This document shows, in pieces, positions 1 through 39,039 of a stretch of 39,039 nucleotides of DNA. Made by a program: the position numbers and the translations under genes. Each line of letters opens with the position of its first letter. Within the stretch, counting starts at the first letter, position 1. This stretch comes from Desulfonatronospira sp. (GTDB lineage Bacteria > Desulfobacterota > Desulfovibrionia > Desulfovibrionales > Desulfonatronovibrionaceae). Below the pieces are notes generated by a model. It made no database searches and was not told where the DNA came from. It was given only the letters and a program-made list of their open reading frames with translations. Location of the stretch: positions 1-39,039 of the forward strand of contig SLDX01000114.1 in the NCBI GenBank assembly GCA_007125075.1, in the 5' to 3' direction.

Positions 1-34
1 ATCATTTATGATCATTCACTGGTGCAGCCAAAAT

Positions 35-2503
35 CTAGTACCAGTAGGGAATTCTTAACCGTCCGGTTCTGCTCCTGGCCCAGCGGATCTCTGGTTCGCA
101 GTCCGGAGTGGACCAGGAAATCACTGTCTGGCCATGTACGGCAGTGTCGTACAGATGAATATTTTGATCCTCCATTATCTTCAGTACTTCTGGGTGAGGA
201 ACTCTGAACCTGTTCATAAACCCTCTGGCCACCACTGCAATTTCCGGGTTCACCTTCTGGTAGAACTTTTCGTTAGCACTGGTGCGGCTGCCGTGATGGG
301 GAACGATGAGCACCTGAGCCTCAAGCTGATGTTCTGATTCCAGCAGATCGTTTATTCCCAATGCTTCGATGTCGCCAGGGATCAGGGCCAGACCCCGTCC
401 ATGCCATACCAGGCGCAGCACAAGAGAAGAATCATTCAGCAGTTCATATTCATTTGCCTTTTCAGGATGCAGCACCTCAAGCTTAAGACCGTTGCCCAGA
501 TCCAGGATTTCTCCAGAGTTCAGAATATCGGTTTCAACTTTGCGTCTTTTTAGAGCAGCATCAAAACGCTGCCTGTCCGGGCCTTCAGGCCATATTCCGT
601 TGTGCAGATATCTTTTTGCGCCAAGGTATTTTATAGGATAAATAAGACCTCCGTAATGATCGACATGAGCATGGCTTAAAATGATCATATCCAGTTCATT
701 CGGCCAGGAACGCCAGGTCAAGGCCGGGACCACTACTTGCCGGCCCAGGTCGAATTCGGGATTCCAGCTGCCCCCGCCGTCAATCAGGATCCTCTTTTTG
801 TCTGGAAGCTCAAGCAGAACGCTTTGCCCCTGACCAACATCCAAAATATTAAGTTTTACTTCCTGCTTAAGAGCAGTCCCTGCCCAGGGAAGCAGGATGA
901 GAACGACCAGAACGGCAAGGCCGGCGAGAAACGCTTTCTTTTTCCAGGGCGTAAACCGGTTGTAGAGCATCAGGATCAGAACGATGTAGTAGGCAAAAAT
1001 ATGAGACCATGCCGGACGATAGGTTATTATCGGATGCAGCAGCTCTTTGGAGCGTAGAAATTCCATAAAGACAATAAAGTACCCAAGCAGATACGCGCAA
1101 AGTCCAAGCAGAATTTCCCCGGCATATCCTGCACCTGGCACCAGGGAAATGAACAGACCTGCAAAGCCCGCCGGAAGGACCATGATTCCCAGAACCGGGA
1201 TCCAGATCAGATTTAGATACAAATGCGCGCTGATATAGTTGAATGTCCAGGCCTGGACAGGAAGAAGGGCGATATTCGCGGCCAGAGTGACTCCGAGAAG
1301 CCCCAGAAAATATTTGAGCGGGCTTGGAGCCTTGCGGGCATCCAGATATCTTAGAATTCTTTCCACCAGGGGCCAGGCAAGCGCGATCCCGGCCACGGCC
1401 ATGACTGAGAGCTGCAGCCTGAGATCAAAAACCGCCCAGGGGTTGTACAGGGTGATCAAAGCCGCGGCCATGAACAAACCGTCCAGAAGGACTCTTCTCT
1501 GGTCTGCAAAAATATACCAGCCCCAGCAGAAGAGCATTATTCCGGCCCTGATCAGGGTGGGCTGATACTGACCCATCCAGATATAGACCAGACATATGGG
1601 TGCGGCCAGCAAAATCCCCAGCTTAATGAAGGGCAGCCGGAGATAGATTCCAGGAATAAAATGGCCAAGCGTCCCGGCAAGCATGAAGCCCATTCCGGCC
1701 ATAATACCCAGGTGCAGCCCGGAAAGGGCCAGTGTGTGGGCCAGGGAGGCAAGGCGCACCGTATCCAGAAGTTCAGAGTCAAGCAGGGATCGATCACCAA
1801 AAAACAGAGCCAGCCCCAAACCTTTGATTTTATCCTGCCGGTCCGCGCAGAAACCCTGTATGTCCAGACCGTTCAAAAGCCTTTGCTTTAAGGACTGGCG
1901 CAGGGCTAAACTTTTTTGCTCAACATGTTCCAGATCAAACCAGAAATTTTTGTCCCTGGAATAGCTGCGCCAGAAAACACCCTGGGTTCTCCAGAAGAAT
2001 TCACTGTTCCATACTCCGAAATTGGCCATGCCCTGAACCGGGCGCACGGTCAAATGGGCCTGGATGTTCTGTCCCGGGACAATATTTAAAGGGGCCTGCT
2101 GCCATGTCCACACAAGTTTGCCGGGCAGGGCTTCAGACTCTCTGTCCGGCTCGATGATCAGATTTTTGATGATTATTCTTTGTCTGTCTCCTGGAAGATA
2201 GCCAACGCTTTGAACCTGGCCCTGGAGAAGTACTCTTTTCTGTTCGAGTATAGGCAATGGGATGTGTTCGGGCGGCTCAGGAAGCCTGAACCAGGCCAGA
2301 AGAAAGGAAAGCAGGAAAACTCCTGCTACCAGCAGGTTCAAGCGCATAAGCTTAAAGGGGATGAATAGAAGAAGGAGAAAAAGGCCGCAAAGACCTGCCC
2401 AGGGATATTTCAGAGTCCATATGCCCAGTAAATACCCCAAAAAAATTTTCTGCCAGGGCAGAAGGCCCAAAGGGACCAGAGTTTGGCCATGTGCCGGGTT
2501 CAC
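35..2503 (-). CDS. comEC: DNA internalization competence protein ComEC/Rec2
   Basis: This 822-residue polytopic inner-membrane protein is the predicted channel that carries single-stranded DNA into the cytoplasm in natural transformation. The N-terminal part (about residues 20-180) has membrane segments and the soluble DUF4131/OB-like region. The Competence domain (about 225-510) carries the family motif ALSGLHLG at 259-266. The C-terminal metallo-beta-lactamase domain has DVGQGQS at 555-561, the metal motif HAHVDH at 611-616, PGD at 709-711 and PHHGSRTS at 735-742, so it looks catalytically intact. Length is normal for a full three-domain ComEC. The start is GTG at 2501-2503 behind a weak AAGAG site. 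The gene lies 96 bases downstream of ftsK and may have its own promoter (2542-2570). No other competence gene is in the window. Confidence 0.95.
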   Translation of the reverse strand: MNPAHGQTLVPLGLLPWQKIFLGYLLGIWTLKYPWAGLCGLFLLLLFIPFKLMRLNLLVAGVFLLSFLLAWFRLPEPPEHIPLPILEQKRVLLQGQVQSVGYLPGDRQRIIIKNLIIEPDRESEALPGKLVWTWQQAPLNIVPGQNIQAHLTVRPVQGMANFGVWNSEFFWRTQGVFWRSYSRDKNFWFDLEHVEQKSLALRQSLKQRLLNGLDIQGFCADRQDKIKGLGLALFFGDRSLLDSELLDTVRLASLAHTLALSGLHLGIMAGMGFMLAGTLGHFIPGIYLRLPFIKLGILLAAPICLVYIWMGQYQPTLIRAGIMLFCWGWYIFADQRRVLLDGLFMAAALITLYNPWAVFDLRLQLSVMAVAGIALAWPLVERILRYLDARKAPSPLKYFLGLLGVTLAANIALLPVQAWTFNYISAHLYLNLIWIPVLGIMVLPAGFAGLFISLVPGAGYAGEILLGLCAYLLGYFIVFMEFLRSKELLHPIITYRPAWSHIFAYYIVLILMLYNRFTPWKKKAFLAGLAVLVVLILLPWAGTALKQEVKLNILDVGQGQSVLLELPDKKRILIDGGGSWNPEFDLGRQVVVPALTWRSWPNELDMIILSHAHVDHYGGLIYPIKYLGAKRYLHNGIWPEGPDRQRFDAALKRRKVETDILNSGEILDLGNGLKLEVLHPEKANEYELLNDSSLVLRLVWHGRGLALIPGDIEALGINDLLESEHQLEAQVLIVPHHGSRTSANEKFYQKVNPEIAVVARGFMNRFRVPHPEVLKIMEDQNIHLYDTAVHGQTVISWSTPDCEPEIRWARSRTGRLRIPYWY

Positions 2504-2541
2504 AAAGTCTCTTGCCGCTGATCCGGTATTTCTTGAGAACG

Positions 2542-2570
2542 ATTATAATTACATAATCAAAGCAGGTGAA
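2542..2570 (-). promoter_or_regulatory. Candidate sigma70-type promoter for comEC
   Basis: Reading the minus strand, a perfect TATAAT (2542-2547) lies 17 bases downstream of TTCACC (2565-2570), a 4/6 match to the -35 consensus. It sits in the 96-base ftsK-comEC gap and would give a leader of roughly 30 bases before the GTG start. It was identified by eye only. Confidence 0.4.
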
Positions 2571-2599
2571 ATTCCATGAGCTGATCGGACATGAAGCGG

Positions 2600-4738
2600 T
2601 TACTTGGGTTTTAGCACCTGTCTGGGCTTGCTTCCGTCTGAAGGCCCCAGAATGCCGTCTTTTTCCATCTGCTCTATGAATAGGGCCGCCTTGTTGTAGC
2701 CGATGCGAAACCTGCGCTGGATAAGAGAAATTGACCCCTTGCCCTGCTCCCGGATGAATTCCACCGCCTGAGGATATTTGGGATCATCGATCACTGGATC
2801 ACCCGCATAATCCTGGCCATTGCCTGCATGATCATTGTTTTTCCAGTCACTGAAATCCAATTCAAACTCAGGAGCAGCCTTTTGCTTCCAAAAATCGACT
2901 ACAGCGGCGATTTCCTCTTCCTGCAGCATGGCTCCGTGTATTCTCTGCAACTGCCCTCCACCGCTTTTGTAGAGCATGTCCCCCTGGCCCAGAAGATGCT
3001 CAGCGCCCACACCGTCCAGGATGGTTCTTGAATCATGCTTGGAGCTGACCTGGAAGGCGATTCTGGAGGGAAAGTTGGCTTTGATGATCCCCGTGACCAC
3101 ATCCACAGAAGGCCTCTGTGTGGCTATGATCAGATGGATTCCGGCGGCCCTGGCCAGTTGAGCCAGCCGGACAATGCCCATTTCCACTTCTTTGGCCGCA
3201 GTAAGCATCAGATCAGCCATTTCATCGATGACTACAACCAGATAGGGAAAGGGCTTAAGATCCTCATATCCTTCCGGGGGCTGATCCCCGAAGGACATAA
3301 GCTTCTGATTATAGCCCTCAATGTTGCGCACTCCCAGACCGGCCATGCGGTCATAACGGTTTTCCATTTCAAATATCGCCCAATCAAGTGCTGTCTTGGC
3401 CAGACTCATATCCGTAACAACAGGATGCACCAGGTGCGGAAGGTCGTTGTACACTGCCAGCTCAATGCGCTTGGGATCAATGAGCAAAAGTTTCAATTCC
3501 TGGGGGGAATACTTAAAGAGCAGGCTGATAAGCAGGCTGTTCAGGCAGACGCTCTTGCCTGCTCCGGTGGCTCCGGCCACAAGAAGGTGAGGCATGCGGG
3601 ACAGATCCTCCACCCTTGAACGGCCCTGAATATTCTTGCCCAGGGCTAAAGGCAGCTTCAGTTTGGACTGGACAAAATCGGGAGTACTTAGAATTTCCTG
3701 TAAATAGACAATCTGACGCTCGTCATTGGGAATCTCCACGCCAATAGTATCTTTGCCGGGCAAAGGAGCGACAATGCGCACTGAAGTGGCCTTAAGGGCC
3801 AGGGCCAGGTCGTCGTGCAGATTGGCGATGCGGCTTATTTTTACTCCTGGCGCGGGTTTATACTCCAGCATGGTGATCACCGGTCCGGGCTGAATCCGCT
3901 GCACTTCGCCCTGGACGGAAAAATCTTCCAGGCAGGAAGTAACTGCGGCAGAAATTTCTTCAAGCCTTTTTTGCTCGATTTTTGGTCCGTTTCCGGATGG
4001 AGTAAACAAAAGATCAAGGGGCGGCACGGAAAAGCTGTGCGGATCTACTTGTGCCGTTCTTTTGGAAGGGCTGTTGCGCGAAGCAGGCAAAGGACTGTTC
4101 CTGTTTTTTGGAGAGGAAGTTCTGGGCTTGGGACTGTTTTGGGATTTTGCTTGGTTCTTCGTGCTTCTATTGCCTGATTCCTGATTATTTCTGCCCTCAA
4201 AAGAGGGCATAATTCGTCTTAGACCAGACAGACATCTTATGAATGAGACACCTGTAGCTAATTGCAGGCCGACGAGGGTCAACAGGGAATTGATCAGAAC
4301 AATACCCCACCAGCGAAGCGCTTCAAAACCCAAATGATAAATCTGACTGCCGACAATTCCGCCTCCGTGCATATCGGATATTTCCGGAGTGTTTCTCAGC
4401 TGTGGAAATTCGAACCAGACAAGCAAAGTCAGAAAGCAGACAATGATGCCTGTCCAGCGCCACCAGGCAAGCTTGAGTGCCGGCCAGAAAAGATACAGGC
4501 CGAGATAAAGAAATAAAACAGGTATAAGTCCTGCTCCCAGGCCAAAAAACTCGACCAGGGTACCTCCAAGATAGGCACCGACTATACCTGCAGGATTCTT
4601 GACTGTTTGATCAGGTCCCACCTGCTGATTGAAAGTGGGATCCAGGCTGGAAAAACCAGCCAGGCTTACTCCCAGAAAGATGGCCGCGAAAAGCATGACC
4701 ACCCCGGGTATTTCACGAAAAAGCCTGCTGCCGTCCAT
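2600..4738 (-). CDS. ftsK: DNA translocase FtsK/SpoIIIE
   Basis: A 712-residue septal DNA pump that clears and segregates chromosome termini during division. Four membrane segments lie at about residues 12-29, 64-84, 96-111 and 143-161. A Ser/Asn/Lys/Pro-rich low-complexity linker follows (about 183-230). The motor has Walker A GATGAGKS at 389-396, LLLIDPKRIEL and the Walker B-like VVVIDEMADLM. The last roughly 65 residues form the gamma winged helix that reads polarity sequences (IQRRFRIGYNKAA). The short linker makes it closer in size to SpoIIIE-type proteins than to the 1300-residue E. coli FtsK. ATG start with AGGGA eight bases upstream. It lies 79 bases downstream of efp. Confidence 0.96.
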   Translation of the reverse strand: MDGSRLFREIPGVVMLFAAIFLGVSLAGFSSLDPTFNQQVGPDQTVKNPAGIVGAYLGGTLVEFFGLGAGLIPVLFLYLGLYLFWPALKLAWWRWTGIIVCFLTLLVWFEFPQLRNTPEISDMHGGGIVGSQIYHLGFEALRWWGIVLINSLLTLVGLQLATGVSFIRCLSGLRRIMPSFEGRNNQESGNRSTKNQAKSQNSPKPRTSSPKNRNSPLPASRNSPSKRTAQVDPHSFSVPPLDLLFTPSGNGPKIEQKRLEEISAAVTSCLEDFSVQGEVQRIQPGPVITMLEYKPAPGVKISRIANLHDDLALALKATSVRIVAPLPGKDTIGVEIPNDERQIVYLQEILSTPDFVQSKLKLPLALGKNIQGRSRVEDLSRMPHLLVAGATGAGKSVCLNSLLISLLFKYSPQELKLLLIDPKRIELAVYNDLPHLVHPVVTDMSLAKTALDWAIFEMENRYDRMAGLGVRNIEGYNQKLMSFGDQPPEGYEDLKPFPYLVVVIDEMADLMLTAAKEVEMGIVRLAQLARAAGIHLIIATQRPSVDVVTGIIKANFPSRIAFQVSSKHDSRTILDGVGAEHLLGQGDMLYKSGGGQLQRIHGAMLQEEEIAAVVDFWKQKAAPEFELDFSDWKNNDHAGNGQDYAGDPVIDDPKYPQAVEFIREQGKGSISLIQRRFRIGYNKAALFIEQMEKDGILGPSDGSKPRQVLKPK

Positions 4739-4817
4739 TTATCGTCCCTATTAATGATTCCGGGGCACTCAGTTCCAATGCACAGGGCCGGCAATCAAGT
4801 CCTGGTTTACCTTAAAA

Positions 4818-5375
4818 TTATTCCCGGCCAAGATATTCACCTGAGCGGGTATCAACCTTTATTATATCACCTTCATTGATGAACAGGGGTACGTTGACTG
4901 TAATGCCGGTCTCCAATCTGGCCGGCTTTGTACCTCCGGAAACAGTGTCCCCCTTCATCCCGGGCTCGGTCTGGACAACCTGCAGGGAAACCCCTGCCGG
5001 CATATCGATATCTATGGGCTGTCCTCTGTAAATCAGAGCCTTGACTGTTTGCCCTTCTTTTAAATAGCCACCCTTTTCCTTCATGCTTTCATCCTGGATC
5101 ATCAGCTGATCATAACTGGCCATATCCATAAATACGTATGCGCTGCCGTCATGATAGAGATATTGAATTTCCCTTGATTCCAGGTCCGGCTTGCCTACCT
5201 TCTCCCCGGAACGGAAAGTCTGATCGACTGTTCCTCCAGTCAGAAGGTTTCTAAGCTTGGTGCGCACAAAAGCTCCTCCCTTGCCGGGCTTGACGTGCAA
5301 AAAATCGGCAATCTCATAAGGAGTATCATCGATTTCTATCTTCAAACCTTTGCGAAAATCAGTAGTTGAAAGCAT
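4818..5375 (-). CDS. efp: Translation elongation factor P
   Basis: EF-P binds the ribosome E site and relieves stalling at polyproline stretches. The start is set at 5375 (185 residues), because AGGAGG sits at ideal spacing before this ATG and the protein then begins [10 protein letters not shown] as in homologues. A longer reading from 5423 adds 16 residues with no family similarity. The loop KPGKGGAFV places a lysine at residue 32, equivalent to the modified Lys34 of E. coli EF-P. The three beta-barrel domains run to the end (TGLEV-like region seen as [16 protein letters not shown]). No epmA, epmB or other EF-P-modifying gene is in the window, so the modification type cannot be told. aroQ lies directly upstream, a common bacterial pairing. 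Confidence 0.96.
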
Positions 5376-5454
5376 TAACCCTCCTGTGTTCCAAGAATCA
5401 GGCATAAACCGATCCGGTTTCATTCACCAGCATTGTCCTGGTCCAGTGAACAGT

Positions 5455-5934
5455 TCAGGCTTCTTCTGCTCCTTGCTGATCCAGATGCCAGACCAGTGCT
5501 TCAAGGCCCAAAGCATAGCTCATGATGCCGAAACCGGAGATCACTCCCAGGCTGTTCTCAGCGGTCAGATTACGCTTGCGGATATCTTCCCGGCTCCAGA
5601 TATTGCTTAGATGTACTTCAACATAGGGAATACCGATCCAGGCCAGGCAGTCTCCTAAGGCCAGGCTGGTGTGGGTGTATGCACCCGGATTGATCACCAG
5701 TCCCTGAATTTTGTCTTCCCTGGCCTTTTCCAGACGATCAATGATCTGTCCTTCACCGTTGGCCTGAAAATACCGGCGCTTAATCCGGGAGTTTATTCCG
5801 GGCATTTTATTTTCCAGGATGGAATCCAGGGCGTCCATGCCCAGATGTCCGTAAATCTTTTGATCTCTTTTTCCAATATGTCCAAGATTGGGACCATTGA
5901 TGATCAACAAATCATATCTTATCTGTGCAGACAT
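5455..5934 (-). CDS. aroQ: 3-dehydroquinate dehydratase, type II
   Basis: A 159-residue shikimate-pathway enzyme that dehydrates 3-dehydroquinate to 3-dehydroshikimate; the family is dodecameric. The active-site loop NGPN (13-16), Arg23, the catalytic Tyr28 in KIYG, INPGAYTHTS (81-90), the catalytic His108 in VEVHLSN and the SREDIR arginines (115, 119) are all present. The first loop reads NGPNLGHIGKR instead of the commoner NGPNLNLLGTR, a variant I believe is usual in Desulfovibrionales. The start ATG is two bases after the stop of the upstream lipoprotein gene, so the two are probably translated together. Confidence 0.95.
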   Translation of the reverse strand: MSAQIRYDLLIINGPNLGHIGKRDQKIYGHLGMDALDSILENKMPGINSRIKRRYFQANGEGQIIDRLEKAREDKIQGLVINPGAYTHTSLALGDCLAWIGIPYVEVHLSNIWSREDIRKRNLTAENSLGVISGFGIMSYALGLEALVWHLDQQGAEEA

Positions 5935-5936
5935 AC

Positions 5937-6779
5937 CTATTTTGTCTCCAATGGTTCTTGCTGAGCATCCCGATTGGAACCGCTGTCCTCAGGTGTAAGC
6001 TTGAGCACAGGCTGCACCTGTATTTCCTGAAACGACTGAGAGGAATACATTTTTTCTTCATTTTCAGCGGCAAGCTCCATACGGGCCAAAAAAATCAGGT
6101 CTCCGGGAATAACCTCATGTCTGGTTTCCATTATCTTTCCCTTGGCCAGGACTCCGGTTTCTTCCCTGTCACCAGCCAGCTGTGCGTCTTCTCCAAGCAC
6201 CTGCAGAATCTTGCCTGAACCAAAAATCCTGATCAGGTTGAAATCCTGTTTCTCGGTCTTGCGGCCCAGAAAAAAGTAAGCTGGAGGATTTTTCAGGTAG
6301 TTTCCAAACAAAAACAGGTTAAGGAAGTCTCCGGCAGCAGCCACTGTCATTTCCTGTTCCAGGGGCAGTACTTTCCCGGACATGTCCCATTCAGCCAGAA
6401 TCTTGATTGTACAGCTGAATTCATGAAACTTCTCCTCAGTAAGCGCAGATGCCTGGGGAACTATTGCTCCCTGAGCATTCCAAAAAACCTTTTCCAAACG
6501 CTCAGATCCTCTTCTTTCCGCCCGGACCAGAGGTTCTATGCTCATGATCTTCCTGGCGCAGATGCGGAGGCATTCATCAGAAGCTGCGGTCCAGAAAGCT
6601 TTTTCCGGAGAAGAAAATCTGTTCAGTTCTTCAGGAACAAGACTTACCTGGAATACTGCCTGTTCCTTAAGCTCTGTCTGATCCTGTCCTGCATGGAAAT
6701 AGCTTTCATTGGTATTTGGTTCCCTGACGCAGGCACTCATTAAAAATAGCGTGCAAAGCAGCATCAATTTTCTGTCCAC
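5937..6779 (-). CDS. Predicted lipoprotein of unknown function
   Basis: A 280-residue protein with a clear lipoprotein signal: MDRK, a hydrophobic stretch and the lipobox LMSAC with Cys17. The mature protein is charged and has no motif I recognise. Its middle contains a hydrophobic patch (LNLFLFGNYLKNPPAYFFLGR), and the C-terminal half contains KGKIMETRHEVIPGDLIFLARM, which reads like a small beta-rich domain. Such a pattern resembles surface or secretion-accessory lipoproteins, but this is only a structural impression. It is the first gene of the aroQ-efp-ftsK run and faces engB across a 154-base divergent gap that must hold its promoter. Confidence 0.8.
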   Translation of the reverse strand: MDRKLMLLCTLFLMSACVREPNTNESYFHAGQDQTELKEQAVFQVSLVPEELNRFSSPEKAFWTAASDECLRICARKIMSIEPLVRAERRGSERLEKVFWNAQGAIVPQASALTEEKFHEFSCTIKILAEWDMSGKVLPLEQEMTVAAAGDFLNLFLFGNYLKNPPAYFFLGRKTEKQDFNLIRIFGSGKILQVLGEDAQLAGDREETGVLAKGKIMETRHEVIPGDLIFLARMELAAENEEKMYSSQSFQEIQVQPVLKLTPEDSGSNRDAQQEPLETK

Positions 6780-6933
6780 TGTTCACCTCACAGCTAAGAA
6801 CTGATTTCTGTAATTTACAACATGTATATTTTTCTTTAATTTATACTGCTGAACGAATGCACCGGCATGTCCGTGCACAGAAGATTTTTTAAGGTCGGAC
6901 AAAACTGAACCGCTCACTTCCCGGGAAAAAGTA
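6780..6933. promoter_or_regulatory. Divergent intergenic region between lipoprotein gene and engB
   Basis: This AT-rich 154-base gap separates two divergently oriented genes and must carry both promoters. On the plus strand TATACT (6842-6847) is a good -10 match, and TTTACA (6814-6819) is a -35-like hexamer, but their 22-base spacing is too long to call a promoter with confidence. Confidence 0.35.
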
Positions 6934-7512
6934 ATGCATCTTAAACTGAAACTGGAAAACACAGCTTATACTAAAGAACAGCTGCAGGCAAAACAGTTTC
7001 TCCAGATAGCCCTGGCTGGACGCTCCAATGTGGGCAAATCCTCTCTGATCAACCGTCTGGCGGGACAAAAGAAGCTGGCAAAAACCAGCTCTACGCCCGG
7101 TAAAACCAGAAGCATCAATTTTTATCTGAGTCCGGAGGACAATTTTTATCTGGTTGATCTGCCAGGCTACGGTTATGCCCGCTGCTCACAGCAGGAGAGA
7201 GAAAAATGGGCCAGGCTCATTCAGGATTACCTTCAGGATAACCCGGATCTGAGGGCTCTGATACTTTTGCTTGATTCGCGCATCCCTCCTCAACCCATGG
7301 ACCTGGATCTGGCCCGATACGCCGCATCTTTGAAAGTCAGTCTGTTGCCGGTTTTAACCAAGGCCGACAAATGTACTCAAAAACAAAAAAACCAGGCCTT
7401 GAAAAGAGTAAAAGAACTGCTCAACGATACACAGACCCCCATCCTTTTCTCGGCCAGAACCGGGCAGGGTCTGGATAACCTTTTAACTGCGATTAAAACT
7501 CTGCTCAAATAA
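6934..7512 (+). CDS. engB: Ribosome biogenesis GTP-binding protein YihA/YsxC (EngB)
   Basis: A 192-residue TRAFAC-class GTPase needed for assembly of the large ribosomal subunit. The P-loop GRSNVGKSS is at 29-37, the switch I Thr region at STPGKTRSINFY, G3 DLPGYG at 75-80, G4 TKAD at 142-145 and G5 in SARTGQG. The length is normal for the family. It is one of only two plus-strand genes in the window. Its TAA (7510-7512) touches the stop codon of lptG (7513-7515), so the two convergent genes have no spacer and no visible terminator. Confidence 0.96.
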   Translation: MHLKLKLENTAYTKEQLQAKQFLQIALAGRSNVGKSSLINRLAGQKKLAKTSSTPGKTRSINFYLSPEDNFYLVDLPGYGYARCSQQEREKWARLIQDYLQDNPDLRALILLLDSRIPPQPMDLDLARYAASLKVSLLPVLTKADKCTQKQKNQALKRVKELLNDTQTPILFSARTGQGLDNLLTAIKTLLK

Positions 7513-8580
7513 TCAGGAGTTGTCCATCCAGAATATCTGAATCACTGCCAGAATCCCGAAAAAAAGATTGGCTGCCCAGGCGCCGATAAACGGCGCTACA
7601 AGCCCCTCTTCTGCGTAGCCGACCCCGAACACATAAACCGTATAATAAAAAAAGACAATCACCAAGGCCATGGTGACCAGAGAGTAGATATTCCTGATCC
7701 GGGTAAAAAGAGCCAGGGCCAGCAGGGTCATGACCACCACGGCAAAGGGATAGGCTATCTTGCTGTGCATGGCTGTTGCCAGTTTTTCAACATTTGATCC
7801 GCTTTCCTTAAGCTGGCTTATCAGCTGCTTCAGTGTGAAAAAGGACCAGGCCTGATACGGCAGATCGGATTCAATCAGGGTAAAAGAAGTCAGATCAGTA
7901 CTGATTCTCAGCTCCAGGTATTCAGGACTGTGCGATTCCAGACTGTGCGGCCTTAAGACTTCAGCAGAAGTTAGTACCCATTTGTCTTTGTGTATATGAA
8001 AACCAGGGGCATGAATGATTTCTTCGATCATGTCCCGGCCTCCTTTTTTGTACACCGTCAGCCCTCCACCCCTTTTTTCTTCCGGCCAGGCCGCGTACAC
8101 ATGTATCAGATAATCTTTCTCCTTGAACCATAAATCCTCGAGTCCTTGTTCCTGAGCCTGTCTTTGGCGCACATCCTCATTCCAGATTTCTCTGGTCACC
8201 CTTTCTCCTTTGACTCCCAGAGACTCGGAAAAAGAAAGCAGGAGAACAAAAAAGAGCACAGAGTAAAGCATGAAGAATAAGGCCGGCCTTTTAAAGGAAA
8301 TACCGCTGCCCTCCAGGGCCACAAGTTCATTGTTGCGGTGCATCAGGGCTAGCTGAATGAGCACTGCGAGCATGAAAACCGCAGGCATGATCTGCGAGAT
8401 GATCAAGGGTATCTTGAAGACAAAATACCTGGCGATCATGCCGGGCCCCAGCCCGGCATCCAGCATGGGGTTCAGGCGTCCGGCAAAATCCACGATGAGG
8501 TACACGCCCATCCCGGAAAAAAACAAAACAGCTGTATAGAAAAGGTTCTGACGCAGCAGATACCTGTTTAATACTGACAT
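7513..8580 (-). CDS. lptG: LPS export ABC transporter permease LptG (YjgP/YjgQ family)
   Basis: A 355-residue inner-membrane permease of the LptB2FG transporter, which extracts lipopolysaccharide and passes it to LptC. Three N-terminal membrane segments are followed by a periplasmic beta-jellyroll (about residues 130-265) and three C-terminal membrane segments. The family-typical RNNELVALEGSGIS coupling helix lies after the third segment. It starts three bases after lptF ends. lptF and lptG are similar paralogues; assignment as LptG rests on the second position in the pair and on its N-terminus (MSVLNRYLLRQ). LptB, LptC and LptA genes are not in the window. Confidence 0.9.
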   Translation of the reverse strand: MSVLNRYLLRQNLFYTAVLFFSGMGVYLIVDFAGRLNPMLDAGLGPGMIARYFVFKIPLIISQIMPAVFMLAVLIQLALMHRNNELVALEGSGISFKRPALFFMLYSVLFFVLLLSFSESLGVKGERVTREIWNEDVRQRQAQEQGLEDLWFKEKDYLIHVYAAWPEEKRGGGLTVYKKGGRDMIEEIIHAPGFHIHKDKWVLTSAEVLRPHSLESHSPEYLELRISTDLTSFTLIESDLPYQAWSFFTLKQLISQLKESGSNVEKLATAMHSKIAYPFAVVVMTLLALALFTRIRNIYSLVTMALVIVFFYYTVYVFGVGYAEEGLVAPFIGAWAANLFFGILAVIQIFWMDNS

Positions 8581-8583
8581 ATG

Positions 8584-9726
8584 TTAATCTTTTTTGTACA
8601 GGTTCTTTAACAGTTGTCTCAGGTCGATTTCTCTACCTTTAGAATAAAAATAGAACCCGGCCACTGTCAAAAGGGCAAAAAGAATATTGGGCAGCCACAA
8701 GGCCAGGCCGGGAGGAAGGCGCCCGGCTTCCCCAAGTCCATAGGCAGTAGTAAAAAAGAAATAATAGATTAAAAAGCAGAGCACCGCAGACAACACACCC
8801 CAATTGCGGCCTATGCCCTGCAGGGTAAGTCCCAGGGGAACTGCGAACAGCCCGAGAATCAGACAGGCCATGGACAAAGCGTAGCGCTTGTGCTCTTCGA
8901 CAACCGTCAGCCTGTACTCTCTGCTCTCAGGTTCAGCCGCATTCCTGGCGGCATGCAGCTCTTTTAAAGACATTTCTTCCGGGTGTTTCCTGCGCATTTC
9001 AGGATCACCCAGCATGGCAAAAAGGTCCAGCCTGAGCCTGTATTCTCCGAAAGAGGCAATGCTCATCTGCTCATTGTCATGACGGTAGATGCGGCCCTTT
9101 TCAAGGATGAAATGGAGCATGCCCTGGTCAGTATCGGTCAATACGCGCCCGACAGGGGCGATAATGGTCAAAGGAGCCTCTTTTATTGTGCCGTCGTAAA
9201 TAAAGATGTTTTTCAGTTCCCTGGTGGCTGGATCTCTTTGCTGAGTATAAATGGCCATATCCGGAATAACTTGATGAAAGATCCCGGGCTGCAGGGAGAT
9301 TTCAGTCTGCTCCCTGATCATTTCCACGGCTGTGGCCCTGAAATTATCTATCCCCCAGGATATGAGATGCAGGGAAACATAAAGGGTGAAGCCCATTGCC
9401 GCGATTGAAAAAAGCATTGGGGACAAAACCATGTTTCTGATGGAAATGCCGCTGGTCTGCAGCGCTGTCAATTCACGGTCGGAAGCCATGCGCAGGAAGC
9501 ACAGAAAGATGCTCAGCATGCAGGCAATGGGAATAACCAGGCTCAAAAATGAAGGGCCCAGGTAGAAAAAGGCCAAAAGCACATGCATGATCTGAATATT
9601 TTGACCTACAAACATCTCCTTCAGATCAATCATCCTGCCGATGACGATCAAAGAGAGCATTGAGGCCAGAGTGACCATAAAAATCAGGCTGACCTCGGCA
9701 AGGATCTGCCTGTGCAGTATTTTCAT
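8584..9726 (-). CDS. lptF: LPS export ABC transporter permease LptF (YjgP/YjgQ family)
   Basis: A 380-residue partner permease of LptG. It begins MKILHRQILAEV, has three membrane segments, the cytoplasmic coupling motif DRELTALQTSGISIRNM, a periplasmic jellyroll domain (about 130-275, including YTQQRDPATRELKNIFIYDG) and three more membrane segments. Its ATG overlaps the stop of the small upstream gene by four bases (ATGA), so translation is likely coupled. Confidence 0.9.
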   Translation of the reverse strand: MKILHRQILAEVSLIFMVTLASMLSLIVIGRMIDLKEMFVGQNIQIMHVLLAFFYLGPSFLSLVIPIACMLSIFLCFLRMASDRELTALQTSGISIRNMVLSPMLFSIAAMGFTLYVSLHLISWGIDNFRATAVEMIREQTEISLQPGIFHQVIPDMAIYTQQRDPATRELKNIFIYDGTIKEAPLTIIAPVGRVLTDTDQGMLHFILEKGRIYRHDNEQMSIASFGEYRLRLDLFAMLGDPEMRRKHPEEMSLKELHAARNAAEPESREYRLTVVEEHKRYALSMACLILGLFAVPLGLTLQGIGRNWGVLSAVLCFLIYYFFFTTAYGLGEAGRLPPGLALWLPNILFALLTVAGFYFYSKGREIDLRQLLKNLYKKD

Positions 9727-9914
9727 CCCTGCTTTTTATCCCCGGCATCTTCTTTAAAAAACTTGTAAATGAACTGCTCCTCTTTGGGGCCCAGATTAAA
9801 GCGCATGCCTACCTCTTTGAACAGCTGATCAAGTTTTTTTCCTTCGCGCAGGCCCTCATCCACCCACTTAACCGCATGTCTTACATTTTTGTCTTCGGGC
9901 ATTATCGTGCTCAT
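9723..9914 (-). CDS. Small helical protein of unknown function, coupled to lptF
   Basis: A 63-residue, highly charged, soluble protein (MSTIMPEDKNVRHAVKWVDE...). It looks helical, with a core WVDEGLREGKKLDQLFKEVG and FNLGPKEEQFIYKFF, and no signal or membrane segment. It is supported as a real gene by a strong AGGAGA site seven bases before the ATG and by a four-base stop/start overlap with lptF. I do not recognise the family. The position suggests a role in, or co-expression with, LPS export, but nothing in the protein itself shows that. Confidence 0.75.
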   Translation of the reverse strand: MSTIMPEDKNVRHAVKWVDEGLREGKKLDQLFKEVGMRFNLGPKEEQFIYKFFKEDAGDKKQG

Positions 9915-9989
9915 ATGCTCTCCTTAGTTTTATCTCCTGAATCCGTGAAGTCATTTTTTGTAGCCTGATTGCCCCGAATTCAGGATATT

Positions 9990-11288
9990 TTATATGTTTC
10001 CTGAGGCGAGTTTATTCCATTTTTCCCTTTCTTTCCAGGAAAAACCTCCGGACACGCATGGCCAGATGGAATTATTGTGGGCCAGGGGATCGTCCAGCTT
10101 GAGCCAGGCGTGTTCCCTGGCCTTTTCAAAAAGGGTGCTGCCGGGAATAGGTGAATACTGGGTCAGCATCGGTGTTACACCCCAGCTGCGCACTTCCCTT
10201 ATGCTCTGCTTGAGCTCCCGGCTTTTTTGTCCCGGAAGTCCGAAGAGGACATAAGCGGCGATATTATTTGGGTCAAAGCCTGCATGGAGCAGGTTGCGCA
10301 TGCCTTCGCGCCACATAAAGGGAGTCAGTTTTTCGTCCAGTCGAGCTGTTTCGCTGGTCTCAAAACCAAGGCGCACAGTGTGCAGGCCAGCCCGATGCAA
10401 AAGCCTGCATAACTCAATGGTTAAATATCTTACATGCAAAGCATTGGGGGTATGCAGCCTTACCCGCAATCCCTTGCGTATAATTTTTTCTGCCAGAGGA
10501 ATAATCATATTTTCAGCTCCGGACAAAAGAGCGTCGTCATAGAAGGCAAAGTCTCTGATTCCTTTGCCGTACTCTTTCCGGACATGTTCGAAAAGCATGT
10601 CCGGATCTGCCTGCCTGAAGCCGGGATAAAGCTTATGACCCGCGCAGTAGCTGCATTTAAACGGACAGCCTCTTGAGCCCAGGATAATGGAAAAAGGCTG
10701 CTCTTTATAAGACGAGGTATCCACTCTAATGCCTGCTTCTTCAGGCAATTCCGGAGGGCTGCTGCCGATAAGCTTCCAGACGGCATTCCAATTGTCAGCA
10801 GACTCAAGAGGCCCGGAAATTACCAGATCCACATCCATACTTTGCGCATGTTCCGGACACAGCGTAGGATAAATTCCTCCCAGACACAGGGGCACATCAG
10901 GCCATGTCCGGCGCAGCAGTTCAATCACAGAATAAATGCCCGGATACCAGTAGGTCATGATGGAAGTGATCAGAATCAAGTCCGGAGGAGGATCTATGCA
11001 GGCAATGGCCCGGGCAGCTCTTTCGCGGGGAAGCCCGTAGCGGCTGTATTGTCTGGGAACATCCGCAAGAACTTTCGGACTGGGCAGTGAGACTTTGGGG
11101 TAATACCCGGTACCCAGTTTCTTGTACCTGGGCCACCCTTGATCCTGCCAGGATTGATCCATGAGATCCAGAAGCGAGGTCCTTGCGCCGCTTCGGGAAA
11201 ACATATCCAGACAGGTCAACAGGCCGCTGGGCCTGGACCATAGATTATATGCGGCAAAATCATAGATCCAGGGATTTACCCCCAGCAC
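9990..11288 (-). CDS. Radical SAM protein with B12-binding-like N-terminal domain
   Basis: The first roughly 190 residues look like a B12-binding Rossmann fold (begins LGVNPWIYDFAAYNLW; LGGIYPTLCPEHA near 137). The next part is a radical SAM core with CPFKCSYC giving the cluster cysteines 208, 212 and 215 in the short reading. The DxHxxG cobalamin-ligand motif is not visible, so cobalamin may not bind in the usual base-off way. The start is set at a GTG (11286-11288), 432 residues, with GGAG upstream and the usual family N-terminus. A longer reading from ATG at 11360 would overlap the TPR gene by 56 bases and adds unconserved residues. Substrate unknown. It follows the TPR lipoprotein gene by 16 bases. 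Confidence 0.85.
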   Translation of the reverse strand: MLGVNPWIYDFAAYNLWSRPSGLLTCLDMFSRSGARTSLLDLMDQSWQDQGWPRYKKLGTGYYPKVSLPSPKVLADVPRQYSRYGLPRERAARAIACIDPPPDLILITSIMTYWYPGIYSVIELLRRTWPDVPLCLGGIYPTLCPEHAQSMDVDLVISGPLESADNWNAVWKLIGSSPPELPEEAGIRVDTSSYKEQPFSIILGSRGCPFKCSYCAGHKLYPGFRQADPDMLFEHVRKEYGKGIRDFAFYDDALLSGAENMIIPLAEKIIRKGLRVRLHTPNALHVRYLTIELCRLLHRAGLHTVRLGFETSETARLDEKLTPFMWREGMRNLLHAGFDPNNIAAYVLFGLPGQKSRELKQSIREVRSWGVTPMLTQYSPIPGSTLFEKAREHAWLKLDDPLAHNNSIWPCVSGGFSWKEREKWNKLASGNI

Positions 11289-11304
11289 CCTTGGCCCGCT
11301 CCGG

Positions 11305-12051
11305 TCAGCGCAGGGCTTCCAGATAATATTCGGCCAACTGGGCTTCAGAGGAGTCACCATCTATCTCTACCACCCTATTGAACCATTGCCTGGCTTCATT
11401 TATCCTCCCGGAACGAACCAGCTCTTCGGCCAAAAGCAGGGTCAGCTGCGCATTGTCCGGTCTGGCCCGCACCCCTTGTTCAAACGTGTGCAGGGCCATT
11501 TCATACATCCCCTTTTCCCGGTGAATGTGGCCTGCAAGCACGTATCCCGGTCCGAAGCGGCGGTTTTTTCTGAACGATTCTTGAGCATATTTCAGGGCCT
11601 CTTCCAGCTCTTCCTGCCCATAGTAAAGAGAGGCCAGGTTGTAGGCGGCGAATTCCGGAGTCATGTATTCTTTCTGAGCCAGGGCCTGTTTATAGGCCTG
11701 TCTGGCCTGGTCTGGCCGGCCCTGAGCCATTCTGACCTGACCCAGATTGTTCCATGCTTCACCGTAATCAGGCCTGATCTTTAAAGCCTGTTTAAAAGAG
11801 CCTGCTGCGTTTTCCCATTCTTCAAGGGCGGTATATGCCAGACCGAGATTGAAGTGCAGGCGGGGATTGTGCGGAGCTACCCGGTCTACAGTGCGTAATT
11901 GTTCAAGGGCCAGCCTGGACTCGCCTTCAATGAGATATCTTTCGGCCAGATCCAGGCGGATGTCCGTCTGCTCCCTGGTCAAGCGATCAGGTCCTGCATG
12001 CGCACAACCAAGAACGAAGAGAATCAGACATAGAGGAAGCAGTTTCAGCAT
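11305..12051 (-). CDS. TPR-repeat lipoprotein, PilF/PilW-like
   Basis: A 248-residue protein with lipobox VLGC (Cys16) and about five to six tetratricopeptide repeats, e.g. PRLHFNLGLAYTALEEWENA and GEAWNNLGQVRMAQGRPDQA, running almost to the end (ARQWFNRVVEIDGDSSEAQ). Length and layout match PilF/PilW outer-membrane lipoproteins that help type IV pilus secretin assembly. No pilus genes are nearby, so a general TPR scaffold lipoprotein is equally possible. It lies 53 bases after hisG. Confidence 0.85.
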   Translation of the reverse strand: MLKLLPLCLILFVLGCAHAGPDRLTREQTDIRLDLAERYLIEGESRLALEQLRTVDRVAPHNPRLHFNLGLAYTALEEWENAAGSFKQALKIRPDYGEAWNNLGQVRMAQGRPDQARQAYKQALAQKEYMTPEFAAYNLASLYYGQEELEEALKYAQESFRKNRRFGPGYVLAGHIHREKGMYEMALHTFEQGVRARPDNAQLTLLLAEELVRSGRINEARQWFNRVVEIDGDSSEAQLAEYYLEALR

Positions 12052-12104
12052 TCTTTTTGAAGATATTCTATCACATGTTTAATGATTATTTTGAGCTAAG
12101 GCTT

Positions 12105-12986
12105 TCATATCACCTTGTTCAGGGCATATTCAATGATCGCTTCTGCACCTTTTTGCTGCAGTTTCGGAACAAGATCCCGGACAAGATGCTCCTCGACAAC
12201 GATCTCAACAGACAACCAGTCAGTATTGTAAAGATTAGCCACTGTAGGAGCGGTCATACTGGGCAGCAGTTCCATGACGGTTTCCATTTTGTCTGCCGGC
12301 ACATTCATCTTGAGTCCGACCAGGCGATCAGCACGCAGTGCGCCGTGAAGCAAAGTATTGACGGTTTCGATCTTCTGCCTTTTCCAGGGATCCTGCCAGG
12401 CCTGCCTGTTGGCGATGAACTGGGTATTGGTCTGCAAGATCTCGGCAATGATTCTCAGTCCATGCGCCTTGATGGTGGTTCCGGTTTCAGTGACCTCCAC
12501 TATGGCGTCTGCCAGACCCTCGACAACCTTGGCCTCGGTTGCCCCCCAGGAAAACTCTACGTGGACCGGGATTCCTGCGTTGTGGAAATAATTATGGGTA
12601 AAATTCTTCAGTTCAGTGGCAATCTTTTTCCCTGCCAGATCCTCAGGCCTGCGGAAGGGTGACTCACTGGCCACGGCCAGCACCCATCTGGCTGGACGGT
12701 TGCTTACCTTGGAATAGATCAGATCTGAAACTATCTCCACATCGGATTCGTTTTCCATGATCCAGTCCTTCCCGGTCAACCCGGCGTCCATGGTCCCATT
12801 TTCAACGTATCTGGAAATCTCCTGTGCCCTGCAAAGAGAACAGACCATCTCCGGATCGTTGACCTCGGGAAAATAATTGCGGTGATGGGGCTTTATCTTC
12901 CAGCCCGCCCTGGCAAAAAGGCGCATTGTCGCCTCCTCCAGGGAGCCTTTGGGAATTCCAAGTTTCAGGATTTTTTCCCCGTTCAT
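12105..12986 (-). CDS. hisG: ATP phosphoribosyltransferase, long form
   Basis: First enzyme of histidine biosynthesis, joining ATP and PRPP. The 293-residue length and the C-terminal ACT-like regulatory domain (from about 220: [28 protein letters not shown]) mark the long HisG_L form, which is feedback-inhibited by histidine and needs no HisZ. Conserved stretches include [33 protein letters not shown] and the PRPP loop [14 protein letters not shown]. The ATG overlaps the hisI stop by four bases, and its ribosome-binding site AAGGAGG is encoded by the Lys-Glu-Val codons near the end of hisI. Confidence 0.97.
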
Positions 12987-13357
12987 TTATTGTAAACCTC
13001 CTTGGGGTCAAATACTGTTTCCGCACATACTTCAAAGCCGTCATCTTCTGCCCGGGTAAAAAAACAGCTCTTATATCCTTTGTGGCAGGCTGCACCTCCA
13101 ACCTGCTCAACCATGAAAAGAACAGTGTCCCAATCGCAGTCCACTCTTATTTCCCTGATCTTTTGAACATGCCCTGAAGTACCCCCTTTATGCCAGATGG
13201 TTTTCCTGCTCCGGCTGTAGAAATGGGCCTCGCCAGTCTCAAGAGTCCGTTTCCAGGCCTGTTCATCCGTATAAGCCAGCATGAGCACTTCTCCCGTGTC
13301 CCATTCCTGGACAATAACAGGCAAAAGCCCGTTGCCTTTGGCAAAATCCGGTTTCAA
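12983..13357 (-). CDS. hisI: Phosphoribosyl-AMP cyclohydrolase
   Basis: A 124-residue single-function HisI (no fused HisE), catalysing the third step of histidine synthesis. The signature [15 protein letters not shown] (from 48), the Mg-binding DCDWD (73-77) and the zinc cysteines in ACHKGYKSC (91 and 98, plus Cys74) are present. The start is a TTG (13355-13357) with a strong AGGAGG six bases upstream; no ATG or GTG fits the family N-terminus. It lies 51 bases after rlmN and overlaps hisG by four bases. Confidence 0.96.
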
Positions 13358-13408
13358 ATCCTTCCTCCTTTCTTCATCTCCAAAAAGTCAACAATTGCTT
13401 TTGAATCT

Positions 13409-14458
13409 TTAACTGATGTCTTTTTTTTCGACTTCTGCTTTCAGCTGGCCGCAGGCGGCGCGGATATCCTGTCCCTTGCTCTTGCGCAGAAAAACCGTCA
13501 TTCCCTTGGAACGCAGAACATCCTCAAAGCTCAGGATGTCCTTCTGTCCGGGAGGTTGAAAATCATCTTCATCAGAGGGATTGCAGGCCAGCAGATTCAC
13601 CTTGCATTTTACCCCGGAGAGCAGGCGGACAAAATCTCTGGCCTGTGCGGGCGAATCATTTATCCCTTTGAGCAGAACATATTCAATGGTAATCCTCTCT
13701 CTTGGTGCCAGAGGATAATTCTCCAGGGCCAGTACCAGATCCTTGACATCCCAAGCAGCGGCTCCAGGCATTATGCGCCTGCGCAACTCTTGATCAGGAG
13801 CATGCAGAGAAACAGCCAGCATACCCAGACGGGACCGGCCGAATTCCTGCAGCCTGTCCCTGATGCCCACAGTAGACAAAGTGACTCTTCTTCTTGAAAA
13901 ACCAAGTCCCAGCGAATCGGTGATCATCAAAATAGCCCTGCGCACTTCTTTCCAGTTAAGCAGGGGCTCGCCCATGCCCATAAGGACAATGTTGGTCAGT
14001 CGACCGGCATCCAGACCCCTGCGGCGCAAATAATCCCTGGCGACCAGAATCTGAGCGGCGATCTCTCCTGCGCTCAGGTTGCGCTTGAAACCCATGCGCC
14101 CGGTACTGCAGAAGAGACATCCCACAGCACAGCCCACCTGAGTGGACAGACACAGGGTGTAGTAGTCTTTTTCAGGTATAAGGACTGTTTCAATACGGGC
14201 CTGATCGGACAAGCCAAGCAGAAATTTGGTCGTTCCGTCCATGCTGACCAGATCTTTAAGCACATCCGGTCTGGAAAGCAGATAGCTTCTTTGCAGTCTT
14301 TCACGCAATGCTTTGGAGATATTGGTCATCTCCTTATAATCTTGCGCCCCCTTGCTCCAAATCCATTGCCAGATCTGATCGGCCCTGTATCCGGGCTCAC
14401 CCAGACTGCAAATCAGGGCTTGCAGCTGTTTCCGGTCCAGTTCCAGAAGATTTTCTAT
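13409..14458 (-). CDS. rlmN: Dual-specificity rRNA/tRNA methyltransferase RlmN, apparent AUA start
   Basis: A radical SAM enzyme that methylates A2503 of 23S rRNA and A37 of some tRNAs. Read from ATA at 14456-14458 it has 349 residues: the N-terminal helical domain (NLLELDRKQL...EPGYRADQIWQWIWSKG), the cluster motif CAVGCLFC (Cys110, 114, 117) and the C-terminal methyl-accepting cysteine in AACGQL (Cys336). The first ATG (14329) would remove 43 residues of the conserved N-terminal domain and has GGAG directly against it with no spacer. An in-frame TAA lies immediately upstream of the ATA, no ATG, GTG or TTG lies between, and GGAG sits eight bases upstream. ATA overlaps the upstream TAG (ATAG). 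A sequencing error at this codon is the main alternative. Confidence 0.85.
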   Translation of the reverse strand: MENLLELDRKQLQALICSLGEPGYRADQIWQWIWSKGAQDYKEMTNISKALRERLQRSYLLSRPDVLKDLVSMDGTTKFLLGLSDQARIETVLIPEKDYYTLCLSTQVGCAVGCLFCSTGRMGFKRNLSAGEIAAQILVARDYLRRRGLDAGRLTNIVLMGMGEPLLNWKEVRRAILMITDSLGLGFSRRRVTLSTVGIRDRLQEFGRSRLGMLAVSLHAPDQELRRRIMPGAAAWDVKDLVLALENYPLAPRERITIEYVLLKGINDSPAQARDFVRLLSGVKCKVNLLACNPSDEDDFQPPGQKDILSFEDVLRSKGMTVFLRKSKGQDIRAACGQLKAEVEKKDIS

Positions 14459-15780
14459 TTAAGATGCTCCTTTTCTTTGTAACGCATGACAAACTCAATG
14501 GCTTCAGGAACTGTATTTACATCTCCTGCGGCCTGACTCTGCAGCAGGGCTTCTCGAAGGACGCCGACGCCGGGACCCGGGTTTATTCCGGCAAACTCCA
14601 TTATTTCATGTCCATTGAGCAAAGGCTCCAGGACCTCTTCAGAAAGTTCGGCCTTTTGCATCATTTTAAGATTGTGATTGAATTCCCTGTACCCGCTTTC
14701 TCTGGCCTTGATATCAGCCCGGACCATTTCAATAAGCCGGGGATAGTCGTCAAGAGCCATGAACCTGCGGATGCCCCGGTCTGTGAGCATGAAATGAAAA
14801 CGCATGTGATTGCGGATCAGATGGCAGATCAGATCTATTTCATCAGTATTGAATCTGAGTCTCTTGAGAATTTTTCTGGCAACTTTGGCCCCTATGCGAT
14901 GATGCTGATAAAAATTAATCTTTTCATTGAAATACTCGGCAGCAAAAAGCTTGCCCACATCGTGAAAAAGACAGGCCAGGGTTCCGTACCAATCATAGGG
15001 AAGCTCTTCAGGATAATGACGCATAACCAGAAGGGTATGTTCCCAGACACTTTCCTCCTTCTGATCCGAATTCCTGAACTGTTTGACCCTGCTCAGTGAC
15101 GCCAGTTCGGGAATTATGCCGTGCAGAATCATGCTCTCAAACAGAAGCTGGACAAAACGGTGCATGTTTTCTGCTTCCACCTTTCGCCACTCATCCATAA
15201 GATCGCTAACCGAGACATAGTCCAAAACCCTTCTGGAAGACCGCAGTATAGCCAGCCAGGTATTTCCTTCGATCGGCAGGTGAAAATTGGCTGCAAATCG
15301 CAGAGCCTTTATCGCCCGCAGATAATCCTTTTTCAGAGTTTCGTCGGGCAGGCCCTGCAGGCTGATCACTCCGGAATCGAGTCTTTCAAAGCCGTCAAAC
15401 ATGGCTCCTGCGTCAGGAATATATGGACAGGCCCAGGCTAAAGGCAGATCGCCCAGGAATTCCAGTTTATTCACCAGCCTGGGAGTAAGGCGGGCTATAG
15501 TCGCCTCGGTATACGAGCTTTCAATCACATCCGCGGGATAAAAATTGAATGTCATCTGACCCTGGCGCAAACGACCCAGAAAATCGAGCTCACCTGAAGT
15601 CTCCAGACTGGGGAAAAGTTTGTTCAAGCTTGTAAAATCCATTTCCGTACAGATATCGACCTCCATGTGTTCAGTGTCCATGGCCCGGTGCTGAAGAGGA
15701 GCATTGATCACATAAGCGTCATAGCCGTTGCGCATGATGGTTTTGCACAATGAGGCTGCGTCTTTGATGGGCTGGGGCAT
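14455..15780 (-). CDS. HD-domain protein with degenerate tRNA nucleotidyltransferase fold
   Basis: A 441-residue protein laid out like a bacterial CCA-adding/poly(A) polymerase family member with a C-terminal HD domain. The head/neck motif is preserved (DYLRAIKALRFAANFHLPI, about 152-170). The HD phosphohydrolase site looks intact: His248 (WEHTL), His273-Asp274 (FHDVGKL) and HHRIGA (293-298). The N-terminal palm lacks the family GGxVRD motif (here NAPLQHRAM) and has EVD rather than DxD (residues 40-42). Nucleotide transfer is therefore doubtful, while a phosphodiesterase or phosphatase role remains possible. Good ribosome-binding site AAGGAGAT before ATG. Its stop overlaps the rlmN start. Confidence 0.85.
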   Translation of the reverse strand: MPQPIKDAASLCKTIMRNGYDAYVINAPLQHRAMDTEHMEVDICTEMDFTSLNKLFPSLETSGELDFLGRLRQGQMTFNFYPADVIESSYTEATIARLTPRLVNKLEFLGDLPLAWACPYIPDAGAMFDGFERLDSGVISLQGLPDETLKKDYLRAIKALRFAANFHLPIEGNTWLAILRSSRRVLDYVSVSDLMDEWRKVEAENMHRFVQLLFESMILHGIIPELASLSRVKQFRNSDQKEESVWEHTLLVMRHYPEELPYDWYGTLACLFHDVGKLFAAEYFNEKINFYQHHRIGAKVARKILKRLRFNTDEIDLICHLIRNHMRFHFMLTDRGIRRFMALDDYPRLIEMVRADIKARESGYREFNHNLKMMQKAELSEEVLEPLLNGHEIMEFAGINPGPGVGVLREALLQSQAAGDVNTVPEAIEFVMRYKEKEHLK

Positions 15781-15851
15781 TTTATCTCCTTAGATCAGGA
15801 ATAATTCATTGATTTTATAAAGTTATCACATAATAAATTATCCGCTCATTT

Positions 15852-16787
15852 TCAAGCGCAAACGGGCGAAGGCTCAACGGTTTCCAGGCCTCCCCTCAAT
15901 TCTTCCAAAGACGCAATCCCGGTTCTGGACATGGCTTGAGGAAGTTCCCGGATCAGGTCAAAAATAAAGTCAGGACGCAGAAAATTGGCCGTGCCCACCT
16001 GTACTGCATGTGCGCCTACGAGAATGAATTCGAGAACATCTTCAGCTGAAGAAATACCACCCAGACCGATGACCGGAATATCCACCTCACTGCATACTTC
16101 ATAGACCATTTTCAGGGCCACAGGCTTTATAGCCGGTCCGGAAAGCCCCCCAAAGACATTGGCCAGCCTGGGCTTTCTTGTATATACATCGACGGCCATC
16201 CCCCCCAGAGTGTTAATAAGAGAGATCATATCCGCTCCAGCGCCCTGCACAGCCAGGGCTATGCTCCGGATATCGGTCACGTTCGGGCTGAGCTTGATTA
16301 TAAGCGGTTTGACGCCGCATTTTCTTTTGGCTTCGCTTACCACCGCGGCTGCCGCTTTTGCATTCTGACCGAACTGTACCCCACCCTCGCGCACGTTGGG
16401 GCAGGAAATATTTACTTCCAGAGCGGCTATTCCGGGTTCATCACTCAAAATACCGGCCAGCACGCCGAATTCCGGAACGCTTTGAGCATAGAGATTTACC
16501 ACCACCGGCGTCTCTTTCCAGGGCAAAAAAGGCAGTTTGTCCTTTAGAAAATTTTCAATCCCGATATTTTGCAGCCCGATAGCATTGAGCATTCCACAGG
16601 GAGTCTCAGCGATTCTGGGCACGGGATTTCCTTTTTTGGGCTTAAGCGACAGGCCTTTGACCACAATAGCCCCAAGTTCTTTCAGATCACCAAAGGAAGA
16701 AAACTCCAGTCCATAGCCAAAGGTACCTGAAGCGCTCATTACCGGGTTTTTCAGACAAAGTCCGCCAAGATCAACGCTTAGATCCAT
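15852..16787 (-). CDS. pyrD: Dihydroorotate dehydrogenase, class 1B catalytic subunit
   Basis: An FMN enzyme oxidising dihydroorotate to orotate in pyrimidine synthesis, using NAD+ through PyrK. It contains NPVMSASGTFGYG, GMLNAIGLQN, the active-site NISCPNV (catalytic Cys129, the class 1 base) and the FMN phosphate loop IGLGGI...GAHAVQVGTA. The start is set at ATG 16785-16787 (311 residues) because GGAG lies five bases upstream. A GTG two codons earlier overlaps that site. It lies 50 bases after pyrK, and this pairing marks class 1B. Confidence 0.96.
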   Translation of the reverse strand: MDLSVDLGGLCLKNPVMSASGTFGYGLEFSSFGDLKELGAIVVKGLSLKPKKGNPVPRIAETPCGMLNAIGLQNIGIENFLKDKLPFLPWKETPVVVNLYAQSVPEFGVLAGILSDEPGIAALEVNISCPNVREGGVQFGQNAKAAAAVVSEAKRKCGVKPLIIKLSPNVTDIRSIALAVQGAGADMISLINTLGGMAVDVYTRKPRLANVFGGLSGPAIKPVALKMVYEVCSEVDIPVIGLGGISSAEDVLEFILVGAHAVQVGTANFLRPDFIFDLIRELPQAMSRTGIASLEELRGGLETVEPSPVCA

Positions 16788-16837
16788 ATTCACTCCAAAT
16801 GACTGCAGGTTGAAAAGCGCATGGCCAGTGTAAAAAA

Positions 16838-17647
16838 TTAAAGCACAATTTTATCTGCTGCGAATACAGGCCCGTACAGACAGCTTTGGACCATTTCTTC
16901 CTCATTGGTTTTGACTACGCAGCCCAGACATGCTCCAACCCCGCAGGCCATCCTTGTTTCTACCGAAATCTGGACCGAGGCTTTGCAGGCAAGGGCATAC
17001 TTTTGAACAACCTTTAAAAAGGGCATGGGCCCGCAGGCTAATATTTCCCCTTTGGGTGCAAAATCCCGGATGCGTTCGCCAAGAACCTGGGCAAAAGTCT
17101 TCAAATCATCTTCAGAAACCTGATGCATGCTCTCTTTGTGCATTTCTCCGGGCGACTCCTCAAAGGGATAATGCTTCAATGCCAGGCGGTGTCCGAATAA
17201 CATGCTTATTTTCTGCGGATAAGGGTGGTTTTTGCACAGGCCGAGAAAAGGGGCGATGCCCATTCCTCCGGCCAGAATCAGAAGAGGACCCTCAGGCACC
17301 CTGAAACCCCGGCCCAGGGGGCCTGTAACATTGATTGTGCTTCCAGGGTCACAAAGACTTAAAAGTCTTGTTCCCCTGCCCACTACCTGAATAAAAATGC
17401 GCATATATTCAGCAGTTTTTTCACAGATGGAAAAAGGCCTGGGCCAGAGGGGATCTAAACCCCAGCTTTCCGGACGAAGCATTACGAATTGCCCGGGACT
17501 GAACTCCCATAAAGGAGGCTCCAGGTAAAGATGTACAAAATCGCCTGATCCTGCGTATGCTGTACCTAAAACCTTGAGACTGCTGCATTCGGGTTTGTTA
17601 CTCAGGGTATTTTTATCCACCTGCCCACCGTCTTTAAATCTATTCAT
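16838..17647 (-). CDS. pyrK: Dihydroorotate dehydrogenase electron-transfer subunit PyrK
   Basis: The FAD and [2Fe-2S] subunit that links PyrD to NAD+. It has the FAD-binding motif RPFSIC, the nucleotide-binding GGMGIAPFLGL and ACGPMPFL, and a C-terminal cluster motif C-x4-C-x2-C-x12-C (Cys235, 240, 243 and 256 from the start used here). The start is ATG 17645-17647 (269 residues), overlapping recN by eight bases. The longer reading from 17758 would place 37 unrelated residues over the recN end. No strong ribosome-binding site is seen, so translation probably depends on recN coupling. Confidence 0.93.
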   Translation of the reverse strand: MNRFKDGGQVDKNTLSNKPECSSLKVLGTAYAGSGDFVHLYLEPPLWEFSPGQFVMLRPESWGLDPLWPRPFSICEKTAEYMRIFIQVVGRGTRLLSLCDPGSTINVTGPLGRGFRVPEGPLLILAGGMGIAPFLGLCKNHPYPQKISMLFGHRLALKHYPFEESPGEMHKESMHQVSEDDLKTFAQVLGERIRDFAPKGEILACGPMPFLKVVQKYALACKASVQISVETRMACGVGACLGCVVKTNEEEMVQSCLYGPVFAADKIVL

Positions 17648-19229
17648 CAAGATTCGCCGCCATCTCCAGACTGTTTTCTCCTGCGGCCATGCGCGCCAGC
17701 TCAGCTTTGGATTCCAACCTGTCCAGCCTGGCACATAATGTATATGTTTCCTGATCAATGATCTGCTTCTGGACCATGAAATGCCTGTGAGCCAGACAGG
17801 CCAGTTGGGGCCAGTGGGTGATGAGCAGAACCTGTCTGTTTTCGGCCAGTGCAGCTATCCTTTGTCCGACCTGATTCAGGGTGTTTCCTCCGATGCCCGA
17901 GTCCACCTCATCAAAAAGAAGGGTGGGCAGGTTTTTTTCCGAGTGCAGACAGACCAGGGCCAGCATGAATCTGGACAATTCACCTCCGGAAGCAATCTTG
18001 TCCAGCGGCTGGGGAGGCTGACCCGGATTGGGGATCCAGAGCAGTCTGGGCTTATCTTCTGCAATGTCCGGATAAATCTCTTCGGGTACAAATTCAAAGT
18101 CAACCAGGACATGTTCAGAGAAACCAAGAAACTTAAGTTCTTTTTCCAGATCGGCCTTAAGCTTTTCTGCACATTCCCTGCGCATCCGGTTCAATTTCTG
18201 AACTACATGAGCCAGCTTTTGAGCAACTTCTTCCTCTTTTCGCTCCAGTTGAACGATTTCCAGGCGCCCCTCATCCAGAAAGGAGAGATGTGCGCCAATT
18301 TCCCGGTCCAGATGCATAATCTGATCCAGGCTGCGATTCAGTCTTCTTTTTAGTTGGGCCAGTTCCCAAAGCCTGGCTTCCACATTCTCAAGCTCCCTGC
18401 CGTCATCTTCCTGCAGAGATGATTTTAAGGTACGGTCAAGTTCCTGTAAAAATAAGAGCAGGTTTTCCATTTCCGAAGCCTGGCTCAGAAAATTCTGATT
18501 CAGCCGGCTTAAATGATCTATAGTTCGGAACAGTTCATGCGCTGAATCCAGCACCCTGGTTTCAGGTGCGTGCAGCAGATCCACAGCTTTCTTGATTTCT
18601 TCATTCAATTCAGACCTGGTCTTAATTTCTTCACGCCTGAGCATCAGTTCTTCTTCTTCGCCGGGCTTGGGCCGCACCTGGTCTATTCTTGATTTCTGAT
18701 ATTCCAATAGATCTTTTTTTTCCTCAAGTTCTACCAGCTTTTTGTGAACCTCATCCTTTCGCTCCAGCAACTTCTGCAGACTGTTCAACACCTCGTCTTT
18801 TTCCTTCAGCAGCAGAAAGTCATCAAGAAAAGCATCCACGATCCGGATATGCTGCCCGGGTTTCAACAGCTTTTGCTGGCCATGCTGGCTGGTGTGGATC
18901 AAAAGTCTCTCTCTTAAACATTGGATGGCATCCAGAGAACTCAATGAGTCGTTCAGGTAAAAGCGGCTTCGCCCGGAAACGTAAGCCAGCTCTCTTTTCA
19001 GTATATATTCATTTCCATCCTGAACGAAAATTCCCTCCACCACAGCTTTGTCATGTCCGGGGCGGATCATGGTCGTGGACATCTTCTCACCCAGTAGAAA
19101 ATCCAGGGCCTTCATTATAAACGTCTTGCCTGCTCCTGATTCTCCGGTCAGCACATTGAGTCCGGAATGAAATTCCAGCTCCATATCATGGATCAAAGCC
19201 AGATTTTTTATCCGCAATAATTCGAGCAT
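17640..19229 (-). CDS. recN: DNA repair protein RecN
   Basis: A 529-residue SMC-like ATPase acting in double-strand-break repair. The N-terminal half has Walker A GESGAGKT (29-36; most homologues have GETGAGKS). A long coiled coil spans about 160-370 with many Glu/Lys/Leu residues. The C-terminal half has the ABC signature SGGELSRFMLAL and Walker B LLFDEVDSGIGG, then LLITHWPQLA. It appears to be the first gene of the recN-pyrK-pyrD run. An inverted repeat lies just upstream (19241-19270) and could be an SOS operator. Confidence 0.96.
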   Translation of the reverse strand: MLELLRIKNLALIHDMELEFHSGLNVLTGESGAGKTFIMKALDFLLGEKMSTTMIRPGHDKAVVEGIFVQDGNEYILKRELAYVSGRSRFYLNDSLSSLDAIQCLRERLLIHTSQHGQQKLLKPGQHIRIVDAFLDDFLLLKEKDEVLNSLQKLLERKDEVHKKLVELEEKKDLLEYQKSRIDQVRPKPGEEEELMLRREEIKTRSELNEEIKKAVDLLHAPETRVLDSAHELFRTIDHLSRLNQNFLSQASEMENLLLFLQELDRTLKSSLQEDDGRELENVEARLWELAQLKRRLNRSLDQIMHLDREIGAHLSFLDEGRLEIVQLERKEEEVAQKLAHVVQKLNRMRRECAEKLKADLEKELKFLGFSEHVLVDFEFVPEEIYPDIAEDKPRLLWIPNPGQPPQPLDKIASGGELSRFMLALVCLHSEKNLPTLLFDEVDSGIGGNTLNQVGQRIAALAENRQVLLITHWPQLACLAHRHFMVQKQIIDQETYTLCARLDRLESKAELARMAAGENSLEMAANLDE

Positions 19230-19240
19230 ATAGGTTTGCC

Positions 19241-19270
19241 TTGATTGCTGTCACAAAAACAGCTGGTCAA
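19241..19270. promoter_or_regulatory. Inverted repeat upstream of recN, candidate operator
   Basis: GCTGT (19247-19251) and ACAGC (19259-19263) form a 5-bp dyad with a 7-base spacer, flanked by TTGA and TCAA that extend the symmetry with a one-base offset. It starts 11 bases before the recN ATG and contains a TTGACC -35-like hexamer on the minus strand. Position and CTGT...ACAG arms recall LexA boxes, but the spacer is one base shorter than the E. coli consensus. Confidence 0.35.
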
Positions 19271-19282
19271 TTGAAATTTCAC

Positions 19283-19302
19283 AACAGGCACATGAGCCTG
19301 TT
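19283..19302. other. Short perfect hairpin in the oppF-recN gap
   Basis: AACAGGC (19283-19289) and GCCTGTT (19296-19302) pair perfectly around a six-base loop. No U-tract follows on the minus strand. It could be a weak terminator, an RNA-processing stem or an operator. Confidence 0.4.
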
Positions 19303-19544
19303 TAAAGGGATAATATGCCGGCTGTACTTGATGAAAGAAACGTGCATCTTTTTTTTCTTTACTATAAACCGGTCATAGATGCAAAGATGAAACAGGACTT
19401 CTTAAATAATCTTATGGCATTCAAACAGACGCCCGGTTAAAATTAAACCTTCAAAGGTAAAGAGGATGAATAGATCCTGATCCAATCCCCGGCTGATTGT
19501 GTCCTTGAGGCTTACCTGTCTTCTTCAAATACTTTTGGTATACA

Positions 19545-20447
19545 CTACAGTCTGGGCACTGCCTCAAGCAGTTTTATGGTATAGGGGTGCTGGGGGCTGC
19601 GATAGATGTCTTCTGCACTGGCCTGTTCCACAATTTTTCCCTGGTTCATTACCAGAACGTAATTGCTGATGTGTTCGACTATGGCCAGATCATGAGCGAT
19701 GAACAGGTAGGTCAACCCAAGCTCCTCCTGCAGGTCCTGAAGCAGATTGATTATTGTCGCCTGCACTGAGACATCCAGGGCGCTTACCGGCTCGTCGCAA
19801 ATGATGAATTCAGGCTCAACTGCAAGCGCCCTGGCAATGCCTATGCGCTGTCTCTGCCCCCCGCTGAACTGATGTGGATAGCGTCTGAGATGATCAGGAT
19901 CAAGCCCCACCTGCCTGAGCAGTCCAGCTGCCCTGTCCCTTCTCTGCTCGATGTTCATCTGAGGAAAATGAATGCTCAGCGGCTCTCCCAGGATCTGCTC
20001 CACACTCATACGCGGGTTAAGCGAATTGAATGGATCCTGGAAAATCATCTGAATCTTTTTGCGGTAGGGAAAGAAAGTCTTTTTGCTCAGCGAGCCGGTT
20101 TCAACCCCCAGGTAGCGGATACTTCCGGCTGTGGGCCGGATCAGTCTGACCAGGCAGCGTCCAATGGTGGTTTTGCCGCTGCCGCTCTCTCCCACCAGGC
20201 CCACAGTACTGCCTGAAGAGACATTGAAAGAGACATCGTCAACAGCATGCACATAACCTCTTATACGCCTTAATAGGCCCCCATGCACAGGAAAATAAAC
20301 CTTGAGGTTTTTGACCTCGAGCAGGGGTTTGATTCCTTCAGGGGAAGAACTGATGGAGATCCTGCCTGTTTCCGGCCCGGCCATTGCTGAGCTGTAACTA
20401 TTGGACGTATTATGCATTATCAGAACTTTCAGATGAAACGCGCTCAT
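19545..20447 (-). CDS. oppF: Oligopeptide/dipeptide ABC transporter ATP-binding protein, OppF type
   Basis: One of two ATPases of the peptide importer. Walker [10 protein letters not shown], the [13 protein letters not shown]-loop region, signature SGGQRQRIG, Walker [18 protein letters not shown]-loop AHDL and the C-terminal [11 protein letters not shown] typical of the Opp/Dpp family are all visible. Annotated from 20447 (300 residues). An internal ATG at 20417 (290 residues, overlapping oppD by eight bases) is an equally good start, as the core begins only at about residue 42. It is the last gene of the opp cluster. Confidence 0.92.
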
Positions 20448-21285
20448 ATTCGGACTCTATTGTAGGCAGACGGCGCAGCTTTCTGCCCAGCAGGGGAATG
20501 CACCCGATGAGAGCCCTGGTATAAGGGTGTGCGGGGTTTTTCATAATTTGAAGAGCATCACCCTGCTCCACAATCCTGCCTCTGAGCATGACCGCCACGT
20601 GGTGCGCAAAACCCGAAACAATGCCGAAATTGTGCGTGATGAGCATTATGGACATGCCCAGCTTATCCCTGATCTCCTTTAGCAAATCCATGATCTGGGC
20701 CTGAATGGTTACGTCCAGGGCGGTAGTCGGCTCGTCCGCAACCAGCAGTCTGGGCCTGCAGGCCAGTGCCATGGCGATCATCACCCTTTGCTGCATGCCC
20801 CCGCTAAGCTGATGCGGATAATCCTGAAAACGCTTTTCAGGCTGGTGGATATGCACCATGTCCAGGGCTTTGATGATTTCCTTGCGCATGTCTTTAACCT
20901 CTGGTCTGTGCAGCCTTATTGCCTCAGCCAGCTGATAGCCTATGGTGAACACAGGATTTAAAGCGGTGCCCGGTTCCTGAAAGATGTAAGCAATATGTCT
21001 GCCTCGATATCTGCGCAGTTCCTTTGAGGAGCATTGCAGCAAGTTCTTCCCCTGATAAAACACCTGCCCCTGTACACGGCACACCGGGGGCGGCGGAAGA
21101 AGCCCGGTCAGGGAGAGTCCGGTGACGCTCTTGCCGCTGCCGCTCTCTCCGACTACGGCAAGTACCCGGCCCTTATCTATGGAAAATGAGATGTCCTGCA
21201 CGGCTTTGTGCACTTCTCCGTGGGCCTCAAAATCAATGCGCAAATTGTGCACCTCCAGCAGTTTATCTCCTTGAGATGCGGACAT
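20410..21285 (-). CDS. oppD: Oligopeptide/dipeptide ABC transporter ATP-binding protein, OppD type
   Basis: A 291-residue ATPase pairing with OppF. Walker [10 protein letters not shown]-loop [12 protein letters not shown], signature [12 protein letters not shown], Walker [17 protein letters not shown] and the C-terminal [12 protein letters not shown] (oligo_HPY) are clear. The H-loop reads THNFG where most family members have THDL; the switch histidine itself is kept. ATG start with GGGAG eight bases upstream. A 129-base gap separates it from oppC, unlike the tight spacing elsewhere in the cluster. Confidence 0.93.
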
Positions 21286-21414
21286 TATGGAACTCCCTGA
21301 TCTTTTTGCATCGGTTTGGCTTTATTAGTCTTTTTTATTATTGACAGAAAAGCTTATGATCAACTCCGAAAAAAATACTTAAGCCTTGAGTTGCTGAAAG
21401 TATTGAAATTTTGA
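21286..21414 (-). promoter_or_regulatory. oppC-oppD gap with possible internal promoter
   Basis: This AT-rich 129-base gap interrupts an otherwise compact operon. On the minus strand TTGATC (21358-21363) is followed after 17 bases by TAATAA (21335-21340), or after 15 by AATAAT (21337-21342). Either could serve as a weak promoter giving separate expression of the two ATPase genes. No hairpin strong enough to be a terminator is visible. Confidence 0.3.
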
Positions 21415-22467
21415 TCAACGCTTTACCATCTGCTGTCTGGGATCTACGATATCGCGAAGCACATCCCCCAGAACATTAAAAGTAATTACCGTAACGAAAA
21501 TCGCAGCTCCAGGAAGGAGCAGCCACCACAGGTTCAAGGTGAAGACCTTGAGCTCCTGGGCCTGCTGCAGCATAAGCCCCCAGGAAGTGCCCGGTTCCTG
21601 AATGCCCAGACCCAGAAAACTAAGCGCGGCTTCAGCAAGAATATATGCCGGAATGCTGAGAGTCGCCGCGACCAGAAGATAACTGGCCAGGTTGGGCAAA
21701 AAATGCTTGAATAAAATTTTGAAACTGCTCTGCCCCATGACCTCGGCAGCCAGTACAAAGTGACGCTGACGCAGGGACAGGGCCATGCCTCTTATGATCC
21801 TTGCCGCTCCGGCCCAGCCGATAAGTGAGAGAATGATCACAATGACCAGGTACATCTGTTCTGGTTCAAAATATTCGGCCAGTGCTCCTCTAAGGGCGAT
21901 AAGCAGGTAAAGCGACGGCACGGCGATGATGAATTCCACCATGCGCATGGCTGCAAAGTCCACCCGGCCACCGAAATATCCGGCTACTCCTCCTACAATG
22001 AACCCCAGGGTCATGGTGATGCAGATCCCGATGAAACCAATGCTCAGAGAAACCTGAGCTCCGTAGAGCAGCCGGGAAAAAACATCTCTTCCGGTTCCGT
22101 CGCTGCCTAAAAGATATAGCCGGTGTGTTTCTTCCACCTGGAAAAGTCGTATATCAGCAGGAATAACACCCCACAGGCGGTATTCCGCTCCGGAGGCAAA
22201 AAAGCTCACTGGAACGGTGGCACCTTCTACAGGCTCGTATCTGGCTGCTGAAGGATCGACCTGTTCATACACCTGCACATGTGGACGCCAATCAACCATT
22301 AAAATTCTGGTGGGCGGATGGTAGGCGTTGTTCAGATCCTGATCTGTGGGCAGATAAGGAGCCAGGAACTGAGAAAATATCGTACATATGTATAAGATCC
22401 CTAAAATTGTCAGGCAGACCACTCCGAGCGGACGGCGTGATATTTCCTTGAACAGATGCTTGATCAT
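21415..22467 (-). CDS. oppC: Peptide ABC transporter permease, OppC type
   Basis: A 350-residue inner-membrane permease. After the first membrane segment (about 15-36) there is a periplasmic insertion of about 85 residues containing PVSFFASGAEYRLWGVIPAD. The standard core begins with LLGSDGTGRDVFSRLLYGAQ, and five further membrane segments follow. The EAA coupling loop is seen as VLAAEVMGQSSFKILFKHFLPN. The ending ALSFLGLGIQEPGTSWGLML is typical of the Dpp/Opp C family. It starts five bases after oppB. Confidence 0.92.
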   Translation of the reverse strand: MIKHLFKEISRRPLGVVCLTILGILYICTIFSQFLAPYLPTDQDLNNAYHPPTRILMVDWRPHVQVYEQVDPSAARYEPVEGATVPVSFFASGAEYRLWGVIPADIRLFQVEETHRLYLLGSDGTGRDVFSRLLYGAQVSLSIGFIGICITMTLGFIVGGVAGYFGGRVDFAAMRMVEFIIAVPSLYLLIALRGALAEYFEPEQMYLVIVIILSLIGWAGAARIIRGMALSLRQRHFVLAAEVMGQSSFKILFKHFLPNLASYLLVAATLSIPAYILAEAALSFLGLGIQEPGTSWGLMLQQAQELKVFTLNLWWLLLPGAAIFVTVITFNVLGDVLRDIVDPRQQMVKR

Positions 22468-22472
22468 GGGTT

Positions 22473-23444
22473 CTAATTCTTCTCAAGCCTGATTCTGGGG
22501 TCAGACCAGGCCAGAAGGAGGTCCGCAATCAGATTGCCCAGCATGAGCATGACACAGCCCATAAGCACCGCTGCTACGACCACGAATTCATCCTGACGCA
22601 TGAGCGCTTCAAATATCAGCTGACCAAGCCCTGGATAGTTCATCACGTTTTCAACCAGGATGGAACCCGAGAGCAATGTAGCCAGGATGAAGCCTGACCC
22701 GCTCACCAGAGGGTTGATGGCGTTGCGCAGAACGTGCAGAAACATTATCCGGCCTTCTGGAACACCCTTGGCCCTGGCTGTGGTCACAAAATCAGAACGG
22801 ACGTAATCCAGAAAATTGGCCCGCATAATGCGCATGTAGCTGGCCACGCTGCCCATGCCCAGCACAATGGTGGGAAGAACCAGATGGTGGGCATAATCAG
22901 CCATGCGTCCCCAGAAAGACATGAACTCGTGTTCAACAGAACTTAATCCTCCGGTGGGAAAAAGACCTGTCTGAGCGGCAAACATGACTGCCAGCAGGGC
23001 CAGAAAGAATTCAGGAATGGACAGGGCGGCATAGGCGAACATGGAGCTGATGCGATCAAAGATGGAATCCTTGTATATGGCCGCCAGCACTCCCAGAGGA
23101 ATGGCCAGGCACAGGGCAAAGAGTATGGACAGGGCGGACAGGACCAGAGTTGCAGGAATACGCTGCCACAGAAGCTCGGTTACCGGCACCCGGTAAATCC
23201 AGGATTCTCCGAGGTTGCCCTGCACCACATTGCCGACCCAGATAAAGTATCTGGTATGCCAGGGCTCTCCGAGAGCGAATTCCTGCTCCATGCGCTCTAT
23301 GTATTCCGCAGGAATATCTTCCTGACTGCGGGCCACATCCAGAAAATCTCCCGGCGCCACAGCCATGAGAATGAACACCAGAACGGATATGCCGAACAGG
23401 AGAGGAACAGCGGACAGAATACGCCTGATTATAAAAGCCAGCAT
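22473..23444 (-). CDS. oppB: Peptide ABC transporter permease, OppB type
   Basis: An inner-membrane permease partner of OppC with the family start (M)LAFIIRRILSAVPLLFGISVLVF, six membrane segments, and the EAA loop DFVTTARAKGVPEGRIMFLHVLRNAINPL. The ATG at 23442-23444 shares one base with the oppA stop (TGATG). A TTG one codon earlier is possible but less likely. This reading gives 323 residues. Confidence 0.93.
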   Translation of the reverse strand: MLAFIIRRILSAVPLLFGISVLVFILMAVAPGDFLDVARSQEDIPAEYIERMEQEFALGEPWHTRYFIWVGNVVQGNLGESWIYRVPVTELLWQRIPATLVLSALSILFALCLAIPLGVLAAIYKDSIFDRISSMFAYAALSIPEFFLALLAVMFAAQTGLFPTGGLSSVEHEFMSFWGRMADYAHHLVLPTIVLGMGSVASYMRIMRANFLDYVRSDFVTTARAKGVPEGRIMFLHVLRNAINPLVSGSGFILATLLSGSILVENVMNYPGLGQLIFEALMRQDEFVVVAAVLMGCVMLMLGNLIADLLLAWSDPRIRLEKN

Positions 23445-25270
23445 CAATGTTCCCGGTCAAGATAAAGTTCATCGATATTCCAGATCACAGAACCCATGGC
23501 TGGAATGCGCACGTTTCGCCACTTGTCCTTGAGCCCCGCGTAGGCATGCGGAGTGAGCAGATAAAGCAGCGGCAACTGCTCTGAAAAAATTTCCTGCATG
23601 CGATGCACGTAATCCACCCTTTCTTCCAGATCAAAGATCTCTTCCGAGGCATAGACAAGCTCATCCACATTTGCCTCCCATTCAGTCTGAGGCTCTTCCT
23701 GCTCCGGATTCCACAGATGAAGGCGCCCTGAGCTCAGGTAAATGGCCCTCCCTCCTGATGGATCCGCCCCTCCTGTAAATCCCATCATGGCCGCCTCATA
23801 CTCAAAATGTCTGCTGATGCGGGCCACCAGTGTGCCGAAATCCAGATACCTCACCCTGACCCGGATTCCCAGATCCCGCATGTTTTCCCTGAAAGTGGAC
23901 ATGATCTGGGGAGTGATGTCGTCACCTTCAGAAGCGTATACGTCAAAAATCACCGGATTGCCATGCTTATCATAAAGCTGGCCGCCTTCCCTGAACTCAA
24001 ATCCCTGTTCCTCAAGCAACTCAATCGCTCTGCGGGGATCATACGGATATTTCGGAACTTCCGGATTGTGCCAGCGCTGATTAGCCGGGCTGATAATCGA
24101 GTGCAAAAGCTCGGCCCTGCCGAAATATACGCTTTGAATCAGCCCTTCCCGGTTGAATCCGTGCAGTATTGCCTGCCTGAAATATTTATTGGTGAACCAT
24201 TCCAGCTTATGGGGCTCAACATATGGCCGGCCGTCTTCATTTACCCCTGGTTTTTGATTGAACCACAAGAACCTGATGCCTGTGGCCGGTCCGCGGTGAT
24301 GCACGGTGAAGCCGTGCAGCGGCGCATTTCTGCTCACTCCGACAACATCTCCGGGAGCAATGTCTGCGGCGTCTATCTGGCCTGAAGCGAATAGAACCGT
24401 AGCGGTGTTGCGGTCCTGAACAAATCTGGTGATCAGGTAATCAACATATGGCAGTCTTTGTCCCCTGCTGTCCACTCGCCAGTAATGCGGATTGGGTTCA
24501 AATATGATCCGTTGACCCGGACGAAAGGAATGAACACTGAACGGTCCGGTTCCAACCAGTTCGCCTGATTCATGCATGGCCGTACGCACGCTCCATTCCT
24601 GCAGCAGAGTGCCCTGTTCATAAGCATCAACAAGTTTATGCCTGGGCAGGATTCCGATAAAGCCTATGACGTACAAAAAGGGGGAATAGGGTCTGGCTGT
24701 GGTGAATCTTACTGTATGCCGGTCAAGCTTTTCAAACCCTATGGGTTTTCCGGCTATAATATATTGTCCCTGGTACCTGTTGGGATAGCGTTCATCAAAG
24801 AGGGCCTTGAAGGTAAAAATTACATCGGCGGCAGTGAATGGCTCTCCATCACTCCAGAGAACACCCCGGCGAAGATGCATGGTGATGCTCTTATGATCTG
24901 AAGATATTTCCCAGGAACGGGCCAGTTCCGGAACCACCTCCTCCTTAAGGGGATGATAGGAGGTCAGGCCGTTTAAAAAGCGTCCGATAGCCTGGCTGGA
25001 ATAAGCATCTTCAGCAACCAGGGGATTGAATGTCCTGGGCTGCTGGGATTCCGCGGTGACCAGAATTCCTCCGTAAAGACCCGGCTCAGATTCGGAAACT
25101 TCGGCATCCTGCGGCAAGGGGTGATCTTTGCGCTCTAAAGGGGGTATTTCGCCTTTGCATGCAAAAAGAATCAAGAGCAGACATGTAATCAGGGCAAGTT
25201 TTGGCAGCGCGGCAAGTTTATATATATTTTCAAGCAAAAATTTCTCTAAAACGGGTAATACTGCGTACAT
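23444..25270 (-). CDS. oppA: Peptide ABC transporter substrate-binding lipoprotein, OppA type (SBP_bac_5)
   Basis: An extracytoplasmic solute-binding protein of about 608 residues that delivers peptide-like substrates to OppBC. A hydrophobic segment ends at LFAC (about Cys38), a lipobox with Phe at -2. Family 5 motifs follow: FNPLVAEDAYSSQAIG, WEISSDHKSITMHLRRGVLWSDGEPFTAADVIFTF, VGTGPFSVHSFRPGQ, RQAILHGFNREGL and the C-terminal LPLLYLLTPHAYAGLKD. The start is ATG 25268-25270, sharing one base with the gpsA stop; a GTG one codon earlier is also possible. The substrate cannot be told from sequence; family members take peptides, opines or sugars. Confidence 0.92.
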   Translation of the reverse strand: MYAVLPVLEKFLLENIYKLAALPKLALITCLLLILFACKGEIPPLERKDHPLPQDAEVSESEPGLYGGILVTAESQQPRTFNPLVAEDAYSSQAIGRFLNGLTSYHPLKEEVVPELARSWEISSDHKSITMHLRRGVLWSDGEPFTAADVIFTFKALFDERYPNRYQGQYIIAGKPIGFEKLDRHTVRFTTARPYSPFLYVIGFIGILPRHKLVDAYEQGTLLQEWSVRTAMHESGELVGTGPFSVHSFRPGQRIIFEPNPHYWRVDSRGQRLPYVDYLITRFVQDRNTATVLFASGQIDAADIAPGDVVGVSRNAPLHGFTVHHRGPATGIRFLWFNQKPGVNEDGRPYVEPHKLEWFTNKYFRQAILHGFNREGLIQSVYFGRAELLHSIISPANQRWHNPEVPKYPYDPRRAIELLEEQGFEFREGGQLYDKHGNPVIFDVYASEGDDITPQIMSTFRENMRDLGIRVRVRYLDFGTLVARISRHFEYEAAMMGFTGGADPSGGRAIYLSSGRLHLWNPEQEEPQTEWEANVDELVYASEEIFDLEERVDYVHRMQEIFSEQLPLLYLLTPHAYAGLKDKWRNVRIPAMGSVIWNIDELYLDREH

Positions 25271-26265
25271 CACTCCATCTTCAGACCCCTGGTCATCAAT
25301 GATTTCACCCCATGCCCTGGATCCTTGCCCTCAAACAAGACTTGAAATACCTGTTCGGTAATGGGCATATCCACTCCGATTTTGCGGGCCAGATGCCGCA
25401 CAGACTCTGTAGTTTTCACTCCTTCAGCCACGTTTCTTGATCCTGACAAAATCTGATCCAGGTTCATACCCTGGCCCAGCTTAAGTCCCACCTGACGATT
25501 CCGGCTCAGGTCACCAGTGCAGGTAAGCACCAAATCTCCCATCCCTGAAAGGCCCATGAAGGTTCTTTCCTCTCCCCCAAGTTCTACTCCCAGGCGGGCT
25601 ATCTCTGCAAGTCCCCTGGTGATCAAGGCTGCTCTGGCATTATGCCCGAATGAAAGTCCATCGGAAATACCGGTAGCTATGGCTATGATATTTTTCAGCG
25701 CCCCGCCCAGCTCAACTCCTTTGAAGTCACTATTGGCGTACACCCTGAAAAAATCTGTGGAAATCAGATCCTGAAGCTTACGGCCCATTTCAATATCAAT
25801 ACATCCAAGGCTTACTGCCGTAGGCAGCCTTTGACTGACTTCGCGGGCGAAGGAAGGTCCTGAAAGGGCGGCGTAACAGGGATCTTTGTCTTCTAGGACC
25901 TCTTCGATCACTTTGGACATGGGCTTTAGGGTACTCAGTTCTATGCCTTTGCTAGCGCAGACAACAACAGGCCTTTCAGGAAAGAAATCTTTTACATAAT
26001 CAAGTCCCTGACGCGAATACTGTGTGGGTATGGCCAGAAGAAAGTAATCCGCATCCCGCATTACCTCCTGTGCGTCGTCACTGACCTTAAGCCCGGTGTT
26101 TAGCTTGACCTCCGGCAAAAACCAGGTGTTTTTCCCTTTGATGCGAATCTCCCGGACCAGTTCGGGTTCTCTGACCCACAGGGCAACATCATAACCTTTG
26201 CCGGCCAGCATGTCGGCCAGAGAGGTTCCCCAGCTCCCCCCTCCCAGAACTGCAAATTTGGTCAT
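25270..26265 (-). CDS. gpsA: Glycerol-3-phosphate dehydrogenase [NAD(P)+]
   Basis: A 331-residue cytoplasmic enzyme reducing dihydroxyacetone phosphate to sn-glycerol-3-phosphate for phospholipid synthesis. The N-terminal Rossmann loop GGGSWGTSLA, ASKGIE, the substrate-binding LSGPSFA, the catalytic lysine in ELGGALKNIIAIATG, and FMGLSGMGDLVLTC with SRNRQVG are all present. Good site GGAG five bases before ATG. Its stop overlaps the oppA start, so synthesis of a lipid-precursor enzyme and a peptide importer appears coupled. It follows the small secreted protein gene by 16 bases. Confidence 0.97.
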   Translation of the reverse strand: MTKFAVLGGGSWGTSLADMLAGKGYDVALWVREPELVREIRIKGKNTWFLPEVKLNTGLKVSDDAQEVMRDADYFLLAIPTQYSRQGLDYVKDFFPERPVVVCASKGIELSTLKPMSKVIEEVLEDKDPCYAALSGPSFAREVSQRLPTAVSLGCIDIEMGRKLQDLISTDFFRVYANSDFKGVELGGALKNIIAIATGISDGLSFGHNARAALITRGLAEIARLGVELGGEERTFMGLSGMGDLVLTCTGDLSRNRQVGLKLGQGMNLDQILSGSRNVAEGVKTTESVRHLARKIGVDMPITEQVFQVLFEGKDPGHGVKSLMTRGLKME

Positions 26266-26281
26266 TTATTCTCCGGCAGAC

Positions 26282-26713
26282 TTAGCGCCATTGATTTTGA
26301 TCATACCTGAAGATCTCGGTCACATATTGCTTGCGGATCACATGGTAGGGTCCCAGAGGCGCGCTTTCCGGGCACCCTCCGTTGCTTTCAAATGTCCTTT
26401 TGGTAAAGCGCATGACGCCGATAAACGGAGATGTTTCGCAGCGGGTCTTTCTGACCAGCACTTCAAGAGACTCAGGATCCGCGCGGCGATAGCTGCTTAC
26501 ATAAGCTTCACCCCTTTGTTCCAGGAGCAGCTTATCCGGTCTGCCTGAATAATTGTTGTTGAGCAGGTCAATGCGCTGCCGGGCAAAATCGCTGAAATGG
26601 ACGTGCAGGTAATGATCGGGATCCAGGGGACTATTTTCTTCAGCTGCGGTAGAGCCCACACAACAGAAATGCATGCACATAAAAAAAAATGTGCCCAAGA
26701 ATATTTTGCGCAT
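26282..26713 (-). CDS. Small secreted protein of unknown function
   Basis: A 143-residue protein with a signal peptide (MRK, then a Phe/Cys-rich hydrophobic stretch, likely cleaved after STAA at about residue 24). The mature part is about 119 residues, basic and aromatic, with two cysteines (TRCETSP, GGCPES) that could form one disulfide. No family recognised. The ATG follows the U-tract of the upstream terminator after only five bases, and no ribosome-binding site is visible. The reading frame, signal peptide and tight link to gpsA nevertheless support a real gene. Confidence 0.7.
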   Translation of the reverse strand: MRKIFLGTFFFMCMHFCCVGSTAAEENSPLDPDHYLHVHFSDFARQRIDLLNNNYSGRPDKLLLEQRGEAYVSSYRRADPESLEVLVRKTRCETSPFIGVMRFTKRTFESNGGCPESAPLGPYHVIRKQYVTEIFRYDQNQWR

Positions 26714-26718
26714 AGCTT

Positions 26719-26752
26719 AAAAAAAGGCCCGGCAAGCTGGGTCTGCCGGGCC
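26719..26752 (-). terminator. Rho-independent terminator of the VWA/OmpA gene
   Basis: On the minus strand a perfect 9-bp GC-rich stem GGCCCGGCA/TGCCGGGCC (26744-26752 with 26726-26734) and a nine-base loop are followed directly by seven T residues (26725-26719). It lies about ten bases after the stop of the VWA/OmpA gene and five bases before the start of the next gene. Confidence 0.93.
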
Positions 26753-26762
26753 GGTTCTTCAG

Positions 26763-27860
26763 TTATTCCAGACGCAGTTCCACGCGTCTGTTCAAGGCGC
26801 GTCCTTCCCTGGTGTCATTATCAAACCTGGGCTGGGTCAAACCATAAGCCTCGGTCTCAATTGCTTCGGAATCAACATTTTGTTCGACAAGAAAGTCCGC
26901 CACAGCCTGGGCTCTTCTTTCAGAAAGACCCATATTGTAATCAGCCGGACCGATGTTGCAGGTATGTCCTTCAACAATTACCATAGGGTCCTCTCGATCC
27001 GTGATCAGCCGGGCTGCTTCACTGAGCATTTCAGCATATTGAGGCAATATCTCCGCACGGTCAAACTCGAACTGGACATTGGAGAAAATTATAACTTCTT
27101 CAGGTTCCGGCTCAGGCTCTACTCTTGGAGCAGGCAGTGGTTCCGGTTCAACCGGAGGAGTCACGACGACCTGTCTTTCAGTGTAAAAAACTTCGCGGAT
27201 AAAATCTGCCCGGGCAAAATCCTTCTGCAGATCTTCAGCCTGAATGGTGACCGAACACGGATTGATCCCGGCCAGATCTTCAACCAGCCCGACCTCTATT
27301 TCGGTCTGAGCCAGACTTATGAAATGAAAGCAAATGCGGTCACCGTAGTGTGCATACATATCCCGCATGACTTCGCCGGGCCTGGGTCCGATATTTGATT
27401 CTCCGTCAGTGACCGCTATAACGGCAATGTCACCCTGCAGTCCGGAGATATACTCATTATCAGCCCTGACAAGATCGCCGCCCATTGGAGTGCGTCTGCC
27501 GAAAATCCCGAATTCATCAGGAATCGACCGGAATGCCCGGGCCATATCCGCACGCTCATAAGGGGACACAGGGCGATACACGCCGAAAGGCCCGTAGGTG
27601 AACACTCCGAAGTCCGCATCCAGTTCAGGAAGGTCCTCATTTAGAGTCAGCAGAAGGTCTTTGGCAACTGCCATCTTATCTCCATCCTTAGCCCGGTAAT
27701 CAAACATCATGGATCCGGAATTATCCACATAAAAAATAAAATTATCAGCCCTGGGCTCAATAACCGTTCTGGTTTCCTGACCAACGGCATTTTGCACTCC
27801 AAAAAGCACCAAGGCACAAATAAACAATAAACTCGTGCGACAAAGTGATTTCCACATCAT
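26763..27860 (-). CDS. Secreted von Willebrand factor A / OmpA-like fusion protein
   Basis: A 365-residue exported protein with a signal peptide ending near AVG-QET (about 27). A vWA domain (about 38-220) has an intact MIDAS start DNSGS (46-50), TPMGGDL and a VTDGES strand. A Pro/Glu-rich spacer (PPVEPEPLPAPRVEPEPEPEE) follows. The C-terminal OmpA-like peptidoglycan-binding domain (about 255-365) has FEFDRAEILP, YNMGLSERRAQAV and NRRVEL. The usual Asp of the GHTD motif, which contacts diaminopimelate in OmpA, is Cys301 here (GHTCNIG), while the partner Arg (315/316) remains. AGGAGG five bases before the first of two ATGs. Likely a periplasmic metal-dependent adhesion or scaffold protein tied to the cell wall. 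Confidence 0.92.
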   Translation of the reverse strand: MMWKSLCRTSLLFICALVLFGVQNAVGQETRTVIEPRADNFIFYVDNSGSMMFDYRAKDGDKMAVAKDLLLTLNEDLPELDADFGVFTYGPFGVYRPVSPYERADMARAFRSIPDEFGIFGRRTPMGGDLVRADNEYISGLQGDIAVIAVTDGESNIGPRPGEVMRDMYAHYGDRICFHFISLAQTEIEVGLVEDLAGINPCSVTIQAEDLQKDFARADFIREVFYTERQVVVTPPVEPEPLPAPRVEPEPEPEEVIIFSNVQFEFDRAEILPQYAEMLSEAARLITDREDPMVIVEGHTCNIGPADYNMGLSERRAQAVADFLVEQNVDSEAIETEAYGLTQPRFDNDTREGRALNRRVELRLE

Positions 27861-28313
27861 ACGTGCCTCCTTAAAAGCTTAAATAAGGTTAAATCATTAC
27901 AGCTGGCAAAACACATTAAATCGGTCATTTGATTATGCTCACAGGTTACAATCCGGCATATTTCGTACTTAAAGTTACCAAAAAAGCCCGTTTTGCTGTT
28001 AAAGTGCAGAATTCAGCTCAGGATTTCCTGGGAGCATTTATCTTCTGATCTGGACACGCCGTCAAGCAAAAAGCTCACAGCAAACCGATCTGTTCAAACT
28101 GATACCACTCATGGCCAGCTTGTATTGAACCTAAAAATAAGACAGTGGAGAAACAAATCAAGTCAAATGCAGGTCAAATTTTTAAACTGTTTATCCTTTT
28201 GAAGCATTTTTAAACATGATGCAAAAAACATGCTGACTCTTTGACTCTGCACATCCGGCGATACATCTATAACACGAAAATGTTGTTTAGACTTGAAACC
28301 TTCACGGTTTTGC
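27861..28313. other. Intergenic region between VWA/OmpA gene and NIL-ferredoxin gene
   Basis: This 453-base AT-rich stretch has no convincing gene. A plus-strand frame at 27993-28202 lacks a ribosome-binding site and looks random. It should hold the promoter of the VWA/OmpA gene (candidate at 27880-27909) and the end of the ileS-ferredoxin transcript. Only weak hairpins are visible, such as AAACC/GGTTT near 28300. Confidence 0.6.
27880..27909 (-). promoter_or_regulatory. Candidate sigma70-type promoter of the VWA/OmpA gene
   Basis: On the minus strand TTGCCA (27904-27909, 5/6) and TATTTA (27880-27885, 4/6) are separated by 18 bases, about 20 bases before the start codon. The -10 would lie close to the ribosome-binding site, leaving a very short leader, so confidence is low. 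Confidence 0.28.
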
Positions 28314-28748
28314 CTAGAAGTCTTCATTAGCCTCAACATGCATAGCCCCTACAGGACATATTCTGGCGCAGTTGCTGCAGGCAGTGCATTTGGCGTCATT
28401 GAAAACAACCTTTCTGCTTTTCAGATCAACACGCAGGGCCATATTAAAGCAAAGTGCCGTACACAGTCCGCAATGGGTGCACGCACTCTCATTTCTGGTA
28501 ATGGACTGCGCAACATCCTGGATGCTGATACCGTGTTTCTGCAGATAGGATATGCCTTTCTTAAAGGCATCATTGCTGCCTGAAAGCTCAAGGATCATAT
28601 GTCCTTCTTCTCTTGGGCTTATTCTGGCCTTGAGGATATTGAAGGTCAGGTCAAATTTCTTTGCCAGATTGTACATCATGGGTTTGCGGACTACATCCGG
28701 GGAAAAATGCAAGGAAATTATCCGGGAATATTCTTCTGCCGTGTGCAT
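28314..28748 (-). CDS. NIL-domain 2[4Fe-4S] ferredoxin
   Basis: A 144-residue cytoplasmic protein. Residues 8-80 match the NIL domain, an ACT-like fold first seen in methionine ABC ATPases (LHFSPDVVRKPMMYNLAKKF...ISPREEGHMILEL). Two [4Fe-4S] motifs follow, Cys90-93-96-100 and Cys121-124-127-131. In methanogens and sulfate reducers, related NIL-ferredoxins act with a DUF39 (COG1900) protein in sulfur insertion to make homocysteine from aspartate semialdehyde. That partner is not in the window, so the role here is inferred only from family. It is the last gene of the ileS-lspA-lgt run, 22 bases after the cpoB-like gene. Confidence 0.9.
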   Translation of the reverse strand: MHTAEEYSRIISLHFSPDVVRKPMMYNLAKKFDLTFNILKARISPREEGHMILELSGSNDAFKKGISYLQKHGISIQDVAQSITRNESACTHCGLCTALCFNMALRVDLKSRKVVFNDAKCTACSNCARICPVGAMHVEANEDF

Positions 28749-28770
28749 GACAATTTATTATCCTGAAAAT

Positions 28771-29646
28771 CTATAGTTCGTGTTCGGACATGAATGCCTG
28801 AGCCCTTTTGGTCTCGGGACTGTCCGGATGGTTTTCGATAAGTTCGCTTAAAACCAGTTTTCCTGCCGCGTTCCTGTCCATATGGATAAAGGACATGCCC
28901 TGCTTGAGCATGCTGGCGGTCAGTTTATTGCTTTCGGGAAAGCTGGAGATCACTTCCTGGTAAGCCAGGACTGCCTGAGCATAGTCCTGCAGCTGGTAAA
29001 AACATTCTCCCTGCCAGAAATAGGCATTGGCAATGAGATCGTGATTCGGGAAATTCTCAGCGAACTCTTCCCAGAGAAGCTGAGCTGCTTCATATTCTCT
29101 TTCGAAAAAAGAATCCAGAGCGCGCTGATATAAAACCCGTGCTGTACCAACATCTTCTATTGCTTCGTCAGCAGTTTCCGCCTTGAGCAACTCCTCGGAC
29201 TCCTTTTCAAGATCAATCCCCATCCTGCTGGCAAGAGCCTGCAGCAGATGATCCAGTTCGCGGGTTTTACGCTCCATTCTGTCCAGTTCAGAGGGCAGAT
29301 CCTGGCCATCGCCTTCCAGACGGCCAACTTTTCTCTCCAGGGCATCCATATTCCCGCTCAAGGTGGCTACCTGTACCCGTATCGATTCCAGCTCCGCCCA
29401 CAGGTTGGCCTGAGTGGCTTGAACCGGCCCGCCTGTCTCGTCGATCTTGTCCTCCAGAGAACTGAGGTTGAGTTCTAAATGCTCCCTGTATTCAGCTAAT
29501 TGCTGTTCCAGGGTTTGTCTTTCCTGTTGCTGCTGACGCTCCAGTGCGGCAAGCCTCATGTTCACCCTGTCCATGTCCGCCTGAGTGGTCACACAGGCGC
29601 TGAGCATCAATGACGCGCAGAAGAGCAAAATTATCTTTATCTTCAT
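28771..29646 (-). CDS. CpoB/YbgF-like lipoprotein with coiled coil and TPRs
   Basis: A 291-residue protein with lipobox LSAC (Cys18), a long Gln/Glu/Leu-rich coiled coil (about 25-150), and C-terminal TPR/Tol-Pal repeats (ARVLYQRALDSFFEREYEAA, DLIANAYFWQGECFYQLQDYAQAV). This matches CpoB/YbgF, which coordinates outer-membrane constriction with peptidoglycan synthesis. E. coli CpoB is soluble and periplasmic, but lipid-anchored versions occur. tol-pal genes are not nearby. The ATG overlaps the upstream stop by four bases. Confidence 0.88.
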   Translation of the reverse strand: MKIKIILLFCASLMLSACVTTQADMDRVNMRLAALERQQQQERQTLEQQLAEYREHLELNLSSLEDKIDETGGPVQATQANLWAELESIRVQVATLSGNMDALERKVGRLEGDGQDLPSELDRMERKTRELDHLLQALASRMGIDLEKESEELLKAETADEAIEDVGTARVLYQRALDSFFEREYEAAQLLWEEFAENFPNHDLIANAYFWQGECFYQLQDYAQAVLAYQEVISSFPESNKLTASMLKQGMSFIHMDRNAAGKLVLSELIENHPDSPETKRAQAFMSEHEL

Positions 29647-29870
29647 GACACCCTGACTCCTCTTCTACGTCCCAAGATAAGATAGACAATTCCTCCGAGA
29701 AAGGGAATGAACACCGCCAGAGCGATCCAGATCATCTTTTCCTGGGCCGTGTTGAAGTCGCAGTTAAAAATGTGCAAGATGGCCCATAAATTCGGCAGGA
29801 TGGGAAAAACAAGCAAAAGAAGCGCCCAGGGGCTGGCGCTGATTACCTCGATCATCGGTATTTCGAACAT
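29643..29870 (-). CDS. Small membrane protein with PLDc_N-like (phospholipase D nuclease N-terminal) domain
   Basis: A 75-residue protein with two membrane segments (about 12-34 and 46-66) around the loop NCDFNTAQEKMIWIA, ending GGIVYLILGRRRG. This is the PLDc_N layout found alone or in front of cardiolipin synthases. Here no phospholipase domain follows, and its role is unknown. AAGGA seven bases before ATG. It lies between lgt and the cpoB-like gene with tight spacing. Confidence 0.8.
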   Translation of the reverse strand: MFEIPMIEVISASPWALLLLVFPILPNLWAILHIFNCDFNTAQEKMIWIALAVFIPFLGGIVYLILGRRRGVRVS

Positions 29871-29890
29871 AAATATTCCTTAAAAACTTT

Positions 29891-30640
29891 TTATCTCTTT
29901 GATCTTCCAAACATCAGGGCCAGGCCTACAAGCGCAAGCGTCAGAGAAACCAGCTGGGTAAAACCTAAAAACCCAAGCAATGCCTGGTGATCATCCCGGA
30001 AATAATCGATTCCAAAATTAAAAAAAGCATACAGGATAATGAACAGACCTGCAAGACTTCCTTTCGCAGTCAGCATGTTCTTATAAGCCATAAGCAATAT
30101 AAAAACAGTCAGAGCAGCCAGTGAATAATAAATCTGGGTGGGATGCACCTGAACATAGAGGGAAGCCATGGAGTCCGGATGGGTGAAGGTAACCCCCCAG
30201 GGGACGTTGGTTGGACTTCCGAAAGCGCAGCCGGCAACAAAACAGCCCGCCCATCCGAGGACAAGGCCAAGAGCAACTCCCGGAGCTGCGGAATCCAGCC
30301 AGGCCAGGATGTCCTGCCTTTTTATCTTCAAATAAAAAACAAGAATAAAAACGCCGGCCAGCGCCCCGCCGAGAAACACCAGTCCGCCGTCCCAAAATCT
30401 GATCAGGCCTTGAAGATCACCAGGGATGTTTTGCGGATGCAAAAGAAAGTAAAAAAGTCTTGCTCCAATCAGCCCGCCCAGAAGTACATAAAAACCGAAT
30501 TCAAGGACCAGGCTGCTGTTTAGGCCCCTTTGCCCTGCCTCGCGTATAGTCCAGGCCATACCCAACAGGTAGGAAGCGGCCATGAAAAAACCGAATGCAT
30601 AGATGCTGACCCCGCCTATTTCAGTCAGAATCGGTTGCAT
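29891..30640 (-). CDS. lgt: Prolipoprotein diacylglyceryl transferase family protein, key residues altered
   Basis: A 249-residue, seven-segment membrane protein of the Lgt family, which attaches diacylglycerol to the lipobox cysteine of prolipoproteins. Family landmarks are present: GGLIGARLFYF, WDGGLVFLGG (83-92), a signature region GWAGCFVAGCAFGSPTNVPWG (129-149), HPTQIYYS and DYFRDD (212-217). Three normally conserved positions differ: Leu90 where His or Tyr is usual, Trp130 where the signature Arg (Arg143 of E. coli) is usual, and Asn208 where RF is usual near the C-terminus. It sits next to lspA, whose 3' end it overlaps by 20 bases. It may be the working Lgt of this lineage or a diverged copy. 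Confidence 0.85.
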   Translation of the reverse strand: MQPILTEIGGVSIYAFGFFMAASYLLGMAWTIREAGQRGLNSSLVLEFGFYVLLGGLIGARLFYFLLHPQNIPGDLQGLIRFWDGGLVFLGGALAGVFILVFYLKIKRQDILAWLDSAAPGVALGLVLGWAGCFVAGCAFGSPTNVPWGVTFTHPDSMASLYVQVHPTQIYYSLAALTVFILLMAYKNMLTAKGSLAGLFIILYAFFNFGIDYFRDDHQALLGFLGFTQLVSLTLALVGLALMFGRSKR

Positions 30641-31115
30641 AACGCTTTTTCTTATAAAAAGAGACTATAAGCAGTATCGCTCCGACTGATATGGCCACGT
30701 CAGCAATATTGAAAGCAGGCCAGTGATGACTGCCAAGATGAAAATCCAGAAAGTCGATGACCATCCCCAACCTGATGCGGTCGATCATGTTCCCCAGGGC
30801 ACCGCCAAGGATAAGCCCCAGAGCGGAAAACAGGTAATAATCGCGCCGGTGTACGGTTCTTAACAGATATATGATCAACACTACTGCCAGTGCGGTGGCG
30901 CCGATAAAAAAATAGGTCCTGAGATTACCTTCCAGATCAGCCAGAAAACCAAAGGCCGCGCCTTTGTTCAGCACAAAGACCAGGTTGAACAGACCCGGAA
31001 TGACGGTTCTTGTTTCACCCAGAGCGAAATTGCTTTCAATCCAGAGCTTGGTTATCTGATCCAGAATGAGTATTGTCACACCCAGAATCAATACGAGCTT
31101 ATATTTGAAACTCAT
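30621..31115 (-). CDS. lspA: Lipoprotein signal peptidase (signal peptidase II)
   Basis: A 164-residue inner-membrane aspartyl peptidase that removes signal peptides from diacylated prolipoproteins. Four membrane segments, DQITKLWIE at the end of the first, VLNKGAAFGFL, and both catalytic aspartates in GGALGNMIDR and AFNIADVAI are present. AAGGA five bases before ATG. It follows ileS by 37 bases, the classic proteobacterial ileS-lspA pair. Confidence 0.96.
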   Translation of the reverse strand: MSFKYKLVLILGVTILILDQITKLWIESNFALGETRTVIPGLFNLVFVLNKGAAFGFLADLEGNLRTYFFIGATALAVVLIIYLLRTVHRRDYYLFSALGLILGGALGNMIDRIRLGMVIDFLDFHLGSHHWPAFNIADVAISVGAILLIVSFYKKKRYATDSD

Positions 31116-31152
31116 TTCTTTCCTTACCTGAATAAGATTTTAATTAAATGAT

Positions 31153-33966
31153 TTATTCCACAACTGACAAAATCCCGGCACATCTTGGGCAAACTCCGTT
31201 TTCCGCAGAAGATGCATCAAGCTCCTGGCTGTAAACCCAGCAACGAGCGCATTTTTCTCCTGGCGCCCTGAGCACTTCTATACTCAAACCCTCTACTTCA
31301 CTGCTTTTTAAGGCATTTGCTGCCGCCTGATCCAGAGGTCTGAGGTTTACCCTGGAGACAATAAAAACATCTCTTAGCTGTTCTTCAACCTTTTGCAGCA
31401 CCGACAGCTTATCCACGTCCAGGTACAAGATCACCCAGGCATCCAAAGAGTGGCCAAGCTCCTTGGATTTGCGCAGTGGTTCAATGGCCTTGGTGACTTC
31501 CTGACGCACATCCTTGACCAGCTCCCAGAGTTCTTTTTCCTGAGGGTCAATTTTTGTATCCATTAATTGGGGACGCCAGCCAAAGACAGTCTCTGACCGG
31601 CCTTTCAGCCCTTCAGGCAGATGCCGGTAAAGCTCCTCAGCGGTAAAACTCAGAATCGGGGCCATATTTTTCATAAGCACCTGCAGAATCTGATAAAGAG
31701 CGCTCTGGGCCGATCTGCGCTCCAGGCTTGCTGGAGCTGACACGTACAGTCTATCTTTGATGATATCCAGATAAAAAGAAGACAGTTCAAGGACGCACAA
31801 GTTGTGCAGGCTGTGGTAGACCTTGTGAAATTCAAAGTCTTCAAAAGCTTTGTCCATGAGCCTGTCTTTTTCCAGAACCAGGTGCAGAGCATAACGATCC
31901 AGGGAATACATATCCTGATAAGCCACCATATCATCTTCGGGATTGAAATCAAAAAGATTGCCCAGAATGAAGCGGCAGGTGTTTCTGATCCTGCGATAGG
32001 CATCAACCAGTCTGGTCAGGATCTCTTCAGAAATGCGCACATCTTCCTGATAATCCACTGCAGCCACCCAGATGCGCAGGATTTCCGCACCATACTTGTC
32101 GATGATCTCCTGAGGGGCAACGACGTTGCCCAGGGATTTGGACATCTTGCGCCCTTCTCCGTCCACAACGTATCCATGGGTCAGCACTTTTTTGTATGGG
32201 GGTGTTGCCCTGGTGCCGATGGCTGCCAGCAGAGAACTGTGAAACCATCCCCTGTGCTGGTCAGTTCCTTCCAGATATATATCAGCAGGAAAAGAGCATT
32301 CCTGACGCTTTTCCAGAACAGCGGCAAAACTGGTTCCGGAATCGAACCATACATCCAGAATGTCGGTTTCTTTTCTCCAGTTTTTTGAGCCGCACTGAGA
32401 ACAGATGAGCCCCTGTGGAGCAAGTTCCTGGATATCAGCTTCAAACCAGTAGTCACATCCTCGATCATGAGTCTCAAAGCGCTGCACAATGGAATAGATC
32501 CAGTCAGGCTCAGTGTAGGCAAAATCGCACCCTGAACAAAGAAGGGCAATTATCGGCACCCCCCAGTTTCTCTGCCTGGAAATACACCAGTCCGGACGCT
32601 GCTCGATCATGGAATAAATACGCTCGCGCCCCCAGGAAGGTATCCAGTTTACATTCTTTTGGATGGCCTCCAGAGCCTTCTGGCGAAGATTATTTTGATC
32701 CATGACAATGAACCATTGGGTGGTGGCCCTGAAAATCACCGGCTGCTTGCAGCGCCAGCAGTGAGGATATGAATGGCTTTGCTTTTTTGATCCAGGTAAA
32801 AGATCAAGCTCTTTGAGCTTGGAGATGACCAGTGAATTGGCCTCAAAGACGTTCTTTCCGGTCAGAAAGGGTACGGAAGCGTCAAAACGGCCCTGATCGT
32901 CCAGGGGTGACAGTACATCCAGGCCATATTTCAGCCCGGTCTCATAGTCCTCACGGCCATGTCCCGGAGCTGTGTGCACCAGTCCTGTGCCGCTTTCCAG
33001 AGTTACGTATTCAGCGAGCACAAAGGGAGAGCTGCGCTCCAGGAAAGGATGCCGGGCTTTCAGGCCTTCAAGATCCCGCCCCTTGGCTCTGCCTGTCTCA
33101 ACAACTTCGCTCCAGCCGAAATCAGAAGCGTTTTTTTCCACCAGAGCACTGGCCAGCAGATAAAAGCTGCCATCTGCCTTAACCAGCGAATATTCGAAAT
33201 CCGGATGAAGAGCCACAGCCTGGTTGCCAGGCAGCGTCCAGGGTGTGGTGGTCCAGATGAGCGCAAAAGTTCTGTGCGGCTGCGATGCGGGAAATATACC
33301 TTGAAGCTTGGGATCATCTAGGGGAAAAGAGACGTAAATTGAAGGCGAAGTATGCATGGCGTATTCAACTTCAGCTTCAGCAAGCGCAGTCTGACAATCC
33401 ATGCACCAGTAGATGGGTTTCTTGCCGCGTATTACCTGATCCTTCTCCATAAACCGGCCCAGCTCGCGGGCGGTAGCTGCTTCATAGGCCGGATGCATGG
33501 TCAGATAAGGTTCGCTCCATGTTCCAAAGACCCCAAGGCGCTTAAATTCATTGCGCTGGATATCCAGATATTTTTCAGCATATTCCCGGCAGAGCCGGCG
33601 AAGCGTCAAAGGAGGAACCCGTTTGTTCTTGGCTCTTAACTGCTGGGCCACCTTGTGTTCAATGGGCAGTCCATGACAATCCCAGCCCGGGACGTATTCG
33701 GCAAGGTAACCCTGAAAGTTTTTGGATTTGACGATAATGTCCTTGAGCACCTTGTTCATGGCTGTTCCCATATGTATATGCCCATTGGCATAAGGAGGCC
33801 CGTCATGCAGAACGTAACGGGGACAATTTTTGCTGGCCTTAACCATCTGCCTGTAGGCATCTCTTTTTTGCCAGAATTCCAGCGTTACAGGCTCATTGGC
33901 TGTCAGATTGGCCCGCATGGGAAACCTGGTCTGAGGCAGGTTCAAGGTATCTTTATAATTGGTCAT
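31153..33966 (-). CDS. ileS: Isoleucine--tRNA ligase
   Basis: A 937-residue class I aminoacyl-tRNA synthetase of the bacterial (IleS1) type. The nucleotide-binding motif reads [11 protein letters not shown] (58-68), with HMGT in place of HIGH; KMSKS is intact near residue 607 ([12 protein letters not shown]). The editing domain lies between them ([32 protein letters not shown]). The C-terminal zinc finger is present (CARCWVY and CPRC). ATG start with AAAGGA upstream. No T-box motif is seen in the 257-base region before it. Confidence 0.97.
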
Positions 33967-34223
33967 GACTATCCTTTGTTCAGAACTATCCTGAAAAAGT
34001 GCTATTTAAAAATAAATATAAAAAATGTCTTATTCTATAGATGAAGTCAAGTATGGGCAGCCCTGAACCTCAAATGAGAAAGCTCAGAGCAGCACCGAAA
34101 GCGGCAGATACAAGGTAAACACTAAAAAAATCATCCCCGGCAAAGCTTGAGTTTATGCCTGAATATTATTATGCAGAAGAATTAAGATGATAAAGACAAT
34201 TTAAGCACTATTGGAGGAAAACC
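33967..34223. promoter_or_regulatory. Divergent region between ileS and the M16C peptidase gene
   Basis: This AT-rich 257-base gap must carry promoters for both genes. On the minus strand TTGACT near 34048 is a -35-like element, but no well-spaced -10 stands out. On the plus strand TTGAGT and TATTAT near 34150-34170 are spaced too closely. No conserved riboswitch is recognised. Confidence 0.4.
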
Positions 34224-37139
34224 GTGCATCTGACAACTGGATACACTCTGATCGAAGAAAAAAATATCAAGGAAATCAATTCCCTGGCCAGGCTTTTCAG
34301 GCATGACAGGACCGGAGCCAGGATACTTTCCCTCACCAATGAGGATGAAAACAAGGTTTTCGGGGTCAACTTCCGCACACCGCCAAGCGACAACACCGGT
34401 GTTGCCCATATTCTGGAGCATTCAGTCCTGTGCGGTTCACGCAAGTACAAGGTCAAGGAGCCCTTTGTGGAACTTTTAAAAAGTTCGCTGCAGACTTTCT
34501 TGAACGCCATGACCTTTCCGGACAAAACCTGCTACCCCGTGGCCAGTCAAAACCGGCAGGACCTTTACAACCTCATGGATGTATACCTGGATGCCGTATT
34601 TTTCCCAAATCTTTCCAGGGAGGTATTCGCTCAGGAAGGCTGGCATCTGGAGCTTAAAAAACCGGATGCTCCTCTTAAGTTCAAAGGCGTGGTCTACAAT
34701 GAAATGAAAGGGGCCTACTCTTCTCCGGACAGCCTTCTGGCTGATTATTCCCAGCAGTCCATATTTCCTGAGGCTACTTACGGCCTGGACTCCGGGGGAA
34801 GCCCGGAAGCAATTCCAGATCTTACCTATGAAGATTTTATTGAATTTCATCGCCGCTATTATCATCCTTCCAATGCCTGGATCTTTTTTTACGGAGATGA
34901 TCCGGAACCTGAACGGCTGGAAAAGCTGGCTGAATATCTGGATCTTTTTGAGCCACTAAATGTTGAATCTGAAATCAGGGCCCAACCCATGCAAAAGCTG
35001 GGGCAAAAACATGAGCATGGCTACAGCGCTGATCCTGAAAGCGACGCCAGATATTATCTGACCATTAACTGGCTGCTGCCGGAAACATGTGATGCCCGCT
35101 TGAATCTCGGACTTCGCATTCTGGATTTCATTCTTACCGGAATGCCCGGCTCTCCCTTGCGTCAAAGACTTATCGAATCAGGCCTGGGTGAAGATCTGGC
35201 TGGAGCGGGACTGGAGACGGACATTCTGCAGATGTACTATTCTACAGGCATGAGAGGTATTGCATCAAAAAATCTGGACAGAGTGGAAGAGCTTATCCAC
35301 GAAACCTTACAGGATCTGGCCCGTAACGGAATAGATCCTGAGATCGTCAGGGCTGCCTTAAGCAGTGTGGAATTTGCACTGAGGGAAAACAACACCGGAT
35401 CTTTTCCGCGCGGGCTGGCAGTCATGTTCCGGGCATTGAGCACCTGGCTGTACGATAAAAGCCCGTTTGTTCTCCTTGAATTTTCCGAAACATTAAAGGA
35501 ACTTGACCACCAGGTCAAACAGGGAAAAAATATATTTGAAGACCTTATCCAGAAGCATTTTCTGGACAATAATCACAGGACCGTGGTTGTCCTGAAGCCG
35601 GATCCGCAAATGGATCAGAAAATTCAGGAAATGGAGAATCGCCGGCTTGAAGAGATCAAGAATAAATTTGACCGGAAAAATTATCAGGAGCTGATCAGTG
35701 AGACGCACAAGCTTCTGCGCTGGCAGGAAGAACCGGACGATGCAAAGGAACTTGCCAGAATTCCCAGATTAAGCAGGCAGGATCTGGAGCCCAAAGTCCG
35801 GATCATTCAAAGACAAGAGCAGAAAATCCAGGGACTGAGCCTGTTTCTCCATCCTCAGCCAACAGCAGGAATTTTTTACCTGGACCTCGGCCTGGATCTG
35901 CATTTTCTGCCCCAGAAATATCTGGGCTATATTCCATTGTTTGGACGGGCTCTTTTGGAGATGGGCACGGACAAGGAGGACTATGTCCGTCTGTCTACCA
36001 GGATAAGGCGCCATACAGGTGGCATCGCGCCTGTAACCTTTACCCATTCCATATTGGGAGAAACAGGAAGTACGAGCAGGCTGTTTCTGAGGGGGAAATC
36101 ACTTCCGGACAAGATACCTGACATGCTGCGCATATTAAAAGACATCATCACTCAGGCGGATCTGAAAAACAAAGAACGTTTCAGGCAGCTGGTCCTGGAG
36201 GAGAAGGCCGGCATGGAGCAGGCCCTTATTCCGGCTGGACACCGGTTTGTGGCCATGCGCCTGAAAGCCAGATATTCTGAAGCCGACTGGGTTCAGGAAC
36301 ACATGTCCGGTGTCAGCTATCTGCTTTTTCTGAGACACCTCCTGCAGCGGGTGGAGGATAATTGGGACCTGGTTCAAAAAGATCTGGAAGACATCAAATA
36401 CCTGCTCATGAACAAACAATCGGTAATACTTAACGTTACTGCAGAAGAGGAACTGATAAAAAAGAGTCTGGATGATTTAGAAGATCTGGCGGGCATTTTT
36501 CCGGAGCCTGAAACTTCCAGAATTACCTGGAAGTGGTGCTGCGTGCCGGGCAATGAGGCCATGTATATCCCTGCCAGAGTCAACTATGTCGGTCGCGCGG
36601 TCAACCTTGATGCGGGCCGGTACTCATTTCACGGTGCTTCTCTGGCAGCCACCCGCCTGTTGAGAGCTGGGTGGCTCTGGGATAAGATAAGAGTTCAGGG
36701 TGGAGCTTACGGTGCATTCGGCAGCTATGATCATTTCTGCAATGTCATGGCCTTTGCTTCTTACAGGGATCCCAATATTGCGGATACTTTAGATGTTTTT
36801 GCCGGTTCAGGTGAATACCTTGCAAGACCGGAACAGGATCTGGAAGAAGTGGAAAAAGCGGTCATCGGAGCCATCGGTGAAATGGACAGTTACCAGTTGC
36901 CTGATGCCAAGGGTTTTTCTTCAATGATCAGGCTCTTGACCAATATATCAGACGAATACCGCCAGAAAATCCGAGATGAAATCCTGAGTACCGGCCTTGA
37001 AGATTTTCAAGCCTTCGGCCGGTCACTGAGCACTGCTTTCAAGCAGGATAAAGGCGTGATATGCATTCTGGGCTCCAAAGAGCATATTGAACAATACCAG
37101 GAGCAATTTGAACTGGAAAACAAATTCCGCCTTCTTTAA
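34224..37139 (+). CDS. PreP-type M16C zinc metallopeptidase (presequence protease family)
   Basis: A 971-residue single-chain M16C peptidase. The inverted zinc motif HILEH (62-66) has its distal glutamate Glu160 in VVYNEMKGAYSS. The M16C linker (about 480-560) joins the active half to the inactive half. The C-terminal substrate-binding Arg/Tyr region is RVQGGAYGAFGSYDHF (about 830-845). Organellar PreP degrades transit peptides, and bacterial homologues are thought to degrade short unfolded peptides. No signal peptide is seen, so it is probably cytoplasmic. The start is GTG with GGAGG six bases upstream. A strong terminator follows. Confidence 0.95.
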   Translation: MHLTTGYTLIEEKNIKEINSLARLFRHDRTGARILSLTNEDENKVFGVNFRTPPSDNTGVAHILEHSVLCGSRKYKVKEPFVELLKSSLQTFLNAMTFPDKTCYPVASQNRQDLYNLMDVYLDAVFFPNLSREVFAQEGWHLELKKPDAPLKFKGVVYNEMKGAYSSPDSLLADYSQQSIFPEATYGLDSGGSPEAIPDLTYEDFIEFHRRYYHPSNAWIFFYGDDPEPERLEKLAEYLDLFEPLNVESEIRAQPMQKLGQKHEHGYSADPESDARYYLTINWLLPETCDARLNLGLRILDFILTGMPGSPLRQRLIESGLGEDLAGAGLETDILQMYYSTGMRGIASKNLDRVEELIHETLQDLARNGIDPEIVRAALSSVEFALRENNTGSFPRGLAVMFRALSTWLYDKSPFVLLEFSETLKELDHQVKQGKNIFEDLIQKHFLDNNHRTVVVLKPDPQMDQKIQEMENRRLEEIKNKFDRKNYQELISETHKLLRWQEEPDDAKELARIPRLSRQDLEPKVRIIQRQEQKIQGLSLFLHPQPTAGIFYLDLGLDLHFLPQKYLGYIPLFGRALLEMGTDKEDYVRLSTRIRRHTGGIAPVTFTHSILGETGSTSRLFLRGKSLPDKIPDMLRILKDIITQADLKNKERFRQLVLEEKAGMEQALIPAGHRFVAMRLKARYSEADWVQEHMSGVSYLLFLRHLLQRVEDNWDLVQKDLEDIKYLLMNKQSVILNVTAEEELIKKSLDDLEDLAGIFPEPETSRITWKWCCVPGNEAMYIPARVNYVGRAVNLDAGRYSFHGASLAATRLLRAGWLWDKIRVQGGAYGAFGSYDHFCNVMAFASYRDPNIADTLDVFAGSGEYLARPEQDLEEVEKAVIGAIGEMDSYQLPDAKGFSSMIRLLTNISDEYRQKIRDEILSTGLEDFQAFGRSLSTAFKQDKGVICILGSKEHIEQYQEQFELENKFRLL

Positions 37140-37224
37140 AGATAGATCTGAAAAGTCTTCTTTCCGGATCGCTGTTTATTTTATTGATTTTTTCAATGCA
37201 AGGCAATAAACGATGCTTATCCTG

Positions 37225-37279
37225 AAGCAGGCGCGGATCTAATCCGGAAAACCAGCGCCTGCTTTAAGGTTTTTTTTTT
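37225..37279 (+). terminator. Rho-independent terminator of the M16C peptidase gene
   Basis: A perfect 10-bp stem AAGCAGGCGC/GCGCCTGCTT (37225-37234 with 37255-37264) encloses a 20-base loop with a minor inner GGAT/ATCC stem. It is followed after five bases by ten T residues (37270-37279). It lies 86 bases after the stop codon, in the convergent gap before the M23 gene. There is no T-run on the minus strand, so it serves the plus strand. Confidence 0.85.
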
Positions 37280-37293
37280 AATCGCGGCCAGGT

Positions 37294-38604
37294 TTAATTC
37301 ATTGAGCGCAGCTTGCTGAAAATGTTATTTTCCAGCCAGTTTCCATCCCACCACTCCGCGGGATTGACCGAAACACCGGAAACAAGAACCTCGAAATGCA
37401 GATGGTCCCCTACAGCAAGGCCTGTTGTTCCGGTGCGGCCGAGCTGCTGGCCGCGCTCTACATCCTGTCCCTGGCTTATTTCGATGCTGCTCAGGTGGGC
37501 ATACAGTGTCTGCAGACCCAGTCCATGGTCGAGTATAACAGTCTGTCCGTAAATACCCAGATCTCCGCTGAATACCACTTTGCCTCTTTCTGCTGCCGGA
37601 ACAGGAGCCTGGGCTGTGGAGGCCAGGTCCACTCCCAGATGCACCTGCTGGTCTACTTTTTCGCCTTGATAATAATAGCTCCTGTGATCAGCATAGCCGG
37701 CCATGAAGGCCGAAGGCTTGCGCTTCATTGTTCCTTCCAGGGTAAATGCTGAAGAGGTTCTGGAAGATATTTCCATTATTCTGGCCCGGTTTTGCTCTCT
37801 TAAGTCCCGGTTGACCCTCAAAAACAGCTCGAAAGGATCGCTCACCCCGGAAAAAGTATTTTCAAACTGAGGCATTTGGGAATGCAGAAAACCGTCGCTG
37901 ATATTCAGGTCCGCCTGCCTGAAGGAACGTGAATTTACATGGTGGTTGAATCCGGAAATCTGTTCATTGCCTGCTCTGTCTCTGGCCATAATGCGTGGAG
38001 TCTCGTCTCCGGGGGAGATGTCGTAGGCAAAAGAAAAAATACAGTAATATCTTCCATCAGTTTTTTTATAGGCAGGAAAAAAGTAATCTCCCAGTCGGAC
38101 TCCGGTTTTTTCTACTTCCTTTGACACAGTGTATATCACCAGACCAGCCCCGCCCTGATTCAGATTGTGCACATGGGTGGCCAGGGAGATGGAGGGGGGT
38201 ACATTGTCGAAGATCATCTGTCTTGAGAGTTGGGAGGTATTACCCCGCCCCCAGTTGAGAATAGACCGGTCCACTGCCAGAACCCTTAGTTCAAAGTCTC
38301 CCTGGTTCAAGCCCGGCAGATTGAGTCTTGTTTTCCAGTCATGAACGCCTGAGTCGAAATCTTCCCGAACGGTCTTTAAAACTTCCTGACCCTGAACTAC
38401 AGAAATCTCCACCCTTCTAAGTCCAAGACCAGGGTCATGGATCCTGAGCTCAAAAGGTTCCGTTCCATTGGTGAAGGCTGCGTCGGGATAAATTTCTATA
38501 ACCGGCTTTTGCTTATCAACAAAATTGAAATAAACAAACCCAAGTCCTCCAGCCAGAATCAAAACAAGAAATATCCAAAAACCTCTTTTAAATTTTACAG
38601 CCAT
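37294..38604 (-). CDS. Membrane-anchored M23 (LytM) peptidoglycan endopeptidase
   Basis: A 436-residue protein with one N-terminal membrane segment (about 8-27) and a large periplasmic beta-rich region (about 35-300, Ig-like: NVPPSISLATHVHNL, ARDRAGNEQISG). The C-terminal LytM domain has both zinc motifs: HLGVD (His322, Asp326) and HLH (His401, His403), plus YAHLSS (His370). All catalytic residues are kept, so it is likely an active DD-endopeptidase rather than an EnvC-type activator. The start is ATG preceded by GGGGAGG at short spacing. Confidence 0.94.
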   Translation of the reverse strand: MAVKFKRGFWIFLVLILAGGLGFVYFNFVDKQKPVIEIYPDAAFTNGTEPFELRIHDPGLGLRRVEISVVQGQEVLKTVREDFDSGVHDWKTRLNLPGLNQGDFELRVLAVDRSILNWGRGNTSQLSRQMIFDNVPPSISLATHVHNLNQGGAGLVIYTVSKEVEKTGVRLGDYFFPAYKKTDGRYYCIFSFAYDISPGDETPRIMARDRAGNEQISGFNHHVNSRSFRQADLNISDGFLHSQMPQFENTFSGVSDPFELFLRVNRDLREQNRARIMEISSRTSSAFTLEGTMKRKPSAFMAGYADHRSYYYQGEKVDQQVHLGVDLASTAQAPVPAAERGKVVFSGDLGIYGQTVILDHGLGLQTLYAHLSSIEISQGQDVERGQQLGRTGTTGLAVGDHLHFEVLVSGVSVNPAEWWDGNWLENNIFSKLRSMN

Positions 38605-38820
38605 AACCTCCCCTTAAACAGGCAAAAAATTTGCGGATTACGATGTCCATACTGCATTACCTTTGCGCAGAGACGTTATTATTGATCAGAAGCAAAAAAT
38701 CAAGAAAGAAAATTACTTTAAAGACCAAGCAGGCCAACCGGTTATATAAACTTTGTCTTGGAATAAGCCTGCGGTCTGACTCCGGGCGACAAAAAATGAC
38801 CTTAATCTTATTTTCAGGAC
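38605..38820. other. Upstream region of the M23 gene, AT-rich, no gene seen
   Basis: This stretch likely carries the M23 gene promoter. A minus-strand TTGATT followed after about 16 bases by TAATAA (near 38670-38700) is one candidate. TATATA near 38740 is another -10-like element. No structured RNA or gene is evident. Confidence 0.45.
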
Positions 38821-39039
38821 TTAGTAAGTGGTTAAGTCTTTGTAATTTATTTCGTTAATTATTACAATTATTACATAAAATATAAACAGAAAATCAAGCT
38901 CACTGTCCAGTTCTGATATGGAAAAAAACCAGGCGGTCCCGGCCACAAGCTGATTGTCCGGTGAGGCTGCTTCATCATTATGAAAAACATCCTCAATCAT
39001 GCTGCCTTTGAGCATGCTGCCCTCATTGCCCTGGGTACA
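38821..39039 (-). CDS. Possible 3' end of an unidentified gene cut by the window edge
   Basis: An open frame runs from the window edge to a TAA at 38821-38823. Internal ATGs lie at 39013-39015 and 38998-39000, but the frame has no upstream stop and reads on to the edge (CTQGNEGSMLKGSMIEDVF). The residues beyond about 38890 are encoded by AT-rich repeat-like DNA (YVIIVIINEIN), so the true coding end may lie earlier or the frame may be fortuitous. No family recognised. Confidence 0.3.
   Translation of the reverse strand, partial: CTQGNEGSMLKGSMIEDVFHNDEAASPDNQLVAGTAWFFSISELDSELDFLFIFYVIIVIINEINYKDLTTY
38857..38874. repeat. Two tandem copies of a 9-base AT-rich unit
   Basis: AATTATTAC occurs twice back to back (38857-38865 and 38866-38874) in very AT-rich DNA. 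It is probably a simple expansion, with no sign of a larger repeat array. Confidence 0.7.

Follow-up and report, generated by a model that had tools for sequence, protein, structure and literature searches.

In the sulfate reducer Desulfonatronospira sp., the gene for the RNA methyltransferase RlmN appears to begin at an AUA codon embedded in the stop codon of the preceding gene. We consider it likely that this is a genuine, conserved and Shine-Dalgarno-assisted start, which would couple RlmN to translation of an upstream HD-domain protein, at a low yield and with a probable sensitivity to initiation factor IF3. The window, i.e. the whole stretch of DNA analysed, is 39,039 nucleotides long and carries the following features:

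14456-14458, minus strand: ATA start codon of rlmN, the sole plausible start, adjoined on its 5' side by an in-frame TAA; shared by 16 genomes.
14455-14457, minus strand: TAG stop codon of the HD gene, overlapping the ATA as ATAG.
14459-14461, minus strand: TAA in the rlmN frame, which rules out upstream starts in this genome.
14467-14472, minus strand: AAGGAG Shine-Dalgarno sequence, 8 nt 5' of the ATA and within the HD gene, matching the CCUCCUU end of a congener's 16S rRNA.
13409-14458, minus strand: rlmN, dual-specificity RNA methyltransferase, 349 codons from the ATA plus stop.
14330-14455, minus strand: rlmN codons 2-43, 5' of the first canonical ATG (14329), encoding the RlmN_N domain; synonymous differences far exceed non-synonymous ones, in this frame only.
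14455-15780, minus strand: upstream HD-domain protein of the tRNA nucleotidyltransferase / poly(A) polymerase type; the pair is conserved in many Desulfovibrionales.

Along the minus strand, AAGGAG (14472-14467) is followed by CATCTTAA and then by ATA (14458-14456) GAA AAT CTT CTG. The rlmN frame reads TCT TAA ATA GAA AAT CTT CTG around this point, and the HD reading frame (15780-14455) ends in AAG GAG CAT CTT AAA TAG. Between the TAA (14461-14459) and the first in-frame ATG (14329-14327), which lies 43 codons 3' of the ATA, the rlmN frame contains no ATG, GTG or TTG. A first-pass annotation of this DNA was therefore right that no canonical start is usable here, and also that a Shine-Dalgarno sequence lies eight bases upstream; AAGGAG is complementary to the 3' end of the congener 16S rRNA (CCUCCUUUA). 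It erred in having the ATA share three bases with the TAG: two are shared, and the genes overlap by four nucleotides (ATAG). Its likening of the layout to an ATGA coupling junction with AUA in place of AUG fits what we found, as the same 4-nt HD-rlmN overlap occurs with HD stop TGA and rlmN start ATG in genus g38 of family f5 (L068, L188). These two loci are naturally occurring equivalents of the AUA junction with AUG as the start. Coupled genomes share a 4-nt ATAR overlap, preceded at 7-8 nt by AAGGAG or a near match to it. The next gene downstream of rlmN (12983-13357), which looks like hisI, has a TTG start behind AAAGGAGGAAGGA and is followed by a hisG-like gene.

RlmN is a dual-specificity 23S rRNA/tRNA m2A methyltransferase, which targets A2503 of 23S rRNA and A37 of tRNA. 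The protein read from the ATA scores 389.6 bits against TIGR00048 (RlmN; cut-off 290), with the match beginning at residue 3, and its alignment with solved RlmN structures (PDB 3RF9/4PL1) also begins at residue 3. With the ATA as codon 1, Pfam RlmN_N (PF21016) covers residues 3-57 (E 5e-21); it has no match in the form starting at ATG 14329, in agreement with the earlier claim of a conserved N-terminal domain upstream of that ATG. By its curated family match the product is RlmN, and methylation of A2503 and A37 is predicted. Several relatives (G019:C20, G028:C16, G032:C8, G060:C34) encode an additional, more distantly related RlmN/Cfr-like protein with 40-48% identity.

The segment behind the ATA evolves as a protein. 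Between Desulfonatronospira species, pS of codons 2-43 is about 0.47-0.82 (~0.7) versus a pN of about 0.15-0.29 (~0.22), resembling the codons behind, and the other two frames show no such pattern. Because the constraint acts in the rlmN frame only, the segment must be translated. Together with the conserved Shine-Dalgarno sequence and stop overlap, AUA is well supported as the only plausible rlmN start.

Aligning the rlmN start of relatives, a check proposed at the outset, paints a similar picture. In 16 genomes, each assembled independently and together spanning five genera and two families of Desulfovibrionales, ATA lies on the HD stop and forms ATAA or ATAG with it (L193, with a normal ATG at residue 1, was excluded from the count), which bears out the suggested AUA start. 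The carriers are five Desulfonatronospira genomes including the source (L001, L002, L003, L004, L006), six of genus g2 (L008, L010, L011, L013, L026, L029), two of g3 (L028, L042) and, in another family, two of g6 (L014, L037) and one of g18 (L038). The Desulfonatronospira relatives compared, family Desulfonatronovibrionaceae, include G002 (PWFB01000132) and G004 (SLAE01000095). RlmN has two extra N-terminal codons in L028 and L038, where the ATA has shifted upstream by as much and remains on the stop of HD. A start further upstream inside the HD gene was rejected: in the window it is blocked by the TAA, and a canonical codon shortly upstream of the ATA is absent in all 16 genomes (L004 has just a GTG at -369). 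Relatives in which HD and rlmN are separated start rlmN at ATG, or apparently at TTG (f4, L007). Across 80 loci from many phyla the start was canonical wherever readable, except at L077, which is G002 again. On the tree the ATA genomes fall into several groups, a pattern compatible with an old ATA state lost upon gene separation or with several origins; the AUA state may have been inherited from few origins. A search of open-licence papers found no prior report of an AUA start in rlmN.

AUA starts do not seem to be a general habit of these genomes. We surveyed gene junctions in about 650 kb with 390 gene calls, made up of the window, 400 kb of the congener G005 and 20 contigs of the source genome, of which the survey covered about 215 kb. 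The survey yielded 13 ATGA, four GTGA and three TTGA junctions, as well as eight ATAR overlaps, among which only rlmN, in both genomes, combined a coding start at the ATA with a Shine-Dalgarno sequence. The others were rejected as AUA starts, since their coding start lay elsewhere or an ATG, GTG or TTG was nearby. A separate scan for genes with no canonical start, and with a near-cognate codon and Shine-Dalgarno sequence exactly at the coding start, flagged rlmN alone, although genes in which an internal Met comes early, infC among them, escape it. As rlmN alone stood out among the 390 gene calls, a genome-wide use of AUA was rejected.

Is the AUA selected, or merely tolerated? It might be a real start yet a relic without regulatory role, for which strong Shine-Dalgarno coupling suffices. 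The coupled layout with AAGGAG would allow this, as would the several lineages (L012, g14, g11) with a separated pair and a normal rlmN start, and we regard it as a distinctly weaker but still credible explanation. However, ATAA to ATGA is a single transition, and the resulting layout exists in L068 and L188, yet in none of the 16 ATA genomes. The ATA is unchanged in the Desulfonatronospira set despite saturation, or near-saturation, of the synonymous sites, and the clade g1+g2 has accumulated roughly 3.9 amino-acid changes per column (summed tree length) with zero ATG. The HD stop of the 16 genomes alternates between TAA and TAG and is never TGA, which would create an ATG; the base after the ATA varies (ATAA/ATAG), so the HD stop itself does change. 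TGA is the commonest stop among the G005 genes surveyed (119/259). The C-terminal Gln codon of the HD protein is CAA in 12 of the 12 Gln-ending cases, compared with 14% of Gln codons in G005. The stop and CAA counts are not independent by descent, since genomes within a genus are related, and they give a direction only, with rough odds and no p-values. Since a single transition would yield AUG, the persistence of AUA speaks for selection of the weak codon, and the stop-embedded AUA is apparently a selected way to set the amount of RlmN.

Translation could also begin at another codon, either at the internal ATG 14329, the first canonical one, or at a near-cognate just 3' of the ATA, such as the CTG codons at +12 and +18. 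Starting at ATG 14329 would lose most of the conserved RlmN_N domain. Furthermore, relatives with normal starts retain the protein motif to which its Met belongs, and an AAGGAG abuts the codon with no spacer. The near-cognates downstream lack conservation, and their distance from the Shine-Dalgarno sequence is about 17-26 nt. In L002 and L026, codon 4 is a TTG, at 17 nt from that sequence. We therefore hold a start at any of these codons to be improbable. Still less probable is an HD-RlmN fusion made by -1 frameshifting at the stop. The rlmN frame is indeed -1 relative to HD, with the stop exactly at the junction, but the codons before the stop differ (CTT AAA, ATT CAA, CTC TCA, CTC CGA) and none re-pairs well in -1. 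What is conserved instead is the A before TAR and a Shine-Dalgarno sequence at initiation spacing, and relatives with separate genes make free RlmN from an ATG. A sequencing or assembly error that turned ATG into ATA, the main alternative of the first-pass annotation, could be suspected in a draft assembly of 149 contigs such as that of the window, but it is refuted by the same ATA in 16 separate assemblies from five genera, including G005 (5 contigs) and G019 (about 30 contigs).

The gene for IF3, infC, has no canonical start in the same genomes either. Here, the end of thrS is GGAGG-AATGA or a variant; next come GTT or GCT and the ATA GAT ACC TCT ACT AAG of infC, and this ATA is kept in g1, g2, g3, g4 and g6. 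The apparent ATA start just after the thrS stop was seen in Desulfonatronovibrionaceae and in G019 (L175-L180, L157-L174; G000:C41:4881-5378); in other lineages (L157, L161, L173) infC has an apparent ATT start. AUA is thus likely the start of infC in these genomes, as in S. aureus. The initiator-like tRNA of the window's genome (L262, with a GGG/CCC anticodon stem) has the anticodon CAT, which rejects a variant initiator reading AUA. The other tRNAs inspected, which made up most of the 40 found, short of some with long arms, included none with a UAU anticodon. With a CAT anticodon, an AUA start entails a third-position mismatch, the type of start-codon mismatch that IF3 rejects. Strong third-position pairs are favoured by IF3 (PMC10158994).

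Under the reading we favour, an AUA start coupled to the HD gene, ribosomes translating HD would terminate on the UAG or UAA, with AAGGAG 8 nt before the AUA. Part of them would re-initiate at the AUA with ordinary fMet-tRNA, its CAU anticodon mismatched at the third position. The weak codon would hold RlmN to a small, HD-coupled yield and probably make it sensitive to IF3, whose own gene also appears to start at AUA. We infer re-initiation coupling, low yield and IF3 sensitivity from the layout and from precedent. A low or coupled RlmN expression is supported by the evidence for selection and by the AUA start in common with infC. Overlaps of -4 are the commonest coupling geometry (PMC10666635). 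PMC13009471 gives AUA starts for S. aureus infC and ccpN, and an expression from AUA and AUU starts of ~10% of that from AUG, which for ccpN rises to as much as 30% in rich medium. According to PMC10666635, Hecht 2017 put near-cognate ATT at ~0.3% of ATG efficiency in E. coli. An efficiency of ~0.3% may be very low for an enzyme, which counts against the AUA reading. We could speculate further that infC and rlmN together make up a small regulon of AUA starts tuned by IF3, in which the RlmN level would follow the IF3 supply and, via the stop-embedded AUA, translation of the HD partner, but this extension is tentative and rather doubtful.

Parts of this arrangement are known from other systems. 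The E. coli infC starts at AUU, likewise a conserved near-cognate start with a strong Shine-Dalgarno sequence, for which the genomes studied here would also use AUA. There are two differences: infC follows the thrS stop without overlap, whereas rlmN overlaps the HD stop, and RlmN is not an initiation factor, so that autoregulation would not be direct. In E. coli, the expression of pcnB, an RNA-processing gene, is limited by a rare AUU start. The kind of rare start is the same, and the HD protein here belongs to the pcnB/CCA superfamily; however, it is rlmN that bears the rare codon, and the HD gene itself starts at ATG. Another parallel is ccpN of S. aureus and B. subtilis (PMC13009471), a conserved AUA in a gene that does not encode an initiation factor, with a strong Shine-Dalgarno sequence and a lowered yield. 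It is another gene in another phylum, and the excerpted text of that source describes no stop-start overlap. The 4-nt ATGA overlap of termination-reinitiation (PMC10666635) has the same geometry, with the Shine-Dalgarno sequence inside the upstream gene; as AUA replaces AUG at the rlmN junction, the stop there must be TAA or TAG, and not TGA.

The HD gene lies directly upstream of rlmN in many Desulfovibrionales. Its product resembles class II CCA/poly(A) polymerases in the middle and HD parts (3WFO, 1.6e-31), and reaches no specific curated cut-off except those of the HDIG and HD domains. The N-terminal third of the protein (14455-15780), the nucleotidyltransferase head, has weak similarity. 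The HD protein is possibly a diverged or inactive CCA-type enzyme, and probably acts on tRNA. Given that RlmN acts on tRNA and rRNA, a functional link between the two proteins is conceivable.

Conserved near-cognate starts are already known; what is new is the stop-embedded AUA. To our knowledge, few bacterial genes besides infC have a near-cognate start kept by selection. Start-codon callers usually take only ATG, GTG or TTG, and a conserved AUA start is therefore likely to be mis-annotated or truncated. The stop-embedded AUA suggests a low-output version of the common ATGA coupling junction, and would tie an RNA-modification enzyme to the fidelity of initiation.
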